64,000 bases of DNA from Demequina mangrovi. GTDB lineage: Bacteria; Actinomycetota; Actinomycetes; Actinomycetales; Demequinaceae. Below, in pieces: positions 1 to 64,000 of this stretch. Made by a program: the position numbers and the translations under genes. Numbering within the stretch: position 1 is the first letter of the stretch; every line of letters starts with the position of its first letter. Under the pieces are notes generated by a model that saw only the letters and a program-made list of their open reading frames with translations, searched no databases and was not told where the DNA came from. The DNA lies in NCBI RefSeq assembly GCF_000759715.1, contig NZ_BBLU01000003.1, forward strand, positions 120,298-184,297, given 5' to 3'.

Positions 1-441
1 GGTCACGAACATCGCACCTGCAGCATCGGCCCACCCGAGAACCTCGGACCCGTCGCCGAGCCCATCGCCGTCCGAGTCCGCGCGCGTCGGATCCGACACC
101 CCCTCGAACACCGCCTCCACACCCGAGCCCGACACCACCGCACCGGCCTCCACCCCGTCGGCGAGACCATCACCATCGGTGTCCGCGACGTCGGGATCGG
201 TGACGTGCACGGCACCTCCTGCGGTGTGCCAGCCCGAAGTCTCGACGCGATCCGTCAATCCGTCCCCGTCGGTGTCGGCGTCACGGTCGGAGGCGACCGT
301 CCATCCGACGATGCCTACGAGGGCAACCACTGCGCACGATGCGGCCACAGTCCAGCCGAGACGACGCCTGTTCGGAGCCTGTTCCGGCGCAGCCTCAGCG
401 GGCGAATCGCCTGGCAACTGGGGCTCCAACGGGTCATCCAC
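1..441 (-). CDS. Membrane-anchored protein with thrombospondin type 3-like Ca-binding repeats (partial)
   Basis: The frame is open from a GTG at 441 to the left edge, so the C-terminus lies outside the window (147 codons seen). Residues 1-29 are acidic/proline-rich and then basic. Residues 30-50 form one hydrophobic segment, so the rest probably lies outside the cell. After it come three calcium-binding style repeats, DTDGDGLTD near 57, DTDGDGLAD near 88 and DSDGDGLGD near 122, each followed by a short spacer. These match the DxDxDG type of thrombospondin type 3 repeat that is common in large secreted or surface proteins. No Shine-Dalgarno decides the start; an in-frame GTG at 459 is an alternative. 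The function of the missing part is unknown. Confidence 0.72.
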   Translation of the reverse strand, partial: MDDPLEPQLPGDSPAEAAPEQAPNRRRLGWTVAASCAVVALVGIVGWTVASDRDADTDGDGLTDRVETSGWHTAGGAVHVTDPDVADTDGDGLADGVEAGAVVSGSGVEAVFEGVSDPTRADSDGDGLGDGSEVLGWADAAGAMFVT

Positions 442-523
442 GCGCCAAGTGTGCCGCACCCACCTACCCGCACTCCAGCACTTTCTGGCATCGATTGCCC
501 CGACGGCGCGAGGCGCCGAGTCC

Positions 524-1429
524 TCAGAACCGCGAGCCGTGGCCGCCCTCACGTTCGGCGGCGCCCTCATGGGGCACCGGGCACCCGCCCGGGAACGTCC
601 CGAGATCCTCGACGCGGTAGCCCTCGGGGTAGCTGCGGATCCACGGCAGGTCGGCCACGGCCGTCGGCTTCGAGTTCGCCGGCAGCAGCCCCGCGAGCCT
701 GCCGCGCAGCCGCACGGCCCCGCGTGACAGTCCGCGCACCCCGCGCGACGGCTTCTCGTAGCGGAAGGCCTCGAGCAGCGCATCGTCCATGAGCGCGCGG
801 CTGAAGGGCTCCATGAGCGCCTTCGGAACCCGTGGGTGGAACGTCAGCAGCAGCGCGAGGGTGGCGTCGGCGACGCGGCGGGCGCCCTCGTCGAAGGCGA
901 AGCGCTCGGCCTCGTAGCCGTCCATGAGCGCCGCGAAGCCGTCGTAGGTCTCGGGGACGTCCGGGATGTTCATGTGCCGACCGAGCTCGCGGTAGTAGTG
1001 CACCGACGCCTCGAGCTCGCCCGCGGTGAAGGGCCGCTTGCCGTAGTCGTCCATCCATCGCTTGGGCACCACCACGAAGGTCGAGAGGACGTAGCGGAAC
1101 TCGTGGTCGGGGATGTCGTAGGCGCGGTGCATCTGGTTGATGCGGCGGATCGCGGAGCGCGCCTCGGGATCCGTGAAGCCGAGCCGCGTCGGCGCCTCGA
1201 GCAGCAGCGCGGTGTCGTCGTAGCGCTTCTGGGTGCGCCCGGTGAACTCGCCGGTGCGGTCGAGGAGCCCGCCGATGCCCGGGACCGCGTACGTGCGGAA
1301 GAGCGCGAAGCTGAGCGCCTGGTTCATGTCCCACGGGAACTCGAGCATGACGAGGTTCCGGTAGATCTCGACGAAGTCGCTCGCCGGATCGAGCGACTCG
1401 TTCACGCGTTTCCAGTGATCGCGCCTCAT
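524..1429 (-). CDS. MpaB/rubber-oxygenase-like protein (DUF2236)
   Basis: This 301-residue protein has the pattern of the DUF2236 family (oxygenase MpaB family): RTYAVP near 45, a TGEFTGRTQKRYDDT stretch near 59-73, IRRINQMH ending in His101, and STFVVVPKRW near 116. Family members related to the latex-clearing and MpaB oxygenases bind heme through conserved histidines; His101 is a candidate ligand. The substrate is unknown. I chose the ATG at 1429 rather than a TTG 9 nt upstream because a TAGGTT box lies 7 nt before it, which fits a leaderless promoter. The gene stands alone between the partial surface protein and the cysteine hydrolase. Confidence 0.8.
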   Translation of the reverse strand: MRRDHWKRVNESLDPASDFVEIYRNLVMLEFPWDMNQALSFALFRTYAVPGIGGLLDRTGEFTGRTQKRYDDTALLLEAPTRLGFTDPEARSAIRRINQMHRAYDIPDHEFRYVLSTFVVVPKRWMDDYGKRPFTAGELEASVHYYRELGRHMNIPDVPETYDGFAALMDGYEAERFAFDEGARRVADATLALLLTFHPRVPKALMEPFSRALMDDALLEAFRYEKPSRGVRGLSRGAVRLRGRLAGLLPANSKPTAVADLPWIRSYPEGYRVEDLGTFPGGCPVPHEGAAEREGGHGSRF

Positions 1430-1470
1430 GCCTCGCAACCTACGTCACACGAGGCGCGCTGTGAACGGGC

Positions 1471-2022
1471 TCATCCTCCGAACATGACCTGCGCGGCCTC
1501 GAGCACGCGTGCCTCCTTGCCAGGGGCGCTCTGGTAGCTCCAGTAGAGGTTGGTGTGCGCGATGACCTGCCGCGGCGGTGGTGCACCGTAGGAGGTGAGG
1601 TCGGCGGTGGTGTGGGCGTCCGAGACCAGCATCACGTCGTAGCCGCGCGCGAAGCCGCCGTGGATGGTCGAGCGCACGCAGGCATCGGACTGCGCCCCGC
1701 ACACCACGAGGGCGCCGACGCCCGCCTTCGCGAGAACGGCCTCCAGGGACGTGCCCTCGAAGGCGTCGCCATGCTCCTTCGCCACCACCGCCTCGTCCGC
1801 TGTCGGCACCAGCGACGGCACGATGCGCCACCCGTCCTCCCCGACGGCACCGTCGAGCGTGTCCTGGATCCACACCACCGTCACGCCCGCCTGACGGGCG
1901 CGCGCCACCAGGTCGGCGATGCGCGCGGTCACGCCGTCGCGGTCCACCGCCGCCGCGACGACGTCGCGCTGCATGTCGACCACGATCAGCGCGGTCCCGT
2001 CCCTGCCTTCGAACGTGCTCAT
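1471..2022 (-). CDS. Cysteine hydrolase, isochorismatase-like family
   Basis: This 183-residue protein has the isochorismatase fold with its catalytic triad visible: Asp16 in IVVDMQRD, Lys82 in VVAKEHGDAF and Cys115 in GAQSDACVRST. The C-terminal NLYWSYQ segment is typical of the nicotinamidase/isochorismatase-like hydrolases of this size. The family hydrolyses amides or enol ethers; which substrate applies here cannot be read from the sequence. The start ATG follows a TAGCGT box by 6 nt (TAGCGT-GAGCGC-ATG), pointing to a leaderless transcript. There is no evidence that it acts on isochorismate despite men genes elsewhere in the window. Confidence 0.85.
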   Translation of the reverse strand: MSTFEGRDGTALIVVDMQRDVVAAAVDRDGVTARIADLVARARQAGVTVVWIQDTLDGAVGEDGWRIVPSLVPTADEAVVAKEHGDAFEGTSLEAVLAKAGVGALVVCGAQSDACVRSTIHGGFARGYDVMLVSDAHTTADLTSYGAPPPRQVIAHTNLYWSYQSAPGKEARVLEAAQVMFGG

Positions 2023-2085
2023 GCGCTCACGCTACGGCGGGCCACCGACATCGGCCACGGGCCCCAGAGGGCCGGCCGCACATCG

Positions 2086-2961
2086 TCAGCGCAGGTAGCC
2101 GCGCGAGCGGGCCATCTCCTCGAGGCGCGCGATGCGCTGGTCCATCGGCGGGTGCGTGGCGAACAGGTTCGCGAGGCCCTCGCCGCGGAAGGGGTTCGCG
2201 ATCATCATGTGCGAGACGTTCTCGAGCTGCGGCGTGTCCTTGAGCGGACGGGCGCGCGTGCCGGTCTCGAGCTTGCGCAGCGCCGAGGCGAGCGCGAGCG
2301 GGTCGCCGGTGAGCGTCGCGCCGTCCTCGTCGGCGTCGTACTCGCGGGTGCGCGAGATCGCCATGCGGATGAGGCTCGCGGCGATCGGCGCGAGGATGAG
2401 CATCGCGAGCAGCCCGAAGATGCCCAGCGGGTTCTCGCGGTTGTTGCCGCCGCCCCCGAAGAAGAACATCATCTGCGCGACCGCGGTGATCATGCCGGCG
2501 AAGGCCGCCGCGACCGAGCCGATGAGGATGTCGCGGTTGTACACGTGCATGAGCTCGTGACCCAGCACGCCGCGCAGCTCGCGCTCGTCGAGCAGCTGGA
2601 GGATGCCCTCGGTGCAGCACACCGCGGAGTTCTGCGGGTTGCGACCGGTCGCGAACGCGTTGGGCGCGGCGGTCGGCGAGACATAGAGCTGCGGCATCGG
2701 CTGGTTGGCCTCGCGGCTGAGGTCGCGGACGATGCGGTACATCGCGGGCTGCTCGACCTCGGTGACGGGGCGCGCATGCATCGCGCGGATCGCCAGCGAC
2801 GCGGAGTTCCAGTAGCCGAAGGCGGTCCCGAACACCGAGAACAGCGCGAACATCCACAGGTACTGGCCGCCGCCGATGAGCGAGCCGAGCGTGAGCATCA
2901 CCACCCACAGCAGCACGAACAGACCGGTGGTCTTCAGCCCGTTGAAGTACTTCCTGCCCAC
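2086..2961 (-). CDS. htpX: Membrane zinc metalloprotease HtpX
   Basis: This is a 291-residue M48B protease. It has two N-terminal membrane helices (about 10-60), the zinc motif HELMH at 135-139 with Glu136 catalytic, two further hydrophobic segments (about 145-200), and the third zinc ligand Glu207 in SRTREYDAD. The NAFATG motif before the zinc site is also conserved. HtpX degrades misfolded membrane proteins. I chose the GTG at 2961 because GGAGGA lies just upstream and the protein then starts [11 protein letters not shown], like other actinobacterial HtpX; the open frame continues upstream without a better start. In mycobacteria htpX is near menJ and grcC; here those genes are 15-30 kb away. 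Confidence 0.93.
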
Positions 2962-3127
2962 GTGTCCTCCGTCTTCGCCTCGGTCGGAGAACGCGCGTCG
3001 GCGCGCGCCGGTTCCCCCCTGCGGGGAATCGTGCCACGGACCAGCGACACCCGGTGTCATTCGAGGCGCGAAGGCGTGGCGCGGCGACGCGCGCGGCTCC
3101 CCCGGACGGAGGTGCCCGGAGAGATGC

Positions 3128-3169
3128 GTGAGGCCGATGCGACGGTCTCAGCCGTCGCATCGGCCTCAC
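3128..3169 (-). terminator. Strong hairpin terminator downstream of fprA
   Basis: An 18-bp perfect inverted repeat (3128-3145 and 3152-3169) with a 6-nt loop lies 45 nt past the fprA stop. No T-tract follows, as is usual in actinobacteria. It separates fprA from htpX, which has its own ribosome binding site. Confidence 0.85.
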
Positions 3170-3213
3170 GGTTCACTCCCGTCATTGGGAGTCGACCTCA
3201 GGGGGAGTCCACG

Positions 3214-4608
3214 TCAGGGCGAGACGTTGTGGACCGCGCGGCTCAGCGCGATCTCCGTCATCTCCTCGCGCGGGACCACCTTGATGCGCTCGCGACCGTG
3301 CGGCTCGCCGACCGCGCGCTCGTGCGTGTCGAGGATCTCCCAGTCGGCCCACTGGATCACCGGCACGCCGCGCTCCTTGAGCAGGCGCAGCACGTTGTCG
3401 GGGCTGAGCTGGGCCGGGGTGGCCTTGGTCTCGGCGTAGAGCGTCGGAGCGTCCTCGACGAGGTTCGCGATGGTCTCGCTCGCATCGGACTTGGTGTGGC
3501 CGATGAGGCCCACCGGGCCTCGCTTGATCCAGCCGGTGGCGTAGTAGCCCTGGAGGTGCTCGCCCGACTCGTCGACCACGCGGCCGCCCTCGTTGCGGAT
3601 GGTGCCCTTCTCGCCGTTGAACGGGATGCCCTCGATCTCGGTGCCCCAGTAGCCCACCGCGCGGTACACGGCCTGAACCGGGTAGTCGATGAACTCGCCC
3701 GTGCCCTTGACCGAGCCGTCGCCCTGCAGCGCGGTGCGCTCCACGCGCACGCCGGCGACCTTGCCGTCCTCGCCGAGCACCTCGTGCGGGCTCTGGAGGA
3801 AGTGCAGGTGGATGCGGCGCGACGCGGTGCCGGGCTCCTTGAGCGCGTAGTCGGTGAGGGTCTTCACCACCTGCTTCTGCTGCTTGTTGGTCTCGGCGTA
3901 CTCGAGCGAGGCCTCGTCGAACTCGTAGTCCGTCTCGGGGTACACGACGATGTCGACGTCGGGCACGTGGCCGAGCTCGCGCAGCTCGAGCGGCGAGAAC
4001 TTCACCTGCGCGGGTCCGCGGCGCCCGAACACGTGGACGTCGGTCACGGGCGACGACGTGAGGCCGTCGACCACGTTGGCCGGGATCTCCGTCGGCATGA
4101 GGTCCTTGACGTGCTTGGCGAGGATGCGGGCGACGTCGAGCGCGACGTTGCCGACGCCGAAGATCGCGACCTCCTTCGCGTCGAGCGGCCACGTGCGCGG
4201 CACGTCGGGGTGGCCGTCGTACCAGGACACGAAGTCGGCGGCGCCGAAGGAGCCTTCAAGGTCGATACCAGGGATGTCGAGGTCGGCATCCTTGAACGAG
4301 CCGGTCGCGAAGATCACCGCGTCGTAGTGCTCGCGGAGCTCCTCGAGCGAGATGTCCTCGCCCACGTTGACGTTGGCCAGCAGGCGGATGTCGCCGCGGC
4401 CGATGACGTTCGCGAGCGCGACGATGATCTGCTTGATGCGCGGGTGGTCGGGGGCGACGCCGTAGCGCACGAGACCGAACGGGGCGGGCAGGCGCTCGAT
4501 GATGTCGATCGACACGTTGAGGTCGGTCTTGGACAGGATGTCGGCGGCGTAGGTGCCGGCCGGTCCGGCGCCGATGATGGCGACACGGAGCGGGCGTTGG
4601 GTCGTCAC
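3214..4608 (-). CDS. fprA: Ferredoxin-NADP+ reductase, FprA/adrenodoxin reductase type
   Basis: This 464-residue flavoprotein starts with an FAD-binding GAGPAG (13-18) and the APFGLVRYGVAPDHP motif of the mycobacterial FprA and adrenodoxin reductase family. A NADP-binding GVGNVALDVARIL follows, then FGRRGPAQVKFS and AVYRAVGYWG. It moves electrons between NADPH and ferredoxin. The GTG at 4608 is preceded by GAGGAG at good spacing. A TATACT box (4694-4699, read on the minus strand) is a possible -10. The adjacent sulfite reductase is of the ferredoxin-dependent type, so this reductase may feed it. It shares an upstream 25-bp element with the next operon. Confidence 0.93.
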   Translation of the reverse strand: MTTQRPLRVAIIGAGPAGTYAADILSKTDLNVSIDIIERLPAPFGLVRYGVAPDHPRIKQIIVALANVIGRGDIRLLANVNVGEDISLEELREHYDAVIFATGSFKDADLDIPGIDLEGSFGAADFVSWYDGHPDVPRTWPLDAKEVAIFGVGNVALDVARILAKHVKDLMPTEIPANVVDGLTSSPVTDVHVFGRRGPAQVKFSPLELRELGHVPDVDIVVYPETDYEFDEASLEYAETNKQQKQVVKTLTDYALKEPGTASRRIHLHFLQSPHEVLGEDGKVAGVRVERTALQGDGSVKGTGEFIDYPVQAVYRAVGYWGTEIEGIPFNGEKGTIRNEGGRVVDESGEHLQGYYATGWIKRGPVGLIGHTKSDASETIANLVEDAPTLYAETKATPAQLSPDNVLRLLKERGVPVIQWADWEILDTHERAVGEPHGRERIKVVPREEMTEIALSRAVHNVSP

Positions 4609-4740
4609 AGGAACTCCTCGAGGTGCTGGCGAGCGGGTGCATCCGGGGAGGGGGACGAGGTCCGCCTCTCCCGGGCCCGGCGAACGGCACCAGAGTATAG
4701 ACACGTCATCGCCGCGTCCCACCAGCCCCGATGCCCGGGT

Positions 4741-4783
4741 ACCCCCAGGGGCATCGGCCCTGGTAGATGCCCTCCGGGGTATA
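4741..4783. promoter_or_regulatory. GC-tract dyads upstream of fprA (possible operator)
   Basis: Two imperfect dyads sit in the gap upstream of fprA: ACCCCCAGGGGCAT at 4741-4754 and ATGCCCTCCGGGGTATA at 4767-4783. The first belongs to a 25-bp segment (4741-4765) that recurs with 21/25 identity, in the same orientation, at 7475-7499. The ACCCC/GGGGT architecture resembles operators of the CsoR/CstR/FrmR family of metal- or persulfide-sensing repressors. That link is inference; no such regulator is in the window. Confidence 0.4.
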
Positions 4784-4814
4784 GATCGACGCGCACGCGC
4801 GGACGATGCGGCGC

Positions 4815-5465
4815 CTACCGCCGGTGCGCCGCCTCGGCGGCGTCGAGACCCTCGTAGCCCGCGAGGATCACCGTGTAGGCGACGGTGCGCCACGTGAGGT
4901 TCTGGCCCGTCTCGACGAGCGAGTCGACCAGCGCCCGGTACAGCGCGAGCGTGCGGTCGGAGTACGTGGCGAGCTCGCCGCGCAGGTACGTCTCGAACGA
5001 GGTCGCGTCCCGCGTGTCCTCGGCGGTGGTGAGCACCCGCATGCCCGCCGCGAGCGCCGGGTACCGGCGATGGAAGTCGCGCGCCCACCCCAGCTGCGTC
5101 GTGATGAGCGCCTCGTGCGCCGCGATCCGCGCGTCGGGCAGCACGGGCAGATGGGGCGCGAGCTCGCGGGCGTAGCGCTCGGGGTCCGTGGGCTCCATCA
5201 TGCGGGCGTACTTCTCGGTCAGCAGGTTGCGTCCCGCCGCCTCGGCCGCCTCCAGGTCGGCCAGGTACGAGTCGAGCAGCGGCATCGGCCAGGTCATGAA
5301 CTGGCCGAGGCGCTGGACCTCGAACTCGGCGGGGTCGTCCTGGCACGCGGCGCGGCCGTCCTCGCCGCGCACGCGCTGGAACTGCGCCCACTCGAGCGCG
5401 ACCACCTCGCGCGCCCGGTCGAGCCGCGCCGCGCGCTGGTCGTAGGTCTCGCCGGGGTGCGTCAC
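4815..5465 (-). CDS. DUF4125 family protein
   Basis: This 216-residue protein matches the DUF4125 pattern as I remember it: REVVALEWAQFQ near the start, a CQDDPAEFEVQRLGQF stretch, LLDSYLADLEAA, GRNLLTEKYARMM, TSFETYLRGELATYS and a final GYEGLDAAEAA. The function of the family is not established. It has no signal peptide or membrane segment, so it is probably cytosolic. The GTG start overlaps the stop of the upstream TPR-DUF4037 gene by 4 nt (GTGA), so the two are translationally coupled and likely work together. A GGACGATGC element lies just past the stop at 4801. Confidence 0.8.
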   Translation of the reverse strand: MTHPGETYDQRAARLDRAREVVALEWAQFQRVRGEDGRAACQDDPAEFEVQRLGQFMTWPMPLLDSYLADLEAAEAAGRNLLTEKYARMMEPTDPERYARELAPHLPVLPDARIAAHEALITTQLGWARDFHRRYPALAAGMRVLTTAEDTRDATSFETYLRGELATYSDRTLALYRALVDSLVETGQNLTWRTVAYTVILAGYEGLDAAEAAHRR

Positions 5466-7375
5466 AGCGCCCTCAGCCACGGGTCGGAGATGCGCGCGCC
5501 CAGCTGAGCGCGGTGCGCCTCGAGGAAGTCGCCGGTCTCGCGCGACAGGCCCTGGTCGCGCAGCTCGCGCACCACCTGGGCGCACACGTCGGCGATCGCG
5601 GCCTCGAGACCCTCGCGCGCCGGGCCCGCCCCCGCGCCGCCCTCCCCGAAGCCGGCGCCGCCCAGGCACGCCGCCGAGGCGAGCCGCACGGCGTCCGACA
5701 GACGCGCATGGACGCCCGGCAGACGCGTCGCGGGTCTGGCGGCGAGCGCGCGCAGCGCGGCGAAGCGCCACTTGTAGTACGGCAGGTAGCCCACGGCGGA
5801 GGGCCGGTTGAGCAGGAACACGGCGGACGATGCGGCGTCGACGAACTCGGCGACCGCGAGCCAGGCCGCCTCGCCGTCGCCCCGGGCGAGCATCCGCGGA
5901 ACGTTGTACTGGCCCGCCTGCGCCATCATCCCGATCCGCCGCGACACGAGCGCGAGCCTCACGTCGTCGGGCATCCGCCGGAAGCCGTCGCGCACCCGCG
6001 AGAACGCCCCGAGCGGATCGCGGAACACCGCACCGTTGGTCGCCGCCGCGAGCGTCGCCTCGTCGAGCAGGAGCCACGCGTGCGGCGTCGCGGGCGCCTC
6101 GCGATGCCCAGTGAGCCCCTCGAAGAACTCCCCGATCTCGAAGACCCCGACCCGCCGGCCCCCGCCCGTGGCCCGCGCGGTCGCCGGGCTCGCCTCGTGC
6201 CCGCGATGCTCGCGCGGCAGGGCGTCGTAGTCGGCCTGGAGCGCCGCGCCGTGGGCCGCGTGATCCTCGGCCGTGAGCCACACGCAGAAGCCCGGACCCG
6301 AGTCGTGGTCGCGCGACAGCGCGTCGTCGAAGCCGTACCGGTCCGAGCCGTGCCCCACGAGCCCGACCGCGGCGCGCGCCAGCAGCGCGGGGTGACGCTC
6401 CTGCATCATCGGCAGCCCGACCTGCTCCCAGTACGAGCGCGCGAGCTCGAGCCCGGTGAGCGGCTCGGGCGCGGGACGCTCGGGAGCGGCAAGGGACGAT
6501 GCGTCGGGAGCCTCCGGCGCCGACCCGGTCGGGGACGATGCCGCCAGCGCCGCGCGCGCCTCCGCGAGGTTCGCCGCGGTGACCGCGTGCGCGTCGGACC
6601 CGGTGCCGTAGCACTCGGCGACGATCGCGAGCGCGCGCTCGTACGCGTCGACCGCCTCGGCGAGCCTGCCCATGCGGAAGCACGCCTCGGCGTGGCCGGC
6701 GAGCGTCGCGGCCGCATGCGGATCGCCCTCGTGTCCGCCGCGGCGCAGGATCGCCATCGCTGCGCCCGCATGCGCGGCGGCCTCGTCGGGGAGCTCGAGC
6801 CGGAAGCACTCGAGCGCGAGGTTGGTGCGGGTGCCCGCGATGTCGAGGTCGGCTCCGGGATCCACGGTGGCCGCCTCGAGGATCGCGAGCGCGGCCTCGA
6901 GCTCGCGCCGCGCCCCCGCATGGTCGCCGCGGTCCGAGCGCAGCAGCGCGAGGTTGTTGCGCAGCGCGGCGAGCCGACGGTCGCGCGGCCCCATCGTCGC
7001 CTCGGCCTCCGCGAGCGCCCGGCCGTACGCGGCCTCCGCATCGTCCAGCCGCCCCGCCGCGCGACGCGCGGTCGCGATGTTGATCCACGTGGTCGCGGAG
7101 GCCTCGCTGCCGGCGAGCCGCAACGCCTCCAGCAGCGCCTCGGCCTCGCGGGCCGCCGCGAGCGCGTCCTCGTGCCTGCTCACCGAGCGGTGGAAGCCCA
7201 TCGCCTCGTTGAGGACCGTGAGCTCGGCGCCACGGTCGCCCGCCTCGCGCGCCGCGGAGAGCGCCTCACGGATCAGCGGCTCGGCGTCGGTCGCGCCGCG
7301 GTGCTCGGCGAAGGCGCGGTCGAGCGCGCGGAGGAACCCCTCGACGTCGTACCCGGGTGCGCTGTCGGTCGTCAT
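5462..7375 (-). CDS. TPR protein fused to DUF4037 nucleotidyltransferase-like domain
   Basis: This is a 637-residue two-part protein. Residues about 10-275 are alpha-helical tetratricopeptide repeats, for instance TAANLAEARAAL and DDAEAAYGRALAEAE. A linker at about 279-307, rich in Ala, Pro and Ser, carries two GGACGATGC DNA elements. The second half starts with GLELARSYWEQVG and holds GSDRYGFDDALSRDHDSGP near 343-361, the signature of DUF4037 proteins. Its GS plus acidic residues resembles a nucleotidyltransferase active site. The ATG at 7375 has GAGGACG upstream and replaces a longer open frame without support. It forms an operon with the overlapping DUF4125 gene. Its biological role is unknown. 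Confidence 0.8.
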   Translation of the reverse strand: MTTDSAPGYDVEGFLRALDRAFAEHRGATDAEPLIREALSAAREAGDRGAELTVLNEAMGFHRSVSRHEDALAAAREAEALLEALRLAGSEASATTWINIATARRAAGRLDDAEAAYGRALAEAEATMGPRDRRLAALRNNLALLRSDRGDHAGARRELEAALAILEAATVDPGADLDIAGTRTNLALECFRLELPDEAAAHAGAAMAILRRGGHEGDPHAAATLAGHAEACFRMGRLAEAVDAYERALAIVAECYGTGSDAHAVTAANLAEARAALAASSPTGSAPEAPDASSLAAPERPAPEPLTGLELARSYWEQVGLPMMQERHPALLARAAVGLVGHGSDRYGFDDALSRDHDSGPGFCVWLTAEDHAAHGAALQADYDALPREHRGHEASPATARATGGGRRVGVFEIGEFFEGLTGHREAPATPHAWLLLDEATLAAATNGAVFRDPLGAFSRVRDGFRRMPDDVRLALVSRRIGMMAQAGQYNVPRMLARGDGEAAWLAVAEFVDAASSAVFLLNRPSAVGYLPYYKWRFAALRALAARPATRLPGVHARLSDAVRLASAACLGGAGFGEGGAGAGPAREGLEAAIADVCAQVVRELRDQGLSRETGDFLEAHRAQLGARISDPWLRAL

Positions 7376-7414
7376 GCTCACGTCCTCGCGGCGACGGCAC
7401 ACGCGGCCGCCCTT

Positions 7415-7447
7415 GCGCCAGGGTAGGCACCGCATCGTCCCTGGCGC
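7415..7447. promoter_or_regulatory. Dyad in the upstream region of the TPR-DUF4037 operon
   Basis: A 9-bp inverted repeat, GCGCCAGGG at 7415-7423 and CCCTGGCGC at 7439-7447, lies 40-72 nt upstream of the TPR-DUF4037 start. Its right arm contains one end of GTCCCTGGCGCA, which recurs at 7512-7523, and its loop contains a GCATCGTCC element. It may be an operator or a transcript hairpin. Confidence 0.4.
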
Positions 7448-7474
7448 AGGGTCGAAGGACCCGCGGCCGTGCAC

Positions 7475-7516
7475 ACCCCCGGGGGCATACGCCCTGCTAC
7501 CTGGGACCCTGGTCCC
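7475..7516. promoter_or_regulatory. Shared 25-bp element and adjacent dyad in divergent upstream region
   Basis: The segment 7475-7499 starts ACCCCCGGGGGCAT and matches 4741-4765 at 21 of 25 positions. Immediately after it, GGGACC-CT-GGTCCC (7503-7516) forms a perfect 6-bp dyad. Both lie between the TPR-DUF4037 gene (minus) and the sulfite reductase leader (plus), so they could act on either side. The repeat upstream of fprA argues for a role in the minus-strand units. Confidence 0.4.
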
Positions 7517-7575
7517 TGGCGCATCGGCCCCGAAAGGGTTCCCAGAGCGGCCGTTGATGTGACATCATCGCCGCC

Positions 7576-7644
7576 ATGGCAATCGCGACGGACGTCCAGG
7601 CACGCAAGTGCTGCGTCTGCTGTGCCATGTGTCTGTCGGCCTAG
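7576..7644 (+). CDS. Cysteine-rich leader peptide (attenuator uORF)
   Basis: A 22-codon open frame starts at the ATG at 7576 and ends at TAG 7642-7644. Codons 12-19 read KCCVCCAMC in context, with five cysteine codons within eight. It sits about 100 nt upstream of sulfite reductase and cysH. Short polycysteine ORFs upstream of sulfur-assimilation genes are known in mycobacteria as cysteine-responsive attenuators: ribosomes stall when cysteinyl-tRNA is low. No Shine-Dalgarno precedes the ATG, so the RNA may be leaderless. GATGTGACATC (7555-7565) just upstream is an 11-bp palindrome that may bind a regulator. Confidence 0.75.
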   Translation: MAIATDVQARKCCVCCAMCLSA

Positions 7645-7677
7645 CCGCCCACGGATAGAAGTTCTCATCCATCCGGG

Positions 7678-7697
7678 GCGCTCGGCCTGACGAGCGC
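7678..7697 (+). promoter_or_regulatory. Hairpin between cysteine leader ORF and sulfite reductase
   Basis: GCGCTCG (7678-7684) pairs with CGAGCGC (7691-7697) around a 6-nt loop. It lies 33 nt after the leader peptide stop and 50 nt before the sulfite reductase start. It is a candidate for the structure that responds to ribosome position on the leader. The competing structure was not worked out. Confidence 0.4.
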
Positions 7698-7746
7698 AAC
7701 CCTCGCCACGCCGTAGCTCCCCCTCCTGACCACCTCTGGAGCCGCT

Positions 7747-9534
7747 GTGAGCACCACGACCGAGCAGACCGGGGCGACGACCCCTGCCCCGCAGGCGCTG
7801 ACGGACGCCGAGGAGCGCCGCCGCCAGCGCGAGGAGGCCCGCCTCATCCGCACCCGCGAGGCCGCCGCGCGCAAGAACACCGCATCCAAGGACGGCCAGT
7901 GGGCGGCGGGCGACCGCACCCCGCTCAACCCGAACGAGGAGTTCAAGGCGACCTCCGACCCGCTCGAGGTGCGCCACCGCATCGAGACGATGTACGCGAG
8001 GTGGGGCTTCTGGTCGATCCCCCCGAGCGACCTGCGCGGCCGCTTCCGCTGGTGGGGCCTGTACACGCAGCGCCGCCCCGGCATCGACGGCGGCAAGACC
8101 GCCGTGCTCGAGCCGCACCAGCTCGACGACGAGTACTTCATGCTCCGCGTCCGCTCCGACGGCGGCCAGCTGAGCGTCGCGCAGGCCCGCGCCATCGCCG
8201 GGATCTCGAAGGACTTCGGGCGCGACACCGCGGACGTCTCCGACCGTCAGAACATCCAGCTCCACTGGATCCGCATCGAGGACGTCCCCGAGATCTTCCG
8301 CCGCGTCGAGGAGGTGGGCCTGTTCACCACCGAGGCGTGCGGCGACAGCCCGCGTGTGATCCTCGGCTCCCCCGTCGCAGGAGTCGCGAAGGACGAGCTC
8401 ATCGACCCGACCCCGCAGATCCAGGCGATCATCGAGCGCGGCATCGGCAACCCCGAGTTCTCCAACCTGCCGCGCAAGTTCAAGTCCGCGATCTCCGGCA
8501 CGCGCATCCCGGACATCGTCCACGAGGTCCAGGACATCGCCTTCGTCGCGGTCGAGCACCCCGAGCTCGGGATCGGCTACGACCTCTGGGTGGGCGGCGG
8601 CCTCAGCATCAACCCGCACCTGGGCGTGCGGCTCGGCGCATTCGTCGAGCCGGCCAAGGTGCCGGACGTCTGGGCCGGCGTCATCGGCATCTTCCGCGAC
8701 CACGGCTACCGCCGCCTGCGCACCCGCGCTCGCCTCAAGTTCCTGGTGAAGGCGTGGGGCGCGGAGAAGTTCCGCGAGGTGCTCGAGAACGACTACCTCG
8801 GCTGGAAGCTCCCCGACGGTCCGGGACCGGAGGTCGCCAAGCCGGGCGACCGCGGCGACCACGTCGGCATCCACGAGCAGAAGGACGGCCGGTACTACAT
8901 CGGCGCCGCGCCCGTCGCGGGCCGCATCTCGGGCGAGAAGCTCGCCGCGATCGCGGACATCGCCGAGGCGGCCGGCTCGGACCGCATCCGCCTCACGCCG
9001 CTGCAGAAGATCCTCATCCTCGACGTGCCCGAGGACAAGGTGAGCGACGTGGTCAACGGCCTGCGCGCGCTCGAGCTCGAGGCCCAGCCCGGGGAGTTCG
9101 CGCGCAACGTCATGGCCTGCACCGGCATCGAGTACTGCAAGCTCGCGATCGTCGAGACCAAGGCGACGGCCCGCGAGGTGGTGAAGACGCTCGACGACGC
9201 CTTCCCCACCCTCGACTCCCCCATCACGGTGCACGTCAACGGCTGCCCGAACTCGTGCGCCCGCATCCAGGTCGCGGACATCGGATTCAAGGGCCAGCTG
9301 GTCCTCGACGAGGAGTCGGGCGAGCAGGTGCCCGGCTTCCAGGTCCACCTGGGCGGGCGTCTGGGACGCGGCGAGGACAACGACTTCGGCCGCAAGATCC
9401 GCGCGCACAAGGTCACCCAGCACGGCATGCCCGAGTACGTCGAGCGCGTCACCCGCAACTACCTCGAGACGCGCGCCGACGGCGAGCAGTTCGCGGACTG
9501 GGCCTTCAGAGTCGACGAGGAGCTGATCCGATGA
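7747..9534 (+). CDS. sir: Ferredoxin-dependent sulfite (nitrite/sulfite) reductase
   Basis: This 595-residue enzyme reduces sulfite to sulfide with six electrons from ferredoxin. It has two nitrite/sulfite reductase ferredoxin-like half-domains and siroheme-binding repeats. The [4Fe-4S]-siroheme ligands are visible as Cys458 and Cys464 in ACTGIEYCK and Cys500 and Cys504 in NGCPNSCAR. Its length and DRQNIQLHWI motif fit the mycobacterial NirA/SirA type. With cysH directly downstream (ATGA overlap) sulfite is the likely substrate. The GTG start has TGGAG upstream. Expression is probably controlled by the cysteine leader at 7576-7644. FprA nearby may regenerate its ferredoxin. Confidence 0.93.
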   Translation: MSTTTEQTGATTPAPQALTDAEERRRQREEARLIRTREAAARKNTASKDGQWAAGDRTPLNPNEEFKATSDPLEVRHRIETMYARWGFWSIPPSDLRGRFRWWGLYTQRRPGIDGGKTAVLEPHQLDDEYFMLRVRSDGGQLSVAQARAIAGISKDFGRDTADVSDRQNIQLHWIRIEDVPEIFRRVEEVGLFTTEACGDSPRVILGSPVAGVAKDELIDPTPQIQAIIERGIGNPEFSNLPRKFKSAISGTRIPDIVHEVQDIAFVAVEHPELGIGYDLWVGGGLSINPHLGVRLGAFVEPAKVPDVWAGVIGIFRDHGYRRLRTRARLKFLVKAWGAEKFREVLENDYLGWKLPDGPGPEVAKPGDRGDHVGIHEQKDGRYYIGAAPVAGRISGEKLAAIADIAEAAGSDRIRLTPLQKILILDVPEDKVSDVVNGLRALELEAQPGEFARNVMACTGIEYCKLAIVETKATAREVVKTLDDAFPTLDSPITVHVNGCPNSCARIQVADIGFKGQLVLDEESGEQVPGFQVHLGGRLGRGEDNDFGRKIRAHKVTQHGMPEYVERVTRNYLETRADGEQFADWAFRVDEELIR

Positions 9535-10265
9535 CCGCGCCAGGCCTCGGCGCCGCCTCCCTCACGCTGCTCAACCCGGCGGAGTGGAACGCGGAGACGT
9601 GCGCCGAGGTCAACGTGCGGCTCGTCACCGCGAGCGCCGCGCACATCGCCGAGTGGGCGGTCGCGACCTTCGGCAAGGGCCTCGCGATCGCCGCGTCGAT
9701 GCAGGACACGATCCTGCCCCACATGTTCGGGACGAGGCTCGAGGGCGTCGACGTGCTGTTCCTCGAGACCGGCTACCACTTCGCGGAGACCGTGGCTACG
9801 CGCGACGCCGCCGCGGCGGCCTTCCCCGTGACCATCGTGAACGTGCTGCCCGAGCTCACGGTCGAGCAGCAGGACGCCGTGCACGGCAAGGACCTCTTCG
9901 CACGCGACCCCAACCTGTGCTGCCAGATGCGCAAGGTCGAGCCGCTGCGCAGGGCCCTGTCCGGCTACGACGCATGGGTCACCGGCGCGCGCCGCGTCGA
10001 TGCGCTCACCCGCTCCGAGATGCCCGTCGTCTCGTGGGACGCGCGCCACGGCCTGGTGAAGATCAACCCGCTCGCGCTCTGGGACGATGCGGCGGTCGAG
10101 GCCTATCAGGAGGCGCACGGCCTGCCCCGCAACCCGCTGGTCGCGCAGGGCTACCCGAGCATCGGCTGCGCGCCGTGCACCCGTCAGGTCGAGGCCGGCG
10201 CGGACCCGCGCTCGGGCCGCTGGGCCGGCACCGGCAAGACGGAGTGCGGCATCCACGTCGGCTGA
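9531..10265 (+). CDS. cysH: Adenylyl-sulfate (APS) reductase CysH
   Basis: This 244-residue PAPS/APS reductase converts activated sulfate to sulfite, the step before the upstream gene product acts. The paired cysteines Cys130-Cys131 (PNLCCQMRK) and Cys213/Cys216 (GCAPCTR) are the [4Fe-4S] ligands that mark the APS-reducing, iron-sulfur type. The catalytic Cys239 sits in the C-terminal ECGIH. Its ATG overlaps the sulfite reductase stop (ATGA), so the pair is one operon under the cysteine leader. A strong hairpin follows the stop. The sulfate-activating genes cysDN are not in view to the right, where the next gene is convergent. Confidence 0.94.
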   Translation: MTAPGLGAASLTLLNPAEWNAETCAEVNVRLVTASAAHIAEWAVATFGKGLAIAASMQDTILPHMFGTRLEGVDVLFLETGYHFAETVATRDAAAAAFPVTIVNVLPELTVEQQDAVHGKDLFARDPNLCCQMRKVEPLRRALSGYDAWVTGARRVDALTRSEMPVVSWDARHGLVKINPLALWDDAAVEAYQEAHGLPRNPLVAQGYPSIGCAPCTRQVEAGADPRSGRWAGTGKTECGIHVG

Positions 10266-10279
10266 GCATCGGACGATGC

Positions 10280-10318
10280 GCGGCGCCCCGGGGGCGGACA
10301 CGTCCCCCGAGGCGCCGC
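10280..10318. terminator. Shared bidirectional terminator
   Basis: GCGGCGCC...CGGGGG pairs with CCCCCG..GGCGCCGC across 10280-10318 with one or two mismatches. It lies in the 60-nt gap between the convergent cysH and amylopullulanase genes, so it can serve both. Confidence 0.85.
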
Positions 10319-10325
10319 TGAGCCG

Positions 10326-13300
10326 TCAGCGCAGCGCGGGCTTGCCCGCTCCCTGGTGATCGCCGCGGTGACCCTTGCCGTGACCGGAGCCGTTGCCCTT
10401 GTCACCGCCCTTCGACTGGCCTTCGACCAGCACCGCGGCGGTGCGCGCCGGGATGGTGAGCGTGCCCGACTTGGCGGCGAACCGCGTCTCCTTCACCACC
10501 GGGTCGGAGCCCTTCGCGAGCGCCCGGGTCAGGGAGAACTTGCGCCCCTCGAGCTCGGGCAGGGTCTCGGTGATCGCGTCGGGCGAGGCGTTGAACACCA
10601 CCAGCGCACCGGCGAGCCGCGGGTCGACGTCCTCACCCACGAGGTCGTCGATCAGCATGACGATGAGACCGGGGGTCGCATCGGCGCCTGAGCCCGGGAA
10701 CGTCACCTTCTCCTGGATGAGCTCCGCGGAGCCCAGCCGCAGCAGCGGGACGTCGCTGCGTACCTCGAGCAGGTCGAGCGCCGCGGCCTTGGCCGTCGCG
10801 ATGTCCTCGGCGCTCGGCTTGAGCGACTCGTCCGCGAGCAGCGGCGCCATGATCGACCACTTGCCCTCGTTGTCCGCGGCCGGCGGCAGTCCCGAGCCGA
10901 AGGTCGACTCCTGGCCCGTCCAGTCGATGCGGTTGAACCAGTCGCCCGAGTTGTAGCTGTTGCGGTCGAGCGACTTCGAGCGCAGCAGCTCGGTGCCCGC
11001 GTGCCAGAACGAGGGCGTCTGCGAGAAGGCCGTGGTCGCCAGCGACAACGTGTTCATCCGCACGCGGTCCGCCATGGACGTGTCCGTCGGCAGCTTGAGC
11101 ACGCCGAGGTCGAACAGCGTCTCGTTGTCGTGCGCGTCGACGTAGGTGACCACCTCGTCGGGCTGGTCCGCGTAGCCGGCGGGCGAGCCGCGGTAGTCGA
11201 GCTCGTCGCCGCGCAGCACCTCCCCGGTCGACGCGAGCAGCTCGAACGCGCTGAGGTTGCCCGCGAGGCCCAGCTTCACCAGGTCCGTCTGGTGGGCGAG
11301 GTCCGCGAGCGCCTCCTCGTCCGTGCCGTTGATCGGGTCGCCGTTGGGGTCGGTGCCGAGCCCGGTGCCGAAGCCCTGCTGGAACGTCGACGAGCCGTCG
11401 ACCGGGCTGCCGCCGTGGACGGCGTCGCGCAGGCGGTCGGAGAAGGTCCCGATGCCGGTGCCGCCCAGCTGACCCTGCGTGGCCTGGTCGAACAGCGCGT
11501 TGTCGGCGACCTCGCCGAAGTTCCAGCCCTCGCCGTAGAGATAGATCGCGGAGCCGTCGACGCCGTCGTCCTCGAGCGTGAGGGCGTCGAGCGCCGCGCG
11601 GACGTCGAGCATGTTCTGGCGCGAGTGGTGACCCATGAGGTCGAAGCGGAAACCGTCGACCTTGTAGTCCTTGGCCCACGTCACCACCGAGTCGACCATG
11701 AGCCGGCCGGCCATGGCGTTCTCGGTCGCGACGTTCTGGCAGCACGTCGAGGTCTCGATCGCGCCCGTGTCGCTCAGGCGCTGGTAGTAGCCCGGCACCA
11801 CCTGGTCGAGCACCGACTTCTCACCCTGGCCCGACGCCGCGGTGTGGTTGAAGACCTGGTCGAGCACCACCTGAAGGCCGTCCTCATGCAGCGCACCGAC
11901 CATGGACCGGAACTCCGCGACGCGTGCGCCGCCGTCCGCGTCCACCGCGTACGAGCCCTCGGGCACCGTGTAGTGGAACGGGTCGTAGCCCCAGTTGAAG
12001 CCGTCCTCGTCGGCCACCGCCATGACGCAGGCCTGCTGCTCATCGGAGTCGGGCGCGAAGGACGCGAGGTCGCAGTCGGGCTCGAGCTGCGCGGCCCGGT
12101 CCTCCTCGATGGTCGCGAGGTCGAAGGACGGCAGCAGGTGCACCGTGGTGATGCCGGCCTTCGCGAGCTGACGCAGCTGCGCTCGTCCCGCGCCGTCCTC
12201 GGTGAACGCGAGGTACGTGCCGCGCTTCTCCTCGGAGACCTGCTCGTCGCCGATCGAGAAGTCGCGGATGTGGAGCTCGTAGATGGTCTGGTCGACCGCG
12301 CGCTCGACGACGGGCGAGGGGGTGTCCTCCCACGCCTCCGGGCGCCACGCCGGGTCGTCGAGGTCGATCGCGACCGAGCGCTGCGAGTTGAGCGTGAGCG
12401 CGACCGAGTACGGATCGGTCACCTGGTTGGTCTCGATCTCGCCCGTGCTCGGCGCGTAGACCGCGACCTCCCACAGGTACTCGGCTCCCGCGAGCGCATC
12501 GTCCGCGACGGACCAGATGCCGGTCGCCTCATCGAAGGTCGCCGGGTGGCGCGCCGGGTCGCCGGTCGCGCCCGGCTCCCAGGTGAGCAGCGTCGCCTCC
12601 TGCGCGGTGGGCGCCCAGACGCTCAGGGCCGGCCCGCCGTCGGCGAAGACCGCGCCGAGGTCCGTGCCCGCGGCCGCCTCGGCGTAGAGATCGTCGAGCA
12701 CGCCCGCGATCTGGACGCCGGTGAAGGCCGTGAGCGCATCGTCCCCGGTCTGCGCGACGGCGACCTGCCCGCGCAGCATCTGCTGCACGTCCTCGCGGGA
12801 CGCGTCGAGGCGCAGCGCGATGTAGCCGTCGAGCGCCCGGAAGCGCTCGAGCTGCTCGTCGGTGAGCCCCTCGGGCACCACCGTGAGGTCGTAGGCGTCG
12901 CCGCCGGTGACGGCGCCGTCCGCGATCGCGAGCGCCGCATCGGACGAGGCGTAGAGCCGGAACGCGTCGCCGTCGCCCAGGTCGGCGGGCCAGGCGAGCG
13001 TGTCCTGGTCGATCCAGTACGCGCGCGACTCGCCGGAGCCCGCGAGCGGCGGGTTCGCCACCTCGATGTCGAGCACATGCGTCGCGAGCGTGTACCGGAA
13101 GGTCACCATCTCGCCATCGTCGGTGGAGAAGGACATGTTCGCGCCGCCGGGCACGCCGTCCTGACCGTAGTTCTCGTCCCAGCCGAGGCCGTGCGCGACC
13201 TTGATCTCGTACGCGCCCGCGGGGATGCCCGTGGTGGCGAAGGTGTAGACGCCGTCCTTGTCGCCGTCGGCCATGAGGCTGAGCAGGCAGTCGGGCTGCC

Positions 13301-16124
13301 AGTCGCCGGGGCACCCGATCTCGTCCTGATAGCTGCCGGGCAGGGTGACGATGGGCCCCTCGGCGGTCGACTGCGCGATGCTGCTGCGCGCGTCGAAGTA
13401 GAAGGTGATCTCGCCACCGTCGTGCGTGATCGCGATGTTCGGGCCGTCCTGAACGCCGTTCGCGCCGAAGTTGAGGGCCCACGAGCCGTCGATCGCGATC
13501 TTGTACTCGTAGTCGCCCGCAGGAACGTCGAACGTCCCGGTCCAGATCCCGGCAGGCCCCTCGGTGAGCATCGCCGCCTCGCAGGCCTCGGCCCAGTCGC
13601 TCGCGCAGCCCATCTCTGAGTTGAGCGATCCCGCCACGGTGACCGAGTCGTACGTGACCTCGGGCTCCTCCTCCGCGACGATCGCGACGGAGTGGCCGAC
13701 CGAGGCGTACGTCGAGGCCGCGGAGACCTGCCCGGCGGCGTCGACGGAGACCGCCCGGTACTCGATCAGCGTGCCGTCGGCGAGGCCCTCGACGTCGTGG
13801 AACACGCGCGGCGTCGCGGTCTCGGCGGTGCCGAGCGCGTGCCACTCGGCGCCGCCCACGACGCGCCACGCGAAGCTCGTCTCGCGCCAGGCGCCGTCGG
13901 CCTCGGCGCTGACCGGCTGCTGCCCGGCGGCCTCCGCGCCCGCGCTCGGCACAGTCACGGTCAGCTCGGCGGCCTCAGCCGGCGCGCTCACCTCCGCGTC
14001 CGCGCGCAGCACCACGGCGCCCAGGGCGGGCACGGTCACGGTGGCCGCCCCGGCATCGTCCGCCGTCACCGACGCCGACGTGCCGTGGAGCCCGGTGAAC
14101 GTCGCGCCCGAGGTAAGCGTCGGGATGTCGACGGTGAGGTCCGCGCCCGTGTTGTTGAGCGCGACGAGGTGCTCGACTCGCTCGTCGGGGTCGACGCGCG
14201 AGAAGGCGTAGATGCCCGCACCGTCGGAGACGTAGCGCTCGATCTGCGCGCCGGTGGCGAGCGCGGGGTAGGCCTCGCGCAGCGCGGACAGCTCGGCGAT
14301 CTGCTCGTAGACCGGCGCGTCGGTGTCGTAGCGGTCGACGCTGCCGACGGTCTCCCCGGTGAGGAGCGCCTGGTCCGTGTACTCGGTCACCTGCGACGCG
14401 AACAGCGACTGGCGGGCGCTCTTGTCGTTGCCCGGGTCGGCGCCGACGAAGCCCTGCTCGTCTCCGTAGTAGACCACCGGCTGGCCGCGGCCGAGGAACA
14501 TCAGCTCGTTGGCGAGCATCGTCCGCTCGAGCGGGGCGTCGGTGTTGCGCATGAAGTAGCCGACGCGACCCATGTCGTGGTTGCCCAGGAACGTGGGGAG
14601 CGCCGTCGCGGAGCTGTCGGGGGTCGTGTAGCGGTCGTCGCCCGCGTACAGCGTGCTCAGCCCCTTGGCGGAGTTGCCGCTCGCGAAGCTCACAGCCGAG
14701 GACTGGAAGGTGAAGTCGAGCACCGAGCTCATGTCGGTGTCGCGGATGTACGGCGCGAGCTTGACCGGGTCCGCGTCGTAGACCTCGCCGAACATGAAGA
14801 AGTCGGGCTTGCCGTTGGCCTGCGCGTACGCGAGGACCTCCTCGCTCCACTGCTCCCAGAACTCGAAGTTCACGTGCTTGGCGGTGTCGATGCGGAAGCC
14901 GTCGATGCCGAGGTCGATCCAGCCCTGGTAGACGTCGATGAAGCCGTCGACCACGGTCGGGTGCTCGGTCATGAGGTCGTCGAGGCCCACGAAGTCGCCG
15001 TAGGTGACCGACTCGCCCGTCCAGGTCGAGTCACCGCGGTTGTGATAGAGCGTCGTGTCGTTGAGCCAGGACGGGACCTTGAGGCCGGCGTCCTCGGCGG
15101 CGACCACCGGCGTGTAAGGGAACGAGGTCGCGGGGTCGAGGTCGGGGAAGGTCCCGGTGCCCGCGTAGTCGGCGGGATCGAACGGGTCGCCGGCCGCGGT
15201 CAGGTACGGCTGGTCGGCCTGCTCGATGTACGAGTACTCGCCCTCCTCGTAGTCGATGACGTCCGCGGTGTGGTTGGTGATGATGTCGAAGTAGACCTTG
15301 ATGCCCCGGTCGTGGGCGTCGGCGATGAGGGCCTCGAGCTCCTCGTTGGTGCCGAGGTGCGGGTCGATCTGCGTGAAGTCGGTGACCCAGTAGCCGTGAT
15401 AGCCGGCGCTCGCGTCCGCCCCGGTGCCCTGCACGGGACGGTTCTTGAACGACGGGGTGAGCCAGATCGCCGTCGTACCCAGCCCCTCGATGTAGTCGAG
15501 GTTCGCGGCGAGACCGGCGAGGTCGCCGCCGTTGTAGAAGCCCTTGTCCGTGGGGTCGAAGCCGGTGGTGAGGCTGTCGCCTGTGAGCCCGCCCTCGTCG
15601 TTCGAGGTGTCGCCGTTGGCGAAGCGGTCGGTCATGACGAAGTAGAACTGCTCGTCGGAGCCCGCCTGCCGCACGGGATCGGCGATGAGCGCATCGTCCT
15701 CGGCCGTGTAGCCCGCGCCGATGGACAGCACCTCGAGGCCCACCCGCTTGGCCGCGTCGTCGAACAGGAAGCGCAGCGTCGCGGCGTTGGGCAGCGCGAG
15801 CGGGATGTTCGCCGCGCCGCCGTCGAGGCCGTAGGACTCGGCCCAGTCGTCGTCGACCGCGACCTTGTACTCGTAGGTGCCCGCGGGGACGTCGAACTCG
15901 GCGGCGTAGAGGTCCGGGGTACCGGTGGGGGCGAGCTCGGTCTCGACGCACTCGGGCTGCCAGTCGCCGGGGCACCCGAGCTCATCCTGAAGGTCGCCGA
16001 CGAGCGCGAAGGTGCGATCCGCGGCGGCGGAGGGTGCGGCGACGCCGGTGAGGGCCGCGAACGCGACGGTGAGGGTGAGGAGCAAGAGGGCGGCCGTGCT
16101 GCGCACAGGCATGGGCTTGGACAA
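10326..16124 (-). CDS. Secreted bifunctional amylopullulanase with two GH13 domains
   Basis: This 1932-residue exoenzyme has a signal peptide (about 1-35, hydrophobic core [15 protein letters not shown]). An X25-type starch-binding module (~36-135) comes first, then a first GH13 alpha-amylase domain with nucleophile Asp413 in [10 protein letters not shown], acid/base Glu447 in MFGEVYD and [10 protein letters not shown] fibronectin-like stretch, two more X25 modules (GDWQPDC-type) and CBM48-like sequence follow. A second GH13 domain of pullulanase type has [11 protein letters not shown] (Asp near 1495), YGEGWNFGE (Glu near 1532) and [11 protein letters not shown]. It would cut alpha-1,4 and alpha-1,6 bonds in starch. 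The C-terminal tail is Gly/Lys/His-rich. I chose the TTG at 16124 because GGGAG lies 5 nt upstream; ATGs at 16148 and 16112 are alternatives. Confidence 0.9.
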
Positions 16125-16201
16125 GGAGACTCCCAGGTTCGGGGCCACGACGTTGTGGCCTGGTCACGACGGTGTGATGCTGAGCGGTCCAACTGTCCGC
16201 G

Positions 16202-16230
16202 AGCGTATCGACGGATGTAAGCGCTTGCAA
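16202..16230 (-). promoter_or_regulatory. Amylopullulanase promoter overlapped by a LacI-type operator
   Basis: On the minus strand TTGCAA (16225-16230) and TACGCT (16202-16207) are spaced by exactly 17 nt, a good -35/-10 pair. TGTAAGCGCTTGCA (16216-16229) overlaps the -35. Its AAGCGCTT core is the dyad recognised by many LacI-family repressors of maltose or maltodextrin genes. This predicts sugar-induced expression of the starch enzyme. Confidence 0.7.
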
Positions 16231-16352
16231 CCGGAAATGCGTGAAATCTCCTGTCGACTTCGCGGGACGCACCGCGCGGGCGGGCCCGGCAGGGGCCACT
16301 CGCGTCCGGCTGGCCCTCCTGGGCAGGTGCCAGCCGGTGGCAGAATCTCCTG

Positions 16353-17306
16353 GTGACCCCTTCCTCCCTCGACCGCCGCGGCCTGGCCTACGGCGCATCG
16401 GCCTACTTCATCTGGGGCCTGTTCCCCATCTTCATGGCCGCGCTGGAGCCCGCCGGCGCGTTCGAGATCGTCGCGTGGCGCGCGATCTCGTCGCTGGTGG
16501 TGTGCCTCGCGATCGTCGCGGTGATCCGCGGCTGGTCGCGGATCATGGCGGTGGTGAGCGACCGGAAGGTGATGCTGCGGCTCGTCGCGGCGTCGCTGCT
16601 CATCGCGGTCAACTGGGGTGTCATGGTCTACGCCGTGGTGACCGATCGCGTCGCCTCGACCTCGCTCGGGTACTACATCAACCCGCTGCTCACGGTCGCG
16701 CTCGGGGTGGTGTTCCTGCGCGAGCGCCTGAGGCGGCTCCAGCTGGTCGCGATCGGCGTCGCGGCGCTCGCCGTCGTGGTGCTCGCGGTCGACATGGGCG
16801 GGCTGCCGTGGATCTCGCTGGTGCTCGCGACCTCGTTCGGGCTGTACTCGTTCATCAAGAAGGCCGTCGGCCACAAGGTCGACGCGCTCACCGGGCTGAC
16901 CGTGGAGACCGCGATCCAGCTGCCGCTGGCGATCGTGGTGCTGGTGCTGGTGGCGCGCGCCGGGGATCAGACGCTCTTCGCGCGGGGCGAGCCAGGGCTG
17001 GGCGTGTGGCACGACGTCATGCTGCTCGGCACCGGCACGTGGACCGCGGGCGCGCTCATCGTGTTCGCCGCCGGAGCGCGCCGCCTGCCGCTCAACATCT
17101 CGGGCCTGCTCCAGTACATCGCGCCGACCATGACGTTCGCGCTGGCCGTCTGGTACTTCCACGAGCCGATGCCTCCCGCGCGCTGGGCAGGCTTCGCGCT
17201 CGTATGGGTGGCGCTGGTGCTCATCACGACGGACTCGTGGCGGGCGCGGTCACGGGTGAAGGACCCGCAGGCGGCCGAGTCGGGGGCGGTCACCGAGCCG
17301 GTCTGA
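16353..17306 (+). CDS. rarD: EamA/RarD family transporter
   Basis: This 317-residue protein has about ten hydrophobic segments arranged as two EamA repeats. It starts with GLAYGASAYFIWGLFPIF and contains WRAISSLVVC, STSLGYYINPLL and LQYIAPTMTFALAV, the motifs of the RarD (chloramphenicol-sensitive protein) branch of the drug/metabolite transporters. The substrate is unknown. The GTG start follows CAGAAT by 6 nt, so the transcript may be leaderless. It is divergent from the amylopullulanase and convergent with the prenyl synthase. A repeat element sits just past its stop. Confidence 0.88.
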   Translation: MTPSSLDRRGLAYGASAYFIWGLFPIFMAALEPAGAFEIVAWRAISSLVVCLAIVAVIRGWSRIMAVVSDRKVMLRLVAASLLIAVNWGVMVYAVVTDRVASTSLGYYINPLLTVALGVVFLRERLRRLQLVAIGVAALAVVVLAVDMGGLPWISLVLATSFGLYSFIKKAVGHKVDALTGLTVETAIQLPLAIVVLVLVARAGDQTLFARGEPGLGVWHDVMLLGTGTWTAGALIVFAAGARRLPLNISGLLQYIAPTMTFALAVWYFHEPMPPARWAGFALVWVALVLITTDSWRARSRVKDPQAAESGAVTEPV

Positions 17307-17325
17307 CCGCCCCGCAGGCACTCTC

Positions 17326-17387
17326 GGCGACCGTCAGCGCCCCATGGCGCGCATCGAGCCCTGGAAACCGACCGCCAGCGCCCCATT
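17326..17387. repeat. Tandem intergenic repeat, GACCGTCAGCGCCCCAT family
   Basis: Two copies of the core stand in direct orientation: GCGACCGTCAGCGCCCCAT (17326-17344) and GACCGCCAGCGCCCCAT (17369-17385). The first is identical over 19 nt to 54578-54596. It lies between convergent rarD and the prenyl synthase gene and is followed by a G-rich stretch similar to the one after the copy at 54578. Confidence 0.7.
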
Positions 17388-17451
17388 CCGGGAAGAGCGG
17401 AGCGGGGTGAGGGACGGGACGGGCTGGGCCAGGGTGTGAGCGGCGGGCGAT

Positions 17452-18450
17452 TCAGGCCGCGCGGGCGACCAGGGCGTCCGCGAAGGTCCGGAGCGCTCCC
17501 GCGGCGTCGCCCTCGGGCAGGTCCGCGATCGCGTCCTTGGCCTTGAGCGCCCACGACTGAGCTAGCGCCGCGGTCTCGTCGACCACGGCATGCGCCGCGA
17601 GCCGCTCGACCACCGAGCCGAGCGCCTCGTCGGAGGACAGGTCGCCGTCGATGTCGGCGAGCAGCGCCGTGTCCTCAGCCGTCGCAGAACCGGACGCCAC
17701 CAGGCGCCTGAGCAGCAGCACCGGCATGGTCGGCACGCCCTCGCGGAGGTCCGTCCCCGGGGTCTTGCCGGTGGTGGCCGCGTCGGAGCGGACGTCGATG
17801 ACGTCGTCGGCGAGCTGGAAGGCCACGCCCGCGGCCTCGCCGTACTCGGTCACCTGACGGACGATGCTGGTCGGGCAGCCGCCGAACATCGCGCCGAGCC
17901 GCGCCGAGGTCGCGATGAGCGAGCCGGTCTTGTCCGCGAGCACCTGGAGGTAGAACGCGGTGGCGTCGTCGCCCTCGGCCGGGCCGACCGTCTCGTGCAG
18001 CTGGCCCAGGCACAGGCGCTCGAAGGTCTCGGCCTGGATTCGGACGGCCTCGGGGCCCAGTCCCGCGACCACGCGCGAGGCGCGGGCGAAGAGCAGGTCG
18101 CCGGTGAGGATCGCGACCGAGTTGCCCCACACCTCGTGGGCCGAGGGGGCGCCGCGCCGGGTGGGCGCGGAGTCCATGACGTCGTCGTGATAGAGCGTCG
18201 CGAGGTGCGTGAGCTCGACCACCACGGCCGCGTCGAGCACCTCGGGCCGCGCGCCGTCGCCCAGCTGGGCGCACAGCAGCGCGAGCACGGGGCGCAGGCG
18301 CTTGCCGCCGGCGTCGACCAGGTGCCGCGAGGTCGCGTCCGCGAGCTTGTCCGACTGCGCGACGGCGTCGCGCAGCCTCTCCTCGACGAGCGCGAGACGG
18401 GGCAGCAGCTCCGCCTCGAGCGCGTCGTTACCGATCGCGAGTGAAGCCAT
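17452..18450 (-). CDS. Long-chain polyprenyl diphosphate synthase (menaquinone side chain)
   Basis: This 332-residue trans-prenyltransferase has the first aspartate-rich motif DDVMD at 89-93 (LYHDDVMD) and the second DDVID at 215-219 (QLADDVID). GGKRLRP near 49 is also present. It elongates isoprenyl diphosphate to the tail attached to menaquinone by MenA. The residues just before the first Asp-rich motif are small to medium (ATLYH), as in long-chain enzymes. It starts 3 nt after the nuoN stop and so ends the menJ-nuo operon. This matches the grcC/hepT position in other actinobacteria. The exact chain length cannot be read. Confidence 0.9.
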   Translation of the reverse strand: MASLAIGNDALEAELLPRLALVEERLRDAVAQSDKLADATSRHLVDAGGKRLRPVLALLCAQLGDGARPEVLDAAVVVELTHLATLYHDDVMDSAPTRRGAPSAHEVWGNSVAILTGDLLFARASRVVAGLGPEAVRIQAETFERLCLGQLHETVGPAEGDDATAFYLQVLADKTGSLIATSARLGAMFGGCPTSIVRQVTEYGEAAGVAFQLADDVIDVRSDAATTGKTPGTDLREGVPTMPVLLLRRLVASGSATAEDTALLADIDGDLSSDEALGSVVERLAAHAVVDETAALAQSWALKAKDAIADLPEGDAAGALRTFADALVARAA

Positions 18451-18453
18451 GCG

Positions 18454-20034
18454 TCAGCCCGCCGCCCCCAGGAGCAGCACGCCGGCGTTCTCGAACGCCG
18501 AGAGCACGGGCCCGGGCACGATGCCGAGCAGGATCACGAGCGCCGCCGTCACGAGCACCACGATGCGCGCGTACGGGCTGAACTCGATCTCGACCGCATC
18601 CTCCTGGCCCTCGGGCACGTCGGTGAGGAACATCAGCACGATGAGGCGGACGTAGAAGAACGCCGCGGCGGCCGACGCGATGACCGCGATCAGCACGAGC
18701 GGCCACGCGCCCTCGGACACGGCCGCGGCGAAGGCCACGAACTTGCCGATGAAGCCCGCGGTCAGCGGGATGCCCGCGAAGGACAGCAGGAACAGCGCCA
18801 TCGCGCCCGCGAGCAGCGGCGAGCGGCGGCCGAGGCCGGCCCACTGGCCGAGGCGGGTCGCCTCGCCGAGCACGGCGCCGTCCTCGGCCTTTTCGCGCAC
18901 CTGCGAGATGACCGCGAAGGCGCCCATGGTCGCGAGGCCGTAGGACGCGAGGTAGAACGGCAGCGCCGAGAGCGCCCCGTCGGGGAAGCCCGCGAAGGCC
19001 ACGAGGATGAAGCCCGCGTGCGCGACCGACGAGTAGGCGAGCATGCGCTTGAGGTCGGTCTGCACCAGGGCGACCACGGTGCCGAGCAGCATCGACGCGA
19101 TCGCGACGATCCAGATGAGCCACGACAGCTCCCACTCGAGGCCGTAGAAGGCCTCGTAGACCACGCGCAGCAGCGCGGCGGTCGCGGCGGCCTTGGTCGC
19201 GGCGCCCATGAAGGCGGTGACCGGGGTCGGCGCACCCTGGTAGGCATCCGGCGTCCACGAGTGGAACGGCACGGCGCCGATCTTGAACAGCAGGCCCACG
19301 ATCACCATGACCGCGCCCGCGAGGATGAGCGGGTCGACGCCCGCCGCGGTCGCGATGCCGGCGGAGATGCCCGCGTACGCGGTGGTGCCGGTCGCGCCGT
19401 AGAGGAAGGCCGCGCCGAACAGCAGGATCGCCGAGGAGAAGGCGCCGAGCAGGAAGTACTTGAGCGCGCCCTCGTGCGAGAGGAAGCGGCGGCGGCGCGC
19501 GAGCGCGACGAGGATGTACAGCGGCAGCGAGAACACCTCGAGCGCGACGAACAGGAAGATGAGGTCCGTCACGGCGGTGAAGAGCATCATGCCGCCCACC
19601 GCGAAGAGCGCGAGCGGGAAGACCTCGGTCACCTGGAAGCCCTTGCGGCGCGCGAGGGTCTCCTCGGTCGAGCCGGGCGCGACCGAGCCGAGCGGCGTGA
19701 ACGCCTCCTCGCCCGCGCGGGTGCGCGAGGCGAACAGCAGCGTGCCCAGCACGCCGAAGACCAGGATGAGCACCTGCCACGCGAGCGCCTGGCGGTCGAC
19801 GGTCACCATGTCGGCGAGCACCACGGTGCCCGCGCCGTCGAGCGTCGCCCACTGCACCACGGCGGTGCCGGCGGCCGCGAGGAGCGCGACGAGCGACAGC
19901 AGCAGCTGCACCGCCCGGCGGCGCTCGGGTGCGCGCACGAAGGACTCGACCAGGATCGCGGCAGCGGCCGCACCGAGCACGATCATGAGGGGCGCGAGCG
20001 GCGCCCAGGCGATCTCGGGGGTCGTGAAGGTCAC
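18454..20034 (-). CDS. nuoN: NADH-quinone oxidoreductase subunit N
   Basis: This 526-residue antiporter-like proton channel subunit of complex I has about 14 membrane helices. EVFPLALFAVGGMMLF carries the helix-5 glutamate region. ALKYFLLGAFSSAILLFG and FHSWTPDAYQGAPTPV hold the discontinuous-helix lysines and the conserved HxWxPDAY motif. Its ATG overlaps the nuoM stop by 4 nt. It is the last nuo gene, followed by the polyprenyl diphosphate synthase. Confidence 0.95.
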   Translation of the reverse strand: MTFTTPEIAWAPLAPLMIVLGAAAAAILVESFVRAPERRRAVQLLLSLVALLAAAGTAVVQWATLDGAGTVVLADMVTVDRQALAWQVLILVFGVLGTLLFASRTRAGEEAFTPLGSVAPGSTEETLARRKGFQVTEVFPLALFAVGGMMLFTAVTDLIFLFVALEVFSLPLYILVALARRRRFLSHEGALKYFLLGAFSSAILLFGAAFLYGATGTTAYAGISAGIATAAGVDPLILAGAVMVIVGLLFKIGAVPFHSWTPDAYQGAPTPVTAFMGAATKAAATAALLRVVYEAFYGLEWELSWLIWIVAIASMLLGTVVALVQTDLKRMLAYSSVAHAGFILVAFAGFPDGALSALPFYLASYGLATMGAFAVISQVREKAEDGAVLGEATRLGQWAGLGRRSPLLAGAMALFLLSFAGIPLTAGFIGKFVAFAAAVSEGAWPLVLIAVIASAAAAFFYVRLIVLMFLTDVPEGQEDAVEIEFSPYARIVVLVTAALVILLGIVPGPVLSAFENAGVLLLGAAG

Positions 20035-21524
20035 TGACCTGCCTCCTCAACGGGGACGGTGGCGACGATGTCCGCCGCGGGGTCGCTCAGGGTGTCGATC
20101 GCGATGCCCGGCAGGAAGCCGAGCACCAGCATGAGCGCGATGAGCGGCCACAGCACCACGCGCTCGCGGCGCGTGAGCTCGCGGAACGATGCGCGCGCCT
20201 CGGGCACCGGGCCCGTGAACACCTTCTGGTAGGTCAGCAGCACGTAGAGCGCCGCGAGCACCACGCCGAAGGTCGACACGATCACGGCAGCCTTGGCCAC
20301 CGAGAAGGCGCCGACGAGCACCATGATCTCGGAGATGAACGGCGACAGGCCGGGCAGCGCGAGGGCGCTCAGGCCGATCACGAGGAACGTTCCCGCGAAG
20401 ACCGGGACCACCCGCTGGAGCCCGCCGTACTCGGTGACGTCCGCGGTGCCGCGACGGTGGATGAGGAAGCCCACCGCGAAGAACAGCGCACCCGTCGAGA
20501 GGCCGTGGTTGAACATGTAGAGCGCGGCGCCCTCGACCGAGGTCTGCGTGAAGGCGAAGATGCCGAGCACCATGATGCCGAAGTGGCTCACCGAGGTGAA
20601 CGAGACCAGGCGGAGCATGTTCCGCTGTCCGATCGCGAGCAGTCCGCCGTAGACGACCGAGATCACCGCGAAGACGATGATGACGGGCGCGGCCCACGCG
20701 GCCGCCTCCGGGAACAGCGCGACGCAGAGCGTCAGCATGCCGAAGGTGCCGATCTTGTCGAGCACAGCGACCAGCAGCGCGGTGGTGCCGGGGCGCGCGT
20801 TCTCCGCGACCGTGGGCAGCCACGTGTGGACCGGAACCATCGGCGCCTTGATCGCGAAGGCGAAGAAGAACGCGAGGAAGATCAGCCGCTCGGTCGAGGT
20901 CGACATCGACAGGTCGGTGAGGTTGTCCGTGAGGAACGCCTCGTCGCCGCCCGGGCCCTGGAAGTACAGGGCCACCACGCCGGCGAGCATGATGAGGCCG
21001 CCGACCAGCGAGTAGAGCAGGAACTTCACCGCGGCGTAGCGGCGCTGCGCGCCGCCGAACGAGCCGATGAGGAAGTACAGCGGGATGAGCATCGCCTCGA
21101 ACAGCACGTAGAAGAGGAAGACGTCGCGGGCGGCGAAGATGCCGACCATGAACGCCTCGCTCAGCAGGATGAGCGCGAGGTAGCGCGTGCGGCGGTCCGC
21201 GTCGCGGTCCTCCCACCAGCCCGCGAGGACCGCGAGCGGGGTGAGGATCGCGGCGAGCACGACCATGAGCAGGCCGATGCCGTTGACGCCGAGCGCCCAG
21301 CTCGCTCCGATCTGCGGGATCCACGAGTAGGTCTCGGAGAACTGGATGTCCCCCGCGGCGGCCGTGTCGAACTGCACGAACAGCGCGACGGCGAGCGCGA
21401 GCTCGAGCACCGTGATGCCGAGCGCGATCTCGCGCACCCGCTCACGCGCGCCCGACGGCAGCGCCCACAGCACGGCGGCGCCCACAGCAGGGAGCGCCAC
21501 CATGACGGTCAGGATCGGGAACAT
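20031..21524 (-). CDS. nuoM: NADH-quinone oxidoreductase subunit M
   Basis: This 497-residue membrane proton channel subunit of complex I contains LSEAFMVGIFAARDVFLFYV, KFLLYSLVGGLIMLAG, FHTWLP-type VPVHTWLPTVAENA and SVSHFGIMVLGIF, all typical of NuoM. There are about 14 helices. It starts 3 nt after the TAA of nuoL and overlaps nuoN at its end, consistent with coupled translation. Confidence 0.95.
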   Translation of the reverse strand: MFPILTVMVALPAVGAAVLWALPSGARERVREIALGITVLELALAVALFVQFDTAAAGDIQFSETYSWIPQIGASWALGVNGIGLLMVVLAAILTPLAVLAGWWEDRDADRRTRYLALILLSEAFMVGIFAARDVFLFYVLFEAMLIPLYFLIGSFGGAQRRYAAVKFLLYSLVGGLIMLAGVVALYFQGPGGDEAFLTDNLTDLSMSTSTERLIFLAFFFAFAIKAPMVPVHTWLPTVAENARPGTTALLVAVLDKIGTFGMLTLCVALFPEAAAWAAPVIIVFAVISVVYGGLLAIGQRNMLRLVSFTSVSHFGIMVLGIFAFTQTSVEGAALYMFNHGLSTGALFFAVGFLIHRRGTADVTEYGGLQRVVPVFAGTFLVIGLSALALPGLSPFISEIMVLVGAFSVAKAAVIVSTFGVVLAALYVLLTYQKVFTGPVPEARASFRELTRRERVVLWPLIALMLVLGFLPGIAIDTLSDPAADIVATVPVEEAGQ

Positions 21525-21527
21525 GGT

Positions 21528-23408
<1,881 letters not shown>

Positions 23409-23410
23409 GG

Positions 23411-23710
23411 TCAGCCCTTCAGCTCAGCGGGTTCGTCGAGCGAGATGGTCTGGCGCGCGCGGAACACGGCGATGATGATCGCGAGTCCCACGACGACCTC
23501 CGCGGCGGCGACGACCAGGACGAAGAACGCCATGATCTGACCGTCGATCTCACCGTGCATGCGGGAGAAGGCGACGAGCGCGAGGTTGGCCGCGTTGAGC
23601 ATGAGCTCGACGCCCATGAAGGCGATGATCGCGTTGCGACGGAGCAGCACCGCGGCCGCGCCGATCGCGAACAGGATGCTCGCGAGGATGACGAAGTTGA
23701 TGGGGTCCAT
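23411..23710 (-). CDS. nuoK: NADH-quinone oxidoreductase subunit K
   Basis: This 99-residue, three-helix subunit has the conserved membrane glutamates in [11 protein letters not shown] (Glu35) and [11 protein letters not shown] (Glu71), which belong to the proton pathway next to the quinone cavity. The ATG overlaps the nuoJ stop (TGATG). The length is normal for NuoK. Confidence 0.95.
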
Positions 23711-24447
23711 CAGCGGTCGCCCTCCTTGCGCGACGGATCCTCGAGGGCGGCGCGGAACTCGACGCCCTCCTGGGTCTGGTTGCGGATCTTGAGCACGCGC
23801 GAGACGGAGTGGTCGATGGGCTGGCCCTCGGGGTCGAGCGCGGGGACGTCGAGCGCGTTGTGACGCGCGTAGACGCCCGGCATCGGCTTGTTGACCGGGT
23901 CCGCGCCGGCGAGCACGCGGTCGCGCTGGACCTCGAGCTGGGTGCGACGGGGCTTGAGACGCGGCGTGTGGGTGAGCACCAGCGCGCCGACCGCGGCGGT
24001 GATGAGCAGGAAGCCCAGCACCTCGATGACGAGGACGTACTTCTCGAACAGCAGGACGGCCACGACGTCGGGATCGCCCTGGACGGGGGTGTCCGAGACG
24101 GCGACGGTGACGCGGCCCACGACCGAGACGAGGAAGGCGCCCAGGCCCGCGGCGGTGAAGAGGCCGATCCAGCGCTGGCCCTTGATGGTCTCCTTGAGGT
24201 CCTCGCGCTGGTCGACGCCGACCAGCATGAGCACGAAGAGGAAGAGCATCATGACCGCGCCGGTGTAGACGACGATCTGCACCATGCCCAGGAACGGCGC
24301 GCCGAGCGTGATGTACGCCGCCGCGAGCCCGACCATGACGAGCACGATCGACATGGCGACGTGCACCGCCTTGCGGGCGAACAGCAGCGAGAACGCCGGG
24401 ATCACGGTGATCGCGGCGATGATCCAGAACAGGACGGGGTTGACCAT
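23710..24447 (-). CDS. nuoJ: NADH-quinone oxidoreductase subunit J
   Basis: This 245-residue membrane subunit has five helices, including [20 protein letters not shown] with the pi-bulge region. A hydrophilic C-terminal tail of about 70 residues after the last helix (from [10 protein letters not shown]) is longer than in E. coli but common in actinobacteria. Start and stop overlap nuoI and nuoK. Confidence 0.93.
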
Positions 24448-25223
24448 CAGGAGATCCCTCCCTGGTTCTCCGCACGGACGCCGGCGGCTCCGCCCGCCGC
24501 GTGCTGCGGCGTGCTGTAGCGCACGGGCTCCGGCGCCTCGTCCTCGACGGGCTCCTTGCCGTGGTTCTCGGGGAGGGTCGGGTCCTCGGGACGGTGCTCG
24601 CGCACCCACTCGACCTGGCTCTCGACAGGCTCGGTGACCTCGCCGCGGTAGTACGAGCCGTCGGTGGTGCCGGGCACCATCGGGTGCGGCGCCGCGAGCA
24701 TGTTCTCCCCCATCGGCGCGAGCAGGTCCTGCTTCTCGTAGATGAGGCCCTCGCGGGTGGGGCCCGCGAGCTCGTACTCGTTGGTCATCGTGAGCGCGCG
24801 CGTGGGGCACGCCTCGATGCACAGGCCGCAGAAGATGCAGCGCAGGTAGTTGATCTGGTAGACGCGGCCGTAGCGCTCGCCGGGGCTGACCTGGTGGTCG
24901 GGCGTGTTGGAGTCCGCCTCGACGTAGATCGCGTCCGCGGGGCACGCCCAGGCGCACAGCTCGCAGCCGATGCACTTCTCCAGCCCGTCGGGGTGACGGT
25001 TGAGCTGGTGACGGCCGTGGTAGCGCGGCATGGTGGGCGTCTTCACCTTGGGGTACTGCTCCGTCACGGTCGGACGGAAGAAGTTCCTCAGGGAGACGCC
25101 GAAGCCGGCGACGGGCGCGAGCGCCTCGCCGATCGGACCCTTCTTGGGCAGGTTGGACTCGAAGGTCTCGCGCTGAGCGTCGCGCTCGCGGTTGACCTTC
25201 CAGACCTCGTCGGACCCGCTCAC
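24447..25223 (-). CDS. nuoI: NADH-quinone oxidoreductase subunit I with long C-terminal tail
   Basis: This 258-residue peripheral-arm subunit carries clusters N6a and N6b through [12 protein letters not shown] and [12 protein letters not shown]. Electrons pass through them to NuoB. After the ferredoxin domain there is an extension of about 80 residues rich in Glu and Pro ([14 protein letters not shown]), beyond the length of most NuoI; its role is unknown. The GTG start overlaps the nuoH stop (GTGA). Confidence 0.95.
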
Positions 25224-26563
25224 TCGGAGTCCTCCTCTCGTGTGCCGGCGTGCGCGTCGACCGTGCGGCCCGAACGCGGCGATGGGGGCAGGACCTGGTG
25301 CGGCATCGGCGGGACGGGGTAGCCGCCCGCGAACGCGTCGAGCACCTCGGGCTCGGCGTCCGGATCGACCTCCGCCTCGCTCTTCTCCTTCGCGTCGGAG
25401 ACGAAGCTCCAGACCGCGACGACGAGCAGGATGGCGATGAGCCCGGCGACCGCGTCGTAGACGTTGAGGTCGCGGCCGAAGTGCTCGAAGGTCGCGCGAC
25501 CGACCGCGAAGAACACGGTCCAGCCGAGGCCCACGGGGATGAGGATCTTCCAGCCGAACTTCATGAACTGGTCGTAGCGGAAGCGCAGCACCGAGCCGCG
25601 GATCCACACGAACACGAACATGAGCAGCCAGATCTTCAGGATCAGCCACAGCGGCGGGAAGATGCCGGTGTTGAGGAACTCGTAGCCGGGCCACGACGCA
25701 GGCCACGGAGCGCGCCAGCCGCCGAGGAACAGCGTCGAGGCGACCGCCGAGACGTTGATCATGTTCATGTACTCGGCGAGGAAGAACCACGCGAACTTCA
25801 TCGACGAGTACTCCGTCATGAAGCCCGCCACCAGCTCGCCCTCGGCCTCGGGGAGGTCGAAGGGCAGGCGGTTGGTCTCGCCGACCATGGAGATGACGTA
25901 GAGGATGAAGGCCGGGAAGAGCGGCCACACCCACCAGCGGTCGGCCTGCGCGTCGACGATGCCCGACGTGCTCATCGTCCCCGACAGCATGAAGACCGTC
26001 ACGAGCGAGAGGCCCATGGCGAGCTCGTACGAGATCACCTGCGCGGTCGAGCGGATCGCGCCCATGAGCGGGTAGGTCGAGCCGGAGGCCCAGCCGCCCA
26101 GCACGATGCCGTACACGCCGAGCGCGGCGCACGCGAGGATGAAGAGCACGGCCACCGGGAAGTCGGTGAGCTGCAGCGGCGTCGAGAAGTCGGTGCCGTA
26201 GATGCGGGTGTCCGGGCCGAACGGGATGACGGCGAAGATCAGCAGCGCGCAGAACACCGAGATCATCGGCGCCGCGATGTAGAGGATCTTCTCCGAGGCG
26301 CGGACGGTGATGTCCTCCTTGAACAGGAGCTTCATCGCGTCCGAGACGGACTGGAGCAGGCCGAACGGGCCCAGCCGGTTGGGGCCGGGACGCTCCTGCA
26401 GACGGCCGATGACGCGGCGCTCGAACCACACCGCGAACAGCACGGACGTCAGCAGGAACACGAGGATGAGCACGGCCTTGACGATGACGACCCAGAGCGG
26501 GTCGCCGGCCAGGGCCTCCGCGGCGGGCGTCTGCACCGTCGCCGGCAGCATTCCGGTGATCAC
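25220..26563 (-). CDS. nuoH: NADH-quinone oxidoreductase subunit H
   Basis: This 447-residue, eight-helix subunit forms much of the quinone-binding chamber. Visible motifs are [51 protein letters not shown] and [12 protein letters not shown]. The C-terminus has an acidic/proline-rich tail of about 55 residues. I chose the GTG at 26563, which overlaps the nuoG stop and follows GGGAG by 4 nt; an ATG 12 nt downstream is the alternative. Confidence 0.95.
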
Positions 26564-29049
26564 GCGGCTCCCTTCACCGTGACGACGGCCCCCGCGGTCG
26601 CGCGCAGCTCGCGCGCCACCCAGGAGCCCGGGGACTTGGCGGGCACCCACACCACGCCGTCGACCATGTCGGTGACGACGACGGGGAGCTCGATGGTGCC
26701 GGACTCGGTGGACACCGCCACGGACGCGGCGGCGCCGATCGCATCGGCCGTGGCCTGCGACATGCGCGCCACGGCGACGCGGCCGGTGCCGGCGAGGTAG
26801 GGCTCGCCCTCCTGGAGCGCGCCCTCGTCGACCAGCTGGTGCCAGGTCGCGAGCACCGCGGTGCCCTTCTTGGTGCGCGCCTTGCCTGCGGCGCGCGCCT
26901 TCGGGGCGGCGGGACGCTCGGCGTCGGCGGCGGCGCCGAGCGCGGCGATCTCCGCGTTGACGGCCTCGACGGTGCCGGTGCCCAGCGCGACGCCCCACTC
27001 GCGGGCGAGGAGGTCGAGCACCCGGTGGTCGGACATCGCATCGGTGCGGATCGCCGTGGCGAACGAGCGCAGGCGACCCTCCCAGTTGACGAACGTGCCG
27101 GACTTCTCGGACGGGGGCGCGACGGGCAGGACCACGTCGGCCGACTCGGCGATCTCGCTGCGGCGGACCTCGAGGGACACCACGAAGGGCGTGCGCTCGA
27201 ACGCGGTCGCGACGTCGCCGGTGAGGTCGGAGGCGCTCACGCCGCCGACGATCAGCGCGCCGATGCCGCCCTCGGCGGCCGCCTCGATGATCGCGTCGGT
27301 GCTGCGGCCCTTCGCGCTCGGGAGCGAGGGGACGCCCCACGCCTGAGCGACGGACTCGCGTGCGCCCTTGCTGGCCGCGGAGCGGCCGCCGGGGAGCAGC
27401 CCGGGAAGCGCGCCGGCCTCGACGGCCCCGCGCTCGCCCGCACGTCGCGGGATCCAGGCGAGCCGCGCGCCGGTGGAGGCGGCGAGCTCGTTCGCGGCGA
27501 CGAAGGTGCCCGCGGCCTCGGCCGCGCGCTCGCCCAGGACGATGACCGCCCCGGGCTGGGCGAGGGCCTCGCGCACGTCCTCCGGCAGCTCCGCGAGGGC
27601 CGTGGCCTCGCGACCGGGGACCGCGGGGACCAGCGTGGCGCCGAGCTTCTCGGAGCCGCGCGAGAGGTAGGGCGCGACGGACACGACCTGCTGGCGGCCG
27701 AGCGACTTGCGCAGACGCAGGAAGACCACGCCGCCCTCGTCCTCGGCCTCGAAGCCGACGAGCACGACGACGGGAGCCTTCTCGAGCTCGCCGAACGTCA
27801 CGCCCAGGCCGGTGCCGGCCACCTGCGTGCCGAGGAAGGCCTGCTCCTCGTCGCTCGCGGAGCGGGCGCGCGAGTCGACGTCGTTGGTGCCCAGCACCAC
27901 GCGGGCGAGCTTCTGGTACGCGTACGCGTCCTCGAGCGTGACGCGGCCGCCCGTGAGGACCGCGGCGCCGAGCGCGGCGCCGTCCTCGTCGGCGGCGGTC
28001 GCGGCCTTGATGCCGGCCGCGGCGGCGGCGAGCGCCTCGGGCCACGAGGTCTCGACCAGCGCGCCGTCCTTGCGGACCAGCGGGCGGGTGAGGCGGTCGG
28101 ACAGGTTCTGCCACGCGAAGGCGAAGCGGTCCTTGTCGGTGATCCAGTCCTCGTTGACCACCGGGTCGTTGTCCGCGAGGCGACGCAGCACCTGGCCGCG
28201 GCGGTGGTCGATGCGGATCGCGGCGCACGACGAGTCGTGCTCGGCGATGCTCGGCGAGGACACGAGGTCGAAGGGGCGCGAGCGGAAGCGGTACGCGGCG
28301 GAGGTCAGGGCGCCCACCGGGCAGATCTGGACCGTGTTGCCGGAGTAGTACGAGGAGAAGGCCTTGCCCGCCTCGTCCACCGCGGCGGCGCCCACGGGGC
28401 GGTAGCCGTCGAAGTCGAGGACGTCCTCGTCGAACGTGCCGATCTGCTGCTGCGCGCCGCGGTTCTGGAGGTCGATGAACGCGTCGCCCGCGATCTCCTT
28501 GGAGAAGCGGGTGCAGCGCTGGCACAGGACGCAGCGCTCACGGTCGAGCAGGATCTCGGAGCTCAGCGGCAGCGGCTTCTCGAAGACGCGCTTGACGTCG
28601 ACGAAGCGGCTCTCGGGGCGACCGTGGCTCATCGCCTGGTTCTGCAGCGGGCACTCGCCGCCCTTGTCGCACACCGGGCAGTCGAGCGGGTGGTTGACGA
28701 GCAGCAGCTCCATCACGCCCTTCTGGGCGCGGTCGGCCTCCTCCGAGGTGTGCTGCGTGTTCACCACCATGCCCTCGGTCACCGTCATGGTGCACGAGGC
28801 CTGGGGCTTGGGGAACGCGCGCAGCTTGCCCTCGGGGCCGGCCGGGCTCGCGACGTCGACGAGGCACTGGCGGCACGCACCGGCGGGCTTGAGCGCCGGG
28901 TGGTCGCAGAAGCGCGGGATCTCGATGCCGACCTGCTCGGCGGCACGGATGATGAGCGTGCCCTTGGGCACGGTGACCTCGGTGCCGTCGATCGTCAGGG
29001 TGACGGTCTCGACGGCCTCGGTCGCGGCCTTGTCCGCGGTCGCGGTCAT
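26560..29049 (-). CDS. nuoG: NADH-quinone oxidoreductase subunit G
   Basis: This 829-residue iron-sulfur subunit has an N-terminal [2Fe-2S] ferredoxin domain ([16 protein letters not shown]), the His-Cys [4Fe-4S] segment with [13 protein letters not shown], and a further [4Fe-4S] cluster at [11 protein letters not shown] molybdopterin-oxidoreductase-like domain without its cofactor role makes up the rest. An Ala/Lys-rich insert ([16 protein letters not shown]) lies near the C-terminus. The ATG overlaps the nuoF stop. Confidence 0.95.
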
Positions 29050-30371
29050 GCGTGGGCCTCCTCGGTCGCAGGAGTCTCGGAGTAGTCGAAGAGCGCCGCG
29101 GCGGAGTGGTCGAACGGGCAGCCGCCCTGCTCGACGTGCGCCTCGTACTCCTCGCGGAAGAGCTTGACGGAGCTGATGATCGACGACGTCGCGCCGTCGC
29201 CCAGCGCGCAGAAGCTCCGCCCGGCGATCGAGTCGCAGGTGTCGAGGAGCTGCTGGATGTCGGCCTCGGTGCCGCGGCCGCCCTCGACGCGCTTGAGGAT
29301 CTGCGTGAGCCAGTACGTGCCCTCGCGGCAGGGGGTGCACTTGCCGCAGGACTCGTGCTTGTAGAACTCGGTCCAGCGCGTCACCGCGCGGACCACGCAC
29401 GTGGTCTCGTCGAAGATCTGCAGCGCACGCGTGCCGAGCATCGAGCCCGCCGCGCCCACCGACTCGTAGTCGAGCGGGGTGTCGAGGTGATCCTGCGTGA
29501 AGATCGGGGTCGACGACCCGCCGGGGGTCCAGAACTTGAGCTCGTGACCCTCGCGGATGCCGCCGGCCATCTCGAGGAGCTCGCGCAGCGTGATGCCGAG
29601 CGGGGCCTCGTACTGGCCGGGACGGGTGACGTGGCCCGAGAGCGAGAACAGGCCCATGCCCTTCGAGCGCTCGGTGCCCATCGCGGTGAACCACTCGACG
29701 CCGCGGTCGACGATCGCGGGCACGGAGGCCACCGACTCGACGTTGTTGACGACCGTCGGGCGCGCGTAGAGGCCCGCGACCGCCGGGAACGGCGGCTTGA
29801 GGCGGGGCTGGCCGCGACGGCCCTCGAGCGAGTCGAGGAGCGCGGTCTCCTCGCCGCAGATGTAGGCGCCGGCGCCGGCGTGGACCGTGACGTCCAGGTC
29901 GAAGCCGCTGCCGTGGATGTCCTTGCCCAGGTGGCCGGCCTCGTAGGCCTCGCGCACGGCCTGCAGCAGGCGGCGGTACACGTGCACCACCTCGCCGCGC
30001 AGGTAGATGAAGGCGTGGTTGCAGCCGATCGCGAAGGACGTGATCGCGACGCCCTCGATGAGCTGGTGCGGCGCGGACATCATGGTGGGGATGTCCTTGC
30101 AGGTGCCCGGCTCGGACTCGTCGGCGTTGACCACGAGGTAGCGGGGGCCGCCGTCGTCCGGGGGCAGGAAGCCCCACTTCATGCCGGTCGGGAAGCCCGC
30201 GCCGCCGCGGCCGCGCAGACCGGAGTCCTTCACGGCCTGGATGATGTCGCCGGGCTCCATGCCGAGCGCCTTCTTCAGCGGCGCGTAGCCGCCTGCCTCG
30301 GTGTAGGTGTCGAGGGACCACGACTTCTCGGCGCCCCACGTGGCGCTGAGGACGGGAACGAGGTCGGTCAC
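29046..30371 (-). CDS. nuoF: NADH-quinone oxidoreductase subunit F (NADH and FMN binding)
   Basis: This 441-residue subunit is where NADH is oxidised. GRGGAGFPTGMKW binds NADH/FMN, GAGAYICGEETALLDSLEG is the FMN region, and ESCGKCTPCREG with a later cysteine (DSIAGRSFCALG) holds cluster N3. The GTG start overlaps the nuoE stop (GTGA). Confidence 0.96.
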   Translation of the reverse strand: MTDLVPVLSATWGAEKSWSLDTYTEAGGYAPLKKALGMEPGDIIQAVKDSGLRGRGGAGFPTGMKWGFLPPDDGGPRYLVVNADESEPGTCKDIPTMMSAPHQLIEGVAITSFAIGCNHAFIYLRGEVVHVYRRLLQAVREAYEAGHLGKDIHGSGFDLDVTVHAGAGAYICGEETALLDSLEGRRGQPRLKPPFPAVAGLYARPTVVNNVESVASVPAIVDRGVEWFTAMGTERSKGMGLFSLSGHVTRPGQYEAPLGITLRELLEMAGGIREGHELKFWTPGGSSTPIFTQDHLDTPLDYESVGAAGSMLGTRALQIFDETTCVVRAVTRWTEFYKHESCGKCTPCREGTYWLTQILKRVEGGRGTEADIQQLLDTCDSIAGRSFCALGDGATSSIISSVKLFREEYEAHVEQGGCPFDHSAAALFDYSETPATEEAHA

Positions 30372-31024
30372 TTCGAGCCCTCCTTCCAGCCCTGGCCCTT
30401 GGCGGTCTCCAGGCCCGCGAGGGTCGCGGCGCCCGCTCCCTGGTCCTCGTCGGCGCGGCCGTCCTCGAAGCCCGCGAGCACGCGCGAGACCTCCTTGAAG
30501 CCGCACACCTTGGCAGGACCGCGCGACGGCGCGACGTCCTTGCCCGCACGGAGGTCGTCGACCACCTGCTTGGCGCTCTCGGGCGTCTGGTTGTCGAAGA
30601 ACTCCCAGTTGACCATCATCACGGGCGCGTAGTCGCAGGCGGCGTTGCACTCGAGACGCTCGAGGGTGATCTTGCCGTCCTCGGTGGTCTCGTCGTGGCC
30701 CACCCCGACGTGCTCGGAGAGCTCGTCCCAGATGCGGTCGCCGCCCATGACGGCGCACAGCGTGTTGGTGCACACGCCCACCTGGTACTCGCCGTTGGGG
30801 CGACGCTTGTACTGCGTGTAGAACGTCGCGACCGCGGACACCTCGGCGGCCGTGAGGTCGAGCTGCTCGGCGCAGAACTGGATGCCGTCGGGGCTGACGA
30901 AGCCGTCGACGGACTGCACGAGGTGCAGCATCGGCAGCAGCGCGGAGCGCTTGACGGGGTAGCGCGCGATGATCGCGGCCGCGTCCTCGGTCAGCTGTGC
31001 GAGCGTGGTCTCGTCGTAGGTCAT
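30368..31024 (-). CDS. nuoE: NADH-quinone oxidoreductase subunit E
   Basis: This 218-residue thioredoxin-like subunit carries the off-path [2Fe-2S] cluster N1a through CTNTLC and [10 protein letters not shown]. The C-terminus is extended by about 50 residues of low complexity compared with the E. coli protein. It overlaps nuoD and nuoF at its ends, as expected for coupled translation of the NADH dehydrogenase module. Confidence 0.95.
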
Positions 31025-32364
31025 CGGTCGACGCCTCCCAGCACCATGTCGATCGTGGCGATCGCGACCACCACGTCGGCGACCTGGCCGCCCTCGGTGA
31101 GGATGCCCAGCGCCTGCAGGTTGTTGAAGCCCGGGTCGCGGAAGTGCGCGCGCCACGGCTTGGTGCCGCCGTCGGACACGAGGTGCACGCCGAGCAGGCC
31201 CTTGGGGCCCTCGATCGCGCTGTACACCTGCCCCGCGGGGACCTTGAAGCCCTCGGTCACCAGCTTGAAGTGGTGGATGAGGGCCTCCATGGACTCGCCC
31301 ATGATGTGGCGGATGTGGTCCAGGGAGTTGCCCTGGCCGTCGGAGCCGACGCTCAGCTGCGCGGGCCACGCGACCTTCTTGTCCGCGACCATGACGGGCT
31401 CGCCCTCGCTGGCCTCGAGACGGTCGGCGCACTGCTCGACGATCTTCAGCGACTCGTAGCACTCCTCCATGCGCAGCACCACGCGCGAGTACGCGTCGCC
31501 GTCCGTGCTCGTGGGCACCTGGAAGTCGTAGGTCTCGTAGCCGCAGTACGGGTCCGACTTGCGGAGGTCGTACGGCAGGCCCGCGGAGCGCAGGATCGGC
31601 CCGGTGATCCCGAGCGCCATGCAGCCGGCGAGGTCGAGGTTCGCCACGCCCTTGAGACGGCCCTTGAAGATCGGGTTCTCGAGCTGGAGGTCCGCGAGCT
31701 CGTCGAGCTTCTGCCTGACCTTGGGGATCATGTCGCGGATCGCCTGGACCGCGCCCTCGGGCGCGTCCTGCGCGACGCCGCCGGGGCGGATGTACGCGTT
31801 GTTGGTGCGCAGGCCCGAGATCATCTCGATGACCCGGAACGTGTCCTCGCGCGCGACGAACGCCGTGGTCATCACGGTGGTGGCGCCCATCTCGTTGCCG
31901 CCGGTGCCGACCGCGACGAGGTGCGAGCCGATGCGGGTGAGCTCGGCCATGAGGACGCGCAGCACGTTCGCACGCTCCGGCACGTCGTCCGTGATGCCCA
32001 GCAGCTTCTCGACGCCGAGGCAGTAGACGAGCTCCTGGGACATCGAGGCGACGTAGTCCATGCGGGTGCAGAACGTCACGCCCTGGGTCCAGGTGCGGTA
32101 CTCCATGTTCTTCTCGATGCCCGTGTGGAGGTAGCCGATGCCGGCACGGGTCTCCGTGACGGTCTCGCCCTCGATCTCGAGCATGACGCGCAGCACGCCG
32201 TGCGTGGACGGGTGCTGCGGGCCCATGTTGACGACGATGCGCTGCTGGCCGAGGCGCTCGGCCTCGTCCGCGATCTCGCTCCAGTCGCCGCCGTAGGCGC
32301 TGTACTCGGGTGCGTCCGGGTCCTCGACGAACGCGCCCGTGGCGTGGGGTGCGGTCTGGGTCAT
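31021..32364 (-). CDS. nuoD: NADH-quinone oxidoreductase subunit D
   Basis: This 447-residue 49-kDa-type subunit helps form the quinone-binding pocket with Nuo[15 protein letters not shown] contains the key histidine, and [21 protein letters not shown] and [16 protein letters not shown] are typical. It is separate from nuoC, unlike the fused form in E. coli. The ATG overlaps the nuoC stop. Confidence 0.96.
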
Positions 32365-33077
32365 CGGTACTGCCTCCGGTTGTCGGGCGAGGGGATCTCG
32401 GCGCCCTTGTACTCCACGGGGATGCCGCCGAGCGGGTAGTCCTTGCGCTGCGGGTGCCCGACCCAGTCGTCGGGCATCTCGATGCGCGCGAGCGACGGGT
32501 GGCCGTCGAAGACGATGCCGAAGAAGTCCCAGGTCTCGCGCTCGTGCCAGTTGTTCATCGGGTAGACCGAGACGATCGAGGGGACGTGCGGGTCCTCCTC
32601 GCTCACGGCGACCTCGAGCCGGAGGCGGCGGTTGTGGGTGATCGACTGCATCGGGTAGACGGCGTGGAGCTCGCGACCCGCATCGGCCGGGTAGTGGACG
32701 CCGGACACGCCGAGGCACATCTCGAAGCGCAGGTCCTGGTCGTCGCGGAGGTGCTGGGCGACCTCGAGCAGGTGCTCGCGCGCGATGTGGAGCGTGAGCT
32801 CGCCGCGGTCGACCACCACGTGCTGGATCGCCTCGGCGGCCTTGTCCCCGAGCAGCTCCTCGAGGACGTCGACGACGCCGTCGAACCACTCGCCGTACGG
32901 ACGCTCCGAGGCGCCGGGCATCTGCACGGGCTTGGTCAGCCCGTCGAAGCCCGAGGTGTCGCCGAGCGCGCCGAAGCTGCCCTGGCGGACGTTGATGAGC
33001 GTGATCTGGTCACGGTCGCCCGGCTGAGGACCACCCTGCGGGGCGCCGGTGCCGGTGAGGTCCTGGGAGTCGCTCAA
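32361..33077 (-). CDS. nuoC: NADH-quinone oxidoreductase subunit C
   Basis: This 238-residue 30-kDa-type subunit shows [39 protein letters not shown] and VEYKGAE. I place the start at the TTG at 33077, whose bases overlap the nuoB stop (TTGA), because the operon uses such overlaps throughout. The reading frame continues upstream but would then lie inside nuoB. The first 70 residues are poorly conserved, as usual for this subunit. Confidence 0.92.
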
Positions 33078-33625
33078 CGCAGCAGGCCCTTCATGTCGGA
33101 GGTGGGGGTCGCGGCGAGCGCGGCGGCCTCGGCGGCGGCGGCGATCTCGCGGCGGTTGCGACCCATCGGCGTGGCCTTGACCTGCTCCTGCAGCTCGAGG
33201 AGCGCGTGGAGCAGCATCTCGGGGCGCGGCGGGCAGCCGGGGAGGTAGATGTCCACCGGGACCACGTGGTCGACGCCCTGGACGATGGCGTAGTTGTTGA
33301 ACATGCCGCCGGACGAGGCGCAGACGCCCATGGAGATGACCCACTTGGGCTCGGCCATCTGGTCGTAGACCTGGCGCACGATGGGCGCCATCTTGTTGGA
33401 CACGCGGCCGGCGACGATCATCATGTCGGCCTGGCGCGGCGAGCCTCGGAAGACCTCGGAGCCCATGCGCGAGATGTCGAAGCGGGGCGTGCCCGTCGCC
33501 ATCATCTCGATCGCGCAGCACGCGAGGCCGAAGGTCGCGGGCCACAGCGAGCCCGCGCGCATGAAGCCGACGAAGTCCTCGACGGCGCCCAGCATGAACG
33601 GAGGAGCGCTCTCTTCAATACCCAT
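33074..33625 (-). CDS. nuoB: NADH-quinone oxidoreductase subunit B
   Basis: This 183-residue subunit binds cluster N2, the last before quinone. The adjacent cysteines in [10 protein letters not shown], plus GVCASSGG and [10 protein letters not shown], supply the four ligands. A short alanine-rich C-terminal tail follows. It lies 3 nt after nuoA. Confidence 0.96.
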
Positions 33626-33628
33626 AAG

Positions 33629-33988
33629 TCAGTCCCACTCGAATCCGCCACGGCGCCACTCGTACACGAAGGGGATCGTGATGAGGGCGAGGAAGGTCAT
33701 GATCGCGATCAGCCCGAACCAGCCGAGAGCATCGTGCGCGACGGCCCACGGGTAGAGGAAGACGACCTCGATGTCGAACACGATGAACGTCATCGCGACC
33801 AGGTAGTACTTGATCGGGATGCGGCCGCCGCCCGCGGCGCCGGGCGTGGGCTTCAGACCGGACTCGTACCGGTCGAGCTTCGCCGCGTTGGCACGCTTGG
33901 GGCCCAGGATCGAGCTGACGAACAGACCTGCGCCTGCCAGCAGTCCGGCGATCACCATCATCACGATGATCGGCACGTACGGATTCAC
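33629..33988 (-). CDS. nuoA: NADH-quinone oxidoreductase subunit A
   Basis: This 119-residue, three-helix membrane subunit has the conserved loop with RYESGLKP (in most homologues a cysteine stands in this loop; here the residue is Ser) and [13 protein letters not shown]. It starts at the GTG at 33988 with an AAGGA upstream. It is 38 nt downstream of menJ and probably on the same transcript. Confidence 0.94.
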
Positions 33989-34026
33989 CGAGGATTCCTT
34001 CCGTCGTCGTCGATTCGCGGATGCCC

Positions 34027-35322
34027 TCAGGCCGCCGGAGCGACCTTCGTCAGAGCGGACAAGAGCCTGTCGGCCCAGTTGCCACCGCGCGGCTCATAGA
34101 CATCTGCCAGCAGTCTAGACGTGAATTCCATGACCAAAGCACTAGGCAGTCCGTACCGCGTGCAGACCTTCATCACGGTCGGATGCTCGACCAGCGACGC
34201 GAACACGCGACCCAGGGAGTAGTAGCCGCCGAGGTCGTCCTTCATCATCCGGGCATAGCTCGCAAGCGCGATCTCCTGGTCGCGTGCGCCGGTCGCGTCG
34301 CGCCAGGCGACGGCGGCCTCGGTGGCCCGACGTGCGGCCTGCATCGCGTACGCGATCCCCTCGCCGTTGAAGGGGTTGACCATGCCGCCCGAGTCGCCGA
34401 CGAGCATCATGCCCGGGACGTAGTGCGGCTGGCGGTTGAAGGCCATGGGGATCGCGGCGCCCTTGATGTCGCCGACCTGCTCGCCGAGCTCCCAGTCCTC
34501 CGCGGAGTGGTCCAGCCAGTCGCGCAGCAGCGCGCGGTGGTCGAGCTTGGGCGGGGTGCCCTTGGCGCTGAGGGTGCCGAGCCCGACGTTGGCGGTGCCG
34601 TCGCCGAGCGGGAAGATCCATCCGTAGCCGGGCAGCAGGTTGCTGTTCCCGCGCTCGCCGTCCCAGATCTCGAGGTGGCCCTCCATCCACTCCTCGTCGT
34701 GACGCGGGGTGGTGAAGTACGTGCGGACGGCGACGCCGAGGGGCCGGTTGTCCTTGCGCTCGATCCCGAGCCCGAGCGCGATGCGCGCGCTCACGCCGTC
34801 CGCGGCGATCACCAGCGGCGCGCGGAGCTCGACGGGCTCGCCGACCTTGCGGCCGCGCTCGTCGGTCTCGCGGGCGGTCACGCCGACCACGCGGCCGCCC
34901 CCGGCGTAGCCGTCCTGGCGCTCGTCGCGGATCACGCCGTCGACGTGCCAGCCCTCGCGCACATCGGCGCCCGCGGCACGGGCGTGCTCGGCGAGGCGGT
35001 GGTCGAACTGGGCGCGCGGGAGCGAGAGACCGTAGTTCGGGAAGCTCTCGAGGTCGTGCCACGGGAACTCGAGGCGGTGACCGCCGCCGACCATGCGCAG
35101 GCCGTGGTTGGGGATCCACCCCTCCTCGCGCGGCGTCGGGAGGCCGATCATGTTGATCTCGCGCACCGCGCGCGGCGTGAGGCCGTCGCCGCACACCTTC
35201 TCGCGCGGGAAGCGGGTCTTCTCGAGGGCGATCACGTCGAAGCCCTCCGCCGCCAGGTAGCGAGCCGCGGCGGCCCCGCCCGGCCCGGCTCCGATCACGA
35301 TGACATCCGCCTCAGTACGCAC
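34027..35322 (-). CDS. menJ: Menaquinone reductase MenJ (geranylgeranyl reductase family)
   Basis: This 431-residue FAD enzyme has GAGPGGAAAARYLA (12-25), KVCGDGLTPRAV and the second FAD motif MLVGDSGGMVNPFNGEGI. The family includes mycobacterial MenJ (Rv0561c), which saturates one isoprene unit of the menaquinone tail. Its position directly before nuoA, with the polyprenyl synthase at the end of the operon, supports that role. A TACCCT box lies 6 nt before the GTG (TACCCT-TGACGC-GTG), so the 18-kb operon probably starts as a leaderless mRNA here. Confidence 0.87.
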   Translation of the reverse strand: MRTEADVIVIGAGPGGAAAARYLAAEGFDVIALEKTRFPREKVCGDGLTPRAVREINMIGLPTPREEGWIPNHGLRMVGGGHRLEFPWHDLESFPNYGLSLPRAQFDHRLAEHARAAGADVREGWHVDGVIRDERQDGYAGGGRVVGVTARETDERGRKVGEPVELRAPLVIAADGVSARIALGLGIERKDNRPLGVAVRTYFTTPRHDEEWMEGHLEIWDGERGNSNLLPGYGWIFPLGDGTANVGLGTLSAKGTPPKLDHRALLRDWLDHSAEDWELGEQVGDIKGAAIPMAFNRQPHYVPGMMLVGDSGGMVNPFNGEGIAYAMQAARRATEAAVAWRDATGARDQEIALASYARMMKDDLGGYYSLGRVFASLVEHPTVMKVCTRYGLPSALVMEFTSRLLADVYEPRGGNWADRLLSALTKVAPAA

Positions 35323-35328
35323 GCGTCA

Positions 35329-35440
35329 AGGGTAGAGGGACGCGGACGATGCTCGATCCGCGGACCGGAGCGCCCACCCACTTCGGCGGGCGGACGCGCG
35401 TCATCGGCGCATCGTCCCGCCTGGTGGGTACGGTGACGGT
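35329..35440. promoter_or_regulatory. Divergent leaderless promoters of menJ and aldO
   Basis: The 118-nt gap holds a -10 box for each side: TACCCT for menJ (35329-35334, minus strand) and TACGGT for aldO (35429-35434), both 6 nt from their start codons. A GGACGATGC element (35344-35352) and its inverted copy (35409-35417) lie 9 and 11 nt upstream of the two -10 boxes. Confidence 0.65.
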
Positions 35441-36715
35441 ATGGGCGACGCAGGGGTCACTTGGGCCGGTACTCATGCCTTCGGCGCGGCACGGCTGGTG
35501 GAGGCCGCGTCCGTCGACGACGTGCTGCGCGCGGTCCGGACCGCGCCGGGCAGGGTCAAGGCGCTGGGGACGCGCCACAGCTTCAACGACATCGCGGACA
35601 CCGACGGCACGCTCATCACCGTCACCGGGATCGAGGAGCAGCCGCTCATCGACCTCACGAGCCCCGCGTGGCCCACCGTCAACGCCCCGGCCGGCATGCG
35701 CTACGGCGTCCTGGGCCGCTGGCTGCAGAAGCGCGGCTGGGCGCTGCACAACACCGGCTCGCTCCCCCACATCTCCGTCGCCGGCGCGACCGCGACCGGC
35801 ACCCACGGGTCCGGCGCGCGCAACGGCTGCCAGTCGACGGCGCTGTGCCGCATCGAGTACGTGGGCGCCGACGGCAACCTCCACACCGCGCGGGCCGGGC
35901 AGCCGGGCTTCGAGGGCCTCGCCGTCGGGCTCGGCGCGTACGGCGTCATCACCGAGGTCACGCTGTCCATCCAGCCCACGTACGACATCCGCCAGGACGT
36001 CTACACCGGCATGCCGTGGGAGCACCTCCTGTCCGAGACGCCCGCGATCCTCGCGGACGCGTACTCGGTGTCGATCTTCACCACCTGGACCGAGCCGACG
36101 GTGCAGCAGATCTGGCGCAAGAGCGGCATCGGCCTCGATGTCGCCCCGCCCGACGAGTGGCACGGCGCGGTCCGCAGCCCCGAGTCGGACGCCCGCCTGG
36201 TCGACGGCGACCCCGACGCGCTCACGCCGCAGGGCGGCAAGCCCGGGCCGTGGAACGAGCGGCTCCCCCACTTCCGGCTCACGCACGTGCCCTCGAACGG
36301 CGCCGAGATCCAGTCGGAGTACTTCGTACCCATGGAGGTGGCGGGCGAGGCGCTCGCCGCGGTCCGCGCGCTCGGCGAGCGCATCACCCCGCACCTGCTC
36401 GTGTCCGAGCTGCGCGCGGTCGCGGCCGACGACCTGTGGCTCTCCGGCGCCTACGGCCGCGACACGCTCGCGATCCACTTCACGTGGGAGCGCTCGCCCG
36501 AGCCGGTGCGCGCGCTGCTGCCCGAGATCGAGCGCGCGCTCGAGCCCTTCGACGCGCGTCCCCACTGGGGCAAGTGGCACTCCTTCGACGCCGCCGCGAT
36601 CGCCCGCGTGCACCCGCGGATCGGCGACGCCCGCGACCTGTTCGAGCGGCTCGATCCCGCCGGCAGGTTCGTCAACGACTACCTCCTCCGCGTCGGAGCC
36701 CGGCAGGCCCGGTGA
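35441..36715 (+). CDS. aldO: Alditol oxidase (xylitol/sorbitol oxidase), covalent FAD
   Basis: This 424-residue VAO-family flavoprotein closely resembles Streptomyces AldO as I recall it. LGTRHSFNDIAD has the FAD-linking His46, ASLPHISVAG-type GSLPHISVAGATATGTHGSG binds FAD, and the C-terminal half has ERLPHFRLTHVPSNGAE, QSEYFVPME and RPHWGKWHSF with the substrate and catalytic residues. It oxidises sugar alcohols to aldoses with O2, releasing H2O2. D-arabinono-lactone oxidase is a less likely relative. The ATG follows TACGGT by 6 nt, which fits a leaderless transcript. It stands alone, 59 nt before the menF fusion. Confidence 0.86.
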   Translation: MGDAGVTWAGTHAFGAARLVEAASVDDVLRAVRTAPGRVKALGTRHSFNDIADTDGTLITVTGIEEQPLIDLTSPAWPTVNAPAGMRYGVLGRWLQKRGWALHNTGSLPHISVAGATATGTHGSGARNGCQSTALCRIEYVGADGNLHTARAGQPGFEGLAVGLGAYGVITEVTLSIQPTYDIRQDVYTGMPWEHLLSETPAILADAYSVSIFTTWTEPTVQQIWRKSGIGLDVAPPDEWHGAVRSPESDARLVDGDPDALTPQGGKPGPWNERLPHFRLTHVPSNGAEIQSEYFVPMEVAGEALAAVRALGERITPHLLVSELRAVAADDLWLSGAYGRDTLAIHFTWERSPEPVRALLPEIERALEPFDARPHWGKWHSFDAAAIARVHPRIGDARDLFERLDPAGRFVNDYLLRVGARQAR

Positions 36716-36774
36716 CGCGACACGGGATGCCGACCGCGCATCGTCCACCCCCTGCGCGGCCCTACTGTGGAGGG

Positions 36775-39144
36775 GTGACCGTCCACGCCGCCGCCCCCGG
36801 GCCCCTGCACGTCCGCACCGTCGAGATCGAGGACCCGGGCGACCTCATCGCCACGCTGCCCGAGGCCGGGATCTCGTGGGTGAGACGCGGCGAGGGCATG
36901 ATCGCGTGGGGCGAGGTGGCGCGGCTCGACACCGCCGGCGCCGAGCGGATCGACGACGCCCAGCACTGGTGGCGGCTGCTGTGCCGCCACGCCATCGTGA
37001 GCGACAGCGTCCGCACCCGCGGCACGGGTCTCGTGGCCTTCGGCTCGTTCGCGTTCGCCGACTCGTCGGAGGCCGGCGGCGCGCTCGTGGTGCCGCGCCA
37101 CATCATCGGCCGCCGCGACGGCCGCGCGTGGTTCACCACCATCGCGACCGAGGACGATGCCCCGGCGAGCCTCGACGAGGCCCTCGCCGCCGCGGTCGCC
37201 CCGGCTCCGGCGGGTCCGGTGACGCTCGCGCACGGCGACGAGCCCGCATGGACCTCCGCGGTCGATGCCGCGGTCGAGCGCATCCGCGACGGCGAGCTCG
37301 AGAAGGTGGTGCTCGCGCGCGCCGTCGAGGCCCGCGCCGAGGATCCGATCGACGTCCGCACCGTGCTCGCGCGCCTGGCCGACGAGTACCCCATGTGCTG
37401 GGCCTTCCACATCGACGGGCTGGTGGGCGCGACGCCCGAGCTGCTGGCCCGCGTCGATCACGGCCTCGTGACCTCGCGCGTGCTCGCGGGGACCATCCGG
37501 ATGACCGGCGACGACATGCGCGACCTCGCGCGGGCAGGCGCGCTCGCGCGCTCGTCGAAGGACCGCGAGGAGCACGAGTACGCCGCGCGCTCCGTCACGC
37601 AGGTGCTCGCGCGCCACTGCGGATCCGTGAACGTGCCCGACGAGCCGTTCGTGCTGCACCTGCCCAACGTCATGCACCTCGCGACCGACGTCACCGGCGT
37701 GCTGTCGCACAACGTGGACGCGCTCGAGCTCGTCGCCGAGCTGCACCCCAGCGCGGCCGTCTGCGGCACGCCGACCCTCGCCGCGGCGCGCGCGATCGAC
37801 GAGCTCGAGGGGCTCGACCGCGGACGCTACGCCGGCCCGGTCGGCTGGATCGACGCGGGCGGCGACGGCGAGTGGTGCATCGGCCTGCGCTCCGCCGAGG
37901 TGTCCCGCGAGGACCCGACCCGGCTGCGGCTGTTCGCCGGCTGCGGCATCGTGGCGGCGAGCGAGCCGGAGTCCGAGTGGGCCGAGTCCGAGGCGAAGCT
38001 CGAGCCGATGCGTCGCGCGCTCGGCGCGGAGGTCGCGGCGGAGCCTGGGCCCGAGCCCGAGCCCGAGCCCGTGGCCGTGGTCGCGCCGGAGGCCGTCGTC
38101 GAGGAGGAGCCCGCGCCGGCGGAGCAGCCCGCGTCGGCGGAGGAGCCGGCCGCCGTGGAGGAGCCTGCGCCGGCGGAGGAGCCCGAGGTCGCGCCGGAGC
38201 CCGTCGCGGTCGACGAGGCGCTCGAATCCGACGCGGACAAGAACGAGAGCGCGGAGCCCGAGCCCGAGCCCGAGGCGGAGCCGCAGGTGGTTGAGGAGCC
38301 GCCCGCCGCGAGCGAGCCGGAGCCCGAGCCCGAGCCGGCACCGGTCCGGTCGCGCCGGAGCAAGCTGGCCCCCGAGGTCGAGTTCGACGTCCCTGCCCCC
38401 GCGATCGCCTCGACCGCGCGCTACGACGTCGGCGACGACCCGGCCTTCCCGACGCTGCACCTCGACGATGCCGCGGTCGGCGACATCCCCACGTTCGCGG
38501 GCGCATCGTCACCGGCCCAGGAGCCGCAGGGCTGGGACTCCGCCGCGTGGGAGGAGCGCTACGCGTCCCGCGAGGCGGTCTGGAGCGCCTCGCCCAACGC
38601 CCAGCTGGTCGCCGAGGTCGCGGGCACCCCGGCGGGGCGCGCGCTGGACGCCGGCTGCGGCGAGGGCGCGGACGCCGTGTACCTCGCGACCCTCGGCTGG
38701 GAGGTCACCGCGATCGATATCGCGCCGACCGCGATCGCCCGCGGCCGCGACCGCGCCGAGCGGGCCGGGGCGGAGATCGCCGCACGCATCGACTGGCGCG
38801 TCGCCGACGCGACCACCGCGGACGTGCGCACGGCGTCCTACGACCTCGTCACCACGCACTACGCCCACCCCGACGGTGGGATCGAGGGGCTCGTCGGGCG
38901 TCTGGGCGCGCTGGTGGCGCCAGGAGGGATCCTGCTCGTCGTCGGTCACGACCCGTCCGATCCCCACACGCAGGAGCACCCGCGCCTCAGCAGCACGGCC
39001 TTCAGCGCGGACAAGGCGGCCGCCGGGCTCGACGCGGACGAGTGGACGGTCGAGGTCGCGCAGGTGCGCGCGCGCCCGTCGATCGACGCCGACGGCAACC
39101 CCGGCATCCGCCGCGACGCCGTCCTGAGGGCGCGCAAGGGCTGA
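36775..39144 (+). CDS. menF: Isochorismate synthase fused to a SAM-dependent methyltransferase
   Basis: This is one uninterrupted frame of 789 residues with three parts. Residues 1 to about 420 are a chorismate-binding enzyme: LEKVVLARAV, ATPELLARV, SRVLAGTIRM, ELHPSAAVCGTPTLAA, RYAGPVGWID and FAGCGIVAASEPESEW. It makes isochorismate for MenD. Residues about 420-585 are a Pro/Glu/Ala-rich acidic linker with EPEPEPEP runs. Residues 586-789 form a class I methyltransferase, with WEERYASREAVWS and the SAM motif LDAGCGEGADAV near 625. It lacks obvious MenG/UbiE motifs. The GTG is 6 nt after TACTGT, suggesting a leaderless start. The methyl acceptor is unknown, and such a fusion is unusual. Confidence 0.85.
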   Translation: MTVHAAAPGPLHVRTVEIEDPGDLIATLPEAGISWVRRGEGMIAWGEVARLDTAGAERIDDAQHWWRLLCRHAIVSDSVRTRGTGLVAFGSFAFADSSEAGGALVVPRHIIGRRDGRAWFTTIATEDDAPASLDEALAAAVAPAPAGPVTLAHGDEPAWTSAVDAAVERIRDGELEKVVLARAVEARAEDPIDVRTVLARLADEYPMCWAFHIDGLVGATPELLARVDHGLVTSRVLAGTIRMTGDDMRDLARAGALARSSKDREEHEYAARSVTQVLARHCGSVNVPDEPFVLHLPNVMHLATDVTGVLSHNVDALELVAELHPSAAVCGTPTLAAARAIDELEGLDRGRYAGPVGWIDAGGDGEWCIGLRSAEVSREDPTRLRLFAGCGIVAASEPESEWAESEAKLEPMRRALGAEVAAEPGPEPEPEPVAVVAPEAVVEEEPAPAEQPASAEEPAAVEEPAPAEEPEVAPEPVAVDEALESDADKNESAEPEPEPEAEPQVVEEPPAASEPEPEPEPAPVRSRRSKLAPEVEFDVPAPAIASTARYDVGDDPAFPTLHLDDAAVGDIPTFAGASSPAQEPQGWDSAAWEERYASREAVWSASPNAQLVAEVAGTPAGRALDAGCGEGADAVYLATLGWEVTAIDIAPTAIARGRDRAERAGAEIAARIDWRVADATTADVRTASYDLVTTHYAHPDGGIEGLVGRLGALVAPGGILLVVGHDPSDPHTQEHPRLSSTAFSADKAAAGLDADEWTVEVAQVRARPSIDADGNPGIRRDAVLRARKG

Positions 39145-39166
39145 CCACCAGACCCCGCCCGCTCTG

Positions 39167-39215
39167 GCGGGACATGAGGGTCGGATCCGAGCCGGATCCT
39201 GCACTCAGGTCCCGC
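39167..39215. terminator. Bidirectional terminator between menF fusion and menD
   Basis: A 22-nt arm (39167-39188, starting GCGGGAC) pairs with 39194-39215 (ending GTCCCGC) with four mismatches around a 5-nt loop. It lies between two convergent genes. Confidence 0.75.
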
Positions 39216-39235
39216 TGGGGCGCGGCCGCCCGACG

Positions 39236-40888
39236 CTAGACCAGCGCCTCGACCACCTCGAGGCCGCCCGCGGGCGCCGCGAGCGCGTCCCGCAGCTCGT
39301 CGCGCGACCGGACCGCACGGTGAGGCACGCGGTACCCCGCGCACAGCGCGCCGATGTCCGCTCCATGCGGCGTGGTGAACACCCGCTCGAGGTTCGCCGC
39401 CGGGGCTCCGCCGTGCTCGAGGCCCGAGAAGATGGTGCCTCCGCCGTCGTTCACCACGACGATCCGGAGCCGCGGCCGCTCCTCGCGCGGACCGATGAGC
39501 AGACCGCCCGCCTCGTGCAGGAACGTGACGTCGCCCATGAGCGCATGCACCGCGCGGCCGGCCCCGAAGGCGATGCCTGCGGCGGTGGACACCGTGCCGT
39601 CGATGCCGGCGAGCCCGCGGTTCGCGAGCAGCATCGGGGCCGCGCCCGCGAGCGCCGACGGCATGAACCGGTCGAGCGCACGCACGGGTCCCGAGGACCC
39701 GACCACGCCCCACACGTCGGGGCCGAGCGACTCCGCGAACGTCGCCGCCGCGACCCGGGGACCCCAGCCCTCGGGCGTGTGGACCCGCGCCCCCGCGGAG
39801 CGCCACTCGGCGAGCCAGGCGCGGTCCGCATCGTCCGGCGCGGTCGACCACAGCCATGACGAGGGCACGTCGCGCTCGACGCGCTGCGCATGCGGCGGAG
39901 CCTCGCGCCACCGCGCCCCGAAGCGGGCGACGATGAGCGCCGGGGCGCGCGCGATGAGCGCCTGCACGGCGCGGGTGAGCGTCGGCCGGCCGATCACGAC
40001 CACCTGGTGCACGCGCGCGGCGAGGTCGGCGCCATGCGCGGACTCGAGGAGCCGCACGTAGTCCGGGATGCAGTGGAAGCCGGAGCGCGCGAGCGAGGTC
40101 GGCTCGGCGAGCAGCGGCCATCCGTGCGCCTCGGCGACCTCGCGCGCCACGTCGCCCGCGCCGTCGCCCGCGATCACGACCCCGCGGGCCACCGGCGGGA
40201 GCGGAGCGGGCTCGGCACGCTCGGTGACGATGGGGATGCCTCCCGTGGGCGTGCGCAGCCGCGGCGGATCGCTCCACACGCCGCCGTCGGCGCCGAGCGG
40301 CTCGCGGAACGCCACGTCGAGGTGCACCGGTCCCGGGGCCGCGGCCATGTCCTCCCGCGCGCGGTCGCCCACCGCCGCGCGGACGGCCCGCTCCGCGAGC
40401 GCCGTGACGCGGTCGGGCCGTTCGCCGAGGTCGGAGGCGGGCACGTCGGCGGCCCACCGCACGAAGGCACCGAAGAGACCGACCTGATCGGTCGTCTGGT
40501 TGGCGCCGACGCCGCGCAGCTCGGCGGGCCGGTCGGCGGTGAGCAGCAGCAGCGGCACACCGCTGTGATGCGCCTCCATCACGGCGGGGAGCAGGTTGCC
40601 CACCGCGGTGCCGGAGGTGGTGACGATGGCGACGGGACGGGGGTCGCCGGCGGCGGCGCGGCCGCGCGCGATTCCGAGCGCGAGGAAGCCGGCGCTGCGC
40701 TCGTCGATGCGGACGTGGAGGCTGACGCGGGGCGCCCCGAGAGGCGGGTTGCCGGAGCCGGCCTCCGCGAGCGCGTGCGCGAGGGGTCCGGAGCGCGAGC
40801 CGGGGCTGAGCACGAAGTCCTCGACACCGCGCTCCGCGAGCGCCGCCACCATGGTGCGGGCGAAGGCTCCCGACGGATGCTCGGTCAT
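39236..40888 (-). CDS. menD: SEPHCHC synthase MenD
   Basis: This 550-residue thiamine-diphosphate enzyme joins isochorismate and 2-oxoglutarate. The N-terminal FVLSPGSRSGPLAHAL and HVRIDERSAGFLALG motifs are diagnostic, with the catalytic glutamate in RIDERS. TADRPAELRGVGANQTTDQ is also typical. The ThDP/Mg site is at GDVTFLHEAGGL...VVNDGGGTIF. It follows menC with an ATGA overlap, so the two are co-transcribed from the menC promoter. Confidence 0.95.
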   Translation of the reverse strand: MTEHPSGAFARTMVAALAERGVEDFVLSPGSRSGPLAHALAEAGSGNPPLGAPRVSLHVRIDERSAGFLALGIARGRAAAGDPRPVAIVTTSGTAVGNLLPAVMEAHHSGVPLLLLTADRPAELRGVGANQTTDQVGLFGAFVRWAADVPASDLGERPDRVTALAERAVRAAVGDRAREDMAAAPGPVHLDVAFREPLGADGGVWSDPPRLRTPTGGIPIVTERAEPAPLPPVARGVVIAGDGAGDVAREVAEAHGWPLLAEPTSLARSGFHCIPDYVRLLESAHGADLAARVHQVVVIGRPTLTRAVQALIARAPALIVARFGARWREAPPHAQRVERDVPSSWLWSTAPDDADRAWLAEWRSAGARVHTPEGWGPRVAAATFAESLGPDVWGVVGSSGPVRALDRFMPSALAGAAPMLLANRGLAGIDGTVSTAAGIAFGAGRAVHALMGDVTFLHEAGGLLIGPREERPRLRIVVVNDGGGTIFSGLEHGGAPAANLERVFTTPHGADIGALCAGYRVPHRAVRSRDELRDALAAPAGGLEVVEALV

Positions 40889-41772
40889 GCGATCACGTCC
40901 AGCGTCACGGGACCGATGACGCCGTCGCGCGGCACCACCGGCTCGCGCACGGTGTCCTCGGCGAGCAGCTCGCCGGTGCCGAGACCGCACGCGTACGGCA
41001 GCTCGGGCACCGCCCGCGCGAGCGCGACGCCGGCCGCGAGGCCCACCGAGGACTCCATCGCGCTCGAGACCACGATCGGGATGCTGTAGCGGTCGACCAC
41101 GTCGAGGCACGCGCGCACCCCGCCCATCGGCGCGACCTTGAGGACCAGGATGTCGGCGGCGCCCGCGCGCATCACCTCGTCGGCGTCGCCGGGGATCCGG
41201 ACGGACTCGTCGGCCGCGACGAGGACGTCGGTACGCCGGCGGACCTCCGCGAGCTCGGCGACGGTGCGGCACGGCTGCTCGACGTACTCGAGGCCCTGTC
41301 CGCCTCCGGCGCGCGCGGCCGCGTCGAGCTCCTTGAGCACGGTGACCGCGGTGTCGACGTCCCACGCGCCGTTCGCGTCGACCCGCACCCTGCCCTCGGG
41401 GCCCAGGGCGATCGCGACCGCCTCGACGCGCCGCGCATCGTCCCTCCAGCCGCCGGTGCCGGCGACCTTGACCTTCGCGGTGGTGCAGCCGCCCGCCTTC
41501 GCGAGCTGGGCGGCACGCCCGCCCGGGAGCTCGGGGACGATGCTGTTGACGGGCACGAGGTCGCGCACCGGCGCGGGCCACTCGCCGCGGGCGGCCTCCA
41601 TCGCGGCCTCCCACCAGCGGGAGGCGCGCTCGGGCGTGTAGTCGTCGAACGGGGAGTACTCGCCCCAGTGGTCCCGTCCGTCCTGGTCCGTACCTCGGAT
41701 GAGGACGCCGTGGCGCTCGGTGACGCCGCGGAAGCGCGTCGACAGCGCGACGCGGAAGGGACGGAACTCCAT
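40885..41772 (-). CDS. menC: o-Succinylbenzoate synthase MenC
   Basis: This 295-residue enolase-superfamily enzyme dehydrates SHCHC to o-succinylbenzoate. The catalytic lysine is in AKVKVAG, with metal ligands Asp in VRVDANGAWD, Glu in EYVEQPCR and Asp in VAADESVR, and the second lysine in LVLKVAPMGG. The upstream box TAGGCT is 6 nt from the ATG (leaderless). It is divergent from menB and shares a mirrored 18-bp promoter sequence with it. Confidence 0.94.
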   Translation of the reverse strand: MEFRPFRVALSTRFRGVTERHGVLIRGTDQDGRDHWGEYSPFDDYTPERASRWWEAAMEAARGEWPAPVRDLVPVNSIVPELPGGRAAQLAKAGGCTTAKVKVAGTGGWRDDARRVEAVAIALGPEGRVRVDANGAWDVDTAVTVLKELDAAARAGGGQGLEYVEQPCRTVAELAEVRRRTDVLVAADESVRIPGDADEVMRAGAADILVLKVAPMGGVRACLDVVDRYSIPIVVSSAMESSVGLAAGVALARAVPELPYACGLGTGELLAEDTVREPVVPRDGVIGPVTLDVIA

Positions 41773-41793
41773 GGCCTCAGCCTAGGGCTCGAC

Positions 41794-41891
41794 TCCCAAT
41801 GACAGATGTGAGGCATGGGGTGGGTGGGACGGGCGGGCCCGGTCCGCCTCGGCCGTCCCCGCTATCACACCCGTCACATCTGTCATTGGGA
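41794..41891. promoter_or_regulatory. Mirrored 18-bp repeats in the menC/menB divergent promoters
   Basis: TCCCAATGACAGATGTGA (41794-41811) and its exact inverted copy TCACATCTGTCATTGGGA (41874-41891) face each other across 62 nt. Each stands about 11-18 nt upstream of a leaderless -10 box (TAGGCT for menC, TACGCT at 41903-41908 for menB), so each covers the -35 region of its gene. This suggests a common regulator of the two men transcription units. Confidence 0.7.
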
Positions 41892-41916
41892 ATCGGCCGC
41901 ACTACGCTCGGGTCCC

Positions 41917-42846
41917 ATGAGCGACATCCCGGCCCAGGTCTCCGACCTCATGGATCCGACGCAGTGGCGCGCGATCGACGGCTTCCCCGACTCGGACATC
42001 ACGTACCACCGGTGGGTGGCGCGCAGCGAGGACGGCGAGCAGGACCTCCCCGCCGTGCGCATCGCCTTCAACCGGCCCGAGGTCCGCAACGCCTTCCGTC
42101 CGCAGACGGTCGACGAGCTCTACCGGGCGATGGACCACGCCCGCATGACCCCCGACGTCGCGGCGATCATCCTCACGGGCAACGGCCCGGCGGCCGATGG
42201 CGTCCACGCGTTCTGCTCCGGAGGCGACCAGCGCATCCGCGGCAAGGACGGCTACCTCTACGAGGGCACCGCGCAGGACGCCCCCGCGTACGGCGGGCGC
42301 CTCCACATCCTCGAGGTGCAGCGCCTCATGCGGCACTCCCCCAAGGTCGTCATCGCGGCCGTCAACGGCTGGGCGGCCGGCGGCGGGCACTCGCTGCATG
42401 TGGTCTCCGACCTCTCGATCGCGAGCCGCGAGCACGCGCGCTTCAAGCAGACGGACGCCAACGTCGGGTCCTTCGACGCGGGCTACGGGTCGGCGCTGCT
42501 CGCCCGCCAGGTGGGCGACAAGCGCGCGCGGGAGATCTTCTTCCTCGCCCGCGAGTACTCGGCGGACGATGCGGAGCGCTGGGGCGGCGTCAACCAGTCC
42601 GTCCCGCACGCCGAGCTCGAGGCGACGGCGCTCGAGTACGCCCGCATCGTCGCGACCAAGTCGCCGCAGGCGATCCGCATGCTGAAGTTCGCCTTCAACC
42701 TTGCCGATGACGGACTCGCGGGACAGCAGGTGTTCGCGGGCGAGGCCACCCGCATGGCCTACATGACGGAGGAGGCGCAGGAGGGACGCGACGCGTTCCT
42801 CGAGCGCCGCGATCCCGACTGGACCCGGTTCCCGTACGCGTACTGA
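41917..42846 (+). CDS. menB: 1,4-Dihydroxy-2-naphthoyl-CoA synthase MenB
   Basis: This 309-residue crotonase-fold enzyme closes the naphthoate ring. AFNRPEVRNAFRPQTVDEL, FCSGGDQRIRGKDGY, AVNGWAAGGGHSLHVVSDL, ANVGSFDAGYGSALLARQVG and the C-terminal RRDPDWTRFPY are typical of actinobacterial MenB. I chose the ATG at 41917 over an upstream in-frame start because it lies 8 nt after TACGCT, as in a leaderless or nearly leaderless promoter, and the longer frame would run through the mirrored operator. Confidence 0.95.
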   Translation: MSDIPAQVSDLMDPTQWRAIDGFPDSDITYHRWVARSEDGEQDLPAVRIAFNRPEVRNAFRPQTVDELYRAMDHARMTPDVAAIILTGNGPAADGVHAFCSGGDQRIRGKDGYLYEGTAQDAPAYGGRLHILEVQRLMRHSPKVVIAAVNGWAAGGGHSLHVVSDLSIASREHARFKQTDANVGSFDAGYGSALLARQVGDKRAREIFFLAREYSADDAERWGGVNQSVPHAELEATALEYARIVATKSPQAIRMLKFAFNLADDGLAGQQVFAGEATRMAYMTEEAQEGRDAFLERRDPDWTRFPYAY

Positions 42847-42880
42847 GGGCCCGACCGCACGACCGCAGGGAGACCGACCG

Positions 42881-43216
42881 ATGACCCGCATGATCCGACG
42901 CGCGACAGCGCTCGCCGGCGCCGTCGCGGCGGCCGCCGCGCTCACCGGCTGCGGCGGCGGGGGCGACACCGTGACCATCGAGCCGGACGACCTCGCGCTC
43001 GACGTCGGCTCGCTGCTGCAGACCCAGGTCGGCGCGGACGCTCCCCCGGCCCTCGACTGCGGGACGGAGACGCTGGAGCTCGGCGAGGGCGACACCGTCG
43101 TGTGCGGGCTCAGCGTCGACGGCGACGACGGCGTCTACGACACCACGGTGACGATCTCCGAGATCAGCGGCACCGCGTACCGCTTCGACGCCGTGGTCGC
43201 GGACGCTCCGCGCTGA
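42881..43216 (+). CDS. Small lipoprotein, DUF4333-like
   Basis: This 111-residue protein has a signal peptide ending in the lipobox LTGC (Cys24), followed by a glycine run. The mature part has two cysteines (LDCGTE, VVCGLS) and beta-strand-rich sequence ending GTAYRFDAVV, similar to the DUF4333 family of actinobacterial cell-surface lipoproteins. It follows menB by 34 nt with GGGAG upstream and may be on the same mRNA. Function unknown. Confidence 0.72.
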   Translation: MTRMIRRATALAGAVAAAAALTGCGGGGDTVTIEPDDLALDVGSLLQTQVGADAPPALDCGTETLELGEGDTVVCGLSVDGDDGVYDTTVTISEISGTAYRFDAVVADAPR

Positions 43217-43233
43217 CGCCGCGCCTCGCGGCG
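43217..43233. terminator. Short GC hairpin between convergent genes
   Basis: CGCCGCG-CCT-CGCGGCG forms a 7-bp stem right after the lipoprotein stop and before the end of the sirtuin gene. No T-tract follows. Confidence 0.5.
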
Positions 43234-43256
43234 CACGGGACGATGCGGGCGACGGC

Positions 43257-43967
43257 TCAGCCCAGCCGCTCCTCGACCAGCGCCGGCACCGCCTCCTCGA
43301 TGGGATCGCGGATGACCAGCGAGGCGTCCCGGTCCCAGGACGTCGGCGACGCGTTGACGATGACCAGCGACGCCCCCGCCGCGAGCGCCTCGCCCGCGAG
43401 CGCGGCGACCGGGTAGACCTGCAGCGTGGTGCCGATCGCGACGAAGGTGTCGCACGTGCGAGCGGCCCGCGAGGCCCTCCTGAGGTCCGCCGAACGCAGC
43501 GCCTCGCCGAAGTACACGACGTCGGGCTTGAGGATCCCTCCGCAGTACGGGCACCGGGGATCCGGCTCGACGACGAGCCGGTCGATGACGTCGCGCGTCG
43601 GGCAGCCGAAGCCGCAGTCCAGGCACGACGTGGTCGCGAGCGCGCCGTGCATCTCCACCACCGCATCGTCCGGCGTCGCGGCTGCCTGGTGCAGCCCGTC
43701 GATGTTCTGGGTGAGCACGTCGCGGCACAGCCCGGCCTCGACGAGGCGTGCGAGCGCACGATGCGCCTCCGCGGGCCGCGCGGACCACGCCGGGTGCGCG
43801 GCCCAGTCGCGCCAGCCCTCCTCGCGCGCGGCGCGCTCGCCGACGAACACGTCGAGCTCGAGCAGCCGCGCGCGCGACGGATCGCGGGTCCAGACGCCGT
43901 CCGGGCCGCGGAAGTCGGGGATCCCGGCCGCAGTCGAGAGCCCGGCGCCGGTGAGGACGGTGATCAC
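43257..43967 (-). CDS. Sirtuin-type NAD-dependent protein deacylase
   Basis: This 236-residue Sir2 protein has GAGLSTAAGIPDFRG (7-21), TQNIDGLH (86-93), the catalytic His107 in EMHG and the zinc cysteines 115, 118, 139 and 142. It removes acyl groups from lysines using NAD+. The GTG start follows CATGAT by 6 nt (leaderless). It is convergent with the lipoprotein gene. Confidence 0.93.
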   Translation of the reverse strand: MITVLTGAGLSTAAGIPDFRGPDGVWTRDPSRARLLELDVFVGERAAREEGWRDWAAHPAWSARPAEAHRALARLVEAGLCRDVLTQNIDGLHQAAATPDDAVVEMHGALATTSCLDCGFGCPTRDVIDRLVVEPDPRCPYCGGILKPDVVYFGEALRSADLRRASRAARTCDTFVAIGTTLQVYPVAALAGEALAAGASLVIVNASPTSWDRDASLVIRDPIEEAVPALVEERLG

Positions 43968-43985
43968 CCGTCCATCATGGACCGC

Positions 43986-45074
43986 TCAGCTGATGGCGAT
44001 GTCGGTGGAGTTGCCGACGCCCGAGCTGGGCACCAGCTCGAACCAGGTCTTGCCCGCCTTGAGCTCGACCTCGTCGCCGTCGAGCGTGGTGAGCACGAAG
44101 GGGTCGAACTGGCCCGCCTTGCTCCACGTGATCGGGATGTACTTGTTCCCCGAGGCGACGTAGCCCTCACCGGACTCGCCCGCGACCAGGGTCTCGGGTA
44201 CCGAGGAGGTCGACGACCCCGAGGTGTAGCGCACCTTGACCCACAGCATCACCACGTTGTCGGCCGTCAGCTGGGTGCCGGCGGAGGTCACGTGGGCCTC
44301 GCCGTCCTCGTAGCGCTCCCACACGCGGTCCGACTTGTTCCAGCGCCACTCGGGGAGCGCGCGCGGCGACATCGTGATGTCGATGAACGAGGCCTTCTCG
44401 CCCTCGAGCTGCGCGGTCGCCTCGGACGCGGGGTAGGCGATCTCCCACTGCGCGTCCGGCGCGTCGGCGTCGGTCTGCTCGAGGAACTTCGCGAGGTAGC
44501 CGTGCAGGTTGTGCGGCGCCGAGCGGGTGCTCGTGCGGTAGAAGCCGTAGTCGCCGCGGTCCTGCGTGATGATCTCCTGGCCCGAGCTCGCGGTCGAGGA
44601 GATGAAGCGCGACTGCGCGCCGGAGAAGATGAGCGGGCCGTCGAACGAGCCCATGATGTTCTTGTCCATCGGCCGCATCGAGCGGATCGGGCCCACCGAC
44701 TCGGGGTACTCGGACTGGAACACCGCGACGAAGCGCGAGATGCCGTACTCGACGTACTCCTCGAAGACCACGTCGGCCTTGTCCAGGTTCTCCTGAGGGC
44801 GCGCGGCCTCGGTGTTCTCGATCTTGATCGACAGCGCCGGGCGGTTCAGCTCCTTCTTGGTCGCGTCGGACGCGTCGACACCGGTGAGGGGCCAGGCCAC
44901 CTCGGGGGTCGGGTCCTCGGGCGCGGGCGGCAGCGCGACGGCGGAGACCGAGGGCTCCGGGGACGCGACGGACACGGTGCTGGTGGGACCGCTCTCGGTG
45001 GCGGGCGAGCAACCGACGAGGGTCAGGGCAGCGGCGGCGGTCGCCGTCGTCGCGGCGGCCAATCGGGTCATCAT
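43986..45074 (-). CDS. DUF3048 (YerB-like) lipoprotein
   Basis: This 362-residue protein has a lipobox LVGC (Cys22) after a short signal peptide. A Ser/Pro/Thr-rich spacer follows, and then a DUF3048 domain: RPALSIKIENTEAARPQ, YVEYGISRFVAVFQS, VGPIRSMRPMD and FSGAQSRF. The C-terminal part (about 240-362) matches the second YerB-type module, ending TWFELVPSSG. The function is unknown; it is exported and membrane-anchored. I chose the ATG at 45074, which follows TAGAAT by 7 nt, over a GTG-like start 24 nt upstream. Its promoter is back to back with that of menE. Confidence 0.85.
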   Translation of the reverse strand: MMTRLAAATTATAAAALTLVGCSPATESGPTSTVSVASPEPSVSAVALPPAPEDPTPEVAWPLTGVDASDATKKELNRPALSIKIENTEAARPQENLDKADVVFEEYVEYGISRFVAVFQSEYPESVGPIRSMRPMDKNIMGSFDGPLIFSGAQSRFISSTASSGQEIITQDRGDYGFYRTSTRSAPHNLHGYLAKFLEQTDADAPDAQWEIAYPASEATAQLEGEKASFIDITMSPRALPEWRWNKSDRVWERYEDGEAHVTSAGTQLTADNVVMLWVKVRYTSGSSTSSVPETLVAGESGEGYVASGNKYIPITWSKAGQFDPFVLTTLDGDEVELKAGKTWFELVPSSGVGNSTDIAIS

Positions 45075-45081
45075 GCCGAGA

Positions 45082-45110
45082 ATTCTAGGTCTGCTCATAG
45101 GGTGGTCCGT
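45082..45110. promoter_or_regulatory. Divergent leaderless promoters of DUF3048 gene and menE
   Basis: ATTCTA (45082-45087) is TAGAAT on the minus strand, 7 nt from the DUF3048 start. TAGGGT (45098-45103) is 7 nt from the menE GTG. Only 36 nt separate the two start codons, so the promoters must overlap. Confidence 0.6.
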
Positions 45111-46121
45111 GTGACATACGCTCGCCTCGACACCGGTGCGGCGCGCGCGATCGCCGACGCGCTCGCCGGCCGCGTCGCCGGGATCGCGGTGGATACCTCG
45201 GGTTCTACGGGCCGCCCGCGCGAGGTGCTGGTCTCGGGCGAGGCGATTCGTGCCGGAGTGTCGCTTTCGTCACGTCGGCTCGGGGGCGACGCCCACCAGC
45301 TGCTCGCGCTCCCGCCGGAGCGCATCGGCGGCGCGCTCGTGATCGCGCGCGCGACCGTCGCGGGCACCGCGCTCGTGCGCATGCCGATGGGACCGTTCAC
45401 GGCTGCCGGCTTCGCCGCCGCCGCGCGTTCCCTGCCGTCGGGACCGCGCCAGGTGTCGCTGGTCCCCACGCAGGTCCGCCGCCTGCTCGCGGACCCCGAG
45501 GGCCGCGACGCGCTCGCCGGCTTCCACGCGGTGCTCGTGGGCGGCGCCGCCCTGCCCGAGCGCGACGCGCCGTCGAACATCGTGCGCACCTACGGCATGA
45601 GCGAGACCGCGGGCGGCTGCGTCTACGACGGCCTCGCGCTCGACGGTGTGGGCCTGCGCATCGCCGACGACGGCCGCGTGATGATCTCCGGACCGACGCT
45701 CGCGGACGGCTACGCGGACGGTCACGGCGCGGACTTCGTCGAGATCGACGGCGAGCGCTGGTTCCGCACGAGCGACCTGGGCGAGCTGCACGACGGCCGG
45801 CTCACGGTGCACGGCCGCGCCGACCATGTCATCAACACCGGCGGCGTCAAGGTGCACCCGCAGCGCATCGAGCTCGCGCTCGAGCGCGCCGGCGCCGCGG
45901 CCGCCGCGGTGGTGGGCCTCCCCGACCCCGAATGGGGCGAACGGGTGGTCGCGGTGGTCGAGGACGGCCCGGACGATGCGGCGCTCGCCGCCGCCGTCGC
46001 CGATCTACCCCCGTACGCGAGGCCCCGGCGCATCGTCCACGTCGACGCGGTGCCCCGCACCGCAGGTGGGAAGATTGACCGGCCGGCCGCGCGTGCGCTG
46101 GCGAGCGAGGAGGACCGATGA
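45111..46121 (+). CDS. menE: o-Succinylbenzoate-CoA ligase MenE
   Basis: This 336-residue acyl-CoA synthetase of the short actinobacterial MenE type has the P-loop DTSGSTGRPREV, the core TYGMSETAGGC, RTSDLGEL and a C-terminal TAGGKIDR with the adenylation lysine. It activates o-succinylbenzoate for MenB. It starts at GTG 45111 after a leaderless -10 box and overlaps menA (ATGA). The 336 residues are near-normal for this branch, which lacks part of the N-terminal domain found in longer ligases. Confidence 0.93.
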   Translation: MTYARLDTGAARAIADALAGRVAGIAVDTSGSTGRPREVLVSGEAIRAGVSLSSRRLGGDAHQLLALPPERIGGALVIARATVAGTALVRMPMGPFTAAGFAAAARSLPSGPRQVSLVPTQVRRLLADPEGRDALAGFHAVLVGGAALPERDAPSNIVRTYGMSETAGGCVYDGLALDGVGLRIADDGRVMISGPTLADGYADGHGADFVEIDGERWFRTSDLGELHDGRLTVHGRADHVINTGGVKVHPQRIELALERAGAAAAAVVGLPDPEWGERVVAVVEDGPDDAALAAAVADLPPYARPRRIVHVDAVPRTAGGKIDRPAARALASEEDR

Positions 46122-46987
46122 CCACGACCGCCGACTGGGTGGCAGGCGCCCGACCCCGGACACTCTGGACCGGCGCGGTCCCCGTGATCGTGGGCTCCGC
46201 CTGCGCGATCGCGGAGGACGGCTTCCAGCTCCTTCCGGCGGTGCTCGCCCTCGGCGTCGCGCTCGCGCTCCAGGTGGGTTCGAACTACGCCAACGACTAC
46301 TCGGACGGGATCCGCGGCACCGACGTCGACCGCATCGGGCCCGAGCGCCTGGTGGCCTCGGGCAAGGCCCTGCCGCGCTCGGTCAAGCTCGCCGCGTACG
46401 CGTCCTTCGCCGTGGGCGCGCTGCTAGGGCTGGCCCTCGTCGTGGTGTCCGGGGTGTGGTGGCTGCTCGCGGTCGGCGCCGTCGCCATCGTGGCGGCCTG
46501 GACCTACACCGGCTCGTCGCGCCCGTACGGCTACGCGGGATTCGGCGAGATCAGCGTCTTCATCTTCTTCGGCCCCGTCGCGACGCTCGGCACGCTGCTG
46601 ACTCAGACCGGGAGCATCACGTTCTACTCGCTGTGGGCCTCGGCGGGCGTGGGGCTCTACGCGGTCGCGCTGCTGCTGGTCAACAACATCCGCGACATCG
46701 AGACGGACGCCCTCGCGGGCAAGCGCACGCTCGCGGTCAAGGTCGGCGAGCTCCGCGCGCGCCAGCTCTTCGCCGGCGCCGTCACGCTGCCGATCGTGTG
46801 CGCGGTGCTCGTCGCGTTCGCGCACCCGTGGGCGCTCATCGCGACGATGGTCGCGCTGCCGTCCGTGGTCATCGCCTTCGGGATGCGCATGGGCGCCGCG
46901 GGCCGGAACTTCGGCGTGATGTTCCAGGGCATCAGCGGCGTCGGGCTCGCGTACGGGCTCCTGCTCGCCGTGGGGATCGCGCTCTAG
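46118..46987 (+). CDS. menA: 1,4-Dihydroxy-2-naphthoate polyprenyltransferase MenA
   Basis: This 289-residue UbiA-family membrane enzyme attaches the prenyl tail. The two Asp-rich motifs are SNYANDYSDGIRGTD near 52-66 and NNIRDIETDALAGKRTL near 190-206, and ARPRTLW is near the N-terminus. About nine helices are present. It is translationally coupled to menE. Its stop overlaps the end of the convergent DUF4229 gene by 4 nt. Confidence 0.94.
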   Translation: MTTTADWVAGARPRTLWTGAVPVIVGSACAIAEDGFQLLPAVLALGVALALQVGSNYANDYSDGIRGTDVDRIGPERLVASGKALPRSVKLAAYASFAVGALLGLALVVVSGVWWLLAVGAVAIVAAWTYTGSSRPYGYAGFGEISVFIFFGPVATLGTLLTQTGSITFYSLWASAGVGLYAVALLLVNNIRDIETDALAGKRTLAVKVGELRARQLFAGAVTLPIVCAVLVAFAHPWALIATMVALPSVVIAFGMRMGAAGRNFGVMFQGISGVGLAYGLLLAVGIAL

Positions 46988-47256
46988 CGGGACCCGTGCG
47001 GGCGCGGGGAGCCGTCGATCTCGGCGTCCTCCTCGGCGTCGGCATCGCGGAGGCCCTTCTCGCTGCGCGAGATCCAGCCGTCCATCTGCGCCTGCGCCTT
47101 GGCCCGCATGCCCGGCAGCACCAGGTACGACACCAGCCACGCCACGACGAAGGCGGCGAGGAACGCGATCACGTCGCGCCAGTTGAAGGCCCAGAGCACG
47201 CCGAGGACGGCGAGGAAGATGCCCGTGCGGGCACCCCAGTACGCGACTACATGCAT
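46984..47256 (-). CDS. Small membrane protein, DUF4229
   Basis: This 90-residue protein has two hydrophobic segments (about 9-25 and 28-48) and then a charged cytoplasmic tail with KAQAQMDGWISRSEKG. The pattern fits DUF4229, often found next to menA in actinobacteria. Function unknown. TACGCT is 6 nt from the ATG (TACGCT-TGACGC-ATG), a leaderless promoter facing that of the next gene. It overlaps menA at the 3' end. Confidence 0.8.
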   Translation of the reverse strand: MHVVAYWGARTGIFLAVLGVLWAFNWRDVIAFLAAFVVAWLVSYLVLPGMRAKAQAQMDGWISRSEKGLRDADAEEDAEIDGSPRPHGSR

Positions 47257-47261
47257 GCGTC

Positions 47262-47281
47262 AAGCGTACGCGGCGTAGGCT
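47262..47281. promoter_or_regulatory. Face-to-face leaderless promoters in a 31-nt gap
   Basis: The start codons at 47256 (minus) and 47288 (plus) are separated by 31 nt that contain both -10 boxes: AGCGTA (47262-47267; TACGCT on the minus strand) and TAGGCT (47276-47281). Any -35 contacts of one promoter must fall in the coding region of the other. Confidence 0.6.
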
Positions 47282-47287
47282 TGTGGG

Positions 47288-47572
47288 ATGCTCAAAGTCC
47301 TTCCGCTGCTCGCTTACATCGGCCTGGTGATCTACGCCCTGTCCGACCTCTGGCAGCGCCCCGACCGTGAGCCGTACGGCGTCTCGCGCGGCCTGTGGAC
47401 CGCGATGATCATCTTCCTGCCGTTCATCGGCGCGCTCGCGTGGATCGTCGTGTCGATGCTGCGGCCGGACAACGGCACGGACCGCCGCTCGGGCCCCGTC
47501 GCGCCCGACGACGACCCCGAGTACCTCGCGTGGCTCCGCGAGCAGACGCGGCGCAAGCGCAAGAGCGGCTGA
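47288..47572 (+). CDS. Small membrane protein with PLDc_N-type domain
   Basis: This 94-residue protein has two hydrophobic segments (4-20 and 37-56) and the RPDREPYGVSRGLWTAMIIF...GALAWIV pattern of the phospholipase D nuclease N-terminal (PLDc_N) membrane domain. The tail is charged (DDDPEYLAWLREQTRRK). It is commonly linked with men genes in actinobacteria. There is no catalytic HKD motif, so it is not a phospholipase itself. TAGGCT lies 6 nt before the ATG. Only 5 nt separate its stop from that of the GH3 gene. Confidence 0.8.
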   Translation: MLKVLPLLAYIGLVIYALSDLWQRPDREPYGVSRGLWTAMIIFLPFIGALAWIVVSMLRPDNGTDRRSGPVAPDDDPEYLAWLREQTRRKRKSG

Positions 47573-47577
47573 GCCCG

Positions 47578-49932
47578 CTACACGCCGTCCACGGTCACCT
47601 CCACCCGCCGACGGCTCGCGCGCGTCACCGGGCATCGTGATCCCGTGAGCGCTGCCACGGTCTCGACCTCGCGACGCCGGGGCGTCCCGACCCACACCTC
47701 GACCTCGCCCGGCTCGACGCCGCGCACCAGGTCGCGGCCCGTGAAGGCGAGCCGTGCGGCCGGGACCGCGAGCGTCACGCGTCGCGACTCCCCCGCCTCG
47801 AGGGGCACCCGGGCGAATCCGATGAGCTGCGCCACCGGCCGCGTCACCGACGCCCGCCGCTGGTGCGCGTACACCTGCACCACCTCGTCGCCCGGGCGGT
47901 CGCCGGTGTTCGCCACCGTGACCGCGACCTCGAGGACGCCGTCGGTCGGGGCGTCGGACACGCTCAGGGCGTCGTAGGCGAAGGTCGTGTAGGACAGCCC
48001 CTCGCCGAACGTCATCGGCGGCACCGAGGACAGGTTGGTGACGTCGGAGTCGTCGCCCAGGCGCGGGTGGAGGTAGCCGGCCGGCTGGGCGCCCGTTCCG
48101 CGCGGGAGCGAGACGGGGAGCCGTCCCGAGGGGTTGACCCGGCCCGAGAGCACGCCCGCGATCGCCCGCGCGCCCTCCTCTCCGGGGAAGAAGGCCTGCA
48201 CCACGGCGGCGCAGCGCTCGAGCGCCCACCCGATCGCGTACGGGCGACCCGTCACGCACACGAGCACCACCGGCGTCCCGGTCGCGAGCACCGCCTCGAC
48301 CAGCTCGCGCTGGACTCCCGGCAGCTCGAGCGAGTCCGTGTCGCACCCCTCGCCCGACGTGCCGCGGCCGAAGAGCCCCGCCTGGTCGCCGACCACCACG
48401 ACGGCGACGTCGGCGGCCCGGGCGGCGGACTCCGCCTCCGCGAAGCCCGACCGGTCCTCCCCCTGCACGTCGCAGCCGCGCGCGGTCAGCACCGGGCCGA
48501 GCTCGTGGCGGATCGCGTCGAGCACCGTGGGCACGTCGAGGCCCAGCTCCGTGCCGGGACGCTTGTCGAGCACATGGTTGGCGAACGAGTAGCACCCGAA
48601 CATCGCCTGGTAGCGGTCCGCGTTGGGGCCGATCACGGCGAGGCGCGGGGCGCCGGTCCCGCCGGACGATGCGGCGGGGGGGACCGCCGCATCGTCCGGC
48701 GCCGGGCCCGCGGGCGCGCCCTCCGGCGCCGCGTCCGCGGGGCGCCCGAGCGGGAGCGTCCCGTCGTTGGCGAGCAGCACGATGCCGCGCTCCGCGAGCA
48801 GCCGGGCCACCTCGCGATGCTCCGGCCCGTCGAGGTCGACGCCCGTGGGCGGCTCGCCCGAGAAGTCCTCGTCGAGCAGCCCCAGCTCCTCCTTCTGCGC
48901 GAGGATGCGCGCGACCGCCCGGTCGACCAGCGCCTCGGGCACGCGCCCGTCCCGCACGGCGGCGGCGAGCGGCGCGAGATACGCGTCCCCGGTGGGCAGC
49001 TCGACGTCGACCCCGGCGGACAGCGCGAGCGCGGCCGCCTCGGACAGGTCGCCCGCGATGCCGTGCAGCAGGTGTAGGAACGCGACGCCGAAGTAGTCCG
49101 CGACCACCACGCCGTCGAAGCCCCACTCGTCGCGGAGCACGCCGGTGAGCAGCGACCCGTCGGCGGCCGTGGGCACGCCGTCGATCTCGGTGTACGCGTG
49201 CATGACCGAGCGCACGCCGCCGTCGATCACCGCCATCTCGAACGGCACCATGAGCACGTCGCGCAGCTCGCGCGGGCCCACCGACACCGGCCCGAAGTTC
49301 CGTCCGGCCGTCGAGGCCGAGTAGCCGACGAAGTGCTTGAGCGTCGCGTGCACCCCGGCGGACTGCACCCCCTCGACGTACGACGTCCCGATCTCCCCGA
49401 CCAGGTACGGGTCCTCGCCGATGCACTCCTCGACGCGGCCCCAGCGGGGGTCACGCACCACGTCGAGCACCGGCGCGAGGCCCTGATGGATCCCGAGCGC
49501 GCGGCAGTCGCCGCCGATGAGCGCCCCCATGCGCGTCACGAGCTCGGGGTCGAAGGCCGCGCCCCACGTGAGCGGGCCGGGATAGGTGGCGGCCTTCCAT
49601 GCGGACAGGCCGGTGAGGATCTCCTCGTGGACGAGGGCGGGGATCCCGAGGCGCGTGCGGGCCACGAGGTCCCGCTGGCGCTCCCACAGGACCCGGGCCC
49701 GCGCATCGGCCTCCACCGGGGTGGTGCCGTAGATGCGCGTGAAGTGGCCGATGCCGTGGCGGGTGGCCTCCTCGAGGCCCCCGGTGACGGACACCTCGCC
49801 CTGGAGCGGCGCGACCACGTCGCCCTTCTCGTCCTCCCAGAAGCCGGTGATCTGCGCGAGCTTCTCCTCGAGCGTCATCTCCGCGAGGAGCGCGGCGACG
49901 CGCGCGCCGGCCGGGGCGTGCACCGCGGTCAT
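47578..49932 (-). CDS. GH3 glycosidase, BxlA-like beta-xylosidase/beta-glucosidase
   Basis: This 784-residue cytoplasmic GH3 enzyme has no signal peptide. The (beta/alpha)8 domain has HEEILTGLSAWKA, LAPVLDVVRDPRWGRVEE, KHFVGYSAS and the nucleophile Asp279 in VVVADYFGVAFLH. The second domain starts near 430 and the FnIII-like domain near 640. The VVADYF form and length resemble Streptomyces BxlA beta-xylosidases, whose genes sit with a xylobiose importer, as here; beta-glucosidase is the alternative. An Ala/Pro linker at about 395-425 contains a 17-bp DNA palindrome. Its ATG overlaps the permease stop (ATGA). Confidence 0.87.
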   Translation of the reverse strand: MTAVHAPAGARVAALLAEMTLEEKLAQITGFWEDEKGDVVAPLQGEVSVTGGLEEATRHGIGHFTRIYGTTPVEADARARVLWERQRDLVARTRLGIPALVHEEILTGLSAWKAATYPGPLTWGAAFDPELVTRMGALIGGDCRALGIHQGLAPVLDVVRDPRWGRVEECIGEDPYLVGEIGTSYVEGVQSAGVHATLKHFVGYSASTAGRNFGPVSVGPRELRDVLMVPFEMAVIDGGVRSVMHAYTEIDGVPTAADGSLLTGVLRDEWGFDGVVVADYFGVAFLHLLHGIAGDLSEAAALALSAGVDVELPTGDAYLAPLAAAVRDGRVPEALVDRAVARILAQKEELGLLDEDFSGEPPTGVDLDGPEHREVARLLAERGIVLLANDGTLPLGRPADAAPEGAPAGPAPDDAAVPPAASSGGTGAPRLAVIGPNADRYQAMFGCYSFANHVLDKRPGTELGLDVPTVLDAIRHELGPVLTARGCDVQGEDRSGFAEAESAARAADVAVVVVGDQAGLFGRGTSGEGCDTDSLELPGVQRELVEAVLATGTPVVLVCVTGRPYAIGWALERCAAVVQAFFPGEEGARAIAGVLSGRVNPSGRLPVSLPRGTGAQPAGYLHPRLGDDSDVTNLSSVPPMTFGEGLSYTTFAYDALSVSDAPTDGVLEVAVTVANTGDRPGDEVVQVYAHQRRASVTRPVAQLIGFARVPLEAGESRRVTLAVPAARLAFTGRDLVRGVEPGEVEVWVGTPRRREVETVAALTGSRCPVTRASRRRVEVTVDGV
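48661..48700. repeat. Perfect 17-bp inverted repeat built from two GGACGATGC elements, inside the GH3 gene
   Basis: The arms 48661-48677 (GCCGGACGATGCGGCGG) and 48684-48700 are exact inverted copies around a 6-nt loop. The sequence is in frame and encodes APDDAAVPPAASSGG within a low-complexity linker between the two GH3 domains. It looks like an inserted or grown element tolerated in a linker. Confidence 0.75.
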
Positions 49933-50825
49933 CCCTTCACCGCGCCCGTGAGGCCGTCGACGATGCGCCGCTCCATCAGCAGGAAGAACGCGAGCGCCGG
50001 CAGCATCGCGAGCGACGTGTACGCCATGATCATGGTCGTCGCCGCCGAGTGCTGGCCCTGGAACGTGGTGACGCCGAGCGGCAGCGTCATCCCGGACGGA
50101 TCGCCCGTGAGCAGCAGCAGCGGCAGCAGGTACGCGTTCCACGAGCCGATGAAGGCGAGCACGCCGACGGTCACCATCGCGGGCCGCGCGAGCGGCAGCA
50201 GCATCCTCCAGAAGAAGCCGATGCGCGAGATGCCGTCCATGAAGGACGCCTCCTCGAGCTCCTTGGGCAGCGCCGCGATGAACGGTCTGAGGATGATGAT
50301 GGTGACCGGCAGCGCGAAGGCGATCTGCGGGATCACCAGACCCCAGAGGCCGCTGATGTGGAGGTCGCGCAGCAGCAGGTACAACGGCAGCACCGCGACC
50401 GTCAGGGGGAACATCAGGCCCGTGGTGAAGACCACGAAGATGAGCTCGCGCCCCTTGAACGTGTAGCGCGACAGCGGGTACGCCGCCATCGTCCCGAAGA
50501 GCACCACGGCGGCCGTGGTCGCGACCGCGACGACGGTCGAGTTGAGCAGCTGGCGCCAGAACAGCGAGCCCGAGAGGATCTCCCAGTAGTTCTGCCACTG
50601 GACCGGGTCCGGGAGCCCCGTCGGGTTGGACGCGAGGTCTCCCTGCGTGCGGAGGCCGCCGAGGATCAGGTAGAGGATCGGGCCGAGCGTGAGCGCGATG
50701 CCCAAGAGCGCGATCCCGACGGCGAGGTAGGTCGAGCCCTCGGGGATGAGGCCCTTGCGACGGTGCGACTCGACGTTGCCGGGCTCGCGTGCGGGCGCAT
50801 CGTGCGCCTGAAGGTCCGCAGCCAT
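49929..50825 (-). CDS. Sugar ABC transporter permease, MalG type
   Basis: This 298-residue protein has six membrane helices and the EAA loop EELEEASFMDGISRIGFFWRMLLPLARP-like sequence (about 190-217) that contacts the ATPase. It belongs to the CUT1 family for oligosaccharides. It starts 2 nt after the stop of the partner permease and overlaps the GH3 gene. No ATPase gene is in the operon, so a shared MsiK-type ATPase elsewhere is likely. Confidence 0.9.
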   Translation of the reverse strand: MAADLQAHDAPAREPGNVESHRRKGLIPEGSTYLAVGIALLGIALTLGPILYLILGGLRTQGDLASNPTGLPDPVQWQNYWEILSGSLFWRQLLNSTVVAVATTAAVVLFGTMAAYPLSRYTFKGRELIFVVFTTGLMFPLTVAVLPLYLLLRDLHISGLWGLVIPQIAFALPVTIIILRPFIAALPKELEEASFMDGISRIGFFWRMLLPLARPAMVTVGVLAFIGSWNAYLLPLLLLTGDPSGMTLPLGVTTFQGQHSAATTMIMAYTSLAMLPALAFFLLMERRIVDGLTGAVKG

Positions 50826-50827
50826 GA

Positions 50828-51871
50828 TCAGGCCGCCTTTCGGGGGTGGGCGTTGTCACGGCGCAGGATGGTCGCCATGTAGGCGAGCGCGATGACGAAC
50901 GACAGGAAGAACATGATCACGGCGATCGCGGAGCCGTAGCCCCAGTCGGACCGGAAGAAGCCGATCTCCATCATGTAGCTCGCGATGGTCGAGTACTGCC
51001 CCGCGGTGCCGCCGCGGTTGAGCACCCACACCATGTCGAAGAGCTGGATGGATCCGATGATCGACAGGAACGCCCAGATGCGGATGGTGGGTCCGATGAG
51101 CGGGATGTTGATCCGCCATTGGATCTGCCACCAGCTCGCGCCGTCGATCGCGGCGGCCTCCTGGAGGTCCTCGCTCACGCCGGAGAGGCCGGCGAGGAAC
51201 AGGATGATCGCGAGCCCCACGTACTTCCACGTGATGATGAAGAACACGGTCCAGAACCCCCAGGTGGGGTCCTCGAACCAACCGCCCGCCGGCATGTCGA
51301 GACCGATCGCGCGCATCCACTGCGTCGCGACGCCGTTGGGGTCGAAGATGATGAGCCACATGGTGCCCGCGATGACCTCGCTGAGCACGTACGGCGCGAA
51401 GATCACCACGCGGGTGAAGGCCCGCCCGCGGAACTTGCGGTTGAGGGTCAGCGCGACGATCAGCGCGAGGGGCAGCTGGATCGCGAGCGACAGGAAGATG
51501 ATCGCGAAGTTGTGGCTGAGCGCCTCCCAGAAGGGCTCGGTGTACGCCGTGCGGAACGCCTGGTGCGTCGCCGGGTCTGAGCCGCCCCAGAGGGCGCGTG
51601 CGTAGTTGTCGAAGCCGATGAACTCCGCGTCGGAGAACTGCGAGACGCCGTTCCACTTGTACATGCTGTACCGGGCCGCCGAGACGACCGGATAGACCAC
51701 GAACGTGAGGAACAGCGCCAGGGCCGGCCCGACGAAGAGGGCGATCTCCGCCCACTTGCGGGCCGTCGCGCGGCGGGGGTGGTCAGATGCCGGGTGTGCG
51801 GGACGGGTCCCCGCCGTCGACTTCTCGACGGCGGGGACCGCGTTCCGACCCGAGGCCTCCAGTGCGGTCAC
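50828..51871 (-). CDS. Sugar ABC transporter permease, MalF type
   Basis: This 347-residue permease has a charged N-terminal stretch of about 40 residues followed by six helices and the EAA motif EDLQEAAAIDGASWWQIQWRI with INIPLIGPTI. It is the partner of the MalG-type permease directly downstream and lies 35 nt after the binding protein gene. Confidence 0.9.
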   Translation of the reverse strand: MTALEASGRNAVPAVEKSTAGTRPAHPASDHPRRATARKWAEIALFVGPALALFLTFVVYPVVSAARYSMYKWNGVSQFSDAEFIGFDNYARALWGGSDPATHQAFRTAYTEPFWEALSHNFAIIFLSLAIQLPLALIVALTLNRKFRGRAFTRVVIFAPYVLSEVIAGTMWLIIFDPNGVATQWMRAIGLDMPAGGWFEDPTWGFWTVFFIITWKYVGLAIILFLAGLSGVSEDLQEAAAIDGASWWQIQWRINIPLIGPTIRIWAFLSIIGSIQLFDMVWVLNRGGTAGQYSTIASYMMEIGFFRSDWGYGSAIAVIMFFLSFVIALAYMATILRRDNAHPRKAA

Positions 51872-51906
51872 AGGGAGCCTCGCTTTCTTCTCTCGGATCG
51901 GGCTGG

Positions 51907-53262
51907 TCAGGAGGTCGCGGCGGCGGCGATCATCGCGTCGACAACGCCCTGGGCGTCGCCCGTGCCGTTGAAGATGTTGACGATGCCGTCGTTCATGGCG
52001 CCTCCGACGTTCGGACCGAGGAGGGTGTCCATCCAGAGCTGGACGTAGGCCGCGCTCGACGTGGTCGTCGCGATCTTCTGCAGCACCGGGTCGGTGACCG
52101 CATCGGCCGCGGCAGGCGCGACCGGCAGGCCGCCCACGGCCTCGGCGTAGCCCCGCTGGACGTCATCGCTCACGATGTACGCGAGGAAGTCCGCGCACTC
52201 CACCGGCGCGTCGACGTAGCAGGAGAAGCCGTCGCCGCCGCCCATCGCGGCGGACGGGTCGCCCGCGCCGCCGTCCACGGCGGGCATCGGGAACCAGTCG
52301 AGGTCCTCGTGCAGGGCCGCGATCGCCTCGTCCGAGCCGTCGGTGAAGCCCTCGTACACGAAGTAGTTCCACTGACCCATGAGCTCCATCGCGGCGTCGC
52401 CGTTGGCGACCATGCCCGCCGAGGACGTCGCACCGGTCTGCGCGACCGTGGACGTGAACTGCGGCTGGAAGGGCTCGGTGTCGATGAAGGCCTGGAGCTG
52501 GTCGCCCGCGTCGACCCAGCACGGGTCGGAGAAGTCGAGCGAGGTGCCCGCGCTCGCGACCACGTCCTGCGCGCACGAGCGCAACGCGAAGTTGTACCAC
52601 CAGTGCGCGGCGGGCCAGCCGTCGGCCGCTCCCACGGCGATCGGGTTGATGCCCGCGTCCTTGAGCTTCTGGACCGCGTCGGCCAGCTCGTCCATCGTGG
52701 TCGGCTCGGCGTCGATCCCGGCCTCCTCGAACAGGCTCGGGCGGTACCAGATGCCCTCGACCGCGAACTGGAAGGGCAGCCCGTACGTGGTGCCGTCGAC
52801 CTGCCATGGCGCGACGCCGCCGCCCAGGCGGTCGATGTCGGCGGACAGGGTGTCGGACAGGTCCATGAGGTAGCCGGCCTCGGCCTGCGCCGCCATCTCG
52901 CCGCCGCCCCACTGCTGGAACAGGTCGGGCGCGTCGCCCGACTGCAGCGCGGTGGGGATGCGGGTCCGCTGGAGGTCCTCGTTCTGGATCTGCTCGATCT
53001 CGATGGTGACGTTCGGGTTGTCGGCCATGAAGTCCGCCGCCACCTGGTCCCAGTAGTCGCCGAGCGAGTTCTCGCCGGTGTCTCCCGCCACTCCGTTGTG
53101 CCACCACGTGAGGGTGACCGGCTCGTCACCAGAGCCGCCGCCGGAGCTCGAGGCGTCGGCTGACGAGCCGCCGTCCCCCGGATCGCTCGAGCTGCACGCC
53201 GCCAGCAGTGCCATGGATGCCGCGATCGCCGCTCCCGCAGCGGCACGTCGCATGTTCGCCAT
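51907..53262 (-). CDS. Sugar-binding lipoprotein of ABC importer
   Basis: This 451-residue extracellular solute-binding protein (family 1) has a signal peptide with lipobox LLAAC (Cys23), then a Ser/Gly/Asp-rich linker and the mature start PVTLTWWHNG. Aromatic residues in YGLPFQFAVEGIWYRP and AHWWYNFALRS suit sugar stacking. The ligand is probably a disaccharide or oligosaccharide such as xylobiose or cellobiose, judged from the GH3 neighbour. I chose the ATG at 53262, with GGGGAC just upstream, rather than a start 72 nt earlier. TTGACG on the minus strand (53329-53334) is a possible -35. Confidence 0.9.
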   Translation of the reverse strand: MANMRRAAAGAAIAASMALLAACSSSDPGDGGSSADASSSGGGSGDEPVTLTWWHNGVAGDTGENSLGDYWDQVAADFMADNPNVTIEIEQIQNEDLQRTRIPTALQSGDAPDLFQQWGGGEMAAQAEAGYLMDLSDTLSADIDRLGGGVAPWQVDGTTYGLPFQFAVEGIWYRPSLFEEAGIDAEPTTMDELADAVQKLKDAGINPIAVGAADGWPAAHWWYNFALRSCAQDVVASAGTSLDFSDPCWVDAGDQLQAFIDTEPFQPQFTSTVAQTGATSSAGMVANGDAAMELMGQWNYFVYEGFTDGSDEAIAALHEDLDWFPMPAVDGGAGDPSAAMGGGDGFSCYVDAPVECADFLAYIVSDDVQRGYAEAVGGLPVAPAAADAVTDPVLQKIATTTSSAAYVQLWMDTLLGPNVGGAMNDGIVNIFNGTGDAQGVVDAMIAAAATS

Positions 53263-53335
53263 GATGTCCCCTTTCGTCTCCGTTGACTCAGGTCGAACAG
53301 CGTGAGTCTCACATGGCGGTCGCGCCCGCGTCAAT

Positions 53336-53349
53336 CGTTATCGATAACG
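53336..53349. promoter_or_regulatory. LacI-type operator between importer operon and its regulator
   Basis: CGTTATCGATAACG is a perfect 14-bp palindrome in the gap between the binding protein gene and the divergent lacI-family gene. It abuts the TTGACG -35 candidate of the importer operon. The dyad with a central CG is the usual form for LacI-family operators, so the adjacent regulator is the likely ligand. Confidence 0.8.
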
Positions 53350-53420
53350 TTTTCGCAACGGGGGCGGGAGTGGCCGCGTCGCGACGGCGGGGACGATGCT
53401 CCCGTGGATATAGTGCGGGC

Positions 53421-54413
53421 ATGGAACCGGTCGCACGCGTCAAGCTCGCGGACGTCGCCCGGATCGCAGGCGTCTCGGTCGCCACGGTCTCGAAGGTGGT
53501 GAACGGCCGCTACGGCGTGTCGAAGGAGACCGTCGCGCGCGTCCAGGAGGTCATCGACGAGGTCGGTTACGCCGGCAACCTCTCCGCCGCCGCGCTGCGC
53601 GGTCAGCGCACCAACGTCCTCGGAATCCTGGTCGGAGGCTTCGAGCCGTTCTCCGCCGAGCTGATGAAGGGGGCGTGGAGCGCCGCCGAGGGCAGCGGCT
53701 ACGAGCTGCTCGCGCACTCGGGCGGCCACGGCCACGGCTGGGAGCGCCGCTCGCTCGCGAGGCTGGGCGGCACGCTCATCGACGGCGCGATCCTGGTGAC
53801 CCCGACCGTCCTCAACACCGTGACCGGGATCCCCGTGGTCGCGATCGATCCTCACTACGGACCCTCGTCGCTGCCCACCGTCGACTCGCACAACGTCGCG
53901 GGCTCGAAGGCCGCGACCGCGCACCTGCTCGAGCTCGGGCATCGGCGCATCGCCTTCCTCGGGGGCCGCCACGACCTCGACTCGGGCCGCCGCCGCGAGG
54001 AGGGCTTCCGCACCGCGATGGCCGAGGCCGGCGTCGAGGTCGACGAGGACCTCGTGGTCGAGACCAACTACGAGCCCGAGCTCGCCGCCCACGCCGCCGA
54101 GTCGATGCTGAGCCTGCCCGAGCGCCCCACGGCGATCTTCGCGGCGAACGACACCACCGCGCTCGCCGCGATGGACGTCGCGCTCGACCTGGGACTCTCG
54201 GTGCCCGGGGACCTCTCGATCGTGGGCTTCGACGACATCCCGGAGGCCGCCGCCGCGCCTGCGCCCCTCACGACCGTGCGCCAGCCCCTGCGGGAGATGG
54301 GTGCGGAGGCGATGCACATGCTGCTCGCGCTCGTCGCGGGCGAGGAGTGCGAGCCGCATGTGCGGATGGACACCTCGCTCGTGGTGAGGGAGTCGACGGC
54401 CCCGCCGCGCTGA
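53421..54413 (+). CDS. LacI-family transcriptional regulator
   Basis: This 330-residue repressor has the [31 protein letters not shown] at about 7-35 with the hinge helix LSAAALRGQ, then a periplasmic-binding-protein-like sugar domain with [12 protein letters not shown] and [11 protein letters not shown]. It probably controls the divergent importer-GH3 operon and itself through the palindrome at 53336-53349. The ATG follows TATAGT by 6 nt (leaderless), with a GGACGATGC element 9 nt upstream of that box. A longer frame to 53283 would cross the operator and is not supported. Confidence 0.93.
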
Positions 54414-54481
54414 GCCCGACCCGAACCCGGCGCCTCCGCGCCAGCACGCACCGCGCCCTGCGCCCGCGCCCGCCTGCCCAC

Positions 54482-54598
54482 GAATGGGGCACCTACGGTC
54501 GCTTTCTCGAGCTCCGTGCTCGCCATGGGGCGGTGCGCGTCGCGGAGTGCCCCATAGCGCGCAGCCGCACCCCAGAAGCGACCGTCAGCGCCCCATTC
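54482..54598. repeat. Nested inverted repeat of the GACCGTCAGCGCCCCAT family
   Basis: The outer arms are GAATGGGGCACCTACGGTCG (54482-54501, continuing a few bases) and 54575-54598 in inverted orientation, with three mismatches over 23 nt. An inner pair, ATGGGGC (54525-54531) and GCCCCAT (54549-54555), lies between them. The right arm contains 19 nt identical to 17326-17344. The whole gap 54414-54707 between the convergent regulator and glycosyltransferase genes holds no credible gene; the rest is G-rich sequence. Confidence 0.7.
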
Positions 54599-54707
54599 GG
54601 GGGGAGAGTGCGAAGGCGGGGCGGGGTGCCGAGGTGGGTTGGGCTGCGGAGTTGGAGCGGGGCGGGGTGAGACGGGGCCGCGAAGCCGAGCGCGGCGACG
54701 GGGCGGC

Positions 54708-55841
54708 TCAGGCCCCGTACAGCTCGAGGACCTGGGCGCCCACGCGCTCCACGTCGAAGCGCTGCACCCGCGCGGACTGCTCGGCGTGGAGCTCGGCGCG
54801 CAGGTCCGCGTCGGAGAGCAGCCGCTCCAGCGCCGCCGCGAACGCGCCGGTGTCGCGCGCGTCGACCGATACCCGCGCATCGTCCCCGATCACCGAGAGG
54901 TAGCCCGGGTTGGCGCCCGCGAGCACCACGCCCGCGCCGCGGCCCGCGTGCGAGGCCATCGCCTCGACGAGCACGATGCCGAAGCTCTCGCCGCCCGTGG
55001 CCGGGAAGACCGCGACGTCGGCGTCCGCGTAGAAGGCCGCCTTGTCCTCCTCGGCGACGAAGCCCAGGAGCGACACCCGCGGCAGCCCGCTCGCCTCGAC
55101 CGCGGCCTCGATCTCGCCGAGCAACGGCCCCTTGCCGCCGATGCGCACCTCGACCTGGTCCTGCACCTCCGCGGGCAGCGCGTCGAGCGCGCGCACCAGC
55201 TCGAGGACGCCCTTGCGCTCCACCAGCCGGCCGAGGAACGCGACCACCAGGCGGCCGTCCTCCGCCGGATCGGGCTCGTGCTCCGCGGCGGCCGCGGCGA
55301 AGCCCGAGACATCGACCGGGCAGGGGACGACCGACGGCGAGATGCCGAAGGCCCGGCGCGCGAAGTCCGCCGCGGGCTCCGAGACGGCGCAGAACGCGTC
55401 GAAGCGCGCGAGGTTCCGGCGCAGCACGCGGCCGAGCGCATGCGTGCCGATCTCTGACACCGTGGAGTCCGGGAGGATGTGGAACGTCCCGACGATGCGC
55501 ACGCCGTCGCCGACCAGCTTCCGCGCCTCGTCCACCACGCGCGCCGCGAAGAGAGGCGAGTGCGGGGTCTGGACGTGGATGACGTCGTAGCGCTCGGCGT
55601 CGAGCAGCTCGCGGATCGCACGGCGCGACGTGGGCAGCGGGACCCGCAGCCCGTTGCCGTTGAAGGTCACCCCGATGTTGCGCGCGAGCGAGTGGACCAC
55701 CACGTCGGAGCGCTCCGCGGTGGAGCACAGGTAGTGGACCTCGTGGCCCTGGCGGCCGAGGAACGCGCCGAGCGTGAGGACGTACTGCTGGACCCCGTCA
55801 GGTCGGTCGATCGAGTCGTCGAGGACCAGCGCGATCTTCAT
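54708..55841 (-). CDS. GT4-family glycosyltransferase
   Basis: This 377-residue GT-B glycosyltransferase has [20 protein letters not shown] in the acceptor domain. The donor domain carries [28 protein letters not shown] and [17 protein letters not shown], the E-x7-E motif. The pattern is close to the PimA/PimB-like actinobacterial mannosyltransferases, but the acceptor cannot be read from the sequence. It lies 4 nt after ccsB and is the last gene of the cytochrome c biogenesis operon, although its link to that pathway is not obvious. Confidence 0.87.
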
Positions 55842-55845
55842 CCGG

Positions 55846-56820
55846 TCAGGATCCCGCGTACGTGTGCAGCCCCTGGAAGAACAGGTTGACCACGGTGAAG
55901 TTCATGATGAGCGCCGTGAAGCCCGCGATCGCGAGCCACGCGCTGCGACGGCCCGCCCAGCCCTGCGTGGTGCGCGCGTGAAGGTAAGCCGCGTAGAGCA
56001 CCCAGATGACGAAGGACCAGACCTCCTTGGGGTCCCAGCCCCAGTACCGGCCCCACGCGTGCTCGGCCCAGATCGCGCCGGCCATGACCGTGAAGGTCCA
56101 CAGCACGAAGCCCACGGCGTTGAGCCGGAACGACAGCGCCTCGAGGTTGGCCGCGGAGGGCACGGCATCGAGCCACCGCACCCGGTCGCCCGTCCAGCGG
56201 CGCCCGGTGTCGCGCGAATCGCGCATGAGCTGGAGCGCCGACGCGATGAAGGACACCGCGAAGATGCCGGTGACGATGGTCGCGATCGAGACGTGGATGA
56301 CCAGCCAGTAGCTCTGCAGCGCCGGCGGGAGCGTGTCGACGTCCTTGTAGAGGACCGTGAGCGCGAGGCCCAGCGACACCGTCGCGATGCCGGTCACGCC
56401 CGCGCCGAGGTACGCGACGTCGCGCTTGCGCTGGATGATGAGGAACGCGAGGACCGCGAAGAACGAGCCCGAGATCGTGTACTCGTACATGTTCGACCAC
56501 GGCACGTGACCCGCGTCGATGCCGCGCGCCGTGAGGCCGACGGCGTGCAGCAGCGCGCCGACCAGGGTGGTCGAGCGGGCGATGCCGGCGGCCTTCCGCG
56601 CCTTGGCACCGGGGGACGATGCGGCGGGCACGGCGGGTGCGGAGCCCACGGCCTCGGCCGGTGACACGCCTCCGGCCGCGACGGGCTCGCGCACCGCGGC
56701 CTTCGCCGCGACCTTGTCGTCCGCCACGCGTGCGAGGCGGATCGCGTAGGCGACCATCGCGATCGCGTAGAGCACGGTCGCGCCGCCGAGCGCCATCACG
56801 CTGAGGTCTGTGGTGTTCAT
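55846..56820 (-). CDS. ccsB: Cytochrome c biogenesis protein CcsB/ResC (heme handling)
   Basis: This 324-residue membrane protein has about eight helices, the tryptophan-rich WWD motif in GRYWGWDPKEVWSFVIW and flanking histidines (EHAW, VIHVS). It works with ResB to export heme and attach it to apocytochrome c. A loop at about 40-78 is rich in Ala/Pro/Gly and contains a GGACGATGC element (56614-56622), encoding AASSP. Its ATG overlaps the resB stop. Confidence 0.94.
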   Translation of the reverse strand: MNTTDLSVMALGGATVLYAIAMVAYAIRLARVADDKVAAKAAVREPVAAGGVSPAEAVGSAPAVPAASSPGAKARKAAGIARSTTLVGALLHAVGLTARGIDAGHVPWSNMYEYTISGSFFAVLAFLIIQRKRDVAYLGAGVTGIATVSLGLALTVLYKDVDTLPPALQSYWLVIHVSIATIVTGIFAVSFIASALQLMRDSRDTGRRWTGDRVRWLDAVPSAANLEALSFRLNAVGFVLWTFTVMAGAIWAEHAWGRYWGWDPKEVWSFVIWVLYAAYLHARTTQGWAGRRSAWLAIAGFTALIMNFTVVNLFFQGLHTYAGS

Positions 56821-58427
56821 GCCTGCTCCGTCTCCCCCGCCGCAGGGGCCGGATCGCGGCCCGCCGCGGCGGCCATGGCGCGTTCGAGGACTGCCCCGAC
56901 GCCCGCATCGTGCGCGGGCGCGTAGGCGGCGCCGGTGACCACTGTAGTTCCGTCCTCGACGCGCGCGATCAGCCAGACCTTGCGACGCGACGCGAACAGC
57001 GACGTCGCGAGGCCGGCGAGCGTGAGCAGCGCGGCGACCAGCAGGAACGGCAGCGACGGGTCGGCACGGAGGTCGAACGCGCCGTAGCGCGGCAGCTCCT
57101 CGAAGGTGACCGACCCGAGCCCGTCGGGCAGCTCGACCGTCTCGCCGAGCGCGAGGCGCAGGGTGACCGGTTGCCCGTCGGCGTCCTGGACGGGGCTCAG
57201 CTGCGACTCGTCGAGCGTGTAGACGTTCTGCGGCACCCCGGCGTCGAGGCCGAGGTCGCCGGTGTACACGAGCATCTCGATCACGGGGTTGGCGGGGTCA
57301 GGGTGGACGGACCCGACCGCGAACGGCCCCTCGACGAAGCTCGGGTAGAGGGTCGCCTTGAACCCGAGCTGCTCCCCGGTCGAGACGTCCGGCACCTTGA
57401 CGACGCCCGTGGACGTGTAGGCCGCGTCCTGGGCGAGGAAGACCACCGGCCCGGAGAAGGCGACCTCGCCCGCGGCGTCGTGGACCGTGATGACCGGCGC
57501 ATAGCCGTTGCCCTGAAGGTAGACCTTGGCGTCGCCCGCCTCGAGCGGGTGGTTGACCGCGATGGTCTCCTCCACCGGGTCCTCGCCCGGCTCGGTGAAG
57601 GTGACGTTCGCCTGGAAGTGGAGGGGGCGGCCGGTGTCCGAGAACGAGGCGTCGAGCGAGTCCAGCCGCAGCGTGAACGGGTCGAGGTCGGACGGGTCGA
57701 ACAGCGCGCCGGAGGAGAAGGTGTCGTACGCGACGACAGCGTTGGTGAAGGACCTGCCCTCGACCACGATCGCCTGGCCGCGGTACGTGAAGAGCGTCCC
57801 GTAGGCGACGGCGACGAGCACCAGCACCAGCGAGGCGTGGAACACGAGGTTGCCGAGCTCGCGCACATGCCCGGTCTCCGCCGCGAGCGCGAGCGAGCCG
57901 TCCTCGCGCCGGTCGACCCGCACGCGGTAGCCGGTGAGCGCACCGAGGCGGCCCGCGCGGGGGCGCAGGGCGGCGCGGGCCGCCGCGAGCGCCTCGTCCG
58001 GGGTGGACGATGCGGTCTCGGGCCCGGCGCCGTCGTAGCGCGCGAGCGTGCGGGGCGTCGCGGCGATGGGGCGGCGCAGCTCGCGCCAGTGGTGGACCGC
58101 GCGGGGCGCGATGCAGCCGATGAGCGAGGCGAAGAGCAGCACGTAGATCGCGGTGAACCACGCGGAGCCGAAGACGTCGAGGAAGCCGGTCGCATCGAGG
58201 ACCGGCCCCCAGAAGGGGTACTCCGCGAGAAAGGCGCGGGTCGCGGCGGCGTCCTGCGGCCACTGCGGCAGCACCGAGCCGGGGATCGAGGCGAGCGCGA
58301 GGAGCAGCAGGAGGATGAGCGCGACGCGCATCGACGTGACCTGGCGCCAGATCCATCGCAGCCATCCGCGCGCGCCCAGGCGGGGCGCGTCGGGGACGAC
58401 GTAGTTGTCGAGCTTGACGCGCGCCAT
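56817..58427 (-). CDS. resB: Cytochrome c biogenesis protein ResB
   Basis: This 536-residue protein has three N-terminal helices, a large extracytoplasmic domain (about 190-450) and a last helix near 475, the layout of ResB/Ccs1. ALASIPGSVLPQWPQD, HVRELGNLVFHASLVLVLVAVAYG and FSSGALFDPSDLDPFTLRL are typical. It pairs with CcsB as the system II synthase. An ASSTPDEA linker at about 137-144 carries a GGACGATGC element. The ATG overlaps the ccdA stop by one base (TGATG). Confidence 0.93.
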   Translation of the reverse strand: MARVKLDNYVVPDAPRLGARGWLRWIWRQVTSMRVALILLLLLALASIPGSVLPQWPQDAAATRAFLAEYPFWGPVLDATGFLDVFGSAWFTAIYVLLFASLIGCIAPRAVHHWRELRRPIAATPRTLARYDGAGPETASSTPDEALAAARAALRPRAGRLGALTGYRVRVDRREDGSLALAAETGHVRELGNLVFHASLVLVLVAVAYGTLFTYRGQAIVVEGRSFTNAVVAYDTFSSGALFDPSDLDPFTLRLDSLDASFSDTGRPLHFQANVTFTEPGEDPVEETIAVNHPLEAGDAKVYLQGNGYAPVITVHDAAGEVAFSGPVVFLAQDAAYTSTGVVKVPDVSTGEQLGFKATLYPSFVEGPFAVGSVHPDPANPVIEMLVYTGDLGLDAGVPQNVYTLDESQLSPVQDADGQPVTLRLALGETVELPDGLGSVTFEELPRYGAFDLRADPSLPFLLVAALLTLAGLATSLFASRRKVWLIARVEDGTTVVTGAAYAPAHDAGVGAVLERAMAAAAGRDPAPAAGETEQA

Positions 58428-59191
58428 CAGACCGCCGTCCAGAAGCCGTCGATCCAGCCCTGGAGCTCGAGCGCGAGGCGGTCCCACAGCCCCGTCACCA
58501 GCATCACGCCGAGCACGATGAGCAGCGCGCCGCCGATCCGCATGAGCGCGACGCGGTGGCGTCGCAGCCAGCGGAGCACCCGGCCGGAGCGCTCGAACAG
58601 CGCGGCGAGCAGCACGAAGGGCAGGCCCAGGCCGACGCAGTACGCGACCGCGAGCGCGACGCCGCGGCCCTGGGTCGCCTCGGACAGGCTCAGCGCGTAG
58701 ACCGCCCCGAGCGTGGGGCCGATGCATGGGGTCCAGCCGAGGCCGAACGCGACGCCGAGCACGGGCGCACCCGCGAGGCCCGCGGTCGGGCTGACGTGGA
58801 GCCGACGCTCGGTCTGGAGGAACGGCATCGCCCCCATGAACGCGAAGCCGAGAAGGATGATCACCACGCCGAGCAGGCGCGTGATGAGCGTGAGGTACGG
58901 CGCGAGGGTCGCGCCGAGCGAGGACGCGAGGAAGCCGAACGTGATGAAGACGGCGGAGAAGCCCGCGACGAACAGCAGCGCGCCGAGGATCAGCTTGGGC
59001 TTGGAGGCCTTGCCCGTCCCGCCCGTGCCGGCCATGCCGGAGACGTAGCCCAGGTAGCCGGGCACCAGCGGCACCACGCAGGGCGAGGCGAAGCTCACCA
59101 GTCCGGCGAGGACCGCCACCGGGATCGCGAGCAGCATCGAGCCCGACAGCGCGATGCCGGCGAAGGAGGCGTCCGCCGCGAGGGCGGTCAC
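58427..59191 (-). CDS. ccdA: Thiol-reducing membrane protein CcdA
   Basis: This 254-residue protein has six helices and one cysteine in each half, in SFASPCVVPLVPGYLGYVSG and GWTPCIGPTLGAVY, both conserved in CcdA. It carries reducing equivalents across the membrane to the TlpA-like protein encoded just upstream. The GTG start overlaps the preceding stop (GTGA). Confidence 0.94.
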   Translation of the reverse strand: MTALAADASFAGIALSGSMLLAIPVAVLAGLVSFASPCVVPLVPGYLGYVSGMAGTGGTGKASKPKLILGALLFVAGFSAVFITFGFLASSLGATLAPYLTLITRLLGVVIILLGFAFMGAMPFLQTERRLHVSPTAGLAGAPVLGVAFGLGWTPCIGPTLGAVYALSLSEATQGRGVALAVAYCVGLGLPFVLLAALFERSGRVLRWLRRHRVALMRIGGALLIVLGVMLVTGLWDRLALELQGWIDGFWTAV

Positions 59192-59748
59192 GCGGCGGCC
59201 CCTGCCGCCTCGTCCACGAGGGTGCGCAGCGTCGACGGGTCGACGGTGCCGATGACGCGCGCGTGCAGGCGTCCCTCGGTGTCGATCACGAGCGTGGTAG
59301 GCACGGCGTTCATGGCGACGATGCCCTGGAGGGCGGCGGTGGCCGCGCCGTCGGAGTCGTCGATGCTCGGGTACGCGATCCCGAAGGTGCGCTCGAAGGC
59401 CTCCGCGGTGGCGGCATCGTCCCTGCCGTTGACGCCGACGATCTGGACGTCGTCGCGCGCGTCGATCTCCGCGAGGTCGGGCGCCTCGGCGCGGCACGGC
59501 GGGCACGAGGCGTACCAGGTGTTGATGAGCACCACCTGTCCGCGGTATTCGGCGACGTCCACCGCGTCGCCCGCGAAGGACGTCCCCGCGAGCGCGACCT
59601 CGGCGCCCTCGTCGAAGACCGTGACCGTGCCGTCGCCCGAGACGTAGCCGGGCGACTCCACGGGGTCGCCGGGGGCGCACGCCGCGAGCGTGAGCACGAG
59701 GGCGAGGACCACCGCGATGAGGATCGCGAGGCGCGCGGCTGGCCTCAC
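59188..59748 (-). CDS. TlpA/ResA-like thioredoxin lipoprotein
   Basis: This 186-residue protein has a signal sequence with lipobox LAAC (Cys24) and a thioredoxin fold with the redox pair Cys82/Cys85 in ASCPPCRAEAP. It presumably reduces apocytochrome c cysteines before heme attachment, using electrons from CcdA. VPTTLVIDTEG contains the cis-proline. The GTG start overlaps the phosphatase stop. Confidence 0.93.
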   Translation of the reverse strand: MRPAARLAILIAVVLALVLTLAACAPGDPVESPGYVSGDGTVTVFDEGAEVALAGTSFAGDAVDVAEYRGQVVLINTWYASCPPCRAEAPDLAEIDARDDVQIVGVNGRDDAATAEAFERTFGIAYPSIDDSDGAATAALQGIVAMNAVPTTLVIDTEGRLHARVIGTVDPSTLRTLVDEAAGAAA

Positions 59749-60362
59749 CTGGGCACCTCGATGTGGCCGGCCGGGGTGGCGTACCCGGCGAACGCGATCG
59801 CGTCGCCGTCGACGTCGAAGGCCGTGAGCGAGGCGAGCGCGCACTCGCGCGAGCGGGGATCGTGGACGTACGAGCGACCCTCGGCGGAGCAGCGCGCGAC
59901 CCAGATGGGGAGCTGGTGGCTCACGATCACGGTGGTGGAGTCCGGGTTGGCCGCGGCCGCGTCGATGATCGCGGCGCGCATGCGCGCGGCCTGCTCGACG
60001 TACGGCTCCCCCCACGACGGCGTGCGCGGGTTGCGGATGCGCCAGAGGTTCCTCGGCTTGAGGAAGTCCATGGGCCGCGGGGTGCGCTCGCCGGCGAAGA
60101 TGTTGTCGGCCTCGATGACGCGGTCCTCGGTCGCGATGTCGAGGGAGAAGGCCGCGGCGATGGGTGCTGCGGTCTGCTGCGCCCGCAGCAGCGGGGACGC
60201 CACGACCCGGCCGACGTGCTCGCCGGACGCGACCAGGTGGTCGGCGACCGCCTGCGCCATCGCCTGCCCCGTCTCGGACAGGCGGAACTCCGGGAGGCGG
60301 CCGTAGAGGATGCCGTCGGGGTTGTGGACATGGCCGTGGCGAAGGACGAGCACGCGGGACAT
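59745..60362 (-). CDS. Histidine phosphatase (phosphoglycerate mutase-like)
   Basis: This 205-residue protein has the phosphohistidine motif LRHGH near the start, ASPLLRAQQTA, and the second histidine in VSHQLPI. In mycobacteria the same gene (Rv0525) precedes the resA-ccdA-resB-ccsB set, and the order is identical here. The substrate is unknown. I chose the ATG at 60362 (MSRVLVLRHGH), 7 nt after GACAAT, over a GTG 15 nt upstream. Confidence 0.88.
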   Translation of the reverse strand: MSRVLVLRHGHVHNPDGILYGRLPEFRLSETGQAMAQAVADHLVASGEHVGRVVASPLLRAQQTAAPIAAAFSLDIATEDRVIEADNIFAGERTPRPMDFLKPRNLWRIRNPRTPSWGEPYVEQAARMRAAIIDAAAANPDSTTVIVSHQLPIWVARCSAEGRSYVHDPRSRECALASLTAFDVDGDAIAFAGYATPAGHIEVPR

Positions 60363-60381
60363 GGGTCCTATTGTCACCCGT

Positions 60382-60618
60382 CTACGAGAGCGCTCGGTGC
60401 AGCCTGTCGGCGTCGATGCGCCAGAAGCCGACCGTCTCGCCGTCGACCTTCACCACCGGGATCTCGTCCCCGTAGCGTGCCTTGAGGTCCGCATCGGTGT
60501 CGATGTCGACCTCCTCCCACGCCTCCCCACGCTCGCCGCACACCGCCTCGACCACGGCGCGGGCGTCGTCGCACAGATGGCAGCCGGCGCGGCCGAGGAG
60601 CAGGACACGAGCGGGCAT
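60382..60618 (-). CDS. Glutaredoxin-like protein
   Basis: This 78-residue thioredoxin-fold protein has the redox motif CHLC at 13-16 and EIPVVKVDGETVGFWRID with the cis-proline. It is of the short glutaredoxin/DUF836 type found in actinobacteria. It lies 19 nt upstream of the phosphatase and probably begins the cytochrome c biogenesis transcript. TATCCT is 6 nt before the ATG (leaderless). Confidence 0.9.
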   Translation of the reverse strand: MPARVLLLGRAGCHLCDDARAVVEAVCGERGEAWEEVDIDTDADLKARYGDEIPVVKVDGETVGFWRIDADRLHRALS

Positions 60619-60690
60619 GCGACCAGGATACGGGCGTGATCTGCACCACCGGGCTCTGGTCGCCGCCCGGGGCGTCGGTACAGTTGACGC
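60619..60690. promoter_or_regulatory. Divergent leaderless promoters of glutaredoxin and HAD genes
   Basis: TATCCT-GGTCGC-ATG on the minus strand (box 60625-60630) and TACAGT-TGACGC-GTG on the plus strand (box 60679-60684) each place the -10 exactly 6 nt before the start codon. The gap is 72 nt. Confidence 0.65.
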
Positions 60691-61554
60691 GTGACCCCCG
60701 CCGACGCACGACCCGCGACTCGCGTGGCGGCGTTCTTCGACGTCGACAACACGGTCATCCGGGGCGCGAGCTCCTTCCACATCGCCCGCGGGCTGTGGCA
60801 GCGCGACTACTTCCGCCTCCGCGACATCATCAAGCTCGGCTACGAGCAGGCCACCTACGTGCTGTTCGGCGAGTCCAAGGACCAGATGGACCGCGTGCGC
60901 GAGCACGGCCTGGGCATCATCAACGGGTGGTCCGTCGCGGAGATGACCGCGGTGGCCGAGGAGGTCTACGACGAGCTGCTCGCGAGCCGCGTCTACCCCG
61001 GCACCAAGGCGATCATCGACGAGCATCTCGAGCGCGGCCACGAGGTGTGGTTCGTCACGGCGTCCCCCGCGGAGATCGGGCGGCTCATCGCGCGTCGCGT
61101 GGGCGCGACGGGCGCGCTCGGCACCATCGGCGAGCACGTCGACGGCCACTACACGGGCCGGCTGGTCGGCGAGTTCCTCCACGGGCCGCACAAGGCCGAC
61201 GCCGTGCGCGAGCTCGCCGCGGAGCGCGGGATCGCCCTCGAGGACAGCTACGCGTACGGCGACTCGGTCAACGACGCCTCGATGCTCGAGACCGTGGGCC
61301 ACCCGTGCGCGATCAACCCCGACCCGCGCATGCGCCGCCTCGCCACGCAGCGCGGCTGGACGATGCGCGAGTTCCGCAAGCGCCGCAAGAGCGGGCGCCG
61401 CGGCATCGTGAAGTCCTCGGTCACCGGTGCGGCGTGGATCACCATCCAGGTGACGCGCGGGGTCAAGGGCGCGTGCCGCGGCATCGTCGGGCTGCCCCGC
61501 CGGGCCTCCTCGGCCGCGGGCCGCACCCACAGCGACGAGGCCCGCGAGCTCTAG
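60691..61554 (+). CDS. HAD-superfamily hydrolase, SerB-like (subfamily IB)
   Basis: This 287-residue protein has motif I FFDVDNTVIRG (nucleophile Asp17, Asp19), motif II VTASP, a lysine in HKADAV and motif IV YGDSVNDASML. This is the phosphoserine phosphatase-like IB group, often next to the bS22 and excisionase-type HTH genes in actinobacteria, as here. The C-terminal 60 residues are basic (FRKRRKSGRRG) with a moderately hydrophobic patch, perhaps for membrane contact. The substrate is not certain. Confidence 0.88.
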   Translation: MTPADARPATRVAAFFDVDNTVIRGASSFHIARGLWQRDYFRLRDIIKLGYEQATYVLFGESKDQMDRVREHGLGIINGWSVAEMTAVAEEVYDELLASRVYPGTKAIIDEHLERGHEVWFVTASPAEIGRLIARRVGATGALGTIGEHVDGHYTGRLVGEFLHGPHKADAVRELAAERGIALEDSYAYGDSVNDASMLETVGHPCAINPDPRMRRLATQRGWTMREFRKRRKSGRRGIVKSSVTGAAWITIQVTRGVKGACRGIVGLPRRASSAAGRTHSDEAREL

Positions 61555-61590
61555 CCTGCTCGCCGCGCATCGCCGCGCGGGGCATGCGAA

Positions 61591-61622
61591 ACGCCCGCCC
61601 CGCCGGGTGGCGGGACGGGCGT
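61591..61622. terminator. Shared terminator between HAD and bS22 genes
   Basis: ACGCCCGCCCCGCC pairs with GGCGGGACGGGCGT (one mismatch) around GGGT. It lies between two convergent genes and is followed on the plus strand by no clear T-tract. Confidence 0.85.
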
Positions 61623-61638
61623 CCGGAAGCGCTTGCGC

Positions 61639-61737
61639 TTACTTCTTGTTGCGACGCTGGTGGCGCGTCTTCCGAAGCAGCTTGCGGTGCTTCTTCTTCG
61701 ACATGCGCTTGCGACGCTTCTTGATGATGGAACCCAC
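61639..61737 (-). CDS. Small ribosomal subunit protein bS22
   Basis: This 32-residue, extremely basic protein starts at GTG 61737 ([20 protein letters not shown]) and ends RRNKK before TAA. It matches the AURKAIP1/COX24-domain protein described as bS22 in mycobacterial ribosomes. It is too short for usual gene finders. GAGGTAGG lies upstream at good spacing. The neighbours, an HTH excisionase-family gene upstream and a SerB-like gene downstream, repeat the mycobacterial arrangement. Confidence 0.92.
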
Positions 61738-61823
61738 GGGACCTACCTCATTCGTTGACGAACGTGCGGAGCGTGCTCACGCACGCCGGCGTCCAGGCCG
61801 CGCTGGACGCGACAGACGATCCC

Positions 61824-62057
61824 CTAGCCTACCGTGCCCGTGGCCCTGCCGTCATCTTCGGTCGGGTACCCTCCCGCGAGCGCGGCCTGCTCCATGAACT
61901 GCTCGACCGCCTGCTCCGGCACGCGGAACGAGCGCCCGAAGCGCACGGCGGGGAGCTCCCCGTTGTGGATCCAGCGGTAAACCGTCATGCGCGAGACCCG
62001 GACCATATCCGCGACCTCGGCGACGGTGAGGAAGGTGGTACGCGGTGTCTCGGCCAT
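61824..62057 (-). CDS. Excisionase-family helix-turn-helix protein
   Basis: This 77-residue MerR-like winged-helix protein has FLTVAEVADMVRVSRMTVYRW followed by IHNGELPAVRFGRSFRVPEQAVEQFM. It belongs to the BldC/excisionase-type DNA-binding domain family, present as a single small regulator next to bS22 in many actinobacteria. It has GAGAGGGACGAG upstream of the ATG. There is no phage context, so a chromosomal regulator is more likely than an excisionase. Confidence 0.9.
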   Translation of the reverse strand: MAETPRTTFLTVAEVADMVRVSRMTVYRWIHNGELPAVRFGRSFRVPEQAVEQFMEQAALAGGYPTEDDGRATGTVG

Positions 62058-62110
62058 GTCGTCTCGTCCCTCTCGAAGCGTCTGGCGCGTCTATCGGCCG
62101 GATGCACTCT

Positions 62111-62137
62111 CAACTGTAGGGGCTGATGTGACAGTTG
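62111..62137. promoter_or_regulatory. Inverted repeat in the HTH/trkH divergent gap
   Basis: CAACTGT (62111-62117) and ACAGTTG (62131-62137) form a 7-bp dyad with a 13-nt spacer. TACAGT on the minus strand overlaps the left arm and could be a -10 for the HTH gene. The dyad may be its autoregulatory operator. Confidence 0.45.
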
Positions 62138-62230
62138 TGAAGTGTGGGAGACGCGCCGATGATGGGGGTGGGGCTAGGCTCACGCGCGGGGCCGCAAGCA
62201 GGGCGGACGCGCCCCGAGGTGAGGAGACCG

Positions 62231-63604
62231 ATGGCAGGCCTGCGGGAGGCGCGCGAGGCGTTCGGCGAGTGGGTCGACCGTGTCGCGCTCGAGTCGCCGG
62301 CCCGGCTCACCCTCGGCGCCTTCGCCCTCACCATCCTGCTGTTCACCGGGCTGCTGTCCCTTCCCTTCGCGACCACGACCGGGCATCGTGCCCCGTTCAT
62401 CGACGCGCTCTTCACCTCGACCTCCGCGGTCTGCGTCACCGGCCTCGTGACGGTCGACACCGGCACGTTCTGGTCCCCGTGGGGCCTCGCGATCATCGGC
62501 CTCGCGATCAAGGTGGGCGGGCTCGGGATCATGACCCTGGCGTCGCTCGCCGGCCTCGCGGTCTCGCGCCGCCTGGGCCTCACGCAGCGCATCCTCGCGG
62601 CAGGCGAGTCGCGCGCGTCCGGGCTGGGCGACCTCGCGTCGCTGCTCCGCACGGTCATCATCGTCTCGACGAGCGTCGAGCTGCTCATCGCGGCCTTCCT
62701 CATCCCCCGCTTCCTCACCCTCGACTACGGCCTCGCGAAGTCCTTCGGGTACTCGCTGTTCTACGGCGTCTCGGCGTTCAACAACGCGGGCTTCACCCCC
62801 GACCCGGTGGGGCTGTACCCGTACGCCGGAGACGCGTGGATCCTCGTCCCCATCGGCCTGGGCGTGTTCATCGGCGGGCTCGGCTACCCGGTGTACCTCA
62901 ACCTCATCCGGCAGTGGCGCAACCCGCGACGCTGGTCGCTCCACACCAAGCTCACGCTCGTCACGGTCACGGTGCTCGCCTTCATCTCCGCGGCCTTCCT
63001 CGCGGTCTTCGAGTGGACCAACCCGGACACGCTCGGCGATCACAGCTCGGGCAAGACGATCGGCAACATCTTCTTCCAGTCGATCAACCAGCGCTCCGGC
63101 GGCTTCGCGTCGTTCGACATCGGCCTCGCGCGCGAGCAGACCTGGCTGCTCGAGGACGTCCTCATGTTCGTCGGCGGCGGCTCGGGGTCGACCGCGGGCG
63201 GCATCCGCGTCACCACGCTCGCGGTGCTGGTGCTCGCCGCGTGGGCCGAGGCGCGCGGCCGCCGCGACATCGAGGCCTTCGGCAAGCGCATCGGCACCGA
63301 GGTGCTGCGCGTCGCGGTGTCCATCACGCTCATGGGCCTCTTCGTCGTCATCGTCACCACCGGCATCTTCATGTGGCAGACCGACATCGCCCTCGACCGG
63401 GCGCTGTACGAGGTGGTCTCGGCCTACGCCACCTGCGGCCTCTCGACCGGCATCACCGGCTCGCTCGACTCCGATGCGAAGATGACCTTGATCATCACCA
63501 TGTACCTGGGACGCGTGGGCTCGCTCACGCTCGCCTCGGCGCTCATGCTCAACCGGCAGCGCCGGGTGATCCGCTACCCGTCAGAAAGGCCGATCATTGG
63601 CTAG
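62231..63604 (+). CDS. trkH: TrkH/KtrB-family potassium uptake channel subunit
   Basis: This 457-residue membrane protein has four M1-P-M2 repeats with selectivity-filter segments TSAVCVTGL, NNAGFTPD, RSGGFASFD and TCGLSTG. It moves K+ together with the cytoplasmic TrkA/KtrA protein encoded next. GAGGTGAGGAG precedes the ATG at 62231; an open frame from 62144 is not supported. The stop lies inside the start of trkA. Confidence 0.94.
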   Translation: MAGLREAREAFGEWVDRVALESPARLTLGAFALTILLFTGLLSLPFATTTGHRAPFIDALFTSTSAVCVTGLVTVDTGTFWSPWGLAIIGLAIKVGGLGIMTLASLAGLAVSRRLGLTQRILAAGESRASGLGDLASLLRTVIIVSTSVELLIAAFLIPRFLTLDYGLAKSFGYSLFYGVSAFNNAGFTPDPVGLYPYAGDAWILVPIGLGVFIGGLGYPVYLNLIRQWRNPRRWSLHTKLTLVTVTVLAFISAAFLAVFEWTNPDTLGDHSSGKTIGNIFFQSINQRSGGFASFDIGLAREQTWLLEDVLMFVGGGSGSTAGGIRVTTLAVLVLAAWAEARGRRDIEAFGKRIGTEVLRVAVSITLMGLFVVIVTTGIFMWQTDIALDRALYEVVSAYATCGLSTGITGSLDSDAKMTLIITMYLGRVGSLTLASALMLNRQRRVIRYPSERPIIG

Positions 63605-64000
63605 CAACGACTCGACAGCCGCGGGCGTCCTCGTCTTCGGCCTGGGCCGCTTCGGCTCCGCGATCGCGGACACGCTCGACAACATGGACGTCGAGGTGCT
63701 CGGCGTGGAGCGCGACCCGGGCGTGGTCGAGCGCTGGTCCAAGCGCATCCCCTGCGTCGAGGCCGACGGCACCGACCCGCGTGCCCTCGAGCAGATCGGC
63801 GCGGCGGACTTCGCCGCGGCGGTGGTCGGCGTCGGCACCTCGCTCGAGGCGTCGGTGCTCATCACCGGCAACCTGGTCGACATCGGCGTGCCCGAGATCT
63901 GGGCGAAGGCGACGTCGACCGAGCACAAGCGCATCCTCGAGCGCATCGGCGCCCACCACGTGGTCCTGCCCGAGGCCGAGGCGGGCGCGCGCATCGCGCA
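63597..64000 (+). CDS. trkA: TrkA/KtrA regulatory subunit (RCK N-domain, partial)
   Basis: The reading frame starts at TTG 63597, 7 nt after AAAGG, and runs off the right edge with 134 complete codons. It has the Rossmann nucleotide site VFGLGRFGSAIA near 13-24, the acidic end of strand 2 (GVERDP) and ADGTDPRALEQIG. It binds nucleotides and gates the TrkH channel, with which it overlaps by 8 nt. The RCK C-domain would lie beyond the window. Confidence 0.92.
   Translation, partial: MASNDSTAAGVLVFGLGRFGSAIADTLDNMDVEVLGVERDPGVVERWSKRIPCVEADGTDPRALEQIGAADFAAAVVGVGTSLEASVLITGNLVDIGVPEIWAKATSTEHKRILERIGAHHVVLPEAEAGARIA

Follow-up and report, generated by a model that had tools for sequence, protein, structure and literature searches.

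The window, a stretch of 64,000 nucleotides from the genome of the mangrove-soil bacterium Demequina mangrovi, carries a group of men genes that includes a gene in which menF and a methyltransferase (MT) share a single open frame (36775 to 39144, forward strand; 789 aa, GTG start). Upstream of it are a MenJ-like gene of the geranylgeranyl reductase family on the reverse strand (34027 to 35322), over the TIGR02032 cut-off and below that of the MenJ equivalog NF045655 (231.5 vs 700), and, between this gene and menF, a FAD-linked oxidoreductase gene (35441 to 36715; TIGR01679, below cut-off). The latter occupies the site where the outgroup genome G047 has menG, and was seen in many, not all, loci of the family. 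Downstream, menD (39236 to 40885; TIGR00173 over cut-off) and menC (40885 to 41772; NF002782 over cut-off) lie on the reverse strand. They are followed on the forward strand by menB (41815 to 42846; NF006186 and TIGR01929 over cut-off), whose true start is probably further in, by an open frame with an unsettled start (43647 to 46121) that encodes a menE-like ligase in its last third (residues 510 to 815; NF005877 269.8 bits, below the cut-off of 345), and by menA (46118 to 46987; NF004751 and TIGR00751 over cut-off).

An earlier note, made from the sequence, had described a 789-codon frame encoding MenF, a Pro/Glu linker of about 165 residues and a class I SAM-dependent methyltransferase. The frame is indeed open from 36775 to 39144, both domains were matched by profile models, and 166 aa separate them. 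The MenF domain (36775 to 38028, residues 1 to 418) includes a Pfam Chorismate_bind match (residues 157 to 408, 1.2e-72) and exceeded the cut-off of the NCBIfam isochorismate synthase model TIGR00543 (265.1 bits, cut-off 224.75); that of the E. coli MenF equivalog NF011588 was not reached (117.6 of 488). Among solved structures, DhbC (3os6) and EntC (5jxz) are its closest relatives. Residues K177 and E222, invariant in 22 aligned rows, align with K147 and E197 of EntC, which we take to be the catalytic Lys and Glu. Judged by model score and catalytic positions, residues 1 to 418 are an intact isochorismate synthase. The D. mangrovi protein, which resembles MenF/EntC/DhbC over the whole N-terminal domain, differs from these enzymes by the linker and methyltransferase added at its C-terminus.

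The linker (38029 to 38526, forward strand, residues 419 to 584) is acidic and rich in Pro (34), Glu (35) and Ala (33), with acidic residues exceeding basic ones by 39, and its DNA consists of GAGCCC-type tandem repeats of 6, 18, 36 and 54 nt. At its MT end is a conserved, non-repetitive block (38359 to 38526, forward strand), present in seven of the 12 fusions found in the family, all seven with linkers longer than 100 aa. We considered that the block might be a copied domain and rejected this: in nine genomes searched, six of them fused, it was present in their five long-linker fusions and gave, beyond the fusions, two weak matches judged to be chance (one at E 0.007 with two stops in it, the other at E 0.058). 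The MT domain (38527 to 39141, forward strand, residues 585 to 789) matched Pfam methyltransferase models at residues 624 to 720 (best 4.9e-14), and its GCGEG SAM motif is invariant in 24 aligned MTs. Across 10 genome pairs (eight fused, two separate), dN/dS was 0.06 to 0.23 for the MT and 0.06 to 0.22 for MenF. The MT is under purifying selection comparable to that on MenF.

We compared the menF locus in all 47 Demequinaceae genomes returned by a family search. The fusion was found in frame in 12 of them, the source genome included, so the two halves are not encoded separately in all close relatives. Linkers range from 8 to 174 aa, and five of the 11 other fused genomes have linkers of 8 to 28 aa. 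These 11 comprise D. iriomotensis, D. gelatinilytica, D. subtropica, D. rhizosphaerae, D. maris, D. soli, D. pelophila, D. lignilytica, D. sediminis, Demequina sp. SYSU T00192 and MAG Ww146; the D. sediminis fusion sits on a complete chromosome (NZ_AP027736.1). The menF-MT fusion is real. Another 16 genomes have a separate MT gene beside menF (15) or menD (one), and in the 15 the MT match begins 71 to 745 nt past the menF stop. The remaining 19 have no MT beside menF. No match spanning MenF through the MT was found among the matches listed for 52 other-family genomes of the order, nor among those listed for the 196 other genomes from a search of the class. A few loci depart from these arrangements. 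In G039 (L129, L137), menF and the MT are about 14 kb apart, apparently through an insertion, with the MT still beside menD and menC. In G041 (L131), a genome at 50% completeness, the menF match stops at residue 406 and the frame continues to 619 aa, followed by a separate MT, which looks like a frameshift. G042 has a second, partial menF copy (G042:C8:884338-884616; query residues 329 to 421, 80% identity), which lies some 12.5 kb past the complete menF.

A five-gene tree (MenF, the MenJ-like reductase, NuoA, MenD and MenC; a quick tree search, with some gappy or long rows) grouped the 12 fused genomes together with G025 and G026 (D. phytophila and D. silvatica) in one clade (SH-aLRT 100). 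Two MT trees were made, both without 11 duplicate loci and the second also without the long-branch rows L138, L141 and L176. In the second, the 12 fused MTs formed one clade (100/98) and the 16 separate MTs another (100/99), with the union of both at 88/81. Since the five-gene tree does not place the fused and the separate clade as sisters, the MT was gained twice or by transfer, or was lost several times. The genomes G025 and G026, although nested in the fused clade, bear a separate-type MT at the place of the fused one. Compared in 200-nt bins with two fused relatives, G025 is 78 to 91% identical over menF and menD and 53 to 72% identical across the MT, where it shares 71 to 80% with the separate-type G016. 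The MTs of both species have their own leader and ribosome site. Forcing them with the fused MTs was not rejected at 0.05 in an AU test (p 0.085); the case for replacement therefore rests on the 100/99 clade support, the nucleotide mosaic and the leader with its ribosome site. The simplest reading of these comparisons is a single fusion that one lineage later reversed through in-place replacement by a separate MT. His-rich stretches directly before the MT domain are common in relatives. They were noted in L098, L100, L105, L127, L166, L173, L195 and L200, for example MSHSHSHPE and MTHPEHAHAPGAHTHADHTHA, and possibly bind metal. Several menF linkers end in HVHP, HAHG or HHHG pieces, absent from the D. 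mangrovi linker end, and their likeness to the MT leaders suggests that the end of menF was fused to a leader that the MT already had. The genus displays, side by side, loci with no MT, a separate MT, a short-linker fusion, a long-linker fusion and an apparent replacement by a separate gene.

What the MT acts on is approached here through its relatives. The nearest solved chains, all distant (E 4.7e-13 to 1.6e-5 for those other than YtkW), include Slr1183 (best, 4.7e-13), thiol methyltransferase 1, YtkW, Rv0560c and TehB. For thiol methyltransferases the sequence gave a distant match (9h0d, 4e-09), and the TPMT model PF05724 scored 29.6 bits (cut-off 26). Every NCBIfam model that matched the domain was far below its cut-off, including the TehB models (33.3 to 40.6 bits, cut-offs 218 to 303); the Pfam TehB model PF03848 (26.4 bits) was above its looser cut-off of 20.4. 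Whole-domain matches and a joint tree established homology with an actinobacterial MT family linked to flavoproteins. Among 31 MT relatives outside Demequinaceae, nine, in other actinobacteria, are fused to a thioredoxin-reductase-like flavoprotein (L161, L163, L164, L168, L170, L189, L190, L192, L193), and six follow one on the same strand, the flavoprotein match beginning 0.9 to 1.2 kb upstream. For the other 16, no such partner was seen in the available stretch. The domains of L163, L168 and L170 were checked with curated models and the CPYC motif is present. Two Demequina paralogues (L138, L141) carry the same flavoprotein-MT fusion. The MT of these actinobacterial fusions is C-terminal, as in D. 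mangrovi, and 43 to 52% identical to the D. mangrovi domain, but its partner is a FAD/NAD(P) oxidoreductase with CPYC rather than MenF. Neither fused to the D. mangrovi MT nor just upstream of it did we find this flavoprotein; the fused partner is MenF. The FAD-linked oxidoreductase at 35441 to 36715 is of a different kind.

Some residues distinguish the MTs linked to MenF, fused and separate alike. In a comparison that left out 11 duplicate loci and did not use 12 further loci, H731 was present in 27 of 28 and H735 in all 28, each against 4 of 23 relatives elsewhere, and D729 in 28 of 28 against 11 of 23.

Our preferred reading, which we regard as having an even chance of being correct, is a bifunctional protein composed of the MenF for DMK-9(H4) and an independent small-molecule methyltransferase, tethered for joint production and not for obligatory channelling. 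The fusion protein would be read from a leaderless-type GTG start. Its N-terminal domain would convert chorismate to isochorismate on the way to DMK-9(H4), and its C-terminal domain, distant kin of TehB, Slr1183 and the thiol methyltransferases, would be held on a flexible Pro/Glu tether and would not be a menaquinone methyltransferase. This domain would most likely have a methyl acceptor of its own, a soluble compound of thiol, hydroxyl or metalloid type; both the activity and this substrate class are extrapolated from the relatives. The fusion would serve joint production and location. Channelling, which the earlier note had raised, finds no support in the sequence comparisons: linkers as short as 8 aa among lengths of 8 to 174 aa, separate genes in relatives and the separate-type MT of two species argue against an obligatory form of it. 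Several observations run against the bifunctional reading. The partner of the MT elsewhere is a flavoprotein and not MenF (15 of 31 loci); of the 19 family genomes that have no MT at menF, 13 are also without MenG; MenF-linked MTs of the fused and separate types are united at only 88/81; the AU test did not reject a placement of the two replacement MTs with the fused ones; and GTGs behind GAG repeats in the linker could permit internal starts.

Fusions of MenF with other enzymes are not new in themselves. PHYLLO of algae and plants is described, in the portion of text available to us, as a MenF-MenD-MenC-MenH fusion (PMC2412073). PHYLLO, however, joins Men enzymes of successive steps (PMC2412073), whereas the methyltransferase joined to MenF in D. 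mangrovi belongs to no known Men step. What is new here is a methyltransferase as the fusion partner of MenF; we recognised no description of such a fusion in the open-licence literature searched. The fusion connects menaquinone biosynthesis with a methyltransferase family that had been an orphan, in a genus with an unmethylated quinone and mostly without a recognisable menG. Elsewhere that family has a redox flavoprotein as its fusion partner, so the two partners together are leads to the MT substrate.

An explanation that we consider unlikely, yet worth taking seriously, is that an unrelated detoxification or housekeeping MT came to lie behind menF and that the frames then merged at a nearly neutral junction, with no metabolic link to MenF. 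The wide span of linker lengths (8 to 174 aa), the flavoprotein pairing of 15 of the 31 relatives outside the family, the 19 of 47 family genomes with no MT at menF and the two species with a separate MT instead would all be expected from it. It accounts less well for the 28 of 47 genomes in which the MT has stayed next to menF or menD, an apparent replacement notwithstanding, and for the residues common to MenF-linked MTs (H731, H735). The persistence of the neighbourhood, even through that replacement, favours a physiological link of the MT to the men branch, which we hold to be on balance probable. A narrower version of that link, in which the MT has its substrate within the chorismate-to-naphthoquinone branch (isochorismate, DHNA, the C-3-free quinone as a thiol adduct, or some minor pool of quinones), is in our view doubtful. 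If true, it would add an unrecorded branch in a lineage mostly without menG, and its methylated metabolite would be new for the Demequina literature searched.

The bifunctional reading also presumes that a single polypeptide is made, and the start signals of the locus were inspected. A TANNNT (-10-like) box, TACTGT, lies 6 nt before the GTG start (36763 to 36768, forward strand). Of the 47 family loci (menF loci L091-L136 and the window), 44 have such a box 5 to 8 nt ahead of the menF start, compared with 0 to 0.7% for control offsets within those upstream stretches. Leaderless mRNAs are numerous in actinobacteria, and a box at this distance fits one, which suggests that menF mRNA is leaderless in Demequinaceae. 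According to the earlier note, the two domains are not separated by an internal start that has a ribosome site. This stood for the MT boundary, where none of the 12 fusions has a GGAGG-type site; by comparison, of the 16 separate MT genes 13 were scanned, and 10 of these have GGAGG or AGGAGG 4 to 8 nt before a start. It did not stand for the linker, where in-frame GTGs at 38155 and 38287 are preceded by AGGAG (9 nt) and GAGG (11 nt), both among GAG repeats, and could be internal starts. GTGs preceded by GAG repeats also occur in the linkers of other fusions, so that several share this feature. The G040 fusion has a GGAGG before a GTG within the MT domain. Two products from one frame, with internal initiation in the linker or linker cleavage freeing the MT so that the fusion is merely apparent, strike us as improbable. 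The two GTGs, and a Shine-Dalgarno-like match with an in-frame start in the scanned stretch of seven of the 12 fusions, speak for this possibility, but five fusions have no match at all and those of D. mangrovi sit in GAG repeats. We infer that one polypeptide is present in the cell.

The MT could also be imagined as a MenG substitute that fills in for the lost gene by methylating DMK, or a precursor, weakly or in certain conditions only. MenG/UbiE (TIGR01934) is likewise a class I SAM methyltransferase, and D. mangrovi has no MenG over the TIGR01934 cut-off in its genome (best 49.6 bits vs 158.35). The family genomes with such a MenG number six (G013, G019, G021, G033, G044 and G046), none with an MT at menF, and MenG over cut-off is absent from all 28 genomes with an MT at menF or menD and from 13 of the 19 others. 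In other families, 15 of 16 genomes have MenG over cut-off, and in 11 of these 15 menG lies less than 300 bp from menF on the opposite strand; by this comparison, menG, once a neighbour of menF, is gone from most Demequina genomes. Substitution would also draw on a 2026 survey in which, according to the part available, 39 species without menG/ubiE make MK (PMC13386864), so that quinone methyltransferases beyond menG/ubiE are possible.

Against this stand the quinones of the host and the sequence of the MT. The predominant menaquinone of Lysinimicrobium mangrovi NBRC 105856T is given as DMK-9(H4) in the paper on its draft genome (PMC4223460), and not as a methylated menaquinone. Lysinimicrobium was merged into Demequina in an article whose available text gives the quinone as DMK(H4) at one point and, in describing the family, as DMK-9(H2) (PMC6113628). 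DMK is likewise reported for the genus Demequina in extracts of two further articles (PMC4400432, PMC11233565). A Men pathway without menG is stated to yield DMK only (PMC4746308, in part), with which the DMK of the genus and the missing menG in most Demequina agree. Given a host reported to produce DMK, the MT is a poor candidate for a quinone methyltransferase of the kind suggested by the survey, and an MT acting as MenG would need to be nearly silent. The earlier note's remark that the MT does not look like MenG agrees with its scores, which were far below cut-off for TIGR01934 (22.9 bits vs 158.35) and also below for PF01209 (14.4 vs 20.1). Since 13 of the 19 genomes without an MT at menF are also without MenG, the MT is not required in MenG-less Demequina. 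The association between MenG loss and an MT at menF comes down to two independent pairs, and we set it aside as a statistical link. On the strength of DMK-9(H4) and the MT sequence, we rejected substitution for MenG as the main reading and retain it as a very improbable rival.

Finally, a sequencing or assembly error, of which the earlier note had named the former as a possible refutation and for which a repetitive linker in a genome published as a MiSeq draft (PMC4223460, as excerpted) might be invoked, was rejected as having a negligible chance of being the explanation, since the same in-frame fusion recurs across Demequinaceae in 11 other genomes, one of them complete and five with linkers of only 8 to 28 aa, and a local error is not needed to account for it.
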